A stretch of DNA of 64,000 nt from NCBI GenBank assembly GCA_030426665.1, contig JAUHYD010000002.1, forward strand, positions 303,687 through 367,686, written 5' to 3'. This DNA is from Bacteroidia bacterium. Its GTDB lineage: Bacteria; Bacteroidota; Bacteroidia; Chitinophagales; Chitinophagaceae. The position numbers were made by a program, and so were the translations under genes. The notes under the pieces are model-generated. The model was not told the DNA's origin and ran no database searches. It saw only the letters and a program-made list of their open reading frames with translations. Position 1 is the first letter of the stretch; each line of letters starts with the position of its first letter. Below, one piece after another: positions 1-64,000 of the stretch.

Positions 1-922
1 GTATGGAGCCATCCGGCGCTTCTATTACGTCCATTTTATCCAGTCGCTTAATGGCACTTTGTGCTGCAGCTGCTTTGGTGGCTTTTGCACGGAACCGTTC
101 TATAAAGCGCTCCTGTTGACGAATGTATTCCTGTTGGTTTTCAAAGGCACGTTGCTGTAGCTCCATACGTTCCGCCTTTTCTTTCTGGAAGAAAGTATAG
201 TTGCCACTGTATTGGTGCAGGTCTCTCTGCCATACTTCTACAATCTTGGTTACCATACGGTCCAGGAAATATCGGTCATGCGATACTATTACCACACTAC
301 CGGGGTAACCCAGAAGGTAACGCTCCAACCACTCAATAGAGGGTAGGTCAAGGTGGTTGGTAGGTTCATCGAGTAGTAACAACTCCGGCTGTTGCAACAT
401 CATCTTTGCCAGCAGGACCCTCATACGCCATCCCCCGCTGAACTGGTCATAGGGGCGTTGCAGGTCGGCAGTGGAGAAGCCCAGCCCCTCTAATACCTCC
501 GCTGTGCGATGTTCCATTTCATACCCTCCGGCTACTTCAAAATCATGCAAAGCATGACTGTAATCGTCCAGCAACTTTTCGTCGTCGGGCTTGCTGTCGA
601 GTTCTTTTATGATGCGCTCCATTTTCTGCTCTATCTCATGTGCACGCTCAAACGCTTGCATGCCAACTTTAAGGATAGAGGCGTCAGTAGAGAAACTAAG
701 CAAATCCTGATTGAAAAACCCAAGCGATACGTCTTTCGGTTTATTTATAGAGCCACTTTCTACGGTGTAAGCTCCTGTCATGAGCCTGAGAAGTGTCGAT
801 TTGCCGGCACCGTTACTCCCAACCAAACCTATCCTTTCGCCGGTACCTATTTGCCAGCTGGCGTCCTTCAGTATTTCTCTGGCACCAAAAGAAAATGTAA
901 TATTTTGTAAAGAAATCAACAT
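1..922 (-). CDS. ABC-F family ATP-binding protein (C-terminus outside window)
   Basis: The visible part is about 307 residues; the C-terminal half lies beyond base 1. It has a P-loop GSNGAGKST at residues 35-43, the ABC signature SGGWRMR near residue 162, and a Walker B with the ABC-F hallmark LLLLDEPTNHLD near 182-193, followed by a charged coiled linker rich in Q, E and R, as expected between the two ATPase domains. No membrane segments are present. ABC-F proteins are soluble and generally act on the ribosome (translation factors or antibiotic protection); which subgroup this belongs to cannot be told without the second half. The ATG at 922 lies only 7 nt downstream of a TAATTTTG promoter box, so the mRNA may have almost no leader. 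Confidence 0.93.
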   Translation of the reverse strand, partial: MLISLQNITFSFGAREILKDASWQIGTGERIGLVGSNGAGKSTLLRLMTGAYTVESGSINKPKDVSLGFFNQDLLSFSTDASILKVGMQAFERAHEIEQKMERIIKELDSKPDDEKLLDDYSHALHDFEVAGGYEMEHRTAEVLEGLGFSTADLQRPYDQFSGGWRMRVLLAKMMLQQPELLLLDEPTNHLDLPSIEWLERYLLGYPGSVVIVSHDRYFLDRMVTKIVEVWQRDLHQYSGNYTFFQKEKAERMELQQRAFENQQEYIRQQERFIERFRAKATKAAAAQSAIKRLDKMDVIEAPDGSI

Positions 923-929
923 AAGGCTG

Positions 930-937
930 CAAAATTA
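930..937 (-). promoter_or_regulatory. Bacteroidota -7 promoter box (TAATTTTG) for the ABC-F gene
   Basis: Reading on the minus strand gives TAATTTTG, an exact match to the Bacteroidota -7 consensus TAnnTTTG. It ends 7 nt before the ABC-F start codon. I could not identify a convincing -33 element. Confidence 0.5.
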
Positions 938-1050
938 CAGGGCTTCGCCCGATAAAACTAAAATCTAAGTGGTTTAATCGGGTAAAATGTGATGTGGTAC
1001 ATTTTGTGACATGTTTAAAAAGTGAAGAGGAAGAGGAGTGTCGAATATAT

Positions 1051-1058
1051 TATATTTG
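1051..1058 (+). promoter_or_regulatory. Bacteroidota -7 promoter box (TATATTTG)
   Basis: TATATTTG matches TAnnTTTG and lies 46 nt upstream of the hydrolase start at 1105. It would drive the hydrolase-glycosyltransferase pair. A -33 element is not obvious. Confidence 0.45.
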
Positions 1059-1104
1059 GCAGGCTGAAGAGGCGGGAGATTATTTATATTGATTCAGGGT
1101 TATT

Positions 1105-1902
1105 ATGGCATATTTATCATTGGGCGAAGAAAAACTGCACTATCTGAAAATGGGTAACGGTAGTAAACTGTTACTCGCGTTTCATGGCTATGCAGAATCT
1201 GCAGTTACACTCTCGCTATTTGAGCCATACCTTAAGGAAGATTATACCATATTGTTATTTGATCTTCCGTATCATGGCGGAAGTCGATGGGATGGTGCTA
1301 AGAAGTTAACCAAAGAACATTTATCTCTGCTTATAGACACCGTAAAGGATAAGTATTCCGTAAGTAAGGTGTCTTTGATGGGGTATAGCATGGGAGGGCG
1401 TGTTTGCCTGAATATCATTGTTGCCCGACCGGAAAGCATAGAACGTGTGCTTTTGATGGCAACAGATGGGTTGCGCATTAATAGGTTCTACTATTTCTTT
1501 ACCAGAAAAAAGGTGGGTGTTGCTATTTTTAATTACATGGTGAATCGGCCGGAATCGGCTATCAGAATTATCAGTTGGCTGCATCGATTTGGCCGGCTGC
1601 CAACAACTCACTTTAAGATTGCTAAAGGAACAATTGGGAACAAGTACACTCGAAATATGCTTAAAAAAGCGTGGCCGGCAACAAGCTTGCTTATACTGCC
1701 ACCGGATAAGATTAAAACAGCAATAAGGAGTAACGGTATTCCGGTAAGTATTTTTATGGGGCGGTATGATAAATTGCTCCCTCCGCATTTTGCTGAAACG
1801 TTTGCCGAAGGAATGGATTCTGTGAAGGTATTCGTTCTGGAAAAAGGACATCGTATCTTTGATGAAAGCAATGTGCGGGAAATTGCACAACACCTTTTAT
1901 AA
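1105..1902 (+). CDS. alpha/beta hydrolase
   Basis: This 265-residue protein has the alpha/beta-hydrolase layout: an oxyanion-hole HG at 27-28, the nucleophile elbow GYSMGG with Ser95, an acidic residue in GRYDK (Asp222) and a C-terminal His in KGHR (His249). No signal peptide is visible, so it should be cytoplasmic. The substrate cannot be inferred. It ends 3 nt before the ATG of the glycosyltransferase at 1906, so the two are almost certainly co-transcribed and perhaps translationally coupled. The pairing suggests a role in making or modifying a lipid or glycan, but that is inference only. Confidence 0.88.
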   Translation: MAYLSLGEEKLHYLKMGNGSKLLLAFHGYAESAVTLSLFEPYLKEDYTILLFDLPYHGGSRWDGAKKLTKEHLSLLIDTVKDKYSVSKVSLMGYSMGGRVCLNIIVARPESIERVLLMATDGLRINRFYYFFTRKKVGVAIFNYMVNRPESAIRIISWLHRFGRLPTTHFKIAKGTIGNKYTRNMLKKAWPATSLLILPPDKIKTAIRSNGIPVSIFMGRYDKLLPPHFAETFAEGMDSVKVFVLEKGHRIFDESNVREIAQHLL

Positions 1903-1905
1903 GTT

Positions 1906-3048
1906 ATGCTCATTACCATTGGTTGCTGCTTCCTGTTGACTGTTTGTTACGTAGTGCTGATGCTCCGATACCGAAAGGGGTGGGGCGCACAAACCTATTT
2001 TTCAGTCGACGAGGGTTATGTTCCTGCAACAACTATATCTGTTATTATCCCGGCACGCAATGAGGCAGAAAATATCGGAAAGTGTATTGATTCTATTTTG
2101 GCGCAAAAATACCCATCTGACCTTTTTGAAATAATCGTAATAGATGACCATTCCGATGATGATACGTTTTCTGTTGTGCAGGGATATAATAATAGTAATG
2201 TTCGGTGTCTGAGGCTGGCGGAACATATTCCATCAGGAGCACGTGTGAATGCATACAAAAAAGTAGCGATTGCGCTTGGCGTTTCCCAAAGCAAAGGGGC
2301 GCTTATTGCAACAACGGATGCTGATTGTGAAGTGCCGGAGCGATGGTTGCAACATATCGCAGGGATATATGAGCAACAAGGTCCCGTAATGATAGTAGCA
2401 CCTGTAATATATATGGTTCAAAAGAGGACGGTAGAGTTGTTTCAGTTGATAGACTTTATGAGTATGCAGGGTATTACGGCAGCCGCACACGCGCTAAAAA
2501 TGGGTAATATGTGCAATGGTGCTAATCTGGTTTTTCAGAAGTCGGCTTTTGAAGCTGTCGACGGATATGAAGGCATAAAGCACCTGGCATCGGGAGATGA
2601 TTACCTGCTGATGATGAAGATGATTACTCAATATCCGGGGCGTATTGCCTACCTGAAATCTGAGCATGCAATTGTAAAGACGGCCCCCCAACCGGATTGG
2701 CAAAGTTTTCTTAATCAAAGGATTCGTTGGGCATCTAAGTCCGGTAAATATGATGATGCACGACTTACAAGTATACTTGTATTTGTTTATGTATTTAATC
2801 TGATGTTGTTGGCACTAGGCATAATGAGTTTGTTTAATCTTGCCTTTTTGCCGGTTCTGTTAGTCACTATACTCATAAAAACAGCTGCTGAATATTATTA
2901 CCTTAAACCCGTTGCTCGCTTTTTCAACAAAGAGTGGGTTTTAGTCTATTTCCCATTCCTGCAACCACTCCATATTATATATATAGTGTCCGCCGGCTTT
3001 ATGGGGTTGATAGGCGGTTATAAATGGAAGGGAAGAAAAGTCAGATAG
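1906..3048 (+). CDS. membrane-anchored family 2 glycosyltransferase
   Basis: The 380-residue protein begins with a hydrophobic segment (residues 1-20), followed by a GT-A domain: PARNEAENIG at 49-58, DDHSDDD near 80, the metal-binding DAD at 138-140, the acidic GDD at 230-232 and the processive-type QRIRW at 271-275. Two or three hydrophobic segments follow from about 290 to 370. This is the architecture of bacterial membrane GT2 enzymes that transfer sugars from nucleotide donors to lipid or polymer acceptors at the inner membrane. The QxxRW motif favours a cellulose-synthase or hyaluronan-synthase type fold, but specificity is unknown. It follows the hydrolase by 3 nt and converges on dnaE with a 7-nt gap. 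Confidence 0.88.
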   Translation: MLITIGCCFLLTVCYVVLMLRYRKGWGAQTYFSVDEGYVPATTISVIIPARNEAENIGKCIDSILAQKYPSDLFEIIVIDDHSDDDTFSVVQGYNNSNVRCLRLAEHIPSGARVNAYKKVAIALGVSQSKGALIATTDADCEVPERWLQHIAGIYEQQGPVMIVAPVIYMVQKRTVELFQLIDFMSMQGITAAAHALKMGNMCNGANLVFQKSAFEAVDGYEGIKHLASGDDYLLMMKMITQYPGRIAYLKSEHAIVKTAPQPDWQSFLNQRIRWASKSGKYDDARLTSILVFVYVFNLMLLALGIMSLFNLAFLPVLLVTILIKTAAEYYYLKPVARFFNKEWVLVYFPFLQPLHIIYIVSAGFMGLIGGYKWKGRKVR

Positions 3049-3055
3049 CGTAATG

Positions 3056-6000
3056 TTACCCTTTTTCTATTGAGTACATCACTTCTTCGTTTGCTGCCAG
3101 AAACTCTATCAGTTCGTCATTTACAACAATTTTTCCCCGTTGTGTTTTCATTCGTATCATCATATCAGTGTCTGTATCTTTTACACTGATAATCAACTCC
3201 GTATTGCCAGTATAGACTTTTGTGTAATTTTCTAAAAATGCCGCAACATCTTCGGTAAGGTTGTCTAATGTAAGGGCGAGATGTATTTTTTTGGTCAGTA
3301 CCCTTCTTACTTCGTCCAGCAACATGATGTTCTGAATCTGAAACTCCATCACACCTTCTCTGTACTTATGTGCATCATATACCCCTTGAATCATCAGCTT
3401 CTGACCATTTACAAGGTAGTTGCCATAGGTGACGTAGTTGTTCTGCCAAAACATGATTTCGGTATTTCCCGAAAAGTCGTTGAGTACCAGTTTGCCAAAC
3501 TTACTTCCCTTTTTGGTGGTTGCATGAACGGCATCCGTTACATAGCCTGCAATCCTTACTTGGCGTCCCTTAGAATTTTCCAGTTCGCTTATAGGGCTGA
3601 TACCATAATTCTCCATTTCGAACTTGAAGCCGTCAAGCGGATGGGCACTCAGGTATATTCCGATTACGTCTTTCTCCCGGTCCAGTAGCTCCGGTAATCC
3701 CCATTTGTCACACTCCGGCATGTTAGGTGGTTTTATTTCGGGCATGTCGGCGGCGCCAAAGAGGCTGTTTACTGCCATTGATTCGCTAGCCTGAACCTGA
3801 TTGCCAAATCGCACCAGGCGTTCCAGTCCGGTTACCGGGTCAGTAGGGGGGGCATAGAAGTACTGTGCTCTGTGTAACTCACTGAAGCAATCAAAGGCAC
3901 CGGCAAGTGCCAGGCTCTCCAGCGACTTTTTGTTTACCGTGCGTTGATTAACTCTTTTAATAAAATCATATATCGAGGTATAGCTGCCATTTGCTTCCCG
4001 TTCCCTAACAATATCTTCAACGGCTGCCTCACCTACACCCTTTATAGCATTCATCCCGAATCGTACAACGCTTTCTTTCGCAACCGCAAAACCCTTGAGA
4101 CTTTCATTTACATCAGGGCCCAGTACCTGTAAGTGCATCCGTTGGCACTCCTCCATGTAGAACTTGATTTTCTCTATGTTCCCCTGGTTGTTCAGCACAG
4201 CGGCCATGTATTCTGCAGGGTAGTGCGCCTTCAGGTAGGCTGTCTGATAAGCAACAAGTGCATAACAGGTAGAGTGAGACTTGTTGAAGGCGTATTGTGC
4301 AAATGCTTCCCAGTCGGTCCAGATTTTTCCTAATTTGTCTTCGGGAAAGCCCTTCGCTTTTGCTCCTTCCAGAAACTGCCCTTTCATTTTATCAAGAACG
4401 GCTTTCTGCTTTTTCCCCATTGCCTTACGCAATACGTCGGCATCACCCTTCGTAAAACCTGCAAGACTTTGAGATAGGAGCATCACCTGCTCCTGATATA
4501 CAGTGATACCATAGGTGTCACCAAGATATTCCTCCATCTCCGGCAAGTCATAGCTAATTTCCTCTTGCCCATGCTTACGCTTTATGTAGTTTGGTATATA
4601 TTCTATTGGTCCGGGACGGTACAGCGCATTCATTGCTATCAGGTCATCAAACTTATCCGGTTTCAGGTTGATAAGGTGTTTTTGCATGCCGGGGCTTTCA
4701 AACTGAAAAGTCCCGTTGGTATCACCTCTCTGATAGAGCTCGTACGTAGGTACATCGTCTAAAGGCAGTTCATCTATATTGATGTCAATGTTATAGTTGC
4801 GTTTTATCAGTGCTAGGGCATCTTTAATAATGGTAAGGGTCTTCAGCCCCAAAAAGTCCATCTTGATTACGCCCGCATTCTCGATAATACTTCCGTCATA
4901 TTGGGTAATGAGCAGGTCTACATCCTTGGTACTGAATACCGGCAGTAAATCTGACAGGTCAGATGGTGCAATGATAATACCGGCGGCGTGTATCCCTGTA
5001 TTTCTCACCGAACCTTCCAGTGTCTCCGCAGCATGCAGCACTTCCCCGTGTAGAGAGTCTTCTTCATACACTTCCCTGAGTTTGGCAACCATTTCCAGTT
5101 GTTCTGCATCCAGCCCTTCTTTTGTTGTGAGGCTTTTATCTCCCTTTATATCAGCGTGAAGCAGTCGTTTCAGAGATATTCCGGGTTTTTCCGGTACCAG
5201 CTTTGCCAATATATTACTTTCGGCAAGTGGCAGGTCCATAACCCTGGCAACGTCCTTTATGCTGCTTTTGGCAGCCATCGTACCGTAGGTGACTATATGA
5301 GCCACCTGATTCTTGCCATATTTGTCTACAACATAATCTATCACTTTTTGCCGCCCAACATCATCGAAGTCAGTGTCGATATCCGGCATGCTTTTACGGT
5401 CAGGGTTCAGAAAACGCTCAAAAAGCAGTTTGTATTTGATGGGGTCAATATTGGTAATCCCTATACAATATGCCACTGCCGACCCCGCTGCCGATCCTCT
5501 CCCCGGGCCGATAAATACCCCGAGGTCTCGGCCGGCTTTAATGAAATCACTTACAATGAGGAAGTAACCGACAAACCCCATTGTCTTAATCGTAAACAGC
5601 TCGAAGTTGATGCGTTCTTCTACTTCGGGTGTTATGTCTATATATCGTTCTCTGGCTCCTTGCCAGGTAAGGTGTTCCAGATAGGCAACCTGGTCATTAT
5701 TAAACTCCGGAGGAACCGTAAAGTGGGGGAGCAAAATATCTCGCTCCAGCTTGAGCGGTTTTATCTTGTCTAATATCTGGTTGGTGTTGTCGATAGCCTC
5801 GGGTATGTCATTAAACAGTTGAGACATTTGCCCTGTAGACTTAAAGAAGAACTGGTCATTGAAGAAGGCAAACCTTGTGTTTTTTGATGCACCCTGGTCG
5901 TCTCCAGTGTCTTTATACTTCTCGTCACTTTGTTTTGCGCCGGTATTGATACATAGCAAAATGTCATGTGCGTTTGAATCTTCCTGCTCTACGTAGTGAC

Positions 6001-6667
6001 TATCATTGGAAGCAATAATAGGTACGTTATACTTTTTGGCAAAACGCAAAAGCACCTCATTGACTTGTATCTGTTCCGGGATTTCGTGCCGCTGTATTTC
6101 TACGTAATAGTCGTCGCCAAAGAGGTCTAACCACCATTTGAAAAGAACCTCGGCTTCTGCTTCTCCTTTCCGTAGAATGGTACGGGGCACCTCTGCTGCC
6201 AAGCAACAAGTAGTTGCGATAAGTCCTTCATGATGTTTGAGAATCAGTTCTTTATCTATTCTTGGGTATTTTCCGTATAGCCCTTCCATAAAGCCCAGTG
6301 AGCATAGCTTTACCAGATTTTTATATCCTATCTCATCCTTAGCTAGCAGCAACTGGTGACACCTCTGGTCTTTGTCGTCTTTTGAAAATTGCCGCTTATG
6401 CCTGTCTGCAACCAGGTAGAACTCACACCCCACAACCGGTTTTACAACCGGCTCCATAATGTCTTTTCCATCTTCTGTTTTTCCGACAACCTTCTTGTTT
6501 TTCCATGCCTGCGCCACAAAGTCAAACACACCAAACATATTGCCATGATCGGTAATGGCCATTGCCGGCATATTGTCCTTAGCTGCTTTGTCAAACAGTC
6601 GGGATATATTAGAAGCCCCGTCGAGCAGGGAATACTGCGTGTGGTTATGTAGATGAGAAAATTTCAC
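3056..6667 (-). CDS. dnaE: DNA polymerase III alpha subunit
   Basis: The catalytic subunit of the replicative DNA polymerase, 1,203 residues, full length for the family. It opens with the PHP domain motif HLHNHTQYS, carries the C-family polymerase active site in PDIDTDFDD (Asp429, Asp431 and Asp433), the nucleotide-binding GPGRGSAAGS motif, and a C-terminal OB-fold with a terminal domain. The start is GTG at 6667, supported because the PHP motif begins at residue 4. No intein or frameshift is seen. The gene stands alone on the minus strand, convergent with the glycosyltransferase. Confidence 0.98.
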   Translation of the reverse strand: MKFSHLHNHTQYSLLDGASNISRLFDKAAKDNMPAMAITDHGNMFGVFDFVAQAWKNKKVVGKTEDGKDIMEPVVKPVVGCEFYLVADRHKRQFSKDDKDQRCHQLLLAKDEIGYKNLVKLCSLGFMEGLYGKYPRIDKELILKHHEGLIATTCCLAAEVPRTILRKGEAEAEVLFKWWLDLFGDDYYVEIQRHEIPEQIQVNEVLLRFAKKYNVPIIASNDSHYVEQEDSNAHDILLCINTGAKQSDEKYKDTGDDQGASKNTRFAFFNDQFFFKSTGQMSQLFNDIPEAIDNTNQILDKIKPLKLERDILLPHFTVPPEFNNDQVAYLEHLTWQGARERYIDITPEVEERINFELFTIKTMGFVGYFLIVSDFIKAGRDLGVFIGPGRGSAAGSAVAYCIGITNIDPIKYKLLFERFLNPDRKSMPDIDTDFDDVGRQKVIDYVVDKYGKNQVAHIVTYGTMAAKSSIKDVARVMDLPLAESNILAKLVPEKPGISLKRLLHADIKGDKSLTTKEGLDAEQLEMVAKLREVYEEDSLHGEVLHAAETLEGSVRNTGIHAAGIIIAPSDLSDLLPVFSTKDVDLLITQYDGSIIENAGVIKMDFLGLKTLTIIKDALALIKRNYNIDINIDELPLDDVPTYELYQRGDTNGTFQFESPGMQKHLINLKPDKFDDLIAMNALYRPGPIEYIPNYIKRKHGQEEISYDLPEMEEYLGDTYGITVYQEQVMLLSQSLAGFTKGDADVLRKAMGKKQKAVLDKMKGQFLEGAKAKGFPEDKLGKIWTDWEAFAQYAFNKSHSTCYALVAYQTAYLKAHYPAEYMAAVLNNQGNIEKIKFYMEECQRMHLQVLGPDVNESLKGFAVAKESVVRFGMNAIKGVGEAAVEDIVREREANGSYTSIYDFIKRVNQRTVNKKSLESLALAGAFDCFSELHRAQYFYAPPTDPVTGLERLVRFGNQVQASESMAVNSLFGAADMPEIKPPNMPECDKWGLPELLDREKDVIGIYLSAHPLDGFKFEMENYGISPISELENSKGRQVRIAGYVTDAVHATTKKGSKFGKLVLNDFSGNTEIMFWQNNYVTYGNYLVNGQKLMIQGVYDAHKYREGVMEFQIQNIMLLDEVRRVLTKKIHLALTLDNLTEDVAAFLENYTKVYTGNTELIISVKDTDTDMMIRMKTQRGKIVVNDELIEFLAANEEVMYSIEKG

Positions 6668-7091
6668 TTTTTAAATGGCTTTTTGCACATGTTGCGTATC
6701 GTCACAGACAATACGTTTTTAAGAAAAAGGTAGCTTACAAAGTAAGGAAAATTATTGCGCTGACTTTTTGCAAGTTTTCCACAATTGATGATTTGATGCG
6801 TTCTGATTCCCGGCAATGCACTGGTGGCAATATGTCAACAGATAATCAGTTTTTTTTGTAGGTTTGTAGATAATAATTATTTTCTAACAATTAGCAGATG
6901 TAATTTGATGACTGTGATGAGTGGAACAACAAAATGTTGGTGGTTGTAATATAAAATTAGTTTGCCGGGTTGTAACAAAGAACAATGTTGAAAAGTCTGA
7001 GGATTGGTTTTGAGGATATATTGAATAAATGTTACAAAGTTCAGCCCGGTAATTAAGTCATTGAATACTGCTTGATATAAATGTATTCCGA
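6668..7091. other. intergenic region between divergent dnaE and ricT-like gene
   Basis: This 424-bp gap separates two divergent genes and must hold both promoters. On the plus strand a TAGGTTTG box lies at 6859-6866. No reading frame with family resemblance or strong hairpin was found. Confidence 0.5.
6859..6866 (+). promoter_or_regulatory. Bacteroidota -7 promoter box (TAGGTTTG)
   Basis: Exact TAnnTTTG match on the plus strand following a T-run. It lies 225 nt before the RicT-like start codon, so the leader would be long if this is the promoter in use. Confidence 0.35.
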
Positions 7092-8543
7092 ATGGGATGT
7101 GGTAATTGCGGCTCGGGTGCCAGTGGCAAACCGGGTGGCTGTAAAGGGAATGGCGGGTGTAGCACAGGTGGGTGTAACCGTTTGAATGTCTATGATTGGT
7201 TGAATGCACTGCCGCTTTATGATGGGGCTAAACCTTACTCTCTGATTGAAGTGTCTTTTAACAAAGGCAGCAGAAAGGAATTCTTCCGAAACAACACAAA
7301 TTATATTCTTGAAAAGGGTAATTGGATAACTGTAGAAGGTGTCGGTGGTATTGACGTCGGACAGGTTAGTCTTACGGGGGAATTGGTCAAACTCCAGCTA
7401 AAAAAAGCAGGAGTAAGAGAAAGTGATGTCACAAAAAGAGTCTTGCATCCCTCTACTGAGGAGGAGCTGGAAGTCTCTTGCAAGAATAAAGGTACTGAAG
7501 CAGAGGTGCTTATACGTTCCCGTGCGATTGCAAAAACGCTTAATCTGGACATGAAGCTGTGCGAAGTCGAAGTGCAGGCAGATGGTAGAAAGGGAACATT
7601 TTTTTATACGGCAGATCATCGTGTCGATTTTCGGGAGTTAATCCGGGTTTTTGCCGGCGACTTCAAGATGAAAATTGAAATGCGTCAGATAGGTGCTCGT
7701 CAGGAGAGTGGAAAGGTAGGAGGCATAGGTTCCTGTGGTCGGGAATTGTGTTGCAGCACATGGTTGACCGACTTTAAGTCTGTTAACACTACAGCTGCAC
7801 GTTATCAGAATTTATCCATCAATCAAACAAAGCTGTCAGGTCAGTGCGGTCGGCTAAAATGTTGTCTGAACTATGAGCTTGATACATACATGGACGCTTT
7901 GTCAGTTTTTCCGAGTCATGCCGAGTCATTGGAAACGATGTCAGGAATAGCGCACCTTCAGAAAAAAGACATTTTTAAAAATTTGATGTGGTATAGTTAC
8001 CATGGCAACAATAAACAGTATCCGCTTTCTATTGAGCGTGTAAAGGAAATAATGGCGCTAAACAAAGAGGGGAAGAAGGCGGACGAACTTCACCCTGTAG
8101 AGTTAGAAAAGCGCGATGCCGGGGGGAATGTTAAAGCGGATATGGGGTATGTAAATGATGTAGGGCAAATTTCATTGCGGTCGCTTGAGCGCGGAAAGAA
8201 AAAGAAAAAGCGAAGTAGCGGAAGTGGACAAGGCAAACAGCCGCAAGGAGCTCGTCCGGCATCGGGGGGCGCAGGAAAGCCAAACAATCAGAAAGGACAA
8301 CAGAAGCAAGGTCGGCAAAAACAAGGCGATAGATCAAATGCTCCGAGGCCGAAAACTGACGGAGCTGCTCAGCAGGCCAGGCCTAATCAGCAAAACAAAC
8401 CTAATCAGGAGAAAAAGACGCAACAGGGTGGTAAGCAGGGAGCGAGCAGACCCAATAAACCCCGAAGCAACAAGCCACGTCCACAGGCTAAGGGTGGACC
8501 GCAAAAGCCACCGGAGTCCGGAAGTGCCTCCCCCAATACCTAA
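7092..8543 (+). CDS. PSP1 domain protein, RicT/YaaT-like
   Basis: The 483-residue protein has three parts. Residues 1-37 are a Gly/Cys-rich head with five Cys residues. Residues about 50-330 are the PSP1 domain, with the family cysteines in SCGRELCC and QCGRLKCC. From about 365 to the end is a low-complexity, strongly basic tail rich in K, Q, G and P. RicT/YaaT proteins in Bacillus join a complex that promotes RNA processing and binds an iron-sulfur cluster; the conserved cysteines here suit that. The tail may bind nucleic acid (inference). The start ATG at 7092 gives the Cys-rich head, which I recall as common in Bacteroidota homologues. A bidirectional terminator follows. Confidence 0.88.
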   Translation: MGCGNCGSGASGKPGGCKGNGGCSTGGCNRLNVYDWLNALPLYDGAKPYSLIEVSFNKGSRKEFFRNNTNYILEKGNWITVEGVGGIDVGQVSLTGELVKLQLKKAGVRESDVTKRVLHPSTEEELEVSCKNKGTEAEVLIRSRAIAKTLNLDMKLCEVEVQADGRKGTFFYTADHRVDFRELIRVFAGDFKMKIEMRQIGARQESGKVGGIGSCGRELCCSTWLTDFKSVNTTAARYQNLSINQTKLSGQCGRLKCCLNYELDTYMDALSVFPSHAESLETMSGIAHLQKKDIFKNLMWYSYHGNNKQYPLSIERVKEIMALNKEGKKADELHPVELEKRDAGGNVKADMGYVNDVGQISLRSLERGKKKKKRSSGSGQGKQPQGARPASGGAGKPNNQKGQQKQGRQKQGDRSNAPRPKTDGAAQQARPNQQNKPNQEKKTQQGGKQGASRPNKPRSNKPRPQAKGGPQKPPESGSASPNT

Positions 8544-8570
8544 ATAATACACATTTGATATAGGTTGAAA

Positions 8571-8608
8571 TGAGAATGGGCTGCATCATACGACGCAGCC
8601 CATTCTCA
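8571..8608. terminator. bidirectional hairpin terminator
   Basis: A perfect 14-bp stem, TGAGAATGGGCTGC with its complement at 8595-8608, around a 10-nt loop. It lies between the convergent RicT-like and DUF2911 genes and can serve both. A short T-run follows on the minus strand. Confidence 0.8.
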
Positions 8609-8626
8609 TTAATTACCTTTTAGTCG

Positions 8627-9502
8627 TTATTCCGCAGGGTGGTTATATCTTTTTCTCTTGTTTAGGTAGTCTATTATCTTTTGGTTGTTGTGCTCGTATT
8701 CGAGTGCGTGGGCACTTTCTTTAGATAGTTCAATTGACTTACGAGCTGCTGCTAAACCTTCTTCAATATGACCTAATTCCTTTTCAATGCGCGCCTTAAG
8801 GTACCAAATGTAATATGCTTTCGGGCTTTGGTCAATTGCCATGTCTACATATTTAGCAGCCAATTCCATTTTCTGATTTGTTTCGTAATAGTATGCTGCC
8901 GCCTGAAAGTAGGGGACAGTCGGAGGGTTGTTGATAGCTTTGTCGATGTTGCTTTTGATTGCTTCCTGATTTTTTGCTACCACAGGAATTACAATTTTTG
9001 TGTTTTCCCAGGTTAGCTCAATTTTGCAACTGGTAAACTCAATGTCGGTAATCGCAATGGTGAAAGTTTGTACTGCCTCGTTGATTCTCAGCGGACGAAC
9101 TTTGAATCTTGCCATGTCGTATTCTTTTGGATAACCATCGGCACCCATGCTACCCGTAGCGCTGCTCAATATTATTTCCCAGGAGGTTTTGCCGGGAATG
9201 GTGTATAGCTTGTAGTTCCCCGCTTTTACTCTCCGTCCGCCTATTTCTAAGTCTTCTCCAATTTTTATTGATGTCGCGGCGTTTGCACCGGTGCGCCATG
9301 GAACGTCATACAACACTACATTACCGAATATTTTACGGCCACGCATAGATGGTCGGCTATAAGAGATATCAATTGACGATAATGAAAACTCCTGTGTGAT
9401 TGTGGTTGTAGGGCTTAGCTTTGGAAGTACAAGGCCATTCTGGGCAAAGACAGAAGTTGCTACTACGAGCAACATAACGGCGGAAAGAATGTAGCGTTTC
9501 AT
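8627..9502 (-). CDS. DUF2911 domain-containing secreted protein with TPR-like C-terminus
   Basis: The 291-residue product has a clear signal peptide (MKRYILSAVMLLVVATSVFA, cleavage before Q) and a DUF2911 domain at about 30-165, including SYSRPSMRGRKIFG and PWRTGANAAT, which are typical of the family. Residues about 190-280 look like tetratricopeptide helices (KMELAAKYVDMAIDQSPKAYYIW). It is exported, probably periplasmic. DUF2911 has no established function. The gene is monocistronic, convergent with the RicT-like gene. Confidence 0.9.
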   Translation of the reverse strand: MKRYILSAVMLLVVATSVFAQNGLVLPKLSPTTTITQEFSLSSIDISYSRPSMRGRKIFGNVVLYDVPWRTGANAATSIKIGEDLEIGGRRVKAGNYKLYTIPGKTSWEIILSSATGSMGADGYPKEYDMARFKVRPLRINEAVQTFTIAITDIEFTSCKIELTWENTKIVIPVVAKNQEAIKSNIDKAINNPPTVPYFQAAAYYYETNQKMELAAKYVDMAIDQSPKAYYIWYLKARIEKELGHIEEGLAAARKSIELSKESAHALEYEHNNQKIIDYLNKRKRYNHPAE

Positions 9503-9608
9503 TTAATGGATTTTGTTTTAAAGATTCGATGCAATTTACAAACTTCAAAACATTGTCTATCGCGAAATAGGCAATGAGTGTATAAATGATGTTGATTCGA
9601 TGCAATGT

Positions 9609-9645
9609 AAAAAAAAGTTCCCGACATATTAAAATATGTCGGGAA
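9609..9645 (-). terminator. strong minus-strand terminator with no gene in front of it
   Basis: The stem TTCCCGACATAT pairs with 9634-9645 around a TAAA loop (12 bp, perfect). Read on the minus strand it is followed by eight T, a textbook intrinsic terminator. No protein gene precedes it on that strand, because bshB1 runs the other way. A second hairpin, TACTAAC-CCATC-GTTAGTA (9657-9675), lies next to it. It may end an unannotated small RNA. Confidence 0.6.
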
Positions 9646-9960
9646 AGGACTGTGCTTACTAACCCATCGTTAGTATAGCAAATGTCAGAAAAAAGATTTA
9701 TAAATTGAAATATAAATTTGGTTTATGCGATTCCGGTTGAAATGACATGGTGTTGATTTTGGTTGTTATTTCAGATAGCTTTATTTGAAATGCTGCGGTT
9801 AATTTGTTTAATATGTTTATTCGTTCAATAGTTTATGTGCCTGTTGTAATCTCTTGGAAATTAATAGTTTAAGATAACAGTATTATGTATTGTTATTTTT
9901 AGTAATTGTATTTTTTTTAAAAATCTTCACGGATGAAGCTATGTATAACATTTCATTAGT

Positions 9961-9968
9961 TAATTTTG
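9961..9968 (+). promoter_or_regulatory. Bacteroidota -7 promoter box (TAATTTTG) for bshB1
   Basis: Exact TAnnTTTG match 49 nt upstream of the bshB1 start. Confidence 0.5.
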
Positions 9969-10017
9969 CCGCGAACCGTATTGGATTAGTATTGTCGATA
10001 AATGTAATAACGGGCAG

Positions 10018-10758
10018 ATGGATATGAATAAATTACACATACTTGCTATAGCAACTCATCCGGATGATATTGAGTTAGGTTGTGCAGGTACGCTTATCAA
10101 GCATGTGAACGCCGGTCAAGCGGTTGGTATCTTGGATCTTACCGAAGGCGAGTTGGGGACAAGGGGTAGTGTAGCACTCAGGTACGAGGAAGCAAGGAAG
10201 GCGGCGGAAGTAATGGGTATTAAGGTGAGGGAGAATGCGCAAATGGCGGATGGCTTTTTTCGGAATGACGAGGAACATCAACGGAAGCTGATAACCTATA
10301 TTCGTCATTACCAGCCGGAGATAGTCATTGCGAATGCGCTTGAAGACAGACACCCTGACCATGGAAGGGGAGGGCGGCTGATAGCAGATGCCTGTTTTTT
10401 GTCGGGTTTGGCAAAGATAGAGACAAACAGGGATGGTGTGAATCAACAACCATGGAGACCAAAGCGTGTACTGCACATGATACAGGACAGACCTCTGAAA
10501 CCGGACTTTATTGTAGATATTTCCGAAACTTTTGAGGAGAAAATGGCCGCAATTCACTGTTATGGAAGCCAGTTTTACAGCGTAGATTCCTCTGAGCCGA
10601 TAACGTATATTGCTACCGGGAAGTTTATGGAAGATATTCGGTCTCGTGATGCATTACTCGGGAAGCACATTGGTGCAGCATACGGAGAAGGGTATATTTG
10701 TGAAAGCATTATTGGAATTAATGATTTGAATGCATTAGTTTTGCCTGAATTGCCATAG
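10018..10758 (+). CDS. bshB1: bacillithiol biosynthesis deacetylase BshB1
   Basis: A 246-residue PIG-L/LmbE-family zinc deacetylase. The metal and catalytic motif HPDD is at 14-17 and the second metal motif HPDH at 112-115. The segment EGELGTRGS (43-51) and the overall length fit the BshB1 subfamily, which removes the acetyl group from GlcNAc-malate during synthesis of the thiol bacillithiol. The protein is cytoplasmic. ATG codons at 10018 and 10024 are both possible starts; I use the first. It is monocistronic, with a promoter box at 9961. The other bacillithiol genes are not in this window. Confidence 0.9.
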
Positions 10759-10870
10759 GTGTTACTTTATTTGTGGCAGTAATAATCAGGGGTTACACAG
10801 AGAGTTTTCGGGGTATACTTTCGCAAACAATTTTTTTAATTTTTATTTTTTGTTTTTGATTTTTTCCCCT

Positions 10871-10878
10871 TACCTTTG
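10871..10878 (+). promoter_or_regulatory. Bacteroidota promoter (-7 box TACCTTTG) of the rpmB operon
   Basis: TACCTTTGCA directly follows a T-rich tract and lies 22 nt upstream of the rpmB ATG. It is the best promoter match in the window and suits a highly expressed ribosomal operon. Confidence 0.65.
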
Positions 10879-10900
10879 CAGTCCCAAAAAATTTATAATC

Positions 10901-11137
10901 ATGGCTCGTGTATGTCAGGTAACCGGAAAAAAACCAATAGTAGGGCATAAGGTTTCCTTCTCTAATAAAAAAGCAAAACGTCGTTTTTTGCCTAATTTAC
11001 AGACTAAGCGTTTCTTCTTTCCTGAAGAAGACCGTTGGATTACTTTGAAGTTGACTACTGACGCTGTTCGCACAATCAACAAAAACGGTTTGCTTGCTAC
11101 AGTCAAAGAACTTCGTGCTAAAGGTGTTACCGTATAA
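10901..11137 (+). CDS. rpmB: 50S ribosomal protein L28
   Basis: The 78-residue sequence starts [20 protein letters not shown] and matches L28 through the C-terminal basic region. L28 is a large-subunit protein. I chose ATG 10901 over an upstream in-frame start at 10850 because the promoter box at 10871-10878 lies between them and the family begins at MARVC or MSRVC. It is first in the operon rpmB-rpmG-DUF4295, an order characteristic of Bacteroidota. Confidence 0.98.
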
Positions 11138-11168
11138 TAATCAGTAAAGAAAAGTAAATATATCAAAA

Positions 11169-11351
11169 ATGGCAAAGAAAGGAAACCGCGTTCAGGTTAT
11201 AATGGAGTGCACCGAGCATAAGACTACAGGTCTTCCCGGTACAAGCCGCTACATTACTACCAAGAATAAGAAAACAACTACTGAACGCCTTGAACTGAAA
11301 AAGTATAACCCGATTTTAAAGAAGGTTACTGTTCATAAAGAAATTAAATAA
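11169..11351 (+). CDS. rpmG: 50S ribosomal protein L33
   Basis: A 60-residue protein, [17 protein letters not shown] at the start, with the L33 core [10 protein letters not shown] and LKKYNP. It lacks the CxxC pairs of zinc-binding L33 forms. It starts 31 nt after rpmB and is co-transcribed with it. Confidence 0.97.
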
Positions 11352-11371
11352 TCCGTTAAAATACTAAGCCA

Positions 11372-11545
11372 ATGGCAAAAGCAGCTAAAACCGCGATAAA
11401 GAAGGACCCGAAAGCAGCGGCAGATTCAAAGAATTACTCTAAAGTGATTAAGGCTGTACGCAGTCCTAAAACGGGTGCATATACTTTTAAAGAAGCTATG
11501 GTACACAAGGACAAGGTAAAAGACTTCCTTGCTAATACCAAGTAG
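11372..11545 (+). CDS. DUF4295 family small basic protein
   Basis: A 57-residue basic protein starting MAKAAKTAIKKDPKAAADSK and ending VKDFLANTK. It is the conserved third member of the Bacteroidota L28-L33 cluster, annotated as DUF4295. Its function is unknown; position and charge suggest a ribosome-associated protein (inference). It starts 20 nt after rpmG, and a terminator follows at 11597. Confidence 0.92.
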   Translation: MAKAAKTAIKKDPKAAADSKNYSKVIKAVRSPKTGAYTFKEAMVHKDKVKDFLANTK

Positions 11546-11596
11546 CAGCCCCTCTGAGCCTAAGACCATGACTTAGGACTTATAAACATACTACAC

Positions 11597-11623
11597 AAGC
11601 CACTCATATCGGGTGGCTTTTTT
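11597..11623 (+). terminator. intrinsic terminator of the rpmB operon
   Basis: Stem AAGCCAC pairs with GTGGCTT at 11613-11619, followed by T-rich sequence to 11623. Confidence 0.8.
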
Positions 11624-11655
11624 AGCGATATCAAAACTCGTTTCATTCATTAACA

Positions 11656-12267
11656 ATGAATAATACGCTCTTAGTTATATTACCTCTTTTGTCTGCTATT
11701 GTTGCCTGGTTAACCGCCCGGTTGCTGCTATTCATGACAATGTATCCTGTTATTCCTGTAAAAGTCGCCGGAATCACTTTTCAGGGCTATGTGTTCAAAC
11801 AGAAAAAGATAATTGCTTCCCGTGTTGCTGCCGAGGTTGTAAACGAATTGAAGGTCGCAAGTGGTGGCAATTTGGTGGCCATTGGTGGTAATTCTATGGA
11901 CGAGTTAAATCCGCTTATCGAGGAGCATATAGATACATTCCTTACAATCAAGCTGACAGAGAAGTTGCCGGTTATAGCATCATTTGTTGGTGAGAGTACA
12001 ATGAAGAAGTTGAAAGTCGGAATGATGGAAGAAATAGAGTTGCTATTGCCCGACGTCATTTCTAAGTACACAACCTCTCTTACAACAAATCCATCTTTGC
12101 AGGGGAAGCTGACTGAGTTAATCGCCAATTATCCGGAAAGCAAAGTCGAAAATATGTTTGCTCCCGCATTCAGAAAGTCATTGACTAAAATACCGTTGCT
12201 CTTTGCCTTTATGGGCGGAATGATAGGATGTATCGCGGCTATTGCACTTTATTTTTTGCAGCAATAA
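11656..12267 (+). CDS. DUF445-like membrane protein
   Basis: The 203-residue protein has a hydrophobic segment at each end (about 5-35 and 182-201) and a soluble middle. The segment MTMYPVIPVKVAGITFQGYVF resembles DUF445/YheB-type proteins, where a short motif follows the first membrane segment. Members are inner-membrane proteins of unknown function. It is probably its own transcription unit, since the rpmB operon terminator lies just upstream. It converges on prfC, and I see no strong terminator in the 87-bp gap. Confidence 0.72.
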   Translation: MNNTLLVILPLLSAIVAWLTARLLLFMTMYPVIPVKVAGITFQGYVFKQKKIIASRVAAEVVNELKVASGGNLVAIGGNSMDELNPLIEEHIDTFLTIKLTEKLPVIASFVGESTMKKLKVGMMEEIELLLPDVISKYTTSLTTNPSLQGKLTELIANYPESKVENMFAPAFRKSLTKIPLLFAFMGGMIGCIAAIALYFLQQ

Positions 12268-12354
12268 CTATTCGGAGGTAGTGTACAATTCCTGACCCTA
12301 ACCACAAGGAGTATGATTAATCCTAATTCCCAATAGCCAAATAGCGCAATTCCT

Positions 12355-13947
12355 TTATTTTGCCATAGCGGTTTTGAATTCTGATGTAAAGTGGAACTCT
12401 ATGTCAGGATTGTTTTGACGTTCTGTGTTCAGGAACCATTCACTTTGCGCCAGATACACCAGATTGCCATCTTTGTCCTCCATAACGTTGTTTTGTTTAA
12501 ATCGGACAAAGTCATCTATCTTCTTTTTATCGCCGGTTATCCAGCAGGCTTTATAGAATGACAGTGGCGTGAAAGCGCAGGCTGCACCATATTCCTGCAG
12601 CAGACGGTATTGAATAACTTCAAACTGTAACTCTCCCACACAGCCGATAATCTTTCTGTTGCCGCCATGCTGAGTGAAAAGCTGAGCAACTCCCTCGTCG
12701 GTAAGCTGCTGAATACCTTTTTCCAGCTGCTTGGTTTTCATAGGGTCTTTATTCACTAATTCTTTGAATATCTCCGGTGAGAATGTCGGAATACCTGTGA
12801 ACTGCATTATTTCTCCCTGAGTAAGTGTATCTCCAATCTTGAAGGTACCGGTATCAAAAAGACCAACTACATCGCCGGGGTATGCCTCTTCGATTATGTC
12901 TTTTTCCCGAGCCATAAACGAGTAGGGATTGCTAAAACGTATGTCCTTGCCTATACGAGTGTGCTTATAGTATGTATTGCGTGCAAACTTTCCGGAGCAA
13001 ACTCTTAGAAATGCAATTCGGTCTCTATGTCTTGGGTCAAGGTTTGCATGTATTTTGAAGATAAAGCCCGTAAATTTCGGCTCGTCGGGTGATACATGGC
13101 GGACATCTGTATCTCGACCTTGTGGGGGAGGTGCGATGCGGATGAAGGTATCTAATAGTTCCTTGACACCAAAATTGTTAACCGCACTACCAAAGAACAC
13201 AGGTGCTGTTGATCCGTCGAGGTAGCTGGCAACATCAAGTTCTCCGTATACGCCATCAAGCAGCTCTACGTCTTCTCTCAATTGGTCTGCATCTCTTTTC
13301 CCGACTTTTGCATCTAATAAGCTATCATTAATGTCTTTAATAGGGATAGAGTTCTCTTCGTTCGACTTCTGGTTTGCGGTAAATAGGTTCAGGCTTTTGT
13401 TGTGCAGGTTGTATACACCTTTAAACTCTTTACCCATATTAATTGGCCATGACATAGGGTGCAAAGAAAGCTTCAGCTCTTTTTCTATCTCATCCAGCAA
13501 ATCGAAAGGATACTTGCCATCGCGGTCCATTTTGTTCACAAACACAATGACCGGAGTATCTCTCATCCTACACACCTCTACCAGTTTTCGAGTCTGATCT
13601 TCCACACCGTTTACGCTGTCTATCACCAATATTACACTATCTACTGCAGTAAGTGTACGATAGGTATCCTCTGCAAAGTCTTTGTGACCGGGGGTGTCCA
13701 GAAGGTTAATGAGTATATCATCATAAGCAAAGCTCATTACAGATGTAGCAACAGAGATACCTCTCTGACGCTCTATATCCATAAAGTCACTTGTTGCATG
13801 CTTCTTTATTTTATTGCTTTTTACAGCACCTGCCACCTGAATGGCACCACCAAACAATAGTAATTTTTCGGTAAGCGTTGTCTTACCCGCATCCGGGTGA
13901 GATATAATGGCAAACGTGCGCCGTTGCGCAATTTCTTTTTCGTTCAT
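12355..13947 (-). CDS. prfC: peptide chain release factor 3
   Basis: A 530-residue translational GTPase that recycles RF1/RF2 after termination. Visible motifs are P-loop HPDAGKTT (about 17-24), the switch region [16 protein letters not shown] and NKMD, then domain II and the RF3 C-terminal domain ([14 protein letters not shown]). The frame extends upstream to 14007, but I place the start at ATG 13947: the protein then begins [21 protein letters not shown] like the family, and a TACCTTTG promoter box at 13963-13970 lies inside the longer version. Confidence 0.96.
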
Positions 13948-13962
13948 ATCTGTAAAAGGGGG

Positions 13963-13970
13963 CAAAGGTA
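13963..13970 (-). promoter_or_regulatory. Bacteroidota -7 promoter box (TACCTTTG) for prfC
   Basis: On the minus strand TACCTTTG ends 15 nt before the prfC ATG at 13947. It supports the shorter start. Confidence 0.55.
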
Positions 13971-14107
13971 AGGAATTTTGGTGGCGGGATATCCAACTAT
14001 GATTCACAAGAAATCCTTTGTCTTTTCAACATGTTGATGACCACCTCTGAATTATTGCAAACTTTTTCGCTTAATTGTCAGGTGTTATTTATTGAACTGT
14101 AATTGCC

Positions 14108-14851
14108 TTATTTATTTTTTCCCTTTTTCGATTTTTCTAGCATCTTTTTTGTCATGTCGCTCAAGCCGAATAGACTTTGCTCTTCTTTAAGTACTTGCTC
14201 TATATTGAAGTAGACGCCTTCAAGGTCATAGTCATTTTCTTTAACCGTTAGATAGTCGCATGAATTGATAAGAGATTGTGACCCACCATAATCGAGGCCT
14301 GAAAGGTATACAAACGTATATTCATCTGATACAGAGCCAATATGAAAAGCCGTCTGTTCCGTTCTTCCGTCTCCTGTACCTGCAATTACCCGCATCAGAC
14401 CACTAACCATGTATCGATAAGATTCAGCTTCAGATAGCTTCTGGTAGTTAAGCAAAGCATACAAGCGGTTGGCTGTCCTTATATCAAAAGGCTTTTCCTT
14501 ATGGATAGCCAGATAGTACTTGGTGAGTCTTCGTCTATCCTCATCGGTGACGGTATCTAATTTATATATTGCATTAATCGAGTCGGTGTATTTTGATTGT
14601 TTGAATGACGATTCCATTCCCTTTTGGAAAAATCTACCATAGTATAAAAGGTGCAATTCCCGAAGCGTCAGTGTCGTGTCATTGCTCATATATCGCTTCA
14701 ATAGCGTAGGGTAGAAGTAGGCACTTTTATCGTTATTGGTTATGGTCTCTATCTCTTCATAATCGGGAGGGACAATTTTCCGCGTTTCTTGAGCAGACGT
14801 ACTGAGGCATAGTGCAAATAGCATTATCAGAACGGGCATAAATCGGTACAT
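14108..14851 (-). CDS. DUF4919 domain-containing secreted protein
   Basis: From ATG 14851 the product is 247 residues with a signal peptide (MYRFMPVLIMLFALCLSTSAQ). The mature part matches DUF4919: FYPTLLKRYMSNDTTLTLRELHLLYYG, an ENPFD-like KPFDIRTANRLY helical region, GDGRTEQTAFHI, and a final YFNIEQVL. Function is unknown. An upstream in-frame start at 14926 would put 25 charged residues ahead of the signal peptide, so I prefer 14851. The gene lies downstream of holB on the same strand. Confidence 0.85.
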   Translation of the reverse strand: MYRFMPVLIMLFALCLSTSAQETRKIVPPDYEEIETITNNDKSAYFYPTLLKRYMSNDTTLTLRELHLLYYGRFFQKGMESSFKQSKYTDSINAIYKLDTVTDEDRRRLTKYYLAIHKEKPFDIRTANRLYALLNYQKLSEAESYRYMVSGLMRVIAGTGDGRTEQTAFHIGSVSDEYTFVYLSGLDYGGSQSLINSCDYLTVKENDYDLEGVYFNIEQVLKEEQSLFGLSDMTKKMLEKSKKGKNK

Positions 14852-14986
14852 AAGGTGAAGTTTTTTACGAATATACCAATTTAGTTTATTCGTTGTAACT
14901 CCGGAATTGCGACAATTTTCCGGCAATGACTGGAGTCAAACCGGGACTAAGTGAGTCAAGGGCTCTTGAAACTCCTCCGGGGAAAC

Positions 14987-16120
14987 TTATACGTCAATTT
15001 TTCTTCTCAATACGATATACTGTATGCGTAACAGAAGGGCATGCAGTTGTGTTCTTCCGTGGGCATTACGCTCTATGAAGTACATTGTGTCAGATAGGCT
15101 GTCTATGATTTTTCCCATTCCTTCAAACGAAACATTGGTATTGGCGAGTTTCGTTACAAATTCCGCTTCGGCTTCAGGAAGGTTTACCGCGGTCCCCGGC
15201 ATATAACGCGCCTTAATAGCGTGCTCCATTAGTTGAATGATATAGTGGAGCAGGTTTTTTTGTTGCTCTCGCCCGGTCTTTGACCACTCCTCTGCGAATT
15301 TTGACATACCCACGCCATCGTTGGTAAACACCACGTTAAACAGCTGCTTTACACTTGGGAATAGGTCATTCTCCGCGTGTTGCAGTAGTTTCAATGCTTC
15401 TGCGTAGCTGCCCATTGCTATGTGGGCAATCTGTGATGCCTTTTTGGGGTCGGTAAGCGAGCGCATCACCAATGCCTCGGCAATATCGCCGGGACTTATG
15501 GGGCTAAGGCGTATTTCCTGGGTTCTTGAAAGGATGGTAGCCAGTATATCCTCTTTATTTTCAGCCACGAATATGATAATTGTGTCTTGTGGCGGTTCTT
15601 CTATCACTTTCAGTAATATGTTTCCTTCCTTCCCCAGATACTCGGGTCGCCACATAATCAGTACCTTCTTTTTGCCTTCGTATGCCTTCAGGTAAAGGTG
15701 TTCTATGATATCCCGACACTCTTCAGCCGTAATATTACCTTGTTTGTTTTCTGCATTGATGTACTGCAACCAGTCATAAGTAGTACCGTATGGAGACTGT
15801 CTTACAAACTCTCTGAACTCCTGCATATGCAGGCGACTCATGGGCTTCACGTTTGACTTGTGCGAAATTGAAGGAAAACTAAGATGCAGGTCCGCATGTT
15901 CCAGTCGTGCTACCTTGCTACAACCGGCACATTTGCCACATGAGTCAGATTCGGTCTTGTTTTCGCAAAACACATACTGGGCGAAAGCCAGCGCAAAGGG
16001 AAGTCCCCCCACGCCTTCCGCACCTGTCACCAACAGCGCGTGTGGAAGCGTATTGTGCGACCACATTTGTAATACTCCCGCTTTTGCTCCCTGCTGACCT
16101 ACTACGTTACTGAAATTCAA
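14987..16120 (-). CDS. holB: DNA polymerase III delta' subunit
   Basis: A 377-residue clamp-loader subunit. The start is TTG at 16120, chosen because the family begins M-x-F-x-x-V-x-G-Q and residues 1-10 here read so. The zinc-binding CGKCAGC (Cys61, 64 and 67) and the AAA+ core are present, with VIEEPPQDTIIIFVAE and SRTQEIRL. The P-loop is degenerate (GAEGVGGLPF, with the Lys and Thr replaced by Gly and Leu), which fits delta' acting as a non-ATP-hydrolysing stator. Distance to the divergent anmK is about 180 bp. Confidence 0.9.
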   Translation of the reverse strand: MNFSNVVGQQGAKAGVLQMWSHNTLPHALLVTGAEGVGGLPFALAFAQYVFCENKTESDSCGKCAGCSKVARLEHADLHLSFPSISHKSNVKPMSRLHMQEFREFVRQSPYGTTYDWLQYINAENKQGNITAEECRDIIEHLYLKAYEGKKKVLIMWRPEYLGKEGNILLKVIEEPPQDTIIIFVAENKEDILATILSRTQEIRLSPISPGDIAEALVMRSLTDPKKASQIAHIAMGSYAEALKLLQHAENDLFPSVKQLFNVVFTNDGVGMSKFAEEWSKTGREQQKNLLHYIIQLMEHAIKARYMPGTAVNLPEAEAEFVTKLANTNVSFEGMGKIIDSLSDTMYFIERNAHGRTQLHALLLRIQYIVLRRKIDV

Positions 16121-16291
16121 AGCTAAATACTTGTTGTGAAAAGCAAAGTCGCTGACACAGTGGCAAATCTACTCAAGAACTGATTATCGAGCAACAGCAG
16201 ATGAGTGGAAGTTTGCATTTCGGTATTGGTATAATGAGGCAAGGCCGTGCTTCTTTTATCTGGACCTGTTTTAATTGGCGCAATCAATTCC

Positions 16292-16299
16292 TACTTTTG
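16292..16299 (+). promoter_or_regulatory. Bacteroidota -7 promoter box (TACTTTTG) for anmK
   Basis: Exact TAnnTTTG match, with only 4 nt between it and the anmK ATG at 16304. If used, the transcript would be leaderless or nearly so. Confidence 0.45.
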
Positions 16300-16303
16300 C
16301 GAC

Positions 16304-17383
16304 ATGGTTTACAAGGTTATTGGATTGATGTCGGGTAGTTCCTTAGATGGGTTAGATATTGCGTATGTGCAATTGGAGTATGTACGTGGCAAGTGGGGGT
16401 ATAACGTCCTGGAAGCAGAATGCATTGCATATAGCGATGCCTGGCAAAATGACTTAAAGCATGCCCATGATAGAACAGTAGGTGATTTTCTGAAGTTGCA
16501 CACTGCCTACGGCAGGTATCTCGGTACCTCCGTTCGGGAGTTTATGACGCGTCACGACCTCGAACATAAAGTGCATTTTATAGCCTCCCACGGGCATACG
16601 GTAATTCATGAGCCGGCTTCGCAGACAACCGGGCAGATAGGCGACGGTGCTTCCATTGCCGCTATAGTTGGGTTGCCGGTTATTAGCGACCTGCGTTTAA
16701 TGGATATGGCGTATGGTGGGCAGGGGGCACCTATAGTGCCGATAGGTGATAAATTGTTGTTTGCAGATTACGATTACTTACTGAATATTGGTGGTATCGC
16801 TAATGTGACGATACAAGGAGATAAGCCCATCGCATTTGATGTTTGTCCTGCAAATCAGGTTCTTAATGCACTGGCACATAGAGACGGGAATCAAATGGAT
16901 TTGGGTGGCGCAGGTGCAGCGCAGGGTAAGTTATTGACTGACCTGTTAGAAAAAATGAATAATCATGAGTATTACAGAAGGGTTGCTCCTAAGTCTTTAA
17001 GTAATGAGGCTGCCATGCATCTGCTGATGCCATTACTGGCCGAAACCGGTCATAGCAATGCAGACTTGTTGCATACTGTATGCACACATATAGCGGCACA
17101 GGTAGCAAAAGCTGTTCAACCCTATAGCGATGGTAAGCCTTCCTCCAGAATGTTGGTGACTGGTGGCGGAGCGCACAACACTTTCCTTATAACGGAGCTT
17201 CAAAGCCACCTGAATATGCAAAATGTTGAAGTGGTCGTACCCGATGCGGAGACGGTTAATTACAAAGAGGCTGTTGTTATGGCGCTGATAGGGGCGCTTA
17301 GATGGAGAGAGGAAGTAAATGTAATTAGCAGTGTTACCGGCGCCAGTCAAGACAGCATTGGTGGCGCCCTTTGGTTGCCGTGA
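16304..17383 (+). CDS. anmK: anhydro-N-acetylmuramic acid kinase
   Basis: A 359-residue ASKHA-fold kinase that phosphorylates 1,6-anhydro-MurNAc during cell-wall recycling. Diagnostic segments are GLMSGSSLDGLD (7-18), SHGHTVIHEP, GDGASIA, DLRLMDMAYGGQGAPIVP, LNIGGIANVT, FDVCPANQVLNALA and VTGGGAHN. The frame extends to 16247, but the family start at MVYKVIGLMSG and the promoter box just ahead of 16304 favour the internal ATG. Cytoplasmic. Confidence 0.95.
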   Translation: MVYKVIGLMSGSSLDGLDIAYVQLEYVRGKWGYNVLEAECIAYSDAWQNDLKHAHDRTVGDFLKLHTAYGRYLGTSVREFMTRHDLEHKVHFIASHGHTVIHEPASQTTGQIGDGASIAAIVGLPVISDLRLMDMAYGGQGAPIVPIGDKLLFADYDYLLNIGGIANVTIQGDKPIAFDVCPANQVLNALAHRDGNQMDLGGAGAAQGKLLTDLLEKMNNHEYYRRVAPKSLSNEAAMHLLMPLLAETGHSNADLLHTVCTHIAAQVAKAVQPYSDGKPSSRMLVTGGGAHNTFLITELQSHLNMQNVEVVVPDAETVNYKEAVVMALIGALRWREEVNVISSVTGASQDSIGGALWLP

Positions 17384-17419
17384 TAGTTGCGTGAAGTTTA
17401 TTTTTATATCGATATAAAA

Positions 17420-17450
17420 AATGAGCAGCCGTTTTAGCTGCTCATTATTT
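17420..17450. terminator. bidirectional hairpin terminator
   Basis: A perfect 10-bp stem AATGAGCAGC paired with GCTGCTCATT (17437-17446) with T- and A-rich flanks on both sides, between the convergent anmK and carbonic anhydrase genes. Confidence 0.8.
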
Positions 17451-17474
17451 TATTACGGTCGTTGGTCAACAATG

Positions 17475-18110
17475 TTATTCTTCAAATTTGTATACCGATG
17501 GCAATTCATCTGCACTCTTGAAGCTCACATCTAAATCTCTGATAATGCCGTCGCTTAAATCATAGACCCAGCCGTGAATATGAAGGGGTTGGTGGTTTTT
17601 CCAGGCATTTTGTACGATTGACGTTTTGCCAAGGTCATACACTTGTTCTATTACATTGAGTTCTACAAATCTATTAGCACGTAGCGTAATGTCTTCAATC
17701 GATTCTATTTCATGTCTGTGGTTTTTATAGACGTCTTTAATGTTTCTTAACCAGTTGTCAATAAGGCCGTATTGTTTATTACCCATTGCCGCCAATACGC
17801 CACCGCAGCCATAGTGTCCGCAGACTATTATGTGCTTTACTTTAAGTACTTCAACAGCGTACGACAATACACTTAGCATATTCATATCGCTATGTACTAC
17901 CATGTTAGCAATGTTTCTGTGTACAAACATTTCTCCCGGCTTGGTTCCGGTCACTTCATTAGCCGGAACACGACTGTCTGAGCAGCCTATCCATAGGTAT
18001 TCAGGGGTTTGTCCTTTCGATAATTTCTCGAAATAATGAGGGTCTAACTTTAAGTGTTCCGATACCCAGTTTTTATTGTTTTCTAATAGTCTGTTATACG
18101 ACTTTTCCAT
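17475..18110 (-). CDS. beta-class carbonic anhydrase
   Basis: A 211-residue zinc enzyme interconverting CO2 and bicarbonate. Zinc ligands and catalytic residues are visible: CSDSRVPANE (Cys43, Asp45, Arg47) and CGHYGCGG (His99, Cys102). It is cytoplasmic. It starts 60 bp after the end of the SulP transporter on the same strand. Such SulP-carbonic anhydrase pairs are taken as bicarbonate uptake and conversion systems, so the two probably act together. Confidence 0.94.
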   Translation of the reverse strand: MEKSYNRLLENNKNWVSEHLKLDPHYFEKLSKGQTPEYLWIGCSDSRVPANEVTGTKPGEMFVHRNIANMVVHSDMNMLSVLSYAVEVLKVKHIIVCGHYGCGGVLAAMGNKQYGLIDNWLRNIKDVYKNHRHEIESIEDITLRANRFVELNVIEQVYDLGKTSIVQNAWKNHQPLHIHGWVYDLSDGIIRDLDVSFKSADELPSVYKFEE

Positions 18111-18170
18111 TTTTATGTTATTGTAAGTATTGTGAAAATTGATAAAATTCTGATAGAGTTGATTGATTTG

Positions 18171-19760
18171 TTATTCTTTTCTTTCCAATTGCTCTAGTTC
18201 ATCTTTTTGCCTTTCAGGCGTTATCCGGTAGGAGTCCTGGAACCCTAATAACTTCATATTAATATTCTTCTCTGCAGCGCTGGTGTTATAAAACTCCTTT
18301 ATTACATCAAGGACATCGAAATCAATATACTGTGAGTGGCTTGCGTCTATAACCACACTACTGTTTTCAGGTAGCGAATGCAGTTTCTTTTTGATGGTTG
18401 CTTTGTTCAGAAACGACACTTCCTGAGCGAGTGTAATCTTTATGTCTTCCTCGTCATGCCCTACTTTGTCCTGTGTGAAATAAGAAAACTTAGCGTTTTG
18501 CCGTAAAATAAAAATGATGCTTATCACCAATCCTATACCTACCCCTTTTAGCAAGTCCAGCCCCACAACTCCAATTGTTGTGGCTACGAAAGGAATGAAT
18601 TGCGTATAGCCACCCTTCCACATGTGTACAAAAAAGGATGGTTTGCAAAGTCTGTAGCCCGTGTATAGGAGGATGCCTGCGAGCGCTGCTTTAGGTATCA
18701 GGTTTAGTATTGTAGGGATAGATGCAACACACAGTAACAACAAGATACCATGGATAATAGCAGAGGCCTTTGACTTAGCACCAGCGTTGACATTTGCCGA
18801 AGAGCGTACAATTACTGATGTTATCGGCAATCCACCAATTAATCCGCTTACCATGTTCCCAATACCCTGAGCCCGAAGTTCCTTGTTAGGAGATGTATAT
18901 CTTTTCATCGGGTCAAGCTTGTCGGTAGCTTCTATACAAAGCAAGGTTTCAATAGAGGCAACTATTGCAATAACTACACCGGTTTCCCATACCTTGTACA
19001 TACCAAACCCGTTAATATCGGGGAGCGTAAACTGATGGATAAATTCAGAGGCACTTGCAGCTATCGGTAGCTTCACGAGGTGAGCACTGTCCAAATATAG
19101 AGCCGGGTTTACGTGCTGGTACAGGTAATTGACAATTACGCCTATCACTACCACAACAACACCAGAGGGAATGAACTTAATTTTCTTAAATGCCTTCGTT
19201 TGCCACAATATCAATATCGCCAAACTGACCATCGCGATTATTAACGCCCCAATTTGAATGTGATGGGTCGCATTGTTTATGGTAGCAATCTTAAAGCCAT
19301 CTTCAGCATCAGCCATCACCGCGGAAGCATTTTTTGCATAGCCTACCGCGTCAGGAATTTGCTTGATGATAATAGTAAGTCCGATACCTGCAAGCATACC
19401 TTCAATAACACTCGATGGAATAAAGTTTGCAATTCCACCTGCTTTAAGGAAGCCTAATAGCAGTTGTACAGCTCCCGCAATTATTACGCAACAAAGGAAA
19501 ATGTCAAACTCCTTCAGCTGGATGAGTGCGACAATTACAATCGCGGTTAATCCGGCAGCCGGCCCGGATACACTTAGTTGCGATCCGCTAAGTGAGGCGA
19601 CGACAATACCGCCGATGATGCCTGCGACAAGACCTGAAAAGAGCGGCGCATGCGATGCCTGTGCAATGCCTAAACACAGAGGCAGGGCAATTAAGAATAC
19701 TATAATACCGGAAACGATATCTTTTTTAAAGAAATCGAATGAATAAGAACTTGGTTTCAT
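18171..19760 (-). CDS. SulP family anion transporter with STAS domain
   Basis: A 529-residue inner-membrane protein. The first 430 residues are strongly hydrophobic with repeated Gly-rich helices (GIIVFLIALPLCLGIAQASH, SVSGPAAGLTAI, IGNMVSGLIGGLPITSV), and the last 90 form a STAS domain with SSVVIDASHSQYIDFDVLD. SulP proteins move sulfate, bicarbonate or other anions. The adjacent carbonic anhydrase favours bicarbonate (inference). A small secreted-protein gene lies upstream on the same strand. Confidence 0.93.
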   Translation of the reverse strand: MKPSSYSFDFFKKDIVSGIIVFLIALPLCLGIAQASHAPLFSGLVAGIIGGIVVASLSGSQLSVSGPAAGLTAIVIVALIQLKEFDIFLCCVIIAGAVQLLLGFLKAGGIANFIPSSVIEGMLAGIGLTIIIKQIPDAVGYAKNASAVMADAEDGFKIATINNATHHIQIGALIIAMVSLAILILWQTKAFKKIKFIPSGVVVVVIGVIVNYLYQHVNPALYLDSAHLVKLPIAASASEFIHQFTLPDINGFGMYKVWETGVVIAIVASIETLLCIEATDKLDPMKRYTSPNKELRAQGIGNMVSGLIGGLPITSVIVRSSANVNAGAKSKASAIIHGILLLLCVASIPTILNLIPKAALAGILLYTGYRLCKPSFFVHMWKGGYTQFIPFVATTIGVVGLDLLKGVGIGLVISIIFILRQNAKFSYFTQDKVGHDEEDIKITLAQEVSFLNKATIKKKLHSLPENSSVVIDASHSQYIDFDVLDVIKEFYNTSAAEKNINMKLLGFQDSYRITPERQKDELEQLERKE

Positions 19761-19899
19761 TGAATATGAAATGCACAGTTACCACAGGCGAATGCCTGAA
19801 ATAATTGCTGTATTAAAACTGAATTAGAAAAGAATAAGAAACAAATAAAAACCCGAAGAGGGTCTAAGGGTCCTGTACCAGGTTAAAACAAGAAAATAG

Positions 19900-20181
19900 T
19901 TAACAATTTGGAGGAGGGCAGAGTATATCCCGGATATGATTGTCGGGTAACGATTCGTCATCCGAGAAGTTAAAAGGAGGATGTGAATTCGTTTCAAGTA
20001 ATGACGAGAAATAAAGACTGTCCAAATATATGTATTCGGAATCGCTATAGTCTTCATCTGCGCAGTCGTCCTTAACTTCTTCAGACTGTTGTCCTTTTAC
20101 CAATGACTTCCCTATTGCCTTTGCGGGCAAAAACTGAATAGAAAAAATCAGAATAAAAATAAAAGCAACAACTCTGCGCAT
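19900..20181 (-). CDS. small exported hypothetical protein
   Basis: A 93-residue frame I do not recognise. It starts MRRVVAFIFILIFSIQFLPAKA, a convincing signal peptide, followed by a very acidic segment (EEVKDDCADEDYSDSEYIYLD) and a Cys-containing end (DILCPPPNC). Two Cys residues in the mature part could pair. It is 139 bp upstream of the SulP gene on the same strand. It may be co-transcribed, but no ribosome-site evidence settles this. Confidence 0.55.
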   Translation of the reverse strand: MRRVVAFIFILIFSIQFLPAKAIGKSLVKGQQSEEVKDDCADEDYSDSEYIYLDSLYFSSLLETNSHPPFNFSDDESLPDNHIRDILCPPPNC

Positions 20182-20296
20182 GCCCTACAAAGAAACAAAA
20201 AAATATATCAACCTGTTTGCCGCTCTAAATAATATACTGTTAAATACCATCGCCCGAATACGCGCAATGAAAATGTGCTTTGTTGCCTAAATCAGG

Positions 20297-20304
20297 TAAT
20301 TTTG
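20297..20304 (+). promoter_or_regulatory. Bacteroidota -7 promoter box (TAATTTTG) for recR
   Basis: Exact TAnnTTTG match 32 nt upstream of ATG 20337. It lies within the longer open frame and so supports the shorter recR start. Confidence 0.55.
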
Positions 20305-20336
20305 CAATCTCTCTGAATCAATACGGTAACAATAGC

Positions 20337-20963
20337 ATGATATTTTCGTCAAAACTTATAGAAGAGGCAGTACAGGAATTTTCCCGACTTCCGGGAATTG
20401 GAAAGAAAACAGCACTAAGATTAGTCTTGCAACTTTTGAAGACTGACAAGGAGGATGTTGACGCATTTACGGGTGCCGTTTCCAGAATGAGGCATGAAAT
20501 TGAGTTTTGCGAGGAGTGTCACAACGTCTCTGATGGGCCAAAGTGTGTCATTTGTGCAAACCCGGGAAGAAACAGAAGTCAGGTATGTGTTGTCGAGACA
20601 TTGCGCGATGTAATTGCAATTGAGAGTACGCAACAATATAGTGGTTTGTATCATATATTGGGCGGTATACTTTCTCCGTTAGATGGGATAGGACCTGACC
20701 AACTGAACATATCCTCTCTTTGTAAAAGGGTTAAGGAAAATGGGGTTACAGAGCTGATTATGGCTTTAAGTCCCACCATTGAAGGGGATACTACCGTGTA
20801 TTATATAGCCAAGCAACTAACCGGTACAGACGTAAATATTACCACTATTGCTCGTGGTATAGCTTTCGGTGGGGAATTGGAGTATGCAGATGAAATGACA
20901 CTTGCTCGCTCTATTGCCAAACGTCTGCCGATAGATAACTATGTGACGATGCAGGGTAAGTAA
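20337..20963 (+). CDS. recR: recombination protein RecR
   Basis: From ATG 20337 the product is 208 residues. It has the N-terminal helix-hairpin-helix (LPGIGKKTALRL), a four-Cys zinc motif (Cys58, 61, 70 and 73) and a Toprim domain (VCVVETLRDVIAIE). RecR works with RecF or RecO to load RecA on gapped DNA. The upstream extension to 20280 is rejected because a promoter box lies within it. It is convergent with the FAD oxidoreductase, 8 nt apart. Confidence 0.95.
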   Translation: MIFSSKLIEEAVQEFSRLPGIGKKTALRLVLQLLKTDKEDVDAFTGAVSRMRHEIEFCEECHNVSDGPKCVICANPGRNRSQVCVVETLRDVIAIESTQQYSGLYHILGGILSPLDGIGPDQLNISSLCKRVKENGVTELIMALSPTIEGDTTVYYIAKQLTGTDVNITTIARGIAFGGELEYADEMTLARSIAKRLPIDNYVTMQGK

Positions 20964-20971
20964 ACCACAAC

Positions 20972-22030
20972 TTACCGACTCAGTATTTTGGAATATCGTT
21001 TTATATCCACATCAGGCATAAGCGGTTTGCCATTGACAAGGTTTTCCGAAAACTGCCGAGCAAAATAAGGTGCAAGTGAGCACCCCTTGCCACCCATTCC
21101 GTTGAATATGCCGACCGATTGGTGTATCGGGTGAAAGCCGATAAACGGTTTTCTGTCAAAGTTGGCGGGTCGCAGCGCAGTTATGTGTTCAACAATAGTG
21201 TAGGGTAGCTTTAGCCAAAAATCGAGTTGCTGTTCTATCCTGTTTCTGAACTCAGAGGTAGGGTCTGTTGTTGTGTACTTCCAATCGTGCGATGCCCCCA
21301 CCCAAAACAGATCGTCTTTCCACGGCACAATACTTATGTTCTGCTTATATATGTTGTTGCGCGGGAGGTCAGGAATAGCAACAATCAGTGCTTCCCCTTT
21401 ATCCTTCGACCAGGGCAGCAGTTCAAAGTAAGGGTTGGTTGCCGCGTTCGCTCCGTCACAAAACAATATTTTGTCTGCCGTTATATTGTTCCATACAACA
21501 GCCTCATTTGTAACAGTGCAATCACTCAATGAAAAGTGTTCATTTGTCAGGTTGTTATTGGCGGTCAGATATTGCCCCCATGATTTTATTAGTTTCCGCA
21601 GGTCAACCAGCAAACAATCGTTGATACTGCCAATACCATAGTTGAACCGAAAATAAGCCTGCCATTGCTCTTCTTTATCACTAACGCTGAGATATTGCCC
21701 GTCCGCTGTCGCTTTTTCATTGAATGTGGTCCGTGTTTCCATTGTCGGGTGGAAGTCAAGTATGGAACACTCTTGCATTAAGGATGTTTGTAACTCCTGC
21801 CCGATGGTAGCATATTCATTTTGTGCAAACGGTAGCAAAGTGTCTATCAGCCATGTTTGTACCAAGCGTTTTCCGGTTACCGGGTTGATGATGCCCCCGG
21901 CTACTCTGCCAGCAGCGGTCGGATTACGGTTGTCTATGACAAATACCGATTTGCCTGCCTGCACCAGCTTGCGGGACAGCAACGTGCCACATAGCCCCTG
22001 ACCGACAATTATGTAGTCAACCTTCATCAT
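20972..22030 (-). CDS. FAD-dependent oxidoreductase (DAO family)
   Basis: A 352-residue protein with an N-terminal dinucleotide-binding motif (IIVGQGLCGTLLSRKL) and a C-terminal DAO-type FAD closure (ALRPANFDRKPFIGFHP, NGMGGKGCSLAPYFA). Proteins of this kind oxidise amino acids or similar amines, and the substrate is unknown here. GQGLCG replaces the usual GxGxxG, giving G-x-G-x-x-G intact. It begins with ATGATG overlapping the stop codon of dapF (TAATG), so the two are translationally coupled. Confidence 0.86.
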   Translation of the reverse strand: MMKVDYIIVGQGLCGTLLSRKLVQAGKSVFVIDNRNPTAAGRVAGGIINPVTGKRLVQTWLIDTLLPFAQNEYATIGQELQTSLMQECSILDFHPTMETRTTFNEKATADGQYLSVSDKEEQWQAYFRFNYGIGSINDCLLVDLRKLIKSWGQYLTANNNLTNEHFSLSDCTVTNEAVVWNNITADKILFCDGANAATNPYFELLPWSKDKGEALIVAIPDLPRNNIYKQNISIVPWKDDLFWVGASHDWKYTTTDPTSEFRNRIEQQLDFWLKLPYTIVEHITALRPANFDRKPFIGFHPIHQSVGIFNGMGGKGCSLAPYFARQFSENLVNGKPLMPDVDIKRYSKILSR

Positions 22031-22797
22031 TACATTTCGCCTTGAAAAACAAAAACGGCAGGTCCGGTAAGCACAACGTTTCTGGCTGTGGTAGGCGTGT
22101 CTTTTTCAAAGGAGACAGTTAGTACACCACCCGGAGTATCTATTTGAGTAGTAAACGTTCCCAGCGTATGGCAAGAGGCAGCTATCGCCGCCGCCGTCAC
22201 ACCGGTGCCGCAGCTCATAGTTTCGTCTTCCACGCCACGCTCATAAGTGCGTACAGAAAGCTCTTTTTCATTCTTAAACTGCGTAAAGTTCACATTGATT
22301 CCCTCTTGCCTGAATTCTTCGCCATTTCTGAGCTTCCTTCCTTCAGTCGCCACATCAATAGGTGATACATCATTCACCCAGGCTACATAGTGCGGCGAGC
22401 CGGTATCTAATAATGTATATCCTTCTCTGATGTCCATGCTGCTTACGTCTTGCATTTGCAAACTCACATTGCCATCGGGTAGGATAGCGGCAGTGTGCGC
22501 ACCGTCTATTGCTATAAAGGAAGTGGTGTCGGTAATAATACCCATCTGGTGGGCAAACGCCACGATGCACCTGCCACCGTTGCCGCACATGGTACTTTCT
22601 CCACCGTCAGAATTATAATACACCATCCTGAAATCATACCCCTCAGCATTTTCCAGCAGCATCAGTCCGTCAGCACCTATCCCGAACCGCCTGTGACACA
22701 TGGCCGCAACCTGTTCTTTGCTTAGCTGGTAGTCTGTCACACGGTTATCTATCAGTATAAAGTCATTCCCGGTGCCATGATATTTATAAAAAGTCAT
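22030..22797 (-). CDS. dapF: diaminopimelate epimerase
   Basis: A 255-residue enzyme converting LL- to meso-diaminopimelate for lysine and peptidoglycan synthesis. It starts MTFYKYHGTGNDF. The two catalytic cysteines are Cys71 (MCGNGGR) and Cys196 (MSCGTG). It is the first gene of a two-gene unit with the FAD oxidoreductase. The upstream TAACTTTA is one base from the -7 consensus. Confidence 0.96.
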   Translation of the reverse strand: MTFYKYHGTGNDFILIDNRVTDYQLSKEQVAAMCHRRFGIGADGLMLLENAEGYDFRMVYYNSDGGESTMCGNGGRCIVAFAHQMGIITDTTSFIAIDGAHTAAILPDGNVSLQMQDVSSMDIREGYTLLDTGSPHYVAWVNDVSPIDVATEGRKLRNGEEFRQEGINVNFTQFKNEKELSVRTYERGVEDETMSCGTGVTAAAIAASCHTLGTFTTQIDTPGGVLTVSFEKDTPTTARNVVLTGPAVFVFQGEM

Positions 22798-22938
22798 TTG
22801 TTTGTTTAGCGTTAAGGTGTAAAGTTACTTATTTCGAGGGAGCGCAGATATCCTTACCCCCCTTTGCCACTGGATGATTTGTCGTCAACATGCAAAGTAA
22901 GTAATAAGACTTTGTCAATTTTGCATGCATGTGCGAAC

Positions 22939-25900
22939 CTACTCATACACCAGCTTAAACGTATGCCTGTATCCGTCAATGATTATCCGCACTAAGTACA
23001 TCCCCGCCGGTACGTTGTCGGTGTGTAGCGTAGTGGAGTTGTTCCATTGGGTTGCCGGGGTTGTGGATTGATAGAGGGTTCTGCCGGCAAGGTCTATTAC
23101 GTTCAGCTTCATTTCCGTTCCTTGTTCTGCATTCCAGAGAATAGTAAATTCATTGTTAGATACCGGATTGGGGTAGATGTTCGTTGCAGCACCACCATTA
23201 ACCCAGATAACAGTACGTATCGGTAGTGCTATTTCGCTTTTGTCATTCAGTACGGCAGTAAGTCGGTAGTGCAGCCGTGTGCCGGTGCTGATGCTGCCCG
23301 GAACATCGGTATAATAATACGCCTGCCCATACCTGTTTGCCGCTATACGGTTGTCCATCAGTTGAAAACTGCCATTATCTATTGCCCGTTCCAGAACATA
23401 ATGGTCTGTCATGCCATCTATGTAAGATGTCCAGTCTACCATTATGAGATTACTTGTTACCATGGATGCGTTAAACTGTACCAGATTTTCGGGAACTGCG
23501 TCTGCACTCACTTTTCGGACAGGCGAATAGTAATAGGTGTCACTGCCTGTAAGTGTCCACTTTAGTCGGTAGTAGACAACCGGAGTAGCTGTAAAATCAA
23601 CAGGTTCTGAATATTTGTATGTTCCCGGTATACTGTGCGTGGCATCTATTTGCGTGACAGCCACAAAAGCTGCGTTGTCATAGGAGCGTTCTAAGGTGTA
23701 GCTCGCGACCGCAGTGTCTATCAGCGAGTGCCAGAATGTTGTGGCTTTATCGCCGCTTCTGAACGCAAGGAAGTTGAGGTAATCTACACCAGCTGCCATG
23801 CTGTGGGTAGGTCCACCGTTATTGAACCAAAACTCTCCTAAGCGCGATGTATGAATATCTGCCCGGTATCCGTCAAAGTAGGGCACCCACTGCACTTGTG
23901 TGGAAGGGGTAAATGTGAACTCCCCTCCGGTATCGTCGGTTAGTGTGTTGTTTTCCGCTTTAGGATTATTGTCATTATAATAACTTGTCACGCCAAGCGA
24001 GTAGGCATCTTTTACAGGAGTGCACGATGCGCAATTGGTATCATTTACAGAAGCCAGTAGGTCTGCTTCCGGTAAGAACAGACTAAGAAAGATGTCATCT
24101 GCATTGTTTTCCGATTGTATGACATAATTACGGGGCAGGGTATATTGCGTACGGCTCGGGTTGCTGATTGTCTCTTGTGCGTATAAAGTAGCCGTTGTAC
24201 TGCCAATAGATTGTGAGGGCTGTATAACTGTCATCACTCCTGCAGATGTTAGATAGTTATTTTGTTGGCCGGTTGCCGGGTCTTCAGTGATAACAATACT
24301 TTCCTTTGCAGGTAGTATCGGATGTTTGTAGTCAAAGATGTGAATATCATCCACTGCAATACCCTCCATTGTTACAGCCGGGTCAGAGAATAGCGCTAAG
24401 CGAAGGTGCAATACTTCGCCCGATGGTGGCTTGGGTAAGCGTATAGATGATACATGCCACCGAGAGAATCCGGCTCTGTTCCAGATATTGAAGGTAGAGT
24501 CATACCAGTTAAAGCCTGCTCCCGATGTGCCCAGTTTGCTCCAATCTTTACCGTCAAAGGAATATTCCATATAGGCGCCGTCGCACAATGTACCGCCACA
24601 GTTCTCTATGTCCTCAGCCATACTGAAACTGAGCATAGGGTCGTTAAGTCCGGAGATGTCATAGCAAGGTGTGTACAGATAAGACTTCTCGAGATTGTTG
24701 TAGATGCCGGATAGATTGCTTTTCCATGCTTTTGTTCCGCTTGCGGCTTTATTGATTTTAACGGAGTTGGGTGTGCCATATTCCCATGAACTTAAATATC
24801 CATCGGCATAGAACCCGCCGTCACCGCCTTCAAAGTTTTCGAGATAGGGGAATTGAGTGATTATTTTGCTATTCAGGAAGTTATAGCCTAGCAAGCTATC
24901 ATTATCCGGATAGGTATCGCCGGTAGATTGTAGCCAGACATTTAATTTGTGTTTGCTGCCTGCCGCTATATTCAGCTCCTGCGGGAAAGTATAGTTTACA
25001 GATCCCTTTGCGGGAATCGCCGTTATTGACCCTGAATATACAGTGCCTGAGTCGAGGGCGTAAAATATTTGTATGTCGTGCAGCTCAGTATTTACGCCAT
25101 TTTTTACTTCCACCGTCAATGGCACAAATGCGGGTAGCCCACAGTTGTTGGGTTGAGGTGATACAATGCTCGCAATCATGGCGTCATTGGTTACGGTATA
25201 CATCTTGAAGTTATCAAAGGTAATTCCGGTGCCGTAATTGTAGGTTGCAATCAGCGAAGAATCGTTTTGTCCAAATGAGATTTGGGTACTTGTTGAGAAG
25301 TTGCTCCCACTATTTCTGACCAGGTCGGTAAGCGAAATTGATTTGGCACTTTGTATTACACCCGGATATACATCAAAGTTGTAGTTGTAGAAGGGCATCC
25401 AGCCATTCGTGTCAACGCCTCTTGCCGAAACAATGTTTCCATCATAGTTAAATGGCTTGCCATGAATAAGGTAGTCGAAATCGACTCTTACTTCATGGGA
25501 AGCAGTATCATAGCCGGACAGATTAAATGTGCCGGTAAAGCGGTTGCGACTTCCTTCGTGCATCGCCTGTTTTTGGTCCAGGCTTATAGAGCGGTTACCG
25601 CCAATAGTTATGTTGTCATACACGAATGAGCGCAATCTACCTGAGTCGTCATTGCTGTTGAAGTCCCAGTAATGGTTCGGTGAAATATCAAACGAATCGT
25701 GTGTTACACTGAATACTGGCAGTGATTCGAAATCGTCCGTTAACGGCGATGTCAGGTCAATAGGGTCATTAGGGATACATTTTAACGTATAGACGAGGGT
25801 GTCGTTTGTGGGTTCTGGGTCGGGTAGTGCGGTGTTAGTTATTGCTAATTGAAGCTGATAGTTGCCCGGCGTGCCGAACGAGAAACCCGGTATCGAGAGG

Positions 25901-28578
25901 TTGATGCTGCTGTTTGCCGGAATTGTATATCCGGGGCTTATCAGGGTTTGCCATGGCGCCCCGTTTACTCTGTATGATATGGTATAACTGCCACAGGCGG
26001 TTGTATATAGGTTTCTTAATCGTACCGATGCGGTTGTGGTAACTCCCTGTGCCGTAGAAGTAAGAAGTCGCCCGTCGGTGGGGTAGTCAACGCTTTCGAT
26101 GGTTAGGTCACCAACAGAAGCCGGATTGCTGCAATCGCCGCTATTGGCGACGGTAGATATTGCGAGGCTGCGATAGCCCGGTAGTCCGTCCAGAATCGGC
26201 TGTACCGCTACTATCGATGTTTCCTGTAGCGACATGCCCGAAAAGGAATAGGTTGTGTCGGTAGTGGTATCAATCACTTTCATGTGAGCACCAACCTTTT
26301 TGAGCATCAGGTATTCCGATGCATTTGCGACAGGTGACCAATGTATATTCACATATCCGGGACATTGTGAATCAGAAAGCGCCGCAACGGGTTGTTGGTT
26401 AATTACAAATCTTTCTGATATTGCAACCTGAGGCGTGCCGTTTCTACGTAGTCGGATGCGACAATTACCCGAATTAATACTTGTTGGCATTACACCAAAG
26501 TAGTGTGCCGATGCAGGGGTGTTATTAGATAGCGGAATCCACACGCCACCATTGTCAAGAGATAGGTCTATACTGAAGGTATTGCCGTCCGGTATTGCAT
26601 TCCAGAACACACGAAGCGAGTCGCTGTTCGGAAGCTGCACCCCACTATACGGGAAGGTAAGCGATACGCTTTTGGGTTGCATATCATAAGCAATCACAAA
26701 ATGTTGTGGCCCTTCCGGTACATTGTACCCCGATACCTTAATAGTATAGGTGCCCGGAGTGGGGTTGTTTATTGTTACCTGCTCTACGTTATTCAGGTGG
26801 TCAGGTTTTTCTACCGCAGTATCCTGAATGTTAGCAACTGTTTTGTCTAAGCCTAATGGTAGGTGTGTTATTGAGGTTGGTGTGGTTACTGTAAGGTCAA
26901 GGTCGTTAATCAGCTGGGTTGCAGATGACGGGCTTGCCGGAATGTCGTGCCAGCATAGCATAACTTTAGCTTGTGCCATGCTGGCCGGAATTGTAAATGT
27001 AAAAGTCTTTCCTGTTCCGGTACTAACGCTACCTGTGTCGTAACGGTTACTATCAAGAATCGTCAGCGAACGACCAATATCCATCATGCCAAAACCGTAG
27101 CTGTAATCAGGTCCCGGGTTCCCGAGATCCATTGCGCCATTTAGTAATATTGTTTTCAGTATGTCTCCGCGTGGCTGCGTGTTGCCATGGAGTTGTTTGT
27201 ATCGTTGCGTAAGTATCGTTAGTCCGCTCACTACTTGCGGCGATGCCATGCTGGTACCTCCGGCCCATCCGTAGGTGTCATTTCGCAAGCCGGAGTATAC
27301 ACTTGCGCCTACAGCAACAATTTCCGGTTTCATTCTGCCATCTCTTGTCGGTCCCCGGGATTGGTCCCAGGCTTGTTCTAAGTTGTGTGTTACACTGCCT
27401 ACAACAATGTTGTTTTTTGCAGGCTGGTAACCACCGCCCATTGTTCCATAACCCGGTGCAAATGGTGGGCAGGTAAGCTCTCCGTCATTTCCGGCGGCAA
27501 ATACGTGTTGCACCACCGGGTACTGAACGCCAAGTGTATCGAGAAATCGTGAATAGAGGTCATAGGTGCCAAAATAATCGCAGTCGTTTTCTGTAACCGT
27601 ATAGGAGTTATTGGTAAGCGTCATATTGAAGTCCTTCAGCATGTCGCCCGTAGCAGAAAGTACAGAACTGAAAAAGAAGCTGATCATTGAAACATTGGGC
27701 GTCATACTTTGAGCTAAAGGATCCAGTATTGCGGCACCACCCGTTATGCCACCAATGTGTATGCCGTGATTGGTCAGTTGTCCGGGGTTGAAGTTGGTCG
27801 TTCTGTCTCTGGTGTCGGTATGGAATGAACCTGAAGTGTTATCTCCAATACCTATTGTAACTCCTTCTCCATTAAGTGAATAGCCTTTATAGGAAATGGG
27901 AGCTATCGCGCTGTTTCCCTTTACGGCAGGTATTGATTGTTTGTCAGTTGGTATAGCTACAGCACTCTTATTTACATACCGTATGGAATACCACTCAGCC
28001 AATTCCGTGAGCTTTGCTCTCGGGAGCGTTGCTTTATAGTAGCCGTGTTTTGCAATGCCATCAGGTGCTATGCTCCCTCCCAGAGCGGCGATAAAACTCT
28101 TGACTTCGTCCGTCGTTATATCGCCACATACCGAAAAAAGTACCTCTATGTTTTGTTTTTCATTGTTAGTTTTCCCCAGCAGTCTGACATCAACCTTCCA
28201 CTCTGGCTGCATAGTTACAATTGCACGCATCGGCACATTGGTCAGTTTTGCTGCATTTAGGGATTGGCTAATGATAGCTGTGTACGTATTGTCTGGTATG
28301 TAGTCTAGCAGCGTAACCCCATTTGCCTTCAGAATATCTCGTTGCGCCTTGTCGGGTAGTGTAGAAAACTGTATCAATACCTGCCTTGGTTTATCTGTCG
28401 CCTTTGCCGCAGCCGTGTTACTCATCCATGCCGATACGTTGGGCTCAGGTACAATGTCACCACTCTTAAGGTGAATAGTAGGTACTCGTTTGCTGTCTTG
28501 CGCAAACGAGAGAAATGTGCAAAACGTAAGTAGGCAAATTAGAATTGACAGGGAGTAGCTATGTATTCGTCTTATCAT
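22939..28578 (-). CDS. large secreted S8 subtilase with T9SS sorting domain
   Basis: A 1,879-residue secreted protease. It has a signal peptide (1-27), a propeptide-like region to about 225, and a subtilase domain with Asp246 (GIGDN), His271 (NHGIHIGG), oxyanion Asn364 (AAGNDG) and Ser443 (GTSMASP). About 1,200 residues of beta-rich, Ig- or fibronectin-like modules follow (for example PDEPTNDTLVYTLKC-type CARDB segments and jelly-roll segments with FDNFKMYTV). The last 80 residues form a type A T9SS sorting domain (NIYPNPVSNN ... GRTLYQS ... GMYLVRI). It should be exported through T9SS and either cell-attached or released. The substrate is unknown. Confidence 0.93.
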   Translation of the reverse strand: MIRRIHSYSLSILICLLTFCTFLSFAQDSKRVPTIHLKSGDIVPEPNVSAWMSNTAAAKATDKPRQVLIQFSTLPDKAQRDILKANGVTLLDYIPDNTYTAIISQSLNAAKLTNVPMRAIVTMQPEWKVDVRLLGKTNNEKQNIEVLFSVCGDITTDEVKSFIAALGGSIAPDGIAKHGYYKATLPRAKLTELAEWYSIRYVNKSAVAIPTDKQSIPAVKGNSAIAPISYKGYSLNGEGVTIGIGDNTSGSFHTDTRDRTTNFNPGQLTNHGIHIGGITGGAAILDPLAQSMTPNVSMISFFFSSVLSATGDMLKDFNMTLTNNSYTVTENDCDYFGTYDLYSRFLDTLGVQYPVVQHVFAAGNDGELTCPPFAPGYGTMGGGYQPAKNNIVVGSVTHNLEQAWDQSRGPTRDGRMKPEIVAVGASVYSGLRNDTYGWAGGTSMASPQVVSGLTILTQRYKQLHGNTQPRGDILKTILLNGAMDLGNPGPDYSYGFGMMDIGRSLTILDSNRYDTGSVSTGTGKTFTFTIPASMAQAKVMLCWHDIPASPSSATQLINDLDLTVTTPTSITHLPLGLDKTVANIQDTAVEKPDHLNNVEQVTINNPTPGTYTIKVSGYNVPEGPQHFVIAYDMQPKSVSLTFPYSGVQLPNSDSLRVFWNAIPDGNTFSIDLSLDNGGVWIPLSNNTPASAHYFGVMPTSINSGNCRIRLRRNGTPQVAISERFVINQQPVAALSDSQCPGYVNIHWSPVANASEYLMLKKVGAHMKVIDTTTDTTYSFSGMSLQETSIVAVQPILDGLPGYRSLAISTVANSGDCSNPASVGDLTIESVDYPTDGRLLTSTAQGVTTTASVRLRNLYTTACGSYTISYRVNGAPWQTLISPGYTIPANSSINLSIPGFSFGTPGNYQLQLAITNTALPDPEPTNDTLVYTLKCIPNDPIDLTSPLTDDFESLPVFSVTHDSFDISPNHYWDFNSNDDSGRLRSFVYDNITIGGNRSISLDQKQAMHEGSRNRFTGTFNLSGYDTASHEVRVDFDYLIHGKPFNYDGNIVSARGVDTNGWMPFYNYNFDVYPGVIQSAKSISLTDLVRNSGSNFSTSTQISFGQNDSSLIATYNYGTGITFDNFKMYTVTNDAMIASIVSPQPNNCGLPAFVPLTVEVKNGVNTELHDIQIFYALDSGTVYSGSITAIPAKGSVNYTFPQELNIAAGSKHKLNVWLQSTGDTYPDNDSLLGYNFLNSKIITQFPYLENFEGGDGGFYADGYLSSWEYGTPNSVKINKAASGTKAWKSNLSGIYNNLEKSYLYTPCYDISGLNDPMLSFSMAEDIENCGGTLCDGAYMEYSFDGKDWSKLGTSGAGFNWYDSTFNIWNRAGFSRWHVSSIRLPKPPSGEVLHLRLALFSDPAVTMEGIAVDDIHIFDYKHPILPAKESIVITEDPATGQQNNYLTSAGVMTVIQPSQSIGSTTATLYAQETISNPSRTQYTLPRNYVIQSENNADDIFLSLFLPEADLLASVNDTNCASCTPVKDAYSLGVTSYYNDNNPKAENNTLTDDTGGEFTFTPSTQVQWVPYFDGYRADIHTSRLGEFWFNNGGPTHSMAAGVDYLNFLAFRSGDKATTFWHSLIDTAVASYTLERSYDNAAFVAVTQIDATHSIPGTYKYSEPVDFTATPVVYYRLKWTLTGSDTYYYSPVRKVSADAVPENLVQFNASMVTSNLIMVDWTSYIDGMTDHYVLERAIDNGSFQLMDNRIAANRYGQAYYYTDVPGSISTGTRLHYRLTAVLNDKSEIALPIRTVIWVNGGAATNIYPNPVSNNEFTILWNAEQGTEMKLNVIDLAGRTLYQSTTPATQWNNSTTLHTDNVPAGMYLVRIIIDGYRHTFKLVYE

Positions 28579-28804
28579 GGTTTTTTATATAACGTGACTA
28601 TTCGGGCTATTGTTGCATAAATATCACAATTTATCAGGTATTCACACAAAAAAATTGCTGTTCGGGTTAATCTCCTGCCATTGCAGATATTGAGGTGTGT
28701 ACAATAACTATTTTAACACAGGACGCTAATGTGGTATGTTCGCGAATGAGTATCTTTAGGCAGACGCCGATGCAGGCTGAGTTATTTCAAATACATTTTA
28801 ATAT

Positions 28805-31093
28805 ATGAGTCACCTTCCACCTCTGATTTCAGATCTCGGGCTAATTATGGGAGCCGCCGCTGTCGTCACGCTTGTCTTTAAGCGAATGAAACAGCCGATG
28901 GTTTTGGGGTATATATTGGCTGGTATTTTGGTAGGTCCCCACTTTCCATTGTTTCCTAGTGTTGCGGACACTGAGAGCGTCGAGGTGTGGGCGCAGATAG
29001 GGGTCATAGTGCTACTCTTTTGTCTCGGGTTGGAGTTTAGTTTCAAGAAGTTAGTCAGGGTGGGGGGCACGGCTTCCATCACTGCCGTTACCGAAGTCGG
29101 CGCCATGCTTTTGGTGGGTTTTGGTATTGGGCAGCTGTTAAACTGGTCGCTTACTGATAGCCTGTTTTTAGGAGCAATGTTATCTATATCATCTACAACC
29201 ATTATCATCAGAGCCTTTGAAGAAGCCGGAGTAAAGGAAAAGAAGTTTGCGGGCTTAGTTTTCGGAGTGCTGGTAGTACAAGACCTGGTTGCCATCTTGA
29301 TGCTTGTATTGCTGCCTACACTTGCCCTAAGTAGCCGTTTGTCAGGAGCGGCGTTGTTGTTTCCTGTAGGTAAACTGGCTTTCTTTCTGGTGTTGTGGTT
29401 TTTATCAGGCATTTTTTTTCTGCCAACTATTCTGCGTAAGGCCGGCAAGTTCATGAACGATGAGATGTTGCTTATTACGTCTTTGGCTCTTTGTTTTATC
29501 ATGGTGATGCTTGCATCAGGTGCAGGATTTTCGCCGGCATTGGGAGCATTCATTATGGGGTCTATATTGGCGGAAACTCGCGTAGGGAGGAAGATAGAAC
29601 ACCTTACATTGCCCATTAAGGAGATGTTCGGAGCTGTGTTTTTTGTTTCAGTGGGTATGATTATCGACCCCTCTATTATCCCAAAGTATTGGTCAGAGAT
29701 TTTGCTGATAACCGGTGCGGTACTAATCGGGCAGCCATTAAGCTCTATGGTGGGTGCGCTTTTATCTCGTCAACCGCTCAAGACTTCTGTTCAGGCAGGG
29801 TTTAGCCTCTCTCAGATAGGGGAGTTTTCATTTATTATTGCCACTATGGGCCTGACACTTGGCGTTACCGGTTCTTTTCTCTATCCGATAGCCGTTGCCG
29901 TTTCTGCGCTTACAACATTTACGACACCTTATATGATTAAGCTGTCAGGCCCGTTTTATCGATGGCTTAGCAACACATTGCCTCCTGCCTGGGTGAGGGC
30001 GATTGACAAATATAGCCATGATGGACAAAAGGTAAAACCGACAAGTGATTGGAATAGATTCTTGACAGCTTACTTGATACAGACTATTGTTTATACTATT
30101 CTAATCATCGGCATCACGCTAGTTGTATCTCATATAGTATTGCCTGCATTAGGAGAACATGGTAACACCCCTTACATGAGGATGGCGGCTGCAATAGTTA
30201 CCATCTTGCTAATTGCACCATTTCTGTGGGCGTTGGCTATTCGTAAAATTCAACCAGGTGTCGCCTCTCGGTTGTGGAAGAACCGTTATTTCCGTGGGCC
30301 GATGATTGTAATGCAGTTGATAAGACTGTTTATAGCAACGATTATTTTAGGCTTCCTGGTGCACAATATTGTATCTTACAGATGGGCATTGGCTATGCTT
30401 ATTGTAGGCATCGTTCTTTTGTTGTTTCAGCATAAAAGGTTGCGACTTGTGCATGCATGGGTAGAACGACGGTTTATGTCCAACCTCAACGAAAAGGAAC
30501 AATTAGATAAAAAAGAGCGGGGTGACCATCTGACTCCCTGGGATGCGCACATTACCAGTTTTAGGGTGTCTCCCGGTTTTAAAGGTGTTGGGCTTACTCT
30601 ATTGGAGTTGCAGCTGCGTGAAAAGCATGGCGTTAACATAGCTATGATAAAGCGCGGAGAATCAACGATTCAGGCACCCGTGCAACAGGAGCGGATCTAC
30701 CCCGAGGATACGCTTTTTGTTATCGGTACGGATGACCAGGTTATCGCATTCAAAAGTTATCTCGAAGAGTTGAGCCCTGCACATACGAAGGATATTTTGC
30801 CCGAGGACGAACTGACGTTGCAACGACTGGAGATTGCTAATTATTCCCCATTGATTGGAAGTAGCATTAAAGAGTCGAAAATACGGGAACTTACAAAGGG
30901 CTTAATTGTGGGGATTGAACGGGGAGAGGAGCGAATTTTGAACCCTGATTCATCTGTCGTGTTACAGGCAAATGATTTGTTATGGATTGTTGGAAACACA
31001 AAAAGGGTAAGAGTTTTACAAAAAAACATGTCAAAATTCTCAGAGAAGATAGATACCACATATCTTGCAGAGCACTTGATTGAAAAAAAATAA
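28805..31093 (+). CDS. KefB-type monovalent cation:proton antiporter with RCK C-terminal domains
   Basis: A 762-residue inner-membrane protein. Residues about 8-385 form a CPA2 exchanger domain (MKQPMVLGYILAGILVGPH, FCLGLEFSFKKL, AMLSISSTTIIIRAFEE, GVLVVQDLVAIL). A second hydrophobic block spans about 420-550. Two regulator-of-K-conductance C-terminal (TrkA-C) domains follow at about 580-655 and 670-750, each ending in the typical DTLFVIG or DLLWIVGN. No RCK N-terminal nucleotide-binding domain is visible. The likely role is K+ or Na+ efflux against protons. The lipoprotein gene follows 11 nt later. Confidence 0.92.
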   Translation: MSHLPPLISDLGLIMGAAAVVTLVFKRMKQPMVLGYILAGILVGPHFPLFPSVADTESVEVWAQIGVIVLLFCLGLEFSFKKLVRVGGTASITAVTEVGAMLLVGFGIGQLLNWSLTDSLFLGAMLSISSTTIIIRAFEEAGVKEKKFAGLVFGVLVVQDLVAILMLVLLPTLALSSRLSGAALLFPVGKLAFFLVLWFLSGIFFLPTILRKAGKFMNDEMLLITSLALCFIMVMLASGAGFSPALGAFIMGSILAETRVGRKIEHLTLPIKEMFGAVFFVSVGMIIDPSIIPKYWSEILLITGAVLIGQPLSSMVGALLSRQPLKTSVQAGFSLSQIGEFSFIIATMGLTLGVTGSFLYPIAVAVSALTTFTTPYMIKLSGPFYRWLSNTLPPAWVRAIDKYSHDGQKVKPTSDWNRFLTAYLIQTIVYTILIIGITLVVSHIVLPALGEHGNTPYMRMAAAIVTILLIAPFLWALAIRKIQPGVASRLWKNRYFRGPMIVMQLIRLFIATIILGFLVHNIVSYRWALAMLIVGIVLLLFQHKRLRLVHAWVERRFMSNLNEKEQLDKKERGDHLTPWDAHITSFRVSPGFKGVGLTLLELQLREKHGVNIAMIKRGESTIQAPVQQERIYPEDTLFVIGTDDQVIAFKSYLEELSPAHTKDILPEDELTLQRLEIANYSPLIGSSIKESKIRELTKGLIVGIERGEERILNPDSSVVLQANDLLWIVGNTKRVRVLQKNMSKFSEKIDTTYLAEHLIEKK

Positions 31094-31104
31094 AAATATA
31101 TTAT

Positions 31105-31677
31105 ATGAGTTTTATTTCGAAGTTAAAGACAGTTGTAACAGGTTTAGTTGTTTTGGTGGCAGTAGTTGGGTGTCAACATAGAATGGCACCAACATCCACT
31201 TATTCTGGTAGTTATAATGCTAGTGATAATTCGACCGATTATGAGGTGCTCCCTTATGGCAAGGTTACTATGCCCGGAAAGTGGATAGCAGGGATGTACA
31301 ATAAGACTAGTCGTAAACAGGTTTTTTATCGCGATGATACTACCACGTTAACCGTAGTTATTGCACCTTGCGCAAGCAGCCCTTTTAGTAAAGATGGAAT
31401 GACCGGATATGAGTTTGTCCGGAATTATTACAAAGTAGAAGCGCAATATCAGACTGAGTTCTTTGAGCAGACACCCAAATTATTGGTGGAAGATAAGGAG
31501 AACCGATATATGCTGTGGATGGTTCATTCGGATGGTATTGACCAGTACTTTTTGTGCGGCGTTAAAGATTGTTCCTGCGATGAGTGTACATATCGTAGTT
31601 TCAACCTTAAGAACAGAAGACTATCAGAAGCGCAATCAAAAAAGCTGCTCCAGGACATTTTTCTTGGAGAAAAATAG
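31105..31677 (+). CDS. hypothetical lipoprotein
   Basis: A 190-residue protein I do not recognise. The signal peptide ends in a lipobox VAVVGC with Cys23 as lipidation site, so it should be membrane-anchored outside the cytoplasm. The mature part is compact, with a Cys cluster near the C-terminus (CGVKDCSCDECTY). It starts 11 nt after the antiporter gene and is probably co-transcribed, but no functional link is visible. Confidence 0.75.
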   Translation: MSFISKLKTVVTGLVVLVAVVGCQHRMAPTSTYSGSYNASDNSTDYEVLPYGKVTMPGKWIAGMYNKTSRKQVFYRDDTTTLTVVIAPCASSPFSKDGMTGYEFVRNYYKVEAQYQTEFFEQTPKLLVEDKENRYMLWMVHSDGIDQYFLCGVKDCSCDECTYRSFNLKNRRLSEAQSKKLLQDIFLGEK

Positions 31678-31756
31678 TTTGTAATCACATGTCGGCAATT
31701 AGTTCGCAATCCTAATATATGGTTATTGTGATTATGTGTTAAAGAAAAATTCGCTG

Positions 31757-31764
31757 TACCTTTG
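31757..31764 (+). promoter_or_regulatory. Bacteroidota -7 promoter box (TACCTTTG) for def
   Basis: TACCTTTGCA matches the consensus and the rpmB promoter. It lies 86 nt upstream of def. Confidence 0.55.
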
Positions 31765-31850
31765 CACCTTTAAATTTGTCCACGGCATAATTCCGGTCTT
31801 TTCGGGTATTTACTGTAGGGCACTTGTTTAATTCTATATTCAGCAGATAA

Positions 31851-32429
31851 ATGATATTACCGATAGTAGCGTATGGTAGCCCCATGTTGCGCAAGGTTTG
31901 TGACGACATTACACCGGATTACGGTGATTTGAAAAAGTTGCTCGACGACATGTGGGAAACATTGTATAATAGTAATGGAGTGGGGCTTGCTGCGCCGCAA
32001 ATAAACAAACCTATCCGTTTGTTTCTGGTAGATACAGTGCAGATTGTCGCCGACTTTAATGAAGAAGATAAGAAAGAGTACCCCAACGAAGAGCCAATAA
32101 AGCAGGTTTTTATCAACGCCCGGAAGATAGAAGATACCGGTGATATGTGGACTTACAATGAAGGTTGTCTAAGCATACCTAAGGTGCGGGAGGATATTCG
32201 CAGACAACAAAAAGTGCGAATAGCCTATATGGATGAAAACTTCAAAGAGCATGAGGCTGTTTTTCATGGCATAACCGCCAGAGTTATTCAGCATGAGTAT
32301 GACCATATAGAAGGTAAACTTTTCATCGACTACCTGTCTCCACTCAAAAAACGTTTAGCCAAAAAGAAACTCGACGACATTTCGAAAGGGAAAGTTCGTA
32401 CCGACTACAGAATGTTATTCAGCAAGTAA
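31851..32429 (+). CDS. def: peptide deformylase
   Basis: A 192-residue metalloenzyme removing the N-formyl group from nascent proteins. The three family motifs are present: GVGLAAPQ (43-50), EGCLSIP (104-110, Cys106) and HEYDH (148-152). The protein is cytoplasmic. The promoter box at 31757 and the terminator at 32448 make it a single-gene unit. Confidence 0.97.
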   Translation: MILPIVAYGSPMLRKVCDDITPDYGDLKKLLDDMWETLYNSNGVGLAAPQINKPIRLFLVDTVQIVADFNEEDKKEYPNEEPIKQVFINARKIEDTGDMWTYNEGCLSIPKVREDIRRQQKVRIAYMDENFKEHEAVFHGITARVIQHEYDHIEGKLFIDYLSPLKKRLAKKKLDDISKGKVRTDYRMLFSK

Positions 32430-32447
32430 TAGCATTGGGATTATAAC

Positions 32448-32484
32448 TGAAATGGGTTTTCCTTATTCGGGAAAACCCATTTCA
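32448..32484. terminator. bidirectional hairpin terminator
   Basis: A perfect 15-bp stem TGAAATGGGTTTTCC pairs with 32470-32484 around a 7-nt loop, between convergent def and the large NHL protein gene. Confidence 0.8.
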
Positions 32485-32524
32485 TACATTGGTCACAATT
32501 ATGGGGCAATTGCGTTCGTATCGC

Positions 32525-35500
32525 CTACCATTTCACGAATTTACGTACCACTTTTCCGGAGTGCCCGGAGCAAGAAATATAGTACACACCAGCCGGTAGT
32601 CCGGCAATATTGATACTGTTTGTTGGGCCAGTTATCTCCCGCTGTAATACTTGTTGTCCGACTGTATTTGTAATAGTTAGAGAAGAGAATAGGGCTCCAT
32701 TTGTCTTTAACATAATTACGTTCTCAGCCGGGTTAGGGTATAGCAACACTTCCTGACTGGTATGGTTGTAGACAACATTTGGTTCCGGACACCCTTTGAG
32801 GTTCTGAACTGTGTTAGTCATAACAACATCGTTGTAGTCAAAGTAAATCCCTACACGGCTATAAACAGAAGCCCCTGTTGGCATGCCGGGTTTCAAGTCT
32901 GCAGTGTATATGAAAGCCCCGTCGTTCAATCCATGCCATGAGCTATCTAATAGTTTAATATTAGGGAAATCAAACTTCACGATGTTGTAGCCTCCGTCTG
33001 TATATGGGTATATATTCATAACCTCGGCAGATGACATTACCACTTTCACACTACTGGGGTCTATATACTCCGATAGTGTGTCAAGCACATATACATTGTG
33101 CGCTGTATCATTTCCTGTATTCTCGAAATGAACGGTAAATCGGAAATGTCTGTTCGTGTCGAAACAGCCCGCAGGCGCTACTTCAATGAGGTTGGGGTCG
33201 CAAGACGCCTTTACAGTATCAATCCGGATAATGTGGTTATTTGTTGTATCGCAATCTGTACCTGTCGTGGGAGTTATTATTATTTCTTCCACTACAGTGT
33301 CTCCCGCTGTCAGTAACGATGACCACGAAGCCCAACCAACAAAGTACATATCAGTTTGCGGAGTTCTGGCGGAGACTGCCGGTATTGTCCATGTCAGGGT
33401 AGGATAGACCCAGGATGACGGTGGGAGACGCCAACTTGCGTGATCGCTGTACTTAAAGCTGTATTTTAGTGTTACCGTTGCATCTGATGCTACACAATAA
33501 TTGTTGCGAAGGTAAATGTGCCCCCATTGGTCATGTCGGCCGGTTACAGGTACAACAACATTTGCTTCAAGGTCTGACAAACTACCGGAGCCGCAACTAA
33601 GTCCAAAGAGTTGTGTTGAATAGCTGCCGGATGTAGTGGTTATTGTCGTCGTAATTACTCCCGAAGCAGGGCAGGTGGCCACCCGGCTTGCAGACACAAC
33701 TTTGAATGTGTAAACAGTGCCGGTCGGTCCGAATGCCTTATAGTACATTCCGCTTGTTATGGAATAACTGCCTACCATCACGCCATTAGAATCCACTTGT
33801 AACGTAACCGGGATAGAGTTGTAGGGCTCGCTACTGCCCTGTGAGCAGTTGTTATCTAAGTCAATAAATAATTTTATCGGTATTGTGTTGCATTGCCTAT
33901 GTTCATAGCTGCGTACAATGGAATCTTGTGGTATGTTGTTATAGTATAAAATGCGCTTTATCGAATAATTTCCCGCGGCCCGGTAGGGGTGGGTCGAATT
34001 AAGTTCCGAAGTCCAACCGGCAACGGAAAGGGACAACGAATCTTTTGTTCCGTCACCATAGAATGATTTTACGCGTAACAAAGGGGACACCCCATCTGTT
34101 TTAATAAAGAAGTTTGCCGACCCACAAGAACTCCCGGCTGCTGTTTCAATGCTATCCGCAATGATGTGGTACGGGTATGCTACAAATACAGGAGCGCTGA
34201 TTGCAGAGTCGCCGCTTGCAGAGCAATTCACTTCGCAACTATAATAGTAAGCACCTGTGGGAGAGTGTGTGTAAGGAACGGTAGTGGCTCCCGGTATATT
34301 TGTCCAACCAGAGGTTCCGGTAAAAGAACGTTTCCACTGATACTGAAGACCCGAAGCAGATACACTTCCCGAGAGGTCTAACGTAAGGCTGCAGGCACTG
34401 CAAATGGTTGTGCTGGCTGTTGCCGTCCCCGCAACAGGAGTTCCGAAACAGATACACGAAGGAGAATATGTGATTTTAAAGCCTTCCGTATAGTGGGTTG
34501 TCCCGGCTGATGTGCAGGTAGCAGCGAATCTATAGTAAGTCGTTGCAGAAAGGCCTGAAAATGAGTAGGTGGCGGCAGTAGCCCCTGATATATCGCTCCA
34601 AGTTGTGCTGTCCGGCGAGGACTGCCATTGTAAAGTGATGCCTGTAGCGGTGTAGCCCGTGTCAGTAAGGATTACCGTTGTGGTGGTACACGCGGAAGGC
34701 GTATTGGGATAAGCCGTTCCGGCACTAAAGAGGCAAGGGCATATTGGTGTGTAGCTGATTTTTACTCCGGCTGAAAAAGCTGATATACCGCTTGAAGTGC
34801 AACTTGTTTTGCAACGAAAGTACTTGGTGCTGGTCAGCCCGGTAAATGAATAGGTAGTTGCTGTTGCTCCTGACACCGAAGTCCAGGTCACGCTGTCTGG
34901 GGATTGTTGCCATTGGTATGTTACCCCACCACCCATCGATACGCCGGGAAGGTTTATCGTAATGGCAGTGGTCGTACATGCAGAGGTCGTATTAGGGTCC
35001 GGGGTTCCTGAGGATGGCGTTCCCGAACATGCAAAAGATACAATCGGGGTATACGAGAACTTACGTACCGTTGCTCCGTAATTTGAGTAGTAAATATCCC
35101 CTCTGATGGGGTCTACATATATCAGGTATGCGCGAGCGAGGGCAGTCAGTGCCGGTACTCCATCGGCCGAACTACCTCCTCCGGACAAGACACCCGCGAT
35201 AGTGTTGATTATGCCTGTAGATACGTCTACTCTTCTGATTGCCCTGTGCCAATCGGCAATAAATAGATTCCCTGCACCGTCAACCCCACAATTATGAAAA
35301 TCTGAGAAAGCTTCGCTAGTTGCGGGGACGCCGTCTGCAGAGGAGGAGCCGCCACCGGCAACAGTATATATAAGGCCTGTCACTGCATCTATCTTTCTGA
35401 CTTTATTCCCACCAAAATCTATTATATAAAGGTTCCCGGCTCCATCCATGATGATGCTTTTTGCGGAGCCACTCAAACGGGCATTGGTTGCAGGTACGCC

Positions 35501-36106
35501 ATCTGCAGTTGATAAGCCTCCTCCTGCGACAGTCGATATTATTCCGGTTGTAGCATCCACTTTTCGTACCCGATTATCAGAGCCGGTATAGATATTGCCT
35601 GATGGGTCAACAAATACACATTGTGGGTTAACAGAGGCACTGGTTGCGGGTACTCCATCTGCGGTACTACTGCCACCTCCTGCCACTGTCGTTATAATCC
35701 CTGTTGTTGCATCCACTTTTCGAATGCGATCGTTTCCGTCATCTGCAATAAAAATATTTCCGGCTGCATCTACCCATATTCCTCTTATGCTACTGAGCTG
35801 AGCGCTAATTGCGGGACCTCCGTCCCCGGAACTGCCGACAACGCCGGTTCCTGCTACGGTATGAACAAGACCGGTAGTGGCATCTACCTTCCTTACTTTA
35901 TATCCCGAAAATTCACCGTAATAGAGATTTCCTGACGCATCAACCGCTACACCGGAGGAGGTATAGATTCGTGCACTAGTGGCAGGTATGCCCTCAGCTG
36001 ACGAAGTCCCGCCACCGGCTACAGTATATATTGCTCCGGCCTGTCCGAATGCAAAACATGAATAGAATAGTGCGAGTACTGCTAATAGGGTGGTGTGTTT
36101 TTTCAT
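32525..36106 (-). CDS. large secreted NHL-repeat protein with T9SS sorting domain
   Basis: A 1,193-residue exported protein. After a signal peptide ending SCFAFGQ (1-22), residues about 25-360 contain six or so NHL-type repeats with the recurring GVPATSA and VRKVDATTGIISTVAGGG units, likely a beta-propeller. Three repeated Ig-like modules follow (about 365-650; each with YQWQQSPDSVTW or related and ATTYSFTGL). A DUF11-like module (FTVHFENTGNDTAHNVYVLDT) precedes a C-terminal T9SS domain (LLYPNPAENVIM ... LPAGVYYISCSG). It should be a cell-surface or secreted protein. Ligand unknown. Confidence 0.92.
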   Translation of the reverse strand: MKKHTTLLAVLALFYSCFAFGQAGAIYTVAGGGTSSAEGIPATSARIYTSSGVAVDASGNLYYGEFSGYKVRKVDATTGLVHTVAGTGVVGSSGDGGPAISAQLSSIRGIWVDAAGNIFIADDGNDRIRKVDATTGIITTVAGGGSSTADGVPATSASVNPQCVFVDPSGNIYTGSDNRVRKVDATTGIISTVAGGGLSTADGVPATNARLSGSAKSIIMDGAGNLYIIDFGGNKVRKIDAVTGLIYTVAGGGSSSADGVPATSEAFSDFHNCGVDGAGNLFIADWHRAIRRVDVSTGIINTIAGVLSGGGSSADGVPALTALARAYLIYVDPIRGDIYYSNYGATVRKFSYTPIVSFACSGTPSSGTPDPNTTSACTTTAITINLPGVSMGGGVTYQWQQSPDSVTWTSVSGATATTYSFTGLTSTKYFRCKTSCTSSGISAFSAGVKISYTPICPCLFSAGTAYPNTPSACTTTTVILTDTGYTATGITLQWQSSPDSTTWSDISGATAATYSFSGLSATTYYRFAATCTSAGTTHYTEGFKITYSPSCICFGTPVAGTATASTTICSACSLTLDLSGSVSASGLQYQWKRSFTGTSGWTNIPGATTVPYTHSPTGAYYYSCEVNCSASGDSAISAPVFVAYPYHIIADSIETAAGSSCGSANFFIKTDGVSPLLRVKSFYGDGTKDSLSLSVAGWTSELNSTHPYRAAGNYSIKRILYYNNIPQDSIVRSYEHRQCNTIPIKLFIDLDNNCSQGSSEPYNSIPVTLQVDSNGVMVGSYSITSGMYYKAFGPTGTVYTFKVVSASRVATCPASGVITTTITTTSGSYSTQLFGLSCGSGSLSDLEANVVVPVTGRHDQWGHIYLRNNYCVASDATVTLKYSFKYSDHASWRLPPSSWVYPTLTWTIPAVSARTPQTDMYFVGWASWSSLLTAGDTVVEEIIITPTTGTDCDTTNNHIIRIDTVKASCDPNLIEVAPAGCFDTNRHFRFTVHFENTGNDTAHNVYVLDTLSEYIDPSSVKVVMSSAEVMNIYPYTDGGYNIVKFDFPNIKLLDSSWHGLNDGAFIYTADLKPGMPTGASVYSRVGIYFDYNDVVMTNTVQNLKGCPEPNVVYNHTSQEVLLYPNPAENVIMLKTNGALFSSLTITNTVGQQVLQREITGPTNSINIAGLPAGVYYISCSGHSGKVVRKFVKW

Positions 36107-36398
36107 AACGAAACCTTGTAGTAAAGTGGACAGAATGGTAATATGTAAATATAAATTTATTTACACTAATACAATATTACGATTTTATTCTCAATCGGGA
36201 ATTAGGAATAAATACCACTTTCTTGTGAGCTTTGGCTCTGTTCAGGCACTTAAACACACCTGGCGGCTACCATAATGTAGTTCAACGCTGCGTCAACAGC
36301 ATCATTTTATAATGTATTAAGGTAGCCTGAGAGACCCAACAATCTGCTACTACATGCTAAGATGATGTAGATATTTAGATACAGATTTTGGTTATAAA
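36107..36398. other. 292-bp gap between two NHL protein genes
   Basis: An AT-rich stretch between two same-strand genes. I found no gene, no strong hairpin and no exact TAnnTTTG box. Confidence 0.4.
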
Positions 36399-37754
36399 TT
36401 ATTCAATTACTAGTTTTTCTGTAAAATTTATACTTGAGGAAACTACTTTTAGTAAGTAATTGCCCGTTGGTAAATTGTTGAGGTACACCGTTTTGTTCTT
36501 GCCGGACGGAGCAACAGATTGCACAAGCGCAATTCGTCCGAGCATATCTGTTACAGTAAACGTAGCAATTTCATCGTCTGGCAACCCGGTAATGGTAATG
36601 TGGCCGTTTGACGGGTTAGGGAAGATGTTGATAGACGAACTGGTCAAGCTGCCGACAGAAGATGGAGTAGAAGAAATTACTCTGATAACATTATTACTGT
36701 TGTCGGCTATGTAAACTCTTCCCCAGCCATCAGGATATATACAAGTGGGTGCTGCCAACTTAGCTGCCGTAGCCATGCCACCATCGCCGCTATATCCGTT
36801 AGTAGATGTACCTGCAACACGACTAATTAATCCCGAAGTGTTTACTACTCTTATATTATAGTTGCCCTGATCTGCTATGTACATGTTTCCTCCATTGTCG
36901 ATAGCTACACTTGTCGGATATTTCATAGTAGCAGCCGTAGCTTGCCCGCCATCACCACTATTGCCCTCCATTCCATTACCAACAATGGTAGATATTGTAC
37001 CTGTAGCGGCATCAACCTTGCGAATTACATTGTTAAACAGGTCTGCGATATACAAATTGCCAGATGCGTCAATTGCTACATCCGAAGGGTTGTTAAGCAT
37101 TGCGATTGTAGCTGCGCCACCATTTCCACTATATCCCGCAGAACCATTTCCCGCAACAGTACTTACAATTCGTGTGCCGTTTGCAACCATTCTTATCGCA
37201 TGGTTGCCGGCATCAGCTATGTATAGATTACCGCTTGCGTCAAGAGCAATACCCTGAGGCGCATTGAAGTTTGCATACTTTGCTGTGTCTGCATCTCCGG
37301 TATATCCCGAAGTGCCATTGCCGGCATAGGTACTGATAATACCTGATGGGGACACCATACGAATAACGTTGTTGCCAACATCAGATATGTATATATTGCC
37401 TCCGGCATCTGTTGCCAGAAATTCCGGCATGTTTAGTGTCGCCATATTTGCGTTACCACCATCGCCTGAATAACCGGGTACGTTTGTCCCCGCAAATGTC
37501 GAAATCACACCTGCAGTATTTACCCTTCTTACAACGTTGTTTCCTTTGTCTGCTATATACATATTACCTGCACCATCTATAACTACTCCTGTACAGCTAT
37601 TCAGTTGTGCGTCTTTAGCTTGTCCGCCATCGCCACTGTAGCCGGCACCTGCACCGTTACCTGCAAAGGTGGAGATGTATTGCGCGTTTACAGAGAAAGA
37701 ACTGAAAACAGTAATCAGCAGTAATAAAACAAAATTGTAATTTCTTAGATTCAT
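36399..37754 (-). CDS. secreted NHL-repeat protein with T9SS sorting domain
   Basis: A 451-residue protein with a signal peptide (1-24), about six NHL repeats of roughly 55 residues (units such as GYSGDGG, VAIDASGNLYIAD, NNVIRKV) at about 27-365, and a T9SS sorting domain from about 375 (NIFPNPSNGHITITGLPDDE ... YLLKVVSSS). The repeats should close into a six-bladed beta-propeller. It resembles the N-terminal propeller of the neighbouring 1,193-residue protein, so the two genes are probably paralogues from a local duplication (inference). Confidence 0.92.
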   Translation of the reverse strand: MNLRNYNFVLLLLITVFSSFSVNAQYISTFAGNGAGAGYSGDGGQAKDAQLNSCTGVVIDGAGNMYIADKGNNVVRRVNTAGVISTFAGTNVPGYSGDGGNANMATLNMPEFLATDAGGNIYISDVGNNVIRMVSPSGIISTYAGNGTSGYTGDADTAKYANFNAPQGIALDASGNLYIADAGNHAIRMVANGTRIVSTVAGNGSAGYSGNGGAATIAMLNNPSDVAIDASGNLYIADLFNNVIRKVDAATGTISTIVGNGMEGNSGDGGQATAATMKYPTSVAIDNGGNMYIADQGNYNIRVVNTSGLISRVAGTSTNGYSGDGGMATAAKLAAPTCIYPDGWGRVYIADNSNNVIRVISSTPSSVGSLTSSSINIFPNPSNGHITITGLPDDEIATFTVTDMLGRIALVQSVAPSGKNKTVYLNNLPTGNYLLKVVSSSINFTEKLVIE

Positions 37755-37896
37755 AAAATATCGGATAAATAAAAATACAGTTCATAAAGATAGAGAATAC
37801 GCCCCTTTCTGCAAGCGTTTTGTCAAATTTTGTTTCCCGGCCGTGTTCATCCGTTTCTGCAATGAAGCTAATGCATGTATTTACATCTGATAAGCC

Positions 37897-37904
37897 TAAC
37901 TTTG
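37897..37904 (+). promoter_or_regulatory. Bacteroidota -7 promoter box (TAACTTTG) for mqnE
   Basis: Exact TAnnTTTG match 26 nt before ATG 37931 and inside the longer open frame from 37820, so it argues for the downstream start. Confidence 0.55.
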
Positions 37905-37930
37905 CAACCGGATATACGTACACGAACTAT

Positions 37931-39088
37931 ATGAGCGAAATGGAACCGAAAACAATGAATCTGAATCAGGTATTCCAAATGTCCGGGATGGACAAAGGCC
38001 TGATGGATATTGCTGAAAAAGTACAGGTAGGGGAGCGAATAACAGAGGCAGAAGGGTTGCTTCTGTTCGAGAAAGGTGAGCTGGGTTTTGTAGGGGCACT
38101 GGCAAATCATATTGCAGAGCAGCTGCACAACAACCGCGTTTACTTCAACCGCAATTTTCATATCGAACCGACTAATGTTTGTGTATTTACCTGCAACTTC
38201 TGTTCTTATTCCCGTCAGTATAAGCATCGCGATGATGGCTGGGAGCTAACCATGGAGCAGATGCTCGACATTGTACGAAAGTATGACGGTCAGCCGGTAA
38301 CAGAGGCGCACATAGTGGGGGGCGTGCACCCTAAAATGAATTTAGAGTTCTTCTGTGAACTCCTTGGCCGCATAAAAGAAATTAGGCCAGACCTGCACTT
38401 GAAGGGTTTTACGGCTGTGGAATTGGAGTATATGTTCCGCAAAGGCAAGGTGTCAATAGAAGAAGGGCTGCGTAAAATGAGAGATGCCGGGCTGCAATCG
38501 TTGCCGGGTGGGGGAGCAGAGATATTTGCACAGGAGGTGCGTGATGTTATTTGCGCCGATAAGGTGGATGGAGCCGGATGGCTGCATATACACGAGACAG
38601 CACACAACTTGGGTATGCACTCCAATGCGACAATGCTTTACGGACATGTGGAAACATTTGCACACAGGGTTGACCACATGAGCCAGCTACGTAGCCTCCA
38701 GGACAAAACAGGAGGTTTTAACTGTTTCATTCCGTTGAAATTCAGGAATGCCAATAACGATATGTCTCATATAAAGGAGTCAACAATTATTGAGGATTTG
38801 CGCCTGTACGCCATTGCACGCATATTTATGGATAATTTCCGCAACCTGAAAGCTTACTGGCCTATGCTGGGCAGACAAACAGCACAGCTAACACTCTCTT
38901 ATGGTGTTAATGATCTGGATGGAACTATCGACGATACAACCAAGATATACTCAATGGCAGGCTCAGAAGAGCAAACCCCGTCATTAAGTACCGAGGAACT
39001 GTGCGACCTTATTTCGTCGGTAGGGAAAATACCTGTGGAGCGCGACACATTGTACAATCATATACATGTTTATGAGGCGGTTCAATAG
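37931..39088 (+). CDS. mqnE: aminofutalosine synthase MqnE
   Basis: A 385-residue radical SAM enzyme of the futalosine route to menaquinone; it joins the chorismate-derived precursor with SAM to give aminofutalosine. The cluster motif is C-x3-C-x2-C at Cys84, 88 and 91, followed by SYSRQYKHRDDGWELT, EAHIVGGVHPKMN and ALPGGGAEIF-like LQSLPGGGAEIF. The frame runs back to 37820, but the promoter box at 37897 and the family's length favour ATG 37931. It is 37 nt upstream of aroQ, which supplies chorismate, the precursor of this route. Confidence 0.93.
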   Translation: MSEMEPKTMNLNQVFQMSGMDKGLMDIAEKVQVGERITEAEGLLLFEKGELGFVGALANHIAEQLHNNRVYFNRNFHIEPTNVCVFTCNFCSYSRQYKHRDDGWELTMEQMLDIVRKYDGQPVTEAHIVGGVHPKMNLEFFCELLGRIKEIRPDLHLKGFTAVELEYMFRKGKVSIEEGLRKMRDAGLQSLPGGGAEIFAQEVRDVICADKVDGAGWLHIHETAHNLGMHSNATMLYGHVETFAHRVDHMSQLRSLQDKTGGFNCFIPLKFRNANNDMSHIKESTIIEDLRLYAIARIFMDNFRNLKAYWPMLGRQTAQLTLSYGVNDLDGTIDDTTKIYSMAGSEEQTPSLSTEELCDLISSVGKIPVERDTLYNHIHVYEAVQ

Positions 39089-39125
39089 TTAATAAATTAA
39101 TCGGTTTTCTAAAAAATAGGTACAG

Positions 39126-39557
39126 ATGGTCAGCATTGCAATAGTAAATGGTCCGAACCTCAATCTGCTTGGTAGTCGTGAGCCGGAGGTATATGGCGCT
39201 ATTTCTTTCGAGGAGTTCCTTACCGGTTTGCAAGAGCGGTTCCCGGACGTAGCTATACAATACTACCAGAGTAATGTAGAGGGTGAACTGATAAACTACC
39301 TGCACGGTTGTATCGGAAAGGTGGAGGGGGTCATTCTAAATGCAGGAGGATATACCCACACGAGTGTGGCACTTGCAGATGCTATTGGGGGTATTGACAT
39401 ACCTACGATAGAAGTGCATATATCTAATGTGTTCGCCAGAGAGGAATACCGTAAAACATCTTATATCGCAAGCCGTTGTCGTGGTAGTATCAGCGGACTT
39501 GGGCTGGAGGGATATGCGCTTGCCCTGCAATTTCTTACAAGAAATCAGGTTCATTAA
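39126..39557 (+). CDS. aroQ: type II 3-dehydroquinate dehydratase
   Basis: A 143-residue shikimate-pathway enzyme. It starts MVSIAIVNGPNLNLLGSREPEVYG with the catalytic Tyr23, and has NAGGYTHTS with the base-network His, and EVHISNVFAREE. It is downstream of mqnE by 37 nt and probably in the same unit. Confidence 0.95.
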   Translation: MVSIAIVNGPNLNLLGSREPEVYGAISFEEFLTGLQERFPDVAIQYYQSNVEGELINYLHGCIGKVEGVILNAGGYTHTSVALADAIGGIDIPTIEVHISNVFAREEYRKTSYIASRCRGSISGLGLEGYALALQFLTRNQVH

Positions 39558-39677
39558 GCTACTGTTATTCATTGTATTCACGCCTGAACCGTTGCTTGAA
39601 ATAGCCTTGCAAAACTTGTTGTTTAAAAATATGTGGCTATCGTTCAAAAATAGTTTTTAATTGTCGTCCCGCTTATA

Positions 39678-39685
39678 TAATTTTG
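39678..39685 (+). promoter_or_regulatory. Bacteroidota -7 promoter box (TAATTTTG) for tRNA-Ser
   Basis: Exact TAnnTTTG match, with 5 nt between it and the first base of the tRNA, so the precursor has a very short 5' leader. The second, damaged tRNA copy lacks this box. Confidence 0.6.
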
Positions 39686-39690
39686 CCCTC

Positions 39691-39775
39691 GGAGAGATGG
39701 CAGAGTGGTCGATTGCGATAGTCTTGAAAACTATTGACTGTAACAGGTCCGGGGGTTCGAATCCCTCTCTCTCCG
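39691..39775 (+). tRNA. tRNA-Ser(UGA)
   Basis: An 85-nt class II tRNA. The acceptor GGAGAGA pairs with TCTCTCC, the anticodon arm is ATAGT-CTTGAAA-ACTAT with anticodon TGA, and the T arm is GGGGG-TTCGAAT-CCCTC. The long variable arm suits serine. CCA is not encoded. The gene is followed by an intrinsic terminator and marks the left edge of the accessory segment that ends with a damaged copy at 47361. Confidence 0.95.
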
Positions 39776-39780
39776 CTCTC

Positions 39781-39812
39781 AAGGCTTCACAGAAATGTGA
39801 GGCTTTTTTTTT
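39781..39812 (+). terminator. tRNA-Ser terminator, repeat copy 1
   Basis: AAGGCTTCACA-GAAA-TGTGAGGCTTT, an 11-bp stem with two wobbles and a GAAA tetraloop, then a T-run. The same hairpin recurs at 45925 and 47452. Confidence 0.8.
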
Positions 39813-39840
39813 GGCATTCTGCCACAAACGAGTGTATTTT

Positions 39841-39932
39841 GATTAAAGTCAGTCGGGAGACTGACCACCGGGTAAGTCGAAGTCGGGAGACTTCGCCTAT
39901 CGGAGTGCAGAGTGTCTCTGCTTTTTACGGTT
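39841..39932. repeat. tandem GGGA-loop hairpin repeat, copy 1
   Basis: Two hairpins in series: GTCAGTC-GGGA-GACTGAC (39848-39865) and CGAAGTC-GGGA-GACTTCG (39878-39895). They follow the GATTAAA tract. A third hairpin, GCAGAG-TGT-CTCTGC plus TTTTT (39907-39926), looks like a terminator. Related copies are at 41221 and 45985. Confidence 0.65.
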
Positions 39933-40883
39933 ATGCTTTTTACTTCGTTGTGTTTAAAAGCTACGATATCAGATAGTTCTGATATCGTAGCTTTTAATGG
40001 GGCCATTATCAAGGTTCGAGGAGTTAGCTCCTATGAAATGAAACTGACGGCACAAGCACAGATATTTAATTTGGAGTGCAGTATGGGAGATGCATTTCGT
40101 CTTGGCGCGGGGCTGGCTACTGACTACTACCTCCCTAGGTATGCGTCATTTCATGCAGCATATATCGGCTCCTACTTCAATATACAAAAGCTACACGCTA
40201 ATACGCTGGCAAAAGGAGAAAATAAGCTCAAAGGTTTTTCCCTTTTTGAAGTAGGTGGCAGACTACATATATCCGATCGTAATGGACTCGCCCGCCATAA
40301 ACTAATCCTTTCTCAGCACACAGATTATGTAATTGGGGGAACCGTCACTACAACCAGATACTTGAAGGCTAAGTTTCCATGCAGGCGGATTTTTGCGTTG
40401 CGTGGCGGACTCTATCTCAGCAATGCTCCTGTATCTACGGATATGAACAAGAGTGAACTAGCTGTCGGCACATATGGCGGAGTTAAGACAAAAGATGGCA
40501 CGGTACTTTCTAATGTGTATTTTACGAATGCCTATACCAAGGGTGTATATCTTGGTCTGTGCGACCTTTTCAATATGAGTGTGCGGACATCATATGGCGG
40601 TAGTAACTACAACTCGAGTTTGCTTCGCGAGCTATACGTAGATGTGATACTTGCTAGTACATCCTTCGATCCTTTTTCGGTAGGGGGTGTCTCGTATGAA
40701 GTTGTCCCTAATACCACCGGTAGCTTTCAGACATCGAATATGGGCTGGCGCGCAGGTAAGAAAATGATGTTTACCCGCAGAACTGTCAATTTGGCTTTTA
40801 GCCTTGAAGTTGGTAGCAGACCAGGTGTATACAAGGCGGGAGCTTATTTCGGTTGTGGTATGAGCGTTGCATTTGTGAAGTAA
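39933..40883 (+). CDS. hypothetical envelope protein, probable beta-barrel
   Basis: A frame of about 316 residues that I do not recognise. Alternating hydrophobic and polar stretches rich in aromatic and Gly residues (GAGLATDYYLPRYASFHAAY, FSLFEVGGRLHI, GAYFGCGMSVAFVK at the end) suggest an outer-membrane beta-barrel, but only by pattern. The start is uncertain: GTG 39912 sits within a terminator-like hairpin, ATG 39933 gives MLFTSLCLKATIS as a weak signal peptide, and ATG 40038 would begin after a perfect 18-bp palindrome. I use 39933. It may have been joined to the repeat upstream. Confidence 0.5.
   Translation: MLFTSLCLKATISDSSDIVAFNGAIIKVRGVSSYEMKLTAQAQIFNLECSMGDAFRLGAGLATDYYLPRYASFHAAYIGSYFNIQKLHANTLAKGENKLKGFSLFEVGGRLHISDRNGLARHKLILSQHTDYVIGGTVTTTRYLKAKFPCRRIFALRGGLYLSNAPVSTDMNKSELAVGTYGGVKTKDGTVLSNVYFTNAYTKGVYLGLCDLFNMSVRTSYGGSNYNSSLLRELYVDVILASTSFDPFSVGGVSYEVVPNTTGSFQTSNMGWRAGKKMMFTRRTVNLAFSLEVGSRPGVYKAGAYFGCGMSVAFVK
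39956..39995. repeat. perfect 18-bp inverted repeat
   Basis: AAAAGCTACGATATCAGA and its exact complement (39978-39995) around TAGT. It lies in the 5' end of the hypothetical envelope gene. Flanking T and A runs on both sides make it look like a bidirectional terminator. Confidence 0.75.
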
Positions 40884-41512
40884 GACGGAGGTGCCTGAGT
40901 AGTTCAGGTATTGAGGTGCACTTTAGCTTTCGCAACGCCTATGTTACAGAAAAGGGATTACACCTTCTGTAATCCTACTCCCGAGGCGACAGGCGATATT
41001 GTCTGTTGTCGTTGTTTGGGATCCACAGTTTTTTCATTTGTTTTAATTTGTGTTTCTTCCGAATCTTGATTTTGCCTATCTTTATCGGTTTTTTTGTTCC
41101 TGGGTTATTTTTTGATAACTCTATGTAAATCAATATTTTGTAAAATTCGGTGAGTGTATTCACTCTCATTTCTTGCCCGCATTTTGCTGCTTTGTCCGTT
41201 TTGCTTAGAGTTTGTTCGGTTGAGATTAAAGTCAGTCGGGAGGCTGATTGCCGGGAGGTCGAGGTCGGGAGGTTCCGTCCATTGGGATTAATTGTGTATA
41301 TCGATTGTAATGCTTAATTGTATTGTTGTCAACGCTATATAGTTGTCGCAGCACTTGCCCTAAGTGGATTCGTGACTTCGAATTGTAGTGTTATATCGAA
41401 CATAATTGAAATAAAATATTATCTTTAATAATACAAAGGTGAATTTGGAGTGAGTTTTGCTCGATTATTTAAAGATAAAATACGGTAAAGTGGAACTCAA
41501 AAGGATACAAAT
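40884..41512. other. 629-bp gene-free stretch with hairpins and repeat copy 2
   Basis: It holds the hairpin GGATTACA-CCTTC-TGTAATCC (40955-40975) and a hairpin repeat at 41221-41280. A 64-residue Lys-rich frame on the minus strand (40975-41169) has no coding signs and was not accepted. Confidence 0.45.
41221..41280. repeat. tandem GGGA-loop hairpin repeat, copy 2 (diverged)
   Basis: Starts TGAGATTAAAGTCAGTCGGG as the 45985 copy does. Both hairpins are kept, mostly through G-U pairs (AGTC-GGGA-GGCT and GAGGTC-GGGA-GGTTCC). Confidence 0.6.
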
Positions 41513-43333
41513 TTGAAAAGCAGAGCCATAGCCGTACTTCCGTTCATGAATATGAGCACCAGTGTTGATAACGAGTACTTCAGTGATGGAATCACAGAGG
41601 AGATTATAAATGCGCTGGCAGGAATTGATGGAATTAAGGTGACGTCCCGTACGTCTTCGTTCTTTTTCAAGGGAAAGAATATTCCGATTACGGAAATAGG
41701 CAGGCAACTGAACGTGGCTACTATTTTGGAGGGTAGCGTCCGATTGTCAAAAGATGTGGTAAGGATTACGGCTCAGCTGATTCAGGTAGAAGAAGATTTT
41801 CATTTTTGGTCAGAAACCTGGGATAGGAAGTTAGATGACATCTTCGCAGTACAGGATGAAGTATCTATGGCTGTTGCTGAAAAGACACGTGAACACATTG
41901 GTCACTTTGAAATTGGTGCAATTTCGCACAGAAAGAATAGTGATGTCGGTGCCTATGAGCTGTATTTGAAAAGCAGGTCCAATTTCTATAAATTTCAGAA
42001 GAATGACATTCTTTTTGCCATTGACCAAATTCGTGGGGCAATAGCCTTGGAGCCAACATGCCCCTTTTATCATGCATCCGAAGCTATATATTATGGATAT
42101 TTGGGGTTGATTAATGCAGTACCCGTTCAGGAGGCTTTTGCGATATCGAGAGCTGCTGCAGAAAAAGCGATTCAGCTTGATTGTACTGACCCTGAGGCAA
42201 ATTACTCAATCGGAATGGTTAGCTATTTTTTCGAGAAAGACTTAGACATGGCTCAATCTTATCTGAATCTGGCTTTAAAATACCGTCCAAATTATGTCAA
42301 CGCTCTGTTAGGCGGATCGGTAATAGATGTGTTAACAGATCATCCGGATAGGGCTATCGAACGAGTAAAAAAGGCGATAGAAATAGACCCACTGTCACCG
42401 ACTAACATATATTATCATGCGGCTGCATTGCTCCGACTAGGGAGGTATGAAGAGTCGCTGGTTGAGGTGAATGCTATTTTGAAATTAGTCCCACATCATA
42501 CTAACTCTTACTGTTTGAAAGGTACTATTCTAACACGTCTTAAAAAATATGAGGAGGCACTTGCACACTATGAAGCAGTGCCATTGAACCCCGATAAAAC
42601 TGAAGTATATTATGCGGGAATCGGCATCGTATATGCGACCATGGGCAATCTTTCCATGGCAAAAGAATACTTGTCGAAAGTGTTGCTTGCAGCGCAAAAT
42701 CTGCACGTAGCGTCCGAGGAAAATGCTGTTGTGATAATCAACATATACTTGGGGAATCTTGACCTTGCATTTGAAGAAATCGCCAACGACATTCAAGCCA
42801 AAAAGTACTATCTGAACTTTTACAAAGAAAACCCCGCTTTGAATCTTTTACTGGGAGACCCCAGATATAAAATCTTCGATAGGGTATTCAAAACCGACGG
42901 CATATCTTTCCAATCTGAACAATCCGGTGAAACGAAACTGTTGTCTGGTCTGAGTGAAGAACCGGTGAACAAAAAGAAGTCATTGTTGGAGGCGGGTGAT
43001 GTGGAGACTAGTCGTAGTCAGTTACTTAAGTATATGGAAGTAGCATCCCCTTTTTTAGATCCGGATTTATCGCTCCGCGCCTTAGCCAATGTTTTAGATA
43101 TGCACCCAAATCAACTTTCATGGCTACTCAATGAACGTCTCGGTAAAAATTTCAATGAATTTATTAATCACTATCGTGTTGAAACTTTTAAAAAATTGGC
43201 GAAAGACCCTTCCAACGCTAATGTCACTGTTTTAGGGTTGGCATACGATAGTGGCTTTAACTCCAAAACGGTCTTCAATACTTACTTCAAAAAAGAAACT
43301 GGTCTTACCCCTAAGCAGTTTTTGAAAGGTTAG
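41513..43333 (+). CDS. TolB-like/TPR/AraC-type transcriptional regulator
   Basis: A 606-residue one-component regulator. Residues about 4-115 resemble the TolB-like/adenylate-cyclase-associated domain (AVLPFMNMSTSVDNEYFSDG, ATILEGSVR, WSETWDRKLDDIFAVQDEVS). Several TPR helices follow (about 130-430), and the last 110 residues are an AraC-type double helix-turn-helix (LSLRALANVLDMHPNQLSWL, NVTVLGLAYDSGFNSKTVFN, FKKETGLTPKQFL). The start is TTG 41513, preceded by AAGGATA as ribosome site; it retains the conserved AVLPF strand. Unlike similar proteins it has no preceding membrane segment. It probably regulates the genes directly downstream. Confidence 0.85.
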   Translation: MKSRAIAVLPFMNMSTSVDNEYFSDGITEEIINALAGIDGIKVTSRTSSFFFKGKNIPITEIGRQLNVATILEGSVRLSKDVVRITAQLIQVEEDFHFWSETWDRKLDDIFAVQDEVSMAVAEKTREHIGHFEIGAISHRKNSDVGAYELYLKSRSNFYKFQKNDILFAIDQIRGAIALEPTCPFYHASEAIYYGYLGLINAVPVQEAFAISRAAAEKAIQLDCTDPEANYSIGMVSYFFEKDLDMAQSYLNLALKYRPNYVNALLGGSVIDVLTDHPDRAIERVKKAIEIDPLSPTNIYYHAAALLRLGRYEESLVEVNAILKLVPHHTNSYCLKGTILTRLKKYEEALAHYEAVPLNPDKTEVYYAGIGIVYATMGNLSMAKEYLSKVLLAAQNLHVASEENAVVIINIYLGNLDLAFEEIANDIQAKKYYLNFYKENPALNLLLGDPRYKIFDRVFKTDGISFQSEQSGETKLLSGLSEEPVNKKKSLLEAGDVETSRSQLLKYMEVASPFLDPDLSLRALANVLDMHPNQLSWLLNERLGKNFNEFINHYRVETFKKLAKDPSNANVTVLGLAYDSGFNSKTVFNTYFKKETGLTPKQFLKG

Positions 43334-43360
43334 TTCTCCAGCTAAATCATGTCGCTTTTT

Positions 43361-43402
43361 GTTCGGAATTGTAATTCCGAACAGCTTTCTATGATTCCGA
43401 AC
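43361..43402. promoter_or_regulatory. inverted repeat GTTCGGAATT, candidate operator or terminator
   Basis: GTTCGGAATT-GT-AATTCCGAAC (43361-43382) is a perfect palindrome after a T-run, and ATTCCGAAC occurs again at 43394-43402. It lies between the AraC-type regulator and the next gene. The repeated half-sites suggest a binding site; a terminator role is the alternative. Confidence 0.4.
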
Positions 43403-43527
43403 TTCTGCGGTCGGAAGTCAATGCATCTTTACATTCAGAAATGAAACACAATTGCTAACGATGGCATTGCAAACCCATTTGTCAGTTTAATATCACATAG
43501 AGGTAAAACAAAATATCAAATTTAATC

Positions 43528-44154
43528 ATGAAAACTAAAGGCATATTGTTTACGGGTTTATTACTTATTCTTGGAGCGCAGAATGGTTTCTGTAGAAAAG
43601 ATGTACATCCGGATGTTAGCCCTGAAGGCAAAACGCAAGGGGCATTATCACGTTTTATCTATAATGAGAAGGTCGCCTTGAAGGTTGACTACTTCGGGGA
43701 GTTGGTGCTGCATCCCGGCCTTTGCTTAGGGGTGGATTATACATTGATAAGGAAGAACCTGGTAATCGTCCACTGGGACTCAGAATTTGGCGGTTATTGG
43801 CATAAATGGAACAATTCCGCGTTGTTTCTCAAAACAAGTATTGGTACGCGATTTCCTATCAAGTCGATGTTCGTTGATCTGAATCTGGGCGCCGGCTACA
43901 TGCATTCTTTTGTCGCAGGTACTATTTATCAAAAATCTTCAGATGGTGGCCTTGAAAGAGCAGCGAACCGGGGTCATTCTCATTTTATGCCCGGCACTTC
44001 ACTATTATTTGGCTGGGCTGGTAACAAAAAGAAACAGCATCCCTGGAGTTTTCATATCGGGGCCGAAATTTATTTGCAATCATCGTTCAATCACATTTTC
44101 CTACCTCATGCTGCCGCAAAGGTTGGCTTTACATACAAATTCAAAGAACAATAA
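43528..44154 (+). CDS. hypothetical envelope protein
   Basis: A 208-residue protein I do not recognise. A signal peptide (MKTKGILFTGLLLILGAQNGFC) precedes a mature part of amphipathic, aromatic-rich strands (GVDYTLIRKNLVIVHWDSEFGGYWHKW, VDLNLGAGYMHSF, and a C-terminal VGFTYKFKEQ ending) typical of small outer-membrane beta-barrels. It is 2 nt upstream of the lipoprotein hydrolase and is certainly in its operon. Confidence 0.72.
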   Translation: MKTKGILFTGLLLILGAQNGFCRKDVHPDVSPEGKTQGALSRFIYNEKVALKVDYFGELVLHPGLCLGVDYTLIRKNLVIVHWDSEFGGYWHKWNNSALFLKTSIGTRFPIKSMFVDLNLGAGYMHSFVAGTIYQKSSDGGLERAANRGHSHFMPGTSLLFGWAGNKKKQHPWSFHIGAEIYLQSSFNHIFLPHAAAKVGFTYKFKEQ

Positions 44155-44156
44155 TT

Positions 44157-45188
44157 ATGAGACGTTTAGTTGTAGTCATTGCACTATCTATTTCTTTTAT
44201 GATGAGCTCCTGTCAAAAGGAAAAATTCTACAAAGGAGACCACTTCTTTATCAGCAATGCTGGCGCAGAAATGCCTGTATATGTGAAAGGTAATATCGAG
44301 TCCGGTGTTTTTATACTCTTCTTGCATGGAGGGCCCGGAGGGAGTGCTTCGCTGCCCTCGTTTATGCCAGTGTCAAAAGAGCTGGAAGGCAATTATGCAT
44401 TTGTGTATTGGGATCAGCGTGGGTCGGGGCTAGCGCAAGGAAACCCGGACCCAAGTACGTTTACCGTTGAACAATTTGTGGAAGACCTTGATTTGGTTGT
44501 TGAAGGCATCAAACTGAGACACAATAATCCTAAGATTATATTTTATGGAATTAGCTGGGGCGGTGCCTTAGGTAGCGCATATTTGAGTACCGGCAATAAT
44601 CAACAAAAAATTGATGGATTTATATGCATGGATAGCGGTCACAATCTCCTTGAAGGGATACCTAAATCGGTCATATTTGTTAAAAATTATGCGCAGAACC
44701 GAATTGATGCAGGCATCAACGTGCCCTATTGGACGGAAGCACGGGATTGGTGTGCAACTGTTCCTGATATGACGGTCAAGGAAAACTATTTTAAATACGA
44801 TGAATACCTGATTAATACAAACGCATATCGCAAGGACCCCAATCAAAATGTGCAAGGACCGGAAGTTGGCGCCTGGGGGGCAATGAACTCCTATCTGTCT
44901 TTATCCATCTTCTTTAATGGTAGATATCTAGCACCAAGGTTCAATATATTAGAGCTGAATCTCAGTAAGGAAATGGCAAAAATCAAAATTCCAACGTTGG
45001 TCATTTGGGGAAGGCATGATGGTGTGAATACCATTGAGATGGGGTTTGATGCATTTAATAGCATAGGTGGTTCAGGGTTTACTAATAAGCAAATGGTAAT
45101 ACTTGAAAATAGCGCACATGAAGGGTATATGGAAGAGCCGGAACTATTTAAAAGCGCTTTCCGGCGTTTTGTAAACAATCTTCGATAA
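44157..45188 (+). CDS. lipoprotein alpha/beta hydrolase, prolyl-iminopeptidase-like (S33)
   Basis: A 343-residue protein with a lipobox (FMMSSC, Cys19). The mature part has the S33-family signatures HGGPGG (57-62), WDQRGSG (85-91) and nucleophile GISWGG with Ser133, plus GRHDG (acid) and SAHEGY (His) near the end. S33 enzymes remove N-terminal proline or act as other hydrolases, and the exact substrate is unknown. Lipid-anchored, so periplasmic or outer-membrane. It follows the envelope protein gene by 2 nt. Confidence 0.85.
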   Translation: MRRLVVVIALSISFMMSSCQKEKFYKGDHFFISNAGAEMPVYVKGNIESGVFILFLHGGPGGSASLPSFMPVSKELEGNYAFVYWDQRGSGLAQGNPDPSTFTVEQFVEDLDLVVEGIKLRHNNPKIIFYGISWGGALGSAYLSTGNNQQKIDGFICMDSGHNLLEGIPKSVIFVKNYAQNRIDAGINVPYWTEARDWCATVPDMTVKENYFKYDEYLINTNAYRKDPNQNVQGPEVGAWGAMNSYLSLSIFFNGRYLAPRFNILELNLSKEMAKIKIPTLVIWGRHDGVNTIEMGFDAFNSIGGSGFTNKQMVILENSAHEGYMEEPELFKSAFRRFVNNLR

Positions 45189-45267
45189 TTGTAAGACATA
45201 TCGAACCCCCGATCGACGAAAAAACTTCATAACGGTACAACATTAGAATAATACAATACCAATAAAA

Positions 45268-45669
45268 ATGGAAAAAATAGACAAAAAAATAATACTCTCC
45301 ACGCTGTGGATATTTCTGGTAGTGAATTACATTTTTTGTGATGTCTTTACCTTGTTTTATGCACCGAATCTCCATCAATTTTTAACAGGGTTTGTTGGTG
45401 GCATGGAACTAACACAGGGCTTCTTACTAACTTTTGCAATAATCATGGAGTTCGCAATGGTCATGATAGTCTTGTCAAGAGTTTTGAAATATACTCTAAA
45501 CCGTTGGTTTAATATCGTTGGAGGACTTGCATTCACATTAGTTCAGGCCGGAACATTAATTGGTGGCGACTTCACTATTCATTACCTCTTTTTTAGTTTA
45601 ATAGAAATATCAACAACACTATATATCGCCGGGCTGGCGTGGAGTTGGAAATACAACAAAGCAGTTTAA
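45268..45669 (+). CDS. small four-helix membrane protein, DUF6326-like
   Basis: A 133-residue protein with four hydrophobic segments (about 8-27, 44-68, 80-100, 105-127). The pattern YIFCDVFTLF and the layout resemble DUF6326 proteins (my recognition, not searched). Function unknown. It lies 79 nt after the hydrolase and 15 nt before the next small gene, so the group is probably one operon. Confidence 0.65.
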   Translation: MEKIDKKIILSTLWIFLVVNYIFCDVFTLFYAPNLHQFLTGFVGGMELTQGFLLTFAIIMEFAMVMIVLSRVLKYTLNRWFNIVGGLAFTLVQAGTLIGGDFTIHYLFFSLIEISTTLYIAGLAWSWKYNKAV

Positions 45670-45684
45670 AAATTTACAGCAATT

Positions 45685-45864
45685 ATGAAAAATGAAAAGG
45701 GAACAGCATTGGGAGCCGCATTTGGCGTTGCAATTGGAAGTGTAATAGGTGTACTAACAGGTAACCTAGGTCTATGGATTAGTTTGGGAGTGGCTATTGG
45801 CGCGGGAATTGGTATTTCTTTCCGTCAAAAAATGAAAAATAAAGATGGTGATAAGAGCGAATGA
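45685..45864 (+). CDS. small glycine-zipper membrane protein
   Basis: A 59-residue frame (MKNEKGTALGAAFGVAIGSV at the start, FRQKMKNKDGDKSE at the end). The core has GxxxG-type repeats and two hydrophobic stretches that would pack as a glycine-zipper hairpin in the membrane. It lies 15 nt after the previous gene and has a charged tail. Confidence 0.65.
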   Translation: MKNEKGTALGAAFGVAIGSVIGVLTGNLGLWISLGVAIGAGIGISFRQKMKNKDGDKSE

Positions 45865-45924
45865 GTGAAATTACTTTTTGTTATGCTCTCACTCCTTCAC
45901 TGATCAATTTTGGATAAAGCCACC

Positions 45925-45952
45925 AAGGCTTCACAGAAATGTGAGGCTTTTT
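45925..45952 (+). terminator. terminator hairpin, repeat copy 2
   Basis: AAGGCTTCACA-GAAA-TGTGAGGCTTT followed by TT; identical stem to copy 1 at the tRNA. Here it follows the small-membrane-protein operon, with no tRNA. Confidence 0.75.
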
Positions 45953-45984
45953 GTTTTAGGGCATTCTGCTTCATACGAGCGTAT

Positions 45985-46020
45985 TGAGATTAAAGTCAGT
46001 CGGGAGACTTCGCCCATCAG
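45985..46020. repeat. GGGA-loop hairpin repeat, copy 3 (collapsed)
   Basis: TGAGATTAAAGTCAGTCGGG leads directly into AGACTTCGCC. It joins the first half of hairpin 1 to the second half of hairpin 2 of copy 1, as if the interval between the two AGTCGGGAGACT motifs was deleted. Confidence 0.6.
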
Positions 46021-46266
46021 GGCAGCGGAGAGTTGTGCTGTATTTTGTTGTAGGCTAAACCGGCGTATGGTGGGTGTACACGGCCCTGCGTCATGCCAAA
46101 TCCTTTTGAGAAGGTCTACCTCTCCTAAATCACAAAGACCCCTGAAAACGAATGAAGCTGTTTGGAGGACATGTTTTATCCGTTAGCCTTATAAGGTGCT
46201 ATGATAGAATGTGTCCTCTTCCGCAGCCTCGACCCAGGTTAAACGCAGACAAAATTGTAAGCGTTA

Positions 46267-47133
46267 CTATGCCAGTTGTGAAAACACCTGTTTTTCAATG
46301 TCCTGTATTACCTTTTCAACCGCTGTTAAGTCTGCAAGCCCTAATCCGTTCAAAAATCGTGTAAACTCTAAGGAACTTGTATGAACCTCTTTCCAAGTCA
46401 ATGTCACTCCGAAGCCCATAAGAGCTGAGGTACAAAAGTACGGGTCCCCGTTTGGCATGTTAACCTGCACATATATTGTGCCCTTCTGAGTTTCGAGGTT
46501 TATCCTAAGAATAATAACGTACCGTTGAATGCCTTGTAGGGTCACATACGGAAGTCGCACAGTTAGCATTTCGCTTACAAGGAATTTCTCTGCGCTTGTC
46601 AAATTCTGATCTCTCGATAGGTTTTCCAGAATCCTTTTGGGCCTGCCGCCTTCTAAGTCCTTTTTTGGATATAACGAATGAACAATCTTGGTGCCTCTAT
46701 ATAGTATGAGGACGAATTCCTGTGTCTCACCACTTGAACCTGTAAATCTTGCTGACTTGCCAACATGCTTCACAAATAGTTCCCCATCGGAATGCTCTTT
46801 TGTGTCTATTTCGCCATTTACGAAAACGTCATCTGCAATCATTACAAAGTCGCTTATGGGGATGGCCGAACCTGTGAACTTGCTTGGATTACCTTGCGCA
46901 CCTTTGCCAAAATGGTTAGCAAATGAGTAGTAACTATGCCTATTAAGAATGTGCTCCCAACCTGTATCCGCATTGCCATGAAAGTGAATCAATCCAGATG
47001 GAGAAACAGAGCGGACATCATACCAATTACTGGTCATTGCTGCCAATACTCTCATTCTCCATATGGGGTCTCTGGCTTTTGCATTTATATGCTCAATTAG
47101 CTCCTTAGTAAGATAATTCTTCTTCAAGACCAT
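46267..47133 (-). CDS. hypothetical protein, possible barnase/EndoU-like nuclease fold
   Basis: A 288-residue soluble frame. No signal peptide or membrane segment. The segment GWEHILNRHSYYSFANHF (residues about 58-75) and the later FVLILYRGTKIVHSLYPKK recall the conserved His-containing start and the closing strand of barnase-EndoU-colicin/RelE (BECR) nucleases, but this is a weak, pattern-level match. The C-terminal half (RLPYVTLQGIQRYVIILRIN) is unrecognised. It lies alone within the tRNA-Ser segment, divergent from the damaged tRNA copy. Confidence 0.6.
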   Translation of the reverse strand: MVLKKNYLTKELIEHINAKARDPIWRMRVLAAMTSNWYDVRSVSPSGLIHFHGNADTGWEHILNRHSYYSFANHFGKGAQGNPSKFTGSAIPISDFVMIADDVFVNGEIDTKEHSDGELFVKHVGKSARFTGSSGETQEFVLILYRGTKIVHSLYPKKDLEGGRPKRILENLSRDQNLTSAEKFLVSEMLTVRLPYVTLQGIQRYVIILRINLETQKGTIYVQVNMPNGDPYFCTSALMGFGVTLTWKEVHTSSLEFTRFLNGLGLADLTAVEKVIQDIEKQVFSQLA

Positions 47134-47360
47134 AATAACAATCGATTTGAAACACGGTATACGAGCAAACTAAGTTAGTGAAAATTCAAACGTGTGTCCC
47201 CGTAGTTAAGAGACGCTACGCAGCCCCTTGGTGGGCTGAAAGTCTGCTTTTGCCAATAAGCAGATTGTATTAGGGGCGAATTAAGTCATTGGCAATATTT
47301 GTTAACCGTACTCAGGAGGTCACACTCAAGTAATAAGCAAGTTTCCTTTGCGGTCACACA
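47134..47360. other. non-coding gap before the damaged tRNA copy
   Basis: 227 bp with no recognised gene. Unlike the intact tRNA, there is no exact TAnnTTTG box just upstream of 47361. Confidence 0.4.
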
Positions 47361-47445
47361 GAAGAGATGGCAGAGTGGTCGATTGCGATAGTCTTGAAAA
47401 CTATTGACTGTAACAGGTCCGGGGGGGCGAATCCCTCTCTCTCCG
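47361..47445 (+). pseudogene. degenerate second copy of tRNA-Ser(UGA)
   Basis: 85 nt, identical to the tRNA at 39691 except for three bases. Base 2 of the acceptor is A instead of G, which gives an A-C mismatch. In the T loop, TT of TTCGAAT is GG, destroying the near-universal T54-T55 pair. Without these bases the tRNA should not fold or be modified normally. It still has the TGA anticodon and is followed by terminator copy 3. Confidence 0.8.
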
Positions 47446-47451
47446 CCACCA

Positions 47452-47480
47452 CGGCTTCACAAAAATGTGAGGCTTTTTTG
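47452..47480 (+). terminator. terminator hairpin, repeat copy 3
   Basis: CGGCTTCACA-AAAA-TGTGAGGCTTTTTT: same hairpin as copies 1 and 2 with an altered loop. It follows the damaged tRNA, as copy 1 follows the intact one. Confidence 0.75.
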
Positions 47481-47526
47481 TATTAGGACATTTCTTAACC
47501 GCGAAAGAGCAAACGTTTACAAACGA

Positions 47527-49032
47527 TTAGTCAGACTTGTTAGTGCCAGTCTTTATGCTGTTTACTGCATCTTCTTTGTTTATCATGTCTTTAACTATGA
47601 TGTCTAGCCGGGCGGTAGTTTCGGTAATGCCATCAATGACTATTTTATTGTTGGGGTCGGCATAGTTGTCGGGGTTAAATACAGATACTAATCCTAAGAT
47701 TGTTGCCACTTCTCCTCGTACACCATGTGAGTGCATGTAGGCAATGTCGCCCATGGTAGTTTTTTGTTTTTCTATACGTTCCAGATGTCGCTGCCTTTCT
47801 AATGCCAGCTGTTTGTTTTGCTTTTTCTGATTGTATAGTTTTCGTAGTATTATGGTAACCGCTACAAGAAGCCCTGCCAAAGCGATTCCCATAATTATTT
47901 GCTCGTTCCGTTTTTGGGCGACTTTAAGCCTGTCAATTTCTATTTGCTTATCCTTGAGTGCCAGTTGCCGTTCGCTTTCGAGCGTTGCCAGTTTTGTTTG
48001 GTTCTCCTTTGAGTAAACAGAATCTCTGGTAATGGCATGTTTTCTGAAATAGGCTAGTGCTTCCTTGTAATTTCCGGATAGCTCATAAGCAGCGGACAGG
48101 CTTGCGCTGAACTCAATGATGTTGTCTAACTGTCCTATTTCTTCACTTAATTTAATACTTCTAAGAAAGTAGTCTATTGCATTACTTAAGAGAATTTGCT
48201 TGTTGCCGGGCGGCATGTTGCTTGCATGCGTATCTTCTGTACCGTATTCATTGGCCGCAGTCAGGTATACAGTCGCTATGTTGCCGAGGTTGATAGCCAT
48301 GCCACCCTTGTCGCCAATGCTGTCAAATAGCTGGTAGGCACGTTGGTCATACGCTATTGATTTATTGTAGTCATTCAGCTCTTTGTACACATTTCCTATA
48401 TTGCCGTAGTTGTGGGCTACACCACTTATATCGCGTAGCTGCTCAAACACTTTCAGTGACCTGAAGTCGTATTCCAGTGCCTTGGCATAGTCCTTCTTTA
48501 AAGAATAAATGATACCAATATTCCCAAAATCGCCACCAATGTTAAAGCTGTCTGCATTTGCGATATTGATCGAGAGCGATTTTAAATTATACTCCAGTGC
48601 TTTCTGGTAGTTTTCCTGTACCTGATACACGTATGCGAGGTTGCTAATAACGTTTCCGTAAACGAGTGATGTGGTATCGGCGGGGAATGTGTTGATGGCT
48701 TTGTGGTAGTACTCAACAGCCTTTACATAATCTGATTTGTACTGATAGTTCAGCCCAATTGCACTGCAAGCTTGCAATATTTCTTTATTCAGTCCTAGGT
48801 TTTTGGCTAGCTGCAATTCCTCTTGCCCATATTTAATACCTGCATCTGGATTGATAGTTTTATAGCTGAGCGACAATGCATAAAGCACTCGTACTTTATT
48901 AGGGTTTTCACCCAATTGGGGTAGCTCTTTTAGCAGGCTGTCTATCAAAGCTTGGCCTTGCAACTGAGCGCGGGAAATTGCCGGCTGTGCAAGCAAAGTT
49001 ATCAAAAGGAACAACCTTAAAATACGGGACAT
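47527..49032 (-). CDS. TPR sensor protein with kinase-like dimerisation helix but no ATPase domain
   Basis: A 501-residue protein: signal peptide (1-22), TPR helices at about 30-330 (NAIDYFLRSIKLSE, KALEYNLKSLS and others), a predicted coiled coil, a single membrane segment (IIMGIALAGLLVAVTIIL near 375-395), another coiled coil, and a final helix pair beginning IAYMHSHGVRGEVATILGLV. That segment resembles the DHp H-box of histidine kinases, with a His flanked by xxxxR. The protein ends about 60 residues later, with no HATPase domain. It lies at the right edge of the tRNA-Ser segment. Confidence 0.8.
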   Translation of the reverse strand: MSRILRLFLLITLLAQPAISRAQLQGQALIDSLLKELPQLGENPNKVRVLYALSLSYKTINPDAGIKYGQEELQLAKNLGLNKEILQACSAIGLNYQYKSDYVKAVEYYHKAINTFPADTTSLVYGNVISNLAYVYQVQENYQKALEYNLKSLSINIANADSFNIGGDFGNIGIIYSLKKDYAKALEYDFRSLKVFEQLRDISGVAHNYGNIGNVYKELNDYNKSIAYDQRAYQLFDSIGDKGGMAINLGNIATVYLTAANEYGTEDTHASNMPPGNKQILLSNAIDYFLRSIKLSEEIGQLDNIIEFSASLSAAYELSGNYKEALAYFRKHAITRDSVYSKENQTKLATLESERQLALKDKQIEIDRLKVAQKRNEQIIMGIALAGLLVAVTIILRKLYNQKKQNKQLALERQRHLERIEKQKTTMGDIAYMHSHGVRGEVATILGLVSVFNPDNYADPNNKIVIDGITETTARLDIIVKDMINKEDAVNSIKTGTNKSD

Positions 49033-49140
49033 GATTAGATAAAGGTATTAAATCTGATTAACTTATACCCCTTGACCATGAATTACATTCGGAACGTCAT
49101 ATTGTCTTTCCTACTCGTTTGCTGAGATCAATAATGTAGA

Positions 49141-49172
49141 CAAAAAAAGCGCCCCCGTTGTCGGAGACGCTT
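49141..49172 (-). terminator. minus-strand terminator of the SprB-repeat gene
   Basis: Read on the minus strand, AGCGTCTCCG pairs with CGGGGGCGCT (with wobbles) around an ACAA loop and is followed by seven T. It lies 22 nt past the stop of the 1,040-residue gene. Confidence 0.75.
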
Positions 49173-49194
49173 GTCAATCAGGTTGTGTGATTGG

Positions 49195-52100
49195 CTACTT
49201 TATAACAATCAGTTTCTGCGTGCGGGTTGTGCCGTCGTTGTTGATACTTACAAAGTAAATGCCTGCGGCAAAATGCTGAATGTCTGTTGTAAACGAATTC
49301 TGTCCTTTCGCTACATTCACCTTTTTGTGAATCAGGTTTCTTCCGGACATGTCTGAAATGTTCATCATTGCTATACCGGCTTTATCGCTGTTGATAACAG
49401 CGCTAAACGAACCGGAAGCAGGGTTAGGGAACACTCTGAATGAGTTGGGTTCTGTAACCGAATTAACTGCTACACCTATCGGACCGTTACTGCCAATAGT
49501 ATTAACCGTTGTGTTGGTCACGATAGGTTCGTTGTAGTCAAAGTAAATCGAAGCTCTGTTTTTGAATTGCGTACCAACTGCAAGCCCTGGTTTAGTTTTT
49601 ATGGTGTAGGTAAACATACCATTGCTGCGCAAGTCGTCAAAAATCTGCGGCGGCAGGTTGATGTTGTTGAAGGTAAACTTAGCTACTTTCACAGAACCGG
49701 ACTCTTGCAAAGTTACCTGACAATGTGCTGACTCATAAACAGGATGTAGTGTCGTCCAGTCAAGGTCGCTGTCCAATGTATCGATAACTACTATGTTTTG
49801 CGCGTACCATGTGCCTGTGTTCTGGAAGTGTACCGTGTATTCCAAAACGGTATCGGTAGCAGCAATGATACCATTGGCACCTGTGCCTTTAGGATATACT
49901 TCTTTGAAGTTTGGGTCATAAGAAGCAACGACGGTAGTATTGTGGTTACGCACATTGTTTGCCGGAGTGTAATCATCAAGCCATGTGCTTAGCGGTCTGT
50001 TGTAACTTACAGTATCCCGGAAGTTAACAACGGTCGCTGCAGGTATGTTAATAGGTGTATTATACCTTATGATGAATTCGCGAGATTCTCCGGGAGCCAA
50101 CGGGCTAATTGTTGTGTCTGTATATAGGTATGGGCTGCCTGAAAATGCTCCCGAAGGAACAAACATGGGCGAATATAATTGTCCGTCGGCCTGATAGGAA
50201 GTCATAACAGAGTCTTCTGTAACAGTACCTTCATTGATAATAATTAATTTCTCAATAGCAACATTACCAGGAACCGGCAGGCTAATGCTCGACGACGAGA
50301 TGCGCATATTGTGTATTGGTGTAGATGTATTAGCGAAGTCAATTGTATGTACACATCCTGTGCTTGCTGTTACTGTTACAGGAATGTCGTTTAACTGGCA
50401 AGGGGATAACATACGATACGGGGCAAGCTTCTCTGTTATTGTGTATGCGCCTGACGGAACTTTGAAAGAATAGTGACCGCTTGCATCTGTATAGGCATAC
50501 CCGATTCCTGAGCAATACACCTGTACGTGCGGTATTCCCATTTCTCCGGATCCCTGTACGCAGTTGTTATCTACATCGTCATAAATTGTTCCTTCTATTG
50601 TACAGTAGCAGCTTGTTTCTGTGGCATCGTAGCCAACGTAGGCACGTGTGCTTCTTGTACAGCCTGTAGCATCCGTCACATGAAGGTAGTAGTAACCGTG
50701 ATTAAGGCCGGTTATGGTAGATGTTGTGCCCCCTCCACTCCATCCGTAAGTATAAGGAGGAGTGCCTCCAAAAGGAGTTGCGGTGATAGCCCCGTCATTA
50801 GCGAATATACACGTCTCCTGACTAACGGATAGTCCAACACCGACCGGAGATACGGGAGTTAAGTCGTAGCCGTGTGATTTATGGCAGCCCATCGCGTCTG
50901 TAACTGTTACACTATACCGTCCTGCCGGTACGCTAGTAATAGACGGCGTTGTTGCTCCATTGCTCCAGAGGTATGTGTAAGGTGTTGCGCCTCCAGCGGG
51001 CATTACGCTGACGCTTCCGTCAGACAGTGTGCACATCGGGCTGGTGGCGGAGAATGTTGTTGTTAAAATATTTACAGGGTTGATTGTTGCCATGCCGGTA
51101 CGTATACAGCCAACCGCATCCGTCACTGTGAATCGGTAAGCACCGGGAGCCAGAAGTGTTGCTGTAGTTCCGGTATGTGCCGGTACGGTGTTCCATACTA
51201 TACTGTAAGGAGCTGTGCCACCCGCCGGAGTCACCGTCGCATTGCCGGTAGGGCTAGTGCACAGGCTTGGCGAACTGGATACAGTAACTGAAATTGGTGT
51301 TGCTGTACCAATACTTCCCCCTGCACTGCCAATACATCCGTTTGCATCTGTAACGGTTAGATAGTAAGCACCGCTCGGTAATCCTGTTTGTGACGCAGTC
51401 GTTGCACCGTTGCTCCAATTGTACGTATATGGTGCAGTTCCTCCTGAAACAAAAGAGGCAATAGCACCATCTGAAGACGTGCACGATGCAGGAGTAGGTG
51501 TTAGTGGTATGCTGATTACAGTGGTCTGTGGTACGAAAACCGTGTTCGCAGTGAATGGTGTTAAGAAGGTGTCTCTTGTTGCCCTGCATCCAAATGAATC
51601 GGTAATCTCTACTGCATAGTTGCCGGTTGAGAGTCCGCTAATAGATGGAGTCGTAGCTCCGTTAGACCATAAATAGCTAAGAGGTGGTACCGCACTTGGG
51701 TCAACAGCACTTACAGTAGCAACCCCATCTGTGCAGTTTGCAGGAGTAGCCGTAACTGTAGCACTAAAAGAGACGTAAGGCACATTTGCAACAGCACCAT
51801 CTGCTCCGGTGCCGTATACGCAACCGGAGGCATCAGTAACGATAACACCGTACCGTCCGGCATGCACCGATGTTGAGCTGCCGGTAGCAATCACACTTCC
51901 CGTGCTTGCATCGAACCAGCGATACGTATAAGGTGCTGTGCCGCCCATGCCTGTTGCAGAAACAGATCCGAGCGCTGGGCATATCTCGTCTGTTGTAGTT
52001 GTCGTGTAGGTTAAAGGAGGCATACCTGGAAAAGAACCGACAGCACTGCTAGATGTGCCAACAACTAACACAGATACAGGACCTCCGCTATAACCTGTAA

Positions 52101-52317
52101 GGGCATCGGACATTCCGGTAACAATATGCGTAATAGTTGTAGAAGGTGTTCCATGAGTTGTCCATGTAACATTAAGTGGTGGTGTGAGCCCGGAGAAATT
52201 GGCAGTCAATACGCCATCATTATTACATGGAGTCACAGGCACACTAAAACTTACTGTCTGAGCAATAGACGACAGGGATGCCGACAATAATAAAATCAAT
52301 GGGAAAATTTTCTTCAT
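49195..52317 (-). CDS. secreted SprB-repeat T9SS protein
   Basis: A 1,040-residue exported protein. After the signal peptide (MKKIFPLILLLSASLSSIAQ), about seven SprB-type repeats of 75-90 residues occupy about 110-560 (recurring GGTAPYTYxW, NGATTxSI, GxYxVTVTDAxGC). A SdrD-B-like module follows (TIYDDVDNNCVQGSGEMG, about 565-630), then a DUF11-like module (YTVHFQNTGTWYAQNIVVIDT) and a T9SS sorting domain (FRVFPNPASGSFSAVI ... GIYFVSINNDG). SprB in Flavobacterium is a gliding adhesin; repeats alone do not prove that role here. Confidence 0.92.
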   Translation of the reverse strand: MKKIFPLILLLSASLSSIAQTVSFSVPVTPCNNDGVLTANFSGLTPPLNVTWTTHGTPSTTITHIVTGMSDALTGYSGGPVSVLVVGTSSSAVGSFPGMPPLTYTTTTTDEICPALGSVSATGMGGTAPYTYRWFDASTGSVIATGSSTSVHAGRYGVIVTDASGCVYGTGADGAVANVPYVSFSATVTATPANCTDGVATVSAVDPSAVPPLSYLWSNGATTPSISGLSTGNYAVEITDSFGCRATRDTFLTPFTANTVFVPQTTVISIPLTPTPASCTSSDGAIASFVSGGTAPYTYNWSNGATTASQTGLPSGAYYLTVTDANGCIGSAGGSIGTATPISVTVSSSPSLCTSPTGNATVTPAGGTAPYSIVWNTVPAHTGTTATLLAPGAYRFTVTDAVGCIRTGMATINPVNILTTTFSATSPMCTLSDGSVSVMPAGGATPYTYLWSNGATTPSITSVPAGRYSVTVTDAMGCHKSHGYDLTPVSPVGVGLSVSQETCIFANDGAITATPFGGTPPYTYGWSGGGTTSTITGLNHGYYYLHVTDATGCTRSTRAYVGYDATETSCYCTIEGTIYDDVDNNCVQGSGEMGIPHVQVYCSGIGYAYTDASGHYSFKVPSGAYTITEKLAPYRMLSPCQLNDIPVTVTASTGCVHTIDFANTSTPIHNMRISSSSISLPVPGNVAIEKLIIINEGTVTEDSVMTSYQADGQLYSPMFVPSGAFSGSPYLYTDTTISPLAPGESREFIIRYNTPINIPAATVVNFRDTVSYNRPLSTWLDDYTPANNVRNHNTTVVASYDPNFKEVYPKGTGANGIIAATDTVLEYTVHFQNTGTWYAQNIVVIDTLDSDLDWTTLHPVYESAHCQVTLQESGSVKVAKFTFNNINLPPQIFDDLRSNGMFTYTIKTKPGLAVGTQFKNRASIYFDYNEPIVTNTTVNTIGSNGPIGVAVNSVTEPNSFRVFPNPASGSFSAVINSDKAGIAMMNISDMSGRNLIHKKVNVAKGQNSFTTDIQHFAAGIYFVSINNDGTTRTQKLIVIK

Positions 52318-53205
52318 TGTTCGTTTGTTGAGTTCGTAATGATTTCTAATGCCTTGTGACTGTAATGCTCAACAATATCTGTCGTATTATTTCAGTCAAT
52401 CAATGCATTAATCTGTAAATATAAGCAAAGATAGATATTGACTGTCGTTTTGTTGACAAGTTGATTACCGTTTCATCCTCCTTTTCCTGTTTAATTAGTA
52501 ACTGATAAAGATTGGTGTGCAGCAGCAATCGAATTGCTGCGCCGAAATCGACGGAGTTTAAATATGGTTATCAGGTGGTAGGTAGTGCGTTTGAGCAGCT
52601 AATTGGCATTTTGTGCAGCCGAGTGGTTGAGTATAAAAAGCTCCGCGGGACTCAATAAAATTTGGTATTTGTCCGCAACCTTCGCTTTGGTGTTGCCGAA
52701 AACGTATTCGAATTTGTGTTATAGGGTAATTGTTTCAATGCTGCTATCGTTGCGGGCTATTAAATTATTAAAATCCAAATATAAATGAAGAGTATATTGC
52801 CTGTTTGCAAGTAGCTTTTTATGACCTTATTGGTAGTTTGAATTCAAGTTTTTAGTTTCGTATTTTTCCTAATAAATAAATTGCTATTTTTATTATAATG
52901 AAAAACAGTATGTGTAATAATATTTAATTGCGATGTAGTTGTTTGTTAAAAATATTTTTTAGTTCTAATTATTTTGATAAATTTAGTCTTGATTATTAAC
53001 AGTTTACATTTCATTTTTAGTTATTGTTGGTGCGTTTAGTCGTGTTGTGAATTGTTTAGTATAATTGTTGTAATGTCTTTTGTGTTTTATTAATAATTTA
53101 AATTGGCACTGTATAGTAGGTTGTTAGTAGTGTTTTAGATGATGCTTTTTTTGTCTTATTCTTCGTTTTTAATTTAGGATTCAATAATCAATAAAAATTA
53201 CCGTT
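52318..53205. other. 888-bp AT-rich gap between divergent surface-protein genes
   Basis: Very AT-rich, especially 52900-53200. A minus-strand TATCTTTG box is at 52426-52433. On the plus strand I saw no clear promoter box near 53206. A 62-residue frame at 52603-52788 has no coding signs. Confidence 0.5.
52426..52433 (-). promoter_or_regulatory. Bacteroidota -7 promoter box (TATCTTTG) for the SprB-repeat gene
   Basis: Exact minus-strand match to TAnnTTTG, about 108 nt upstream of the start at 52317. Confidence 0.45.
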
Positions 53206-56200
53206 ATGTACCAGGTTTACAAATTGCGACAGCTATTAAAGTATCTTAGGGTCAGCATCGTTTTTTTTCTTTTTTTCTTTGCTAATGGGCGTGTGACGGC
53301 TCAGACGAACGTGGCCTTAACGGCAACCGCTACCCATTCTGGGGGCGGATCCACCACTTACGGTCCTGCAAATTATAATGACGGTACTATAGCAGCCCAC
53401 TCGGGTTGTACAAGTTCTGCAACGCCATGGGGGTGGGTGAGTAGCAATGGTTGGATTGAGTATACTTGGTCTTCAGAAGTAACGTTTAATAAAATTGTTC
53501 TTTATAAGAGTAATCGACCTATGACAACCTGTCAAATGCAATATTGGAACGGGTCGGCATATGTTACATTTCTAAGTTATTCCGGAAGTACCTGTACGCA
53601 AGATTCAGTTGAGTTCGATGCAATAACGACAACAAGGTTGCGGTTTAATACTGTTGCAGGCAGCAGCAACCCTAATCATCGGGAAATACAAGTATGGTTG
53701 ACAGCACCTCCTCCGCCAACGATAACGGGAACAACGACTTATTGTGAAGGAGGTACAATCTCTTTAACAGCATCGTCGGATGCGCCTGACGCGTATTATG
53801 TATGGACAGGTCCTTCGTCGTTTTCATTTACGGGTGCTACGATGAGTTTAACTTCAGCAGCGCTCTCAAATGCGGGCACGTATAGTTGTACAGTAGCTTC
53901 GGGTAGTACCGGCGCTGCGTCTGACCCGGCTACGACGGTAATTAGTATTAACCCTAAGCCATCTGTATCCACCGGAACGACCGAAGTTTGTGAAGGACAA
54001 ATGTCAACGCTGGTAAATGCTACTGGTGGTGGTACATGGATATCCGAAGATGGCGGTGTTGCTTCCGTTAATTCGGGTACTGGCGAAGTGACGGCTATAA
54101 CAGCGGGTACTGCCAGTATTCTGTATCGGTTGACTTCAACCGGTTGTGAAAGAAGTACTGTCGTTACTGTGAATCCATTACCGGCACCAATTACCGGAAG
54201 TGCAGGGGTTTGTTTTGGCTTTTCCACAGATTTAGACAACAGCGATATTGGTGGTACCTGGAGTTCGGGTACGCCGGGAGTTGCGACTGTTGATGCTTCA
54301 ACAGGAGTAGTGTCAAGTTTTGCAGTGGGGGTCGCGCCGATAGCTTATACGCTTTCGAACGGTTGTCAGAGAATTTTGAATGTTAGCGTAAACCCATTAC
54401 CCGAAGTGACGGTTACACCAACTGGTCCGACTACTATTTGCTTGGATGAAACGACATCTGTTTCAGCGGTTTCCCCGGATCCGCTTTTTGCTGTGTTGTA
54501 TCAAAACTTTGAAGCCGGCTTATCGGGATGGACAGTTGACAATACAACAGGAGGTCCGGCCAACTTCTGGCAAATCGTAAATACGGGTAGTTCGGCAGCA
54601 GGTATAGCCGGTGATGGAAGTCAAATGGCACAGTGTGCGCCATTCTTCAGTTTGACGGGGTCTATACTCACATCGACTTCGTTTTCTACGGTTGGGTTTG
54701 GTTCTGCGACACTCTCGTTCAATCAGCATCTGCTTTCTGATGGTTCGGAAACCACTGTGTCTGTTGAATATTCTGTTGGAGGAGGTCCGTGGACGACTCT
54801 TGCAAGTCAGGTCGGAGACGTTATCGGTTCGGGTGCCTGGAGTGCCGGTTCGCCTGAGTTCAGTATGGCGTTGCCTGCCGGTGCAATTGGTCAATCAGAT
54901 GTGAGATTGCGTTGGAATTATAATGGTGCTTCTTTCTGGTGGTACCTGGATAATATATCTGTAGATGCTGCGTTGCCTGCTTCTACTTTTGAATGGAGTG
55001 GCGCATTCGGCTTGTCATGTACTACCTGCACTAATCCTGATGTGACACCAACCGGAACTGGTGCCAATACTTACAATATTACAGTTACAAGTAGTGCAGG
55101 CTGTACAACAACGGAGGATATTACAGTAAATGTAAATCCATTGCCTAACCCTATTTCGGGCAATTTGAATACGTGCGTTGGTACTACCAATATGTTGAGC
55201 AGTACGTCAGCCGGTGGTACATGGAGCAGCAGCAATCCTGCAGTAGCAACCATATCCGCAGCCGGTGCTATGACAGGAATATCAACAGGAACAACATCAA
55301 TTACTTATACATTATCTACGGGATGTAAGACTATTTCGGTAGCAACCGTGGCTCCTGCGCCTGCAGCGATTACGGGTATGCCTACAGTTTGCGAAGGTCA
55401 GGCAACGGCATTGAGTCATAGTAGTATTGGCGGTGTATGGAGCAGCTCCATGACATCAGTCGCTACTGTTAATAGTTTTGGAGCGGTGAGCGGAATAGCA
55501 GCTGGAACGTCAATGATTACCTATACACTTCCTTCGGGTTGTACGGTATGGCAACCGGTTACTGTAAATGCGACTCCGGCCGCCATTGCAGGTGCGGATG
55601 AGGTTTGTTCTGCTTCCTCGGTTACGTTTACTAATGTTACCTCAGGTGGATTCTGGAGCAGTAGTTCGGCTGCAACAGCGTCAGTTAGTTCAGCCGGAGT
55701 AGTAACAGGTGGTGATGCAGGAATAGCAATTATTACTTACACAATGCCTACATCATGCTATGTAACGAAGCCGATACAGGTAAATCCGTTACCCGCTACT
55801 ATTGGCGGCGCGACAGAAGTATGTGTTGGTAGTACAGCGATGGTAACAAACAGTACTTCCGGCGGAACCTGGAGCGGAACGGTTATTCCTTTTGCCACTG
55901 TATCTGCATCAGGAATCGTTACGGGTTATGCTGCAGGCGTGATCACTACTACGTATACATTGTCTACGGGTTGTCAGGTGACGCATCCGTTTACTATAAA
56001 TGCTTTGCCTTCAAATATTACCGGCCTCACAGAAGTATGTGAGGAGGATTTAATCGCACTGAGCAGCAGCCCTTCGGGTGGAACCTGGTCAAGTAGCTCG
56101 CCAACGAAGCTATCTATTGACGGTGGCTCGGGAGTAGCGACGGGTGTGGATGCCGGTGTTGTAACAGTTAATTATACGCTTTCGACCGGTTGTAGCCAAT

Positions 56201-59200
56201 CAACTACAGTGACGGTAAATGCACTGCCAGAGCCGATATCGGGTACAGCAGTAGTATGTAATGGCGCTACCACAACGCTATATGATTTCACTCCGGGTGG
56301 ATCATGGAGTTCAGGTAATATTCTGATTGCAGATGTAACACCTTCCGGATTAGTAACAGGAACGGGAGCGGGCCAGGCACAGATATCCTACTCTTTAAGT
56401 ACGGGTTGTCTGAAAACTCAGATAGTAACGGTTAATCCACTTCCGGGAGCAATAACGGGTACATTCTCGGTATGTGCGGGTTCGACAACTACGTTGGGTA
56501 ATCCTGACGCAGGCGGCATGTGGAGCAGCAGCAATGCATCTGTAGCTTCCGTAGATGCAGGTGGCGTAGTTACCGGCAATATGCAGGGTATGGCGACAAT
56601 CACTTACACTTTGGTTACAGGTTGTATGATAACACAAGAGGTGACGGTTAATCCTTTGCCGGGTACAATCAGCGGCCCATCTAGTGTGTGTGAGGGTTCT
56701 ACGATAACTTTAGGAAATAGTGCTACCGGTGGCTTGTGGACATCTTCTACACCGTCTATCGCGACAGTAAATGCGCTTGGTGAAGTAACGGGACAAAATG
56801 CAGGTACAACAACAATAGTATATACATTGCCAACAGGTTGTGAACGCAGCAAGGTTATAGCAGTAAATGTGACTCCTGCAATTCCATCGGGCGGTACATC
56901 TATATGTATGGGTCAGAGCACCACGCTGAGCAGCACACCTTCCGGCGGTACATGGAGCAGTGGCTCTGTGGTAACAGCGACCGTAACGGGCGGTACAGTA
57001 ACCGGAAATACTCCGGGCAATACAACAATCATGTACACATTGTCTACTGGTTGTAATTCGATGACCGCATTCACAGTAAATGCACTACCCGCAAACATTA
57101 CGGGTAATCGTCAGGTATGTGTTAACAGCACCACGTTGCTGAGCGATGCAACACCGGGCGGTACGTGGAGTTCAAGTGATCCTATAGCCGCCACTGTAGA
57201 TGGTGCCGGTAATGTAACGGGAATGAATAACGGAACATCGGTAATTACATATACATTGCCGACAGGTTGTATGCGCAGTAGTGTGGTAACGGTGAATCCA
57301 CTGCCTGCACCTATATCGGGTGTGCTGAATGTATGTTCTGGTTCTTCAACAACATTGACAGATGCGACCCCGGGCGGCACGTGGAGCACAAGTGCAGCAT
57401 CAACTGCAATGGTAGCATCTTCAGGTACCGTATCCGGTGTTAATGCCGGATCTGCGACAATATCGTATACGCTACCAACAAGTTGTTATTCGGTAGCAAC
57501 CATGATAGTAAATCCGTTGCCATCAGATATTACGGGTGCCACTGAAGTGTGCGTTGGTTCATCAATCTCGCTGTCAAATGTTACCCCCGGTGGTAGTTGG
57601 ATGTCTATGTCTCCGGGCATAGCGTCTATAGATGGCAGCGGGGTGGTAACGGGCAACGGAGCAGGAATTGCTGTAATCGTTTATAGTTTACCAACAGGCT
57701 GTCAGAAATCAATGTCTGTTCTGGTAAATCCACTGCCTGCAACTATAGTAGGCAATACAACCATATGCGAAAATACGACAACGATGTTGGGAAGCGCAAG
57801 TGCCGGTGGTACGTGGAGCAGTAGCGATGTAGCCGTAGCGACCGTAAATGTATCCGGTGTAGCGACTGGTTTGTCAGCGGGCTTCAGTATCATCACGTAT
57901 ACGTTGCCAACAACATGTAAGACAACACAATCGCTGATAGTGAACAGCTTGCCGGACGTAATCGGCGGAGACGCGACAGTATGTGCCGGTCTTACCACTA
58001 CATTGACAAATACGATAGGCGGAGGTACCTGGAGTGCAGCTACCGATGTGGCAAGGGTAGATGCTTCAGGTGAAGTTTTAGGCATCGCAGCAGGTACAAC
58101 GACCGTTACCTATGCTATAGGTAATAGTTGTTATCGCACAAAGGTAGTTACGGTAAATCCGCTGCCGGGTCTTATTGCCGGTGTAAAATCTGTGTGTCCT
58201 GAAAACACAACAGTACTGAGTAACTCCTATCCTGATGGAACATGGACCAGCGACAATAGTGTAGTGGCAGGTGTCAATGCAACAACGGGAGTAGTAACTG
58301 GCGTTACGCCGGGTGTTGCCAATATCACATATACCTTACCAACAGGTTGTATGCGCAGCAAAGCAGTTACAGTACATGCGCCGGTTGAGCCGATAACAGG
58401 AACTCTGCAGGCTTGTAAAGGAATGACGACGACATTATCGGATGTTACAACCGGAGGGGTATGGATAAGCAACAATACATCAGTTGCAACTATTGATGCA
58501 AGTGGTGCTGTGATGGGTGTTGAAATAGGTACAAGTCGTATATCATATGCAATGCCGATAGGATGTGTTTCAACAACTGTTGTGTCTGTAAACGGACTTC
58601 CTGCAAACATTACCGGAGCATCCGGAGTATGTGAGGGTTCTGTTGCAACGCTTAGTGATGCAACAACCGGAGGAAGCTGGACAAGCAGCGATGATGCGAT
58701 AGCAACAATAGATGCAACCGGCTTGGTGTCAGGAGTTGCTGCCGGAAGCGTTACGATAATGTACACAGTAAATGCAACAGGTTGTATGAAGTCACGAACA
58801 ATGATGGTGAATGCATTGCCGATGACACAGACTGTGACCGGAGGCGGAAGCTATTGTGCAGGTGGTATGGGTGTTTCTGTTGGTCTTGATGGAACTGAAT
58901 CAGGAGTAAGCTATCGTTTGATGAACAGCAGTAGTTCGGTAGTGACGATGGCTGGTACAGGAAGTACGTTAAACTTTGGTATGCAGACTGCCGGAGGTAT
59001 TTATACTGTTGCTGCCATGACAGGTGCCGGCTGCTCAGCAATGATGTCCGGCGATGCGACAGTAGTTGTAAATGCATTAGTGACGCCATCAGTAGCTGTA
59101 AGCTCAGACATGGGAGACGAAGTATGTGATGGTACCCTGACAACGTATACGGCAACAGGAGTTGATGGAGGCAGTTCGCCTACTTACACATGGAGTGTAA

Positions 59201-60174
59201 ACGGTACTGATGTAGGAGCTACAGATACTTACTCGTACACACCTGCAGACGGTGACGATGTAGTTGTGCGCTATATGAGCAGCGAAGCGTGTCCGTCAGT
59301 AGCTGAAGTTTCGGCGATGATTCGCATGCATGTAATTGCCAACGAGACACCATCAATATCAGTGATGTCAGTAAATGGCGATTCACTATGTCAGGGAGAT
59401 ATGGCGTACTTCAACACGACGATAGCGCATGGTGGCGATGCTCCTTCATACACATGGATAGTAGGAGGAAGTATTGTTTCAACAGCAACAGGTTCCAGCT
59501 ACAGCTACATGCCTACAAAAGGCGAAACAGTAGTATGTCGTCTGAACAGCAACTATGCATGTGTCACTGGTAACAATGTTTCAAGTAATGTGATCAACTT
59601 GCGTGTAGACAGCCTGTACATTCCTGAAGTAGAGGTTATTGCTCATCCTGGAACTATAGTAGAAGAAGGCCAGCAGGTAGAGTTTACAACTGTTGTAAGC
59701 AAGGCCGGCGATGCGCCAACTTATCAATGGTTTATCAACAATGTAGCGATACCCGGTGAAACAGGAACTACATTTATGTACAGTGAGTTTAACGATGGCG
59801 ATTCTGTAACGTGTAAAGTTGTTGGTACCGGACATTGTGGTAAAGAGACTATCAACTCGGTAGTATTGAGTGTAGGTCCTGCAACAGGAATTGCACAGAC
59901 AGGCTGGAGTGCAAGTGATTTTCGCCTGATGCCGAACCCAAACAGCGGAACGTTTGTTCTGTCGGGCAATCTTGGCAGCGCAGCTGAAGAGACTGTATCT
60001 GTACAGATAACAGACATGCTGGGTCAGGTAGTATACAATAATGTACTACGTGTACAGAATGGTAGCGTAAATGAGCGTATATCGTTGAGTGGAGCGCTTG
60101 CTAACGGTATGTATATGCTGAATGTAAGCAACGGTGCTGAACGCAAAGTATTCCACTTCGTATTGAAGCAGTAA
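53206..60174 (+). CDS. giant Big-2-like Ig-repeat adhesin with T9SS sorting domain
   Basis: A 2,322-residue surface protein. It has an N-terminal signal segment (about 15-33), a discoidin-like domain (NVALTATATHSGGG ... IVLYKSNRPMTTCQMQYWNG ... HREIQVWL, about 35-165), an Ig-like module, and about 19 Big-2-like repeats of 72 residues (GGTWSSS ... VATV ... G.VTG ... ITYTL.TGC). A jelly-roll module (about 430-590; FEAGLSGWTVDN ... WWYLDNISV) interrupts repeats 2 and 3. Four more Ig-like modules and a T9SS domain (FRLMPNPNSGTFVLSG ... GMYMLNV) close it. Likely a long stalk adhesin (inference). A terminator follows at 60200. Confidence 0.93.
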   Translation: MYQVYKLRQLLKYLRVSIVFFLFFFANGRVTAQTNVALTATATHSGGGSTTYGPANYNDGTIAAHSGCTSSATPWGWVSSNGWIEYTWSSEVTFNKIVLYKSNRPMTTCQMQYWNGSAYVTFLSYSGSTCTQDSVEFDAITTTRLRFNTVAGSSNPNHREIQVWLTAPPPPTITGTTTYCEGGTISLTASSDAPDAYYVWTGPSSFSFTGATMSLTSAALSNAGTYSCTVASGSTGAASDPATTVISINPKPSVSTGTTEVCEGQMSTLVNATGGGTWISEDGGVASVNSGTGEVTAITAGTASILYRLTSTGCERSTVVTVNPLPAPITGSAGVCFGFSTDLDNSDIGGTWSSGTPGVATVDASTGVVSSFAVGVAPIAYTLSNGCQRILNVSVNPLPEVTVTPTGPTTICLDETTSVSAVSPDPLFAVLYQNFEAGLSGWTVDNTTGGPANFWQIVNTGSSAAGIAGDGSQMAQCAPFFSLTGSILTSTSFSTVGFGSATLSFNQHLLSDGSETTVSVEYSVGGGPWTTLASQVGDVIGSGAWSAGSPEFSMALPAGAIGQSDVRLRWNYNGASFWWYLDNISVDAALPASTFEWSGAFGLSCTTCTNPDVTPTGTGANTYNITVTSSAGCTTTEDITVNVNPLPNPISGNLNTCVGTTNMLSSTSAGGTWSSSNPAVATISAAGAMTGISTGTTSITYTLSTGCKTISVATVAPAPAAITGMPTVCEGQATALSHSSIGGVWSSSMTSVATVNSFGAVSGIAAGTSMITYTLPSGCTVWQPVTVNATPAAIAGADEVCSASSVTFTNVTSGGFWSSSSAATASVSSAGVVTGGDAGIAIITYTMPTSCYVTKPIQVNPLPATIGGATEVCVGSTAMVTNSTSGGTWSGTVIPFATVSASGIVTGYAAGVITTTYTLSTGCQVTHPFTINALPSNITGLTEVCEEDLIALSSSPSGGTWSSSSPTKLSIDGGSGVATGVDAGVVTVNYTLSTGCSQSTTVTVNALPEPISGTAVVCNGATTTLYDFTPGGSWSSGNILIADVTPSGLVTGTGAGQAQISYSLSTGCLKTQIVTVNPLPGAITGTFSVCAGSTTTLGNPDAGGMWSSSNASVASVDAGGVVTGNMQGMATITYTLVTGCMITQEVTVNPLPGTISGPSSVCEGSTITLGNSATGGLWTSSTPSIATVNALGEVTGQNAGTTTIVYTLPTGCERSKVIAVNVTPAIPSGGTSICMGQSTTLSSTPSGGTWSSGSVVTATVTGGTVTGNTPGNTTIMYTLSTGCNSMTAFTVNALPANITGNRQVCVNSTTLLSDATPGGTWSSSDPIAATVDGAGNVTGMNNGTSVITYTLPTGCMRSSVVTVNPLPAPISGVLNVCSGSSTTLTDATPGGTWSTSAASTAMVASSGTVSGVNAGSATISYTLPTSCYSVATMIVNPLPSDITGATEVCVGSSISLSNVTPGGSWMSMSPGIASIDGSGVVTGNGAGIAVIVYSLPTGCQKSMSVLVNPLPATIVGNTTICENTTTMLGSASAGGTWSSSDVAVATVNVSGVATGLSAGFSIITYTLPTTCKTTQSLIVNSLPDVIGGDATVCAGLTTTLTNTIGGGTWSAATDVARVDASGEVLGIAAGTTTVTYAIGNSCYRTKVVTVNPLPGLIAGVKSVCPENTTVLSNSYPDGTWTSDNSVVAGVNATTGVVTGVTPGVANITYTLPTGCMRSKAVTVHAPVEPITGTLQACKGMTTTLSDVTTGGVWISNNTSVATIDASGAVMGVEIGTSRISYAMPIGCVSTTVVSVNGLPANITGASGVCEGSVATLSDATTGGSWTSSDDAIATIDATGLVSGVAAGSVTIMYTVNATGCMKSRTMMVNALPMTQTVTGGGSYCAGGMGVSVGLDGTESGVSYRLMNSSSSVVTMAGTGSTLNFGMQTAGGIYTVAAMTGAGCSAMMSGDATVVVNALVTPSVAVSSDMGDEVCDGTLTTYTATGVDGGSSPTYTWSVNGTDVGATDTYSYTPADGDDVVVRYMSSEACPSVAEVSAMIRMHVIANETPSISVMSVNGDSLCQGDMAYFNTTIAHGGDAPSYTWIVGGSIVSTATGSSYSYMPTKGETVVCRLNSNYACVTGNNVSSNVINLRVDSLYIPEVEVIAHPGTIVEEGQQVEFTTVVSKAGDAPTYQWFINNVAIPGETGTTFMYSEFNDGDSVTCKVVGTGHCGKETINSVVLSVGPATGIAQTGWSASDFRLMPNPNSGTFVLSGNLGSAAEETVSVQITDMLGQVVYNNVLRVQNGSVNERISLSGALANGMYMLNVSNGAERKVFHFVLKQ
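54500..56623. repeat. 2.1-kb direct repeat, copy 1
   Basis: Collinear with 61877-64000 at a fixed offset of 7,377 bp without a visible gap; the match is high with scattered, mostly synonymous changes, and some stretches (for example around 54900-55010) are identical over about 100 bp. The left boundary fades below 54500. Confidence 0.85.
55138..58815 (+). repeat. tandem array of about 17 Big-2-like repeats (~216 bp each)
   Basis: Repeats 3-19 of the adhesin run head to tail, each about 72 codons, with a common linker (PLPxxIxG), a mid-repeat GGTWSSS and an end TYTLxTGC. Each unit starts with a Cys a few residues after the linker and ends with a Cys, so each may form one disulfide. Confidence 0.8.
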
Positions 60175-60199
60175 TAGCTTTTAATTTACATTTTAAGTC

Positions 60200-60230
60200 A
60201 AACAGGGTGCGAATTATCGCACCCTGTTTT
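60200..60230 (+). terminator. terminator of the giant adhesin gene
   Basis: Perfect 13-bp stem AAACAGGGTGCGA with its complement at 60217-60229, loop ATTA, followed by T. It starts 26 nt past the stop codon. Confidence 0.85.
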
Positions 60231-60588
60231 GGTTAGTTTAAATCATCTTAGTGTAATATTTAATTACAAATGGATGCAATTATATTAAGTAATTAAATAT
60301 TTTAATTCAAATTCTATTTAATATGTAATGGTGTAATTCAATACTTATTTTTTTCTGGCTTGCAAAGCGCCATCAGAAATATTTGTTTAATTGAATTATT
60401 GATATTTAGGCGGTTATAGTTCATTGTTTTGTTTATGTTTGTTTTGTGCTAATAAATTAACTGCAGATTAATAATGATATTTTATTTTAAAAATGTCAGC
60501 AGATTAACTATTTTAGCTATCAATAGAATCAGATATATTGCTGGTATTAAACAAGTAGAAATCTATTATCAAATATAAAAGTGTAGTT
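60231..60588. other. AT-rich leader region of the second adhesin gene
   Basis: About 358 bp, very AT-rich, with no accepted gene or exact promoter box. It resembles the AT-rich stretch ahead of 53206 in composition. Confidence 0.4.
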
Positions 60589-63500
60589 ATGAAGAAACTT
60601 TACATCCTGTTGATGATCAGCTGTTTAAGCTTTGTTTCATCCGCACAAATCACATTGACTTTTGAAGAGACTTTTCCCGCAGGGACTGCATCGTCTGCCC
60701 TGTGTTCTTCATGGAATGCCTACCGGGCAACGTTGCTTGCTACTCACGACTATACCGGCTTCAAAATGAGTGGAAGTGCGGACGTAACCGGTATCACGTG
60801 TACTAATCCTACCGTTGCTGCTGCAGTAGCAAATGCATTGAGGACGGCAGGCACTTATACCGGGTCTTCAGATGGTCAGACATGGAGCGTTGGAAATTGT
60901 GGAGGTGTTGCTTTAAGTAATGGGCCTCTTTGTAGTTGTGGATCTGATTATGTGATTAGACCATGTATCGCAAATAGTAATTGGGGGGGCATGGGTACAG
61001 CAAATTGTGGCGGACCAACGCAAACAATGAAACTTGAGTTCTTCTATAACCCTCCTTGTTCTGACCCCCCGGCAAGTACCGGTGCAATGTCTATGTGCAT
61101 TGGAGGAACGAGTACATTGTCAAATACGGAACCCGATGGCACCTGGAGCAGTGGTGCAACCGGAGTTGCCACCGTTGATGCAACAACCGGAGTTGTTACA
61201 GGGGTTTCAGCTGGTACTGCGTCCATCACTTACATGGTTCTTGGTGGATGTAAAAGTTCTGTTGTAGTTACAATAAATGCCAAACCAACGGTTGCAAGTA
61301 TTTCGTCTTCAACACCAGTTTTATGTGCCGGTGATGATGTTACTTTTTCGTCTGGTGCAACCACAGGTACTGGTAGCATCAGTTCTTACAATTGGTCAGG
61401 GCCAGGTGGTTATACTGCAACAACATCTACTTCTTCGGTTGTGTTTACAACCTCTTTACCAACAGAAAGTGGTGCCTATAGTTTGACGGTAACTTATCCC
61501 GGCAGTGGATGTGTGAGTAATCCAGTGATAACTTCTCCTGTTGACGTTCAACCTACACCGGACGCTATTTCCGGTCCTGCGGGAGTTTGTGTTGGCCAGA
61601 CGGCGACATACAGTAGCACAACACCCGGCTGTTTATGGTCCTCCGCCAACCTTGCAATTGCCAGCGTTGCTTCAGGTTCAGGGGTGGTAACAGGAGTTTC
61701 CGGAGGTTTAGCAACAATTATATGCACAGGTGCAAATTCATGTAGTACTACTCGAGTAATAGATGTAAATCCTAATCCGGAATTGACCGTTTCGGCAACG
61801 GGACCCTCAACTATTTGCATGGGAGAAACAACATCTATTAATGCGGCGTCTCCTAATCCTACATTTGCAATCTTAAGTCAGAACTTTGAAGGTGGCCTAT
61901 CGGGTTGGACAGTTGACAATACAACAGGTAGTCCTGCCAACTTCTGGCAAATAGTAAATACGGGTAGCTCGGCAGCAGGTATAGCCGGTGATGGAAGCCA
62001 AATGGCACAGTGTGCACCATTCTTTAGTTTGACGGGGTCTATACTCACATCGACTTCGTTTTCTACTGTTGGTTATGGTTCCGCAATTTTGTCATTTAAT
62101 CAGCATCTGCTTTCTGATGGTTCGGAAACCACTGTGTCTGTTGAATATTCTGTTGGCGGAGGTCCATGGACTACTCTTGCAAGTCAGGTTGGTGACGTTA
62201 TCGGTTCCGGTGCATGGAGTGCCGGTTCGCCTGAGTTCAGTATGGCGTTGCCTGCCGGTGCAATTGGTCAATCAGATGTGAGATTGCGTTGGAATTATAA
62301 TGGTGCTTCTTTCTGGTGGTACCTGGATAATATATCTGTAGATGCTGCGTTGCCTGCTTCTACTTTTGAATGGAGTGGCGCATTCGGTTTGTCATGTACT
62401 ACCTGCACTAATCCGGATGTGACACCAACCGGAACTGGTGCCAATACTTACAATATTACAGTTACCAGTAGTGCCGGATGTACTACAACCGATGCAGCGA
62501 CAGTAAATGTAAATCCATTACCTAACCCTATTTCGGGTAATTTGAATACGTGCGTTGGTACTACCAATATGTTAAGCAGTACGTCAGCCGGTGGTACCTG
62601 GAGCAGCAGCAACCCTGCAGTAGCTACCATATCCGCTGTCGGTGCTATGACAGGAATATCAACAGGAACAACATCAATTACTTATACATTATCTACGGGA
62701 TGTAAGACAATTTCAGTGGCTACAGTAGCTCCTGCGCCTGCAGCGGTTACGGGTACACCTACAGTTTGTGAAGGTCAGGCGACGGCGTTGAGTCATAGTA
62801 GTATAGGCGGTGTATGGAGCAGTTCCATGACATCGGCAGCGACTGTTAATTCTTTTGGAGCGGTGAGCGGCATAGCAGCTGGAACATCAATGATAACCTA
62901 TACACTTCCTTCGGGCTGTACCGTATGGCAACCGGTTACTGTAAATGCGACTCCGGCTGCCATTGCAGGTGCCGACGAGGTTTGTTCTGCATCATCAGTA
63001 ACGTTTACTGATGCTACTTCCGGTGGATTCTGGAGCAGTAGTTCAGCAGCAACAGCGTCAGTTAGTTCAGCTGGTGTTGTAACAGGCGGCGATGCAGGAA
63101 TATCTATTATTACGTACACCATGCCGACCACATGTTATGTGACGAAACCGATACAGGTAAATCCGTTACCCGCTACTATTGGCGGCGCGACAGAAGTATG
63201 TGTTGGTAGCACAGCCATGGTAACGAACAGTAGCTCCGGCGGAACCTGGAGCGGAACGGTTATTCCGTTTGCCACTGTGTCTGCATCAGGAACAGTTACT
63301 GGATATGCTGCAGGCGTGATTACTACTACATATACATTGTCTACGGGTTGTCAGGTGACGCATCCGTTTACGATAAATGCTTTGCCTTCAAATATTACCG
63401 GTCTCACAGAAGTGTGTGAGGAAGATTTAATCGCATTGAGCAGCAGCCCTTCGGGCGGAACCTGGTCAAGCAGCTCACCAACGAAGCTATCTATTGACGG

Positions 63501-64000
63501 TGGCTCGGGAGTAGCGACCGGTGTGGATGCTGGTGTTGTAACAGTTAATTATACGCTTTCTACCGGTTGTAGCCAATCAACAACAGTAACCGTAAATGCA
63601 CTGCCTGAACCAATATCCGGTACAGCAGTAGTATGTAATGGTGCTACAACAACGCTATATGATTTCATTCCGGGAGGATCATGGAGTTCAGGAAATATCC
63701 TGATTGCAGATGTAACACCTTCCGGATTAGTTACGGGAACCGGAGCTGGTCAGGCACAGATATCCTACTCTTTAAGTACGGGTTGTCTGAAAACACAGAT
63801 AGTAACGGTAAACCCACTTCCGGGAGCGATTACCGGTATCTTCTCAGTATGTGCGGGTTCGACAACTACGTTGGGTAATCCTGATGCAGGTGGCATGTGG
63901 AGCAGCAGCAATGCCTCTGTAGCCTCTGTAGATGCAGGTGGCGTAGTTACCGGCAATATGCAGGGTATGGCGACAATCACTTACACTTTGGTTACAGGTT
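60589..64000 (+). CDS. second Big-2-like Ig-repeat adhesin (C-terminus outside window)
   Basis: At least 1,137 codons, open to the window edge. It starts MKKLYILLMISCLSFVSSAQ, a clean signal peptide. A unique Cys-rich N-terminal domain follows (about 20-160; CSSWNAYRATL, GNCGGVALSNGPLCSCGSDYVIRP), different from the discoidin-like start of the previous protein. One Big-2-like repeat, an Ig-like module (SYNWSGPGGYTA), another repeat, the same jelly-roll module and at least seven Big-2-like repeats come next. From about residue 430 it nearly duplicates the neighbouring protein. A T9SS end is expected but not visible. Confidence 0.88.
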   Translation, partial: MKKLYILLMISCLSFVSSAQITLTFEETFPAGTASSALCSSWNAYRATLLATHDYTGFKMSGSADVTGITCTNPTVAAAVANALRTAGTYTGSSDGQTWSVGNCGGVALSNGPLCSCGSDYVIRPCIANSNWGGMGTANCGGPTQTMKLEFFYNPPCSDPPASTGAMSMCIGGTSTLSNTEPDGTWSSGATGVATVDATTGVVTGVSAGTASITYMVLGGCKSSVVVTINAKPTVASISSSTPVLCAGDDVTFSSGATTGTGSISSYNWSGPGGYTATTSTSSVVFTTSLPTESGAYSLTVTYPGSGCVSNPVITSPVDVQPTPDAISGPAGVCVGQTATYSSTTPGCLWSSANLAIASVASGSGVVTGVSGGLATIICTGANSCSTTRVIDVNPNPELTVSATGPSTICMGETTSINAASPNPTFAILSQNFEGGLSGWTVDNTTGSPANFWQIVNTGSSAAGIAGDGSQMAQCAPFFSLTGSILTSTSFSTVGYGSAILSFNQHLLSDGSETTVSVEYSVGGGPWTTLASQVGDVIGSGAWSAGSPEFSMALPAGAIGQSDVRLRWNYNGASFWWYLDNISVDAALPASTFEWSGAFGLSCTTCTNPDVTPTGTGANTYNITVTSSAGCTTTDAATVNVNPLPNPISGNLNTCVGTTNMLSSTSAGGTWSSSNPAVATISAVGAMTGISTGTTSITYTLSTGCKTISVATVAPAPAAVTGTPTVCEGQATALSHSSIGGVWSSSMTSAATVNSFGAVSGIAAGTSMITYTLPSGCTVWQPVTVNATPAAIAGADEVCSASSVTFTDATSGGFWSSSSAATASVSSAGVVTGGDAGISIITYTMPTTCYVTKPIQVNPLPATIGGATEVCVGSTAMVTNSSSGGTWSGTVIPFATVSASGTVTGYAAGVITTTYTLSTGCQVTHPFTINALPSNITGLTEVCEEDLIALSSSPSGGTWSSSSPTKLSIDGGSGVATGVDAGVVTVNYTLSTGCSQSTTVTVNALPEPISGTAVVCNGATTTLYDFIPGGSWSSGNILIADVTPSGLVTGTGAGQAQISYSLSTGCLKTQIVTVNPLPGAITGIFSVCAGSTTTLGNPDAGGMWSSSNASVASVDAGGVVTGNMQGMATITYTLVTG
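61877..64000. repeat. 2.1-kb direct repeat, copy 2 (continues past window)
   Basis: Partner of 54500-56623. It is still aligned at the window's last base, so the repeat is longer than seen here. Confidence 0.85.

Follow-up and report, generated by a model that had tools for sequence, protein, structure and literature searches.

A stalk shared by at least four giant predicted surface-protein genes with unrelated tips, probably kept alike by repeated gene conversion in a Chitinophagaceae genome

Contig breaks inside the RgpA, Kgp and HagA genes of Porphyromonas gingivalis are attributed, in the passages of PMC5266723 that deal with them, to identical repeats shared between genes, and allelic exchange and gene conversion are credited there in general terms. 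These are type IX-type surface proteins of the Bacteroidota whose adhesin modules are common within the genome (PMC5266723, same passages), and in both respects they resemble the genes described here. As far as the relevant parts of PMC12863079 describe them, the Giant1-5 genes of Apilactobacillus kunkeei are also alike, being neighbouring genes for giant extracellular proteins with recombination patches and homogenised stretches. The 10-kb inverted repeat of Flavobacterium psychrophilum, in the portion of PMC5808330 devoted to it, is a repeated Bacteroidota adhesin region that recombines with its own copy.

We analyzed a window of 64 kb that forms the last part of contig C29 in an assembly of 4.62 Mb and 43 contigs (labeled G000). 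The window ends where the contig ends, inside the second of two neighboring giant genes, A and B (Table 1). The original prediction was that these genes share a gap-free direct repeat, 54500-56623 with 61877-64000, at an offset of 7,377 bp, and alignment confirmed it: the match holds this offset without a gap from about 54388/61765 to the window end, and the two stretches differ at 162 of 2,124 bp (92.4% identity). As also predicted, most changes (137 of the 162) are at third codon positions, with 10 and 15 at the first and second. Several identical stretches of about 100 bp had been expected as well, of which only one stood, at 173 bp; the next longest tracts are 69-72 bp. When differences were placed at random with their codon-position counts held fixed, the longest tract averaged 67 bp, and 173 bp was never reached in 20,000 trials. 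At the start of the module, 18-21 of each 30 bases are alike across the first 120 bp, after which identity is 87-100% per 100 bp. The N-terminal domains, discoidin-like in A and Cys-rich in B, proved as wholly different as anticipated, with 17% identity in the first 150 aa.

Table 1. Positions of genes A and B, their parts and a neighboring gene in the 64-kb window
Feature	Position	Strand	Evidence and remarks
1,040-aa gene marking locus alpha	49195..52317	-	Divergent from gene A; 54-62% relatives adjoin a stalk gene in G006, G012 and G015
Gene A, complete, 2,322 aa	53206..60174	+	Open frame
Gene A, private tip	53206..54387	+	Signal-peptide-like N-terminus (judged by eye), DUF7402 and Ig-like stretches
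Gene A tip, discoidin-like DUF7402 stretch	about 53308-53664	+	26.5 bits, just below the cut-off of 27
Gene A tip, Ig-like stretch	about 53716-53934	+	Ig_2, 33.1 bits (cut-off 27)
Gene A, shared stalk module	54388..60174	+	DNA 87-93% identical to that of the other close copies; Big_2, 177 bits; unit spacing
Longest A-B identical tract, 173 bp	54841..55013 (in B, about 62218-62390)	+	Pairwise comparison
Gene A, Por_Secre_tail (type IX secretion C-terminal sorting domain)	59932..60150	+	37.2 bits (cut-off 27)
Terminator-like hairpin and T-run	60200..60232	+	Folding energy z-score -6.75; within about 60 bp past the gene A stop
Gene B, cut after 1,137 aa by the end of C29	60589..64000	+	Open frame
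Gene B, private tip	60589..61764	+	Cys-rich module of about 130 aa within 60643-61062; no Pfam match; 10 related proteins
Gene B, shared stalk module, first 2.2 kb	61765..64000	+	Ends within 114 bp that match copy D exactly

The repeat had been taken as a matter of two genes, and this did not hold. A search of the genome's contigs with the 5,787-bp (5.8-kb) stalk module of gene A returned 61 matches, six of them close (A to F; 87-100% identical over at least 2.2 kb), and it placed the module on three contigs besides C29, which carries A and B. C7 has one full copy (C) as well as a 3′ half (F), C15 starts with another 3′ half (E), and C43 ends in a 5′ part (D); pairwise, stalk DNA is 84-93% identical. 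Judged from these sequences, the six close pieces belong to at least four genes with differing tips. Four contig ends lie inside stalks, and pieces B, D, E, and F are broken by them, so two of the four genes were not seen whole. At locus alpha of another genome, G015, one stalk gene sits between a 62% relative of the 1,040-aa gene and relatives (82, 47, and 54% identity) of the next three genes after E on C15. This arrangement makes E the most likely continuation of gene B, which by elimination would leave D to pair with F. A scan of genome contigs with gene A, which may have left out the genome of the window itself or one very close to it, gave one related locus, in a Flavipsychrobacter stenotrophus MAG; Flavipsychrobacter is a genus of the Chitinophagaceae.

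Some observations concern the wider set of such genes. In G000, the C-terminal 422 aa of gene A have 28 matches at E ≤ 1e-30, some in open frames of up to 11,279 aa, and these predicted giant surface-protein genes are a large set for 4.6 Mb. This genome also contains a second homogenized pair, L093 (C2:6820-8175) and L094 (C33:3-1361), both at contig ends, whose C-terminal 452 aa are 99.3% identical and whose DNA is 92-99% identical per 100 bp. Near-identical stalk ends at contig ends recur in L085/L086 (G012, contigs C36 and C4) and L095/L096 (G006, contigs C3 and C4). The G012 pair is itself a patchwork, with an island of 67-86% inside DNA of 97-100% identity.

The stalk of gene A comprises a linker region that is not Ig-like, about 17 units (each of about 72 aa), a further Ig/PKD-like part, and the sorting domain; the unit count follows from 16 motif matches spaced 71-73 aa, with one spacing doubled. 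Units within A are on average 35% alike (maximum 56%), and 16 of 16 module units match the unit at the same position in C at 71-100%. Unit shuffling inside the stalk is not supported by these figures. Over 1,892 aa, the alignment of A with C contains no insertion or deletion, and the unit order is the same. We measured stalk length from 36 aa inside the module in A and 18 genes aligned to it, finding 1,892-1,911 aa in 15 of the 19 genes and 1,742, 1,802, 2,059, and 2,104 aa in the other four; the part preceding the measuring point spans 413-914 aa in the same 15 genes. With the first 60 codons omitted, dN/dS between stalk copies is 0.05-0.11 and dS is 0.28-0.72, depending on the pair.

All four copies with a 5′ part score as Big_2 Ig-like repeat proteins (177, 77, 175, and 123 bits in A, B, C, and D; cut-off 22.8). 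Por_Secre_tail is found in A and C (37.2 and 36.0 bits against a cut-off of 27), with B and D being cut before the domain. The stalk proteins are predicted type IX secretion cargo with a type A sorting domain, and their export to the surface is likewise a prediction. Past the stop codon, A and F remain alike over 58 bp at 98% and A and E over 64 bp at 84%, including a hairpin and T-run; the 3′ flank of C has no match to A, E, or F beyond the stop. In three copies, the shared module thus begins at the tip junction and runs through the terminator.

The tips are unrelated. The Cys-rich module of the B tip is present three times in a Kofleriaceae protein named M57 metalloprotease, one of its 10 relatives, and likewise three times in each of two further proteins; its predicted structure (pLDDT 75.0, pTM 0.77) had no match at E ≤ 0.001 in a fold search of the PDB. 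The tip of C is a CUB domain (28.8 bits, cut-off 21.4), and that of D combines an ALK/LTK Gly-rich domain (72.8 bits, cut-off 24.5) with GEVED (51.1 bits, cut-off 24.4). Adhesin function, surface location, and binding are predictions from these domains. The four tips of the close copies each have an open frame and a start of their own, and no silent tip cassette was found among them, the starts of E and F lying beyond contig ends. Relatives on the same type of stalk exist for tip A (73-74% identity in G011, F. stenotrophus, and P0071), tip C (63%, P0100), and tip D (44%, G006). Genes with the same tip (A, C, or D) are 45-71% identical across species in every 150-aa window along their whole length. 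Paralogues within G000 are 17-34% identical over the two earliest comparable windows of this size and 89-99% identical in the stalk, except for two A-C stalk windows at 79-81%. Separately, in G012, L048:2-3820 and L086:2-3820 have a common tip sequence just past signal peptides that differ.

A gene-conversion test and windowed divergence, which had been suggested with the original prediction, found divergence to be uneven along the stalk and rival groupings of copies to be clustered. Among sites that split four copies two against two, the three possible groupings are represented by 33, 32, and 26 sites in A/B/C/D and by 20, 41, and 62 in A/C/E/F. These sites fall into 29 runs in the former set (61.3 expected, sd 4.5) and 38 in the latter (75.8 expected, sd 5.0), and 0 of 10,000 permutations gave so few in either. 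With third positions only, there are 25 runs against 48.8 expected (A/B/C/D) and 32 against 61.8 (A/C/E/F). Fourfold-site divergence shifts abruptly, as between A and E, where a stretch with 2/36 adjoins stretches with 14/33 and 15/38. In tests of the longest shared run, based on 2,000 permutations and left uncorrected for each pair, five of the six 5′ pairs (all but B-C, at 0.06) and every one of the six 3′ pairs reached P ≤ 0.05; taken over the whole set of pairs, P was 0.0005 for either part. Restricted to third positions, A-D (0.10) and B-C (0.08) were not significant in the 5′ part, while the 3′ results held for all six. A conversion gradient toward the module edges was set aside as weak: its permutation P was 0.04, but 13 of 40 circular shifts were as low. 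These patterns indicate that the stalks form a mosaic of conversion patches, and the sequences lend good support to gene conversion involving at least four stalks.

We compared stalks across genomes in two trees. The C-terminal tree covers the last 570 aa in 19 rows; G011_C17 was too short to enter, and B and D lack the region. Its clades follow genomes, uniting four G000 copies (100/100), three from G006, five from G012, and two from G015. Constraints uniting the locus-alpha genes (p = 1.8e-71) or the beta genes (p = 1.6e-5, with C and F counted as probable beta genes) were rejected, and the more distant G000_C20, G000_C8, and G011_C62 fall outside their own genomes' groups. The N-half tree, with 18 rows over 700 residues of A and without G012 rows or distant members, again groups the copies of G000, G006, G011, and G015 by genome, with P0073 falling among those of G006 and F. 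stenotrophus among those of G011; grouping by tip A, C, or D was rejected (p = 1.5e-6, 3.7e-78, and 1.9e-43). Paralogues are thus nearer to each other than orthologues, as in concerted evolution, the exceptions being the three distant genes and the orthologous stalk pairs retained by the nearest species (G011_C74 with F. stenotrophus, G006_C2 with P0073). Because of these retained pairs and the G000 and G011 relatives outside genome groups, we read stalk homogenization as slow. By the same sequence comparisons, tip families are common to several species while stalks group by genome.

The tips are not fixed to one locus. Tip A is at locus alpha in G000 and behind other genes in G011 and F. stenotrophus, between which the four genes upstream of the tip-A gene are 83-95% identical; one gene upstream of that locus has only 47-49% relatives in G000, G006, G012, and G015. 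Tip D adjoins ileS (locus beta) in G000 and is at alpha in G006, and alpha holds one stalk gene with another tip in G015 against two or more in G000. A 7,377-bp deletion between the repeats, as raised in the original prediction, might fuse genes A and B; the single gene of G015, though, has a different tip. Tips also keep their place, at alpha in G012 and G015 (38% identical), in G011 and F. stenotrophus (83%), and behind a 385-399-aa gene near ileS in G006 and G015 (58%). Tips or whole genes apparently move between loci, but seldom. An apparent flank synteny of C7 with locus alpha of G006 was set aside, as it involved a single neighbor gene. The exchange of tips on a shared stalk, raised in the original prediction, gains from the finding of one tip family at differing loci across species, but no exchange was caught, and this support is indirect because relocation of whole genes would give the same picture.

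We put the probability at roughly 85% that a stalk kept alike by repeated gene conversion is common to at least four giant proteins with unrelated tips, predicted to be surface proteins secreted by the type IX system. Each tip would lie at the N-terminus behind a putative signal peptide, and the stalk with its sorting domain (and, in three copies, the terminator) forms one module, which the alignments find alike by position. Homologous recombination between copies would overwrite patches of stalk and halt where homology is lost, at the tip and the flank; the resulting patchwork is seen directly, and the events behind it are likely RecA-dependent and mostly without crossover. The tips descend as separate cross-species families and the stalks of one genome evolve jointly, as the trees display. 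The likely benefit is a display set in which differing binding tips are held at similar height on a secretion-competent stalk.

By-genome stalks with old tips would likewise arise through tip capture, in which one stalk, recently duplicated in the lineage, would have been attached to tips that already existed, and little conversion would have followed. Such a single history predicts one grouping along the stalk, whereas rival groupings alternate in blocks; it would need repeating in G006, G011, G012, and G015; and a dS of 0.28-0.72 between copies is too high for one recent duplication. We consider this origin improbable, and the original preference for repeated conversion over one recent duplication agrees with the four-way mosaic tests, the stalk trees, and dS. 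The likeness of the stalks could instead be a means of programmed tip variation, with repeats swapping or deleting tips in the population (phase or antigenic variation). Tips A and D do occupy differing loci between species, and the 7.4-kb direct repeats could delete one tip, but the open frames with their own starts, the lack of a silent cassette among the four tips, and the tips that hold their place between nearer species make this very unlikely.

Least credible of all is a false mosaic made by a short-read assembler that mixed or copied paralogues, even with four contig ends inside stalks and the last ~114 bp of C29 identical to copy D. Differing tips and downstream flanks mark the genes as distinct, and the by-genome grouping recurs in other assemblies, one with 10 contigs. 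Between any pair of copies there are only 8 identical tracts of at least 100 bp, too few for 67 pattern runs, so swapping of paralogues by the assembler is an unlikely cause. Returning to a stalk maintained by conversion, one might tentatively extend it to a standardized display rack in the Chitinophagaceae, in which continual conversion stamps a stalk of fixed length onto giant genes at scattered loci, and interchangeable N-terminal tips share a height and export signal and move between loci via stalk homology; we find this extension conceivable but rather doubtful.

These genes would provide a clear bacterial case of a giant protein of which one part evolves concertedly at separate loci and the part next to it remains private. 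They may also offer a natural setting in which to study how a conversion patch ends where homology does, and whether selection acts on stalk length as a ruler. Private tips on one standard stalk would likely let a cell present several binding tips. There is also a warning here: in draft genomes of this group, contigs break within surface-protein genes and may be wrongly joined there.

Rhs-type polymorphic proteins also combine a conserved core with exchangeable ends, but their variable end is C-terminal and usually toxic, whereas in the present genes it is N-terminal and resembles binding domains. Literature on gene conversion or concerted evolution together with type IX secretion, mostly papers readable without subscription, yielded no description of this stalk. 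The modules of RgpA, Kgp, and HagA vary in kind, number, and order, and the passages on them in PMC5266723 present no by-genome stalk tree; here, unit order and number agree between A and C, the two complete copies, with patches in register. The repeat of F. psychrophilum comprises three genes, is inverted, and flips a 1.9-Mb segment, and the portion of PMC5808330 on it describes no differing tips on a common stalk. In A. kunkeei, which represents another phylum and protein class, the relevant parts of PMC12863079 report exchange between strains and co-diverging gene subtypes. Unlike Giant1-5 as described there, the present genes keep one stalk alike beneath unrelated tips at scattered loci of one genome.
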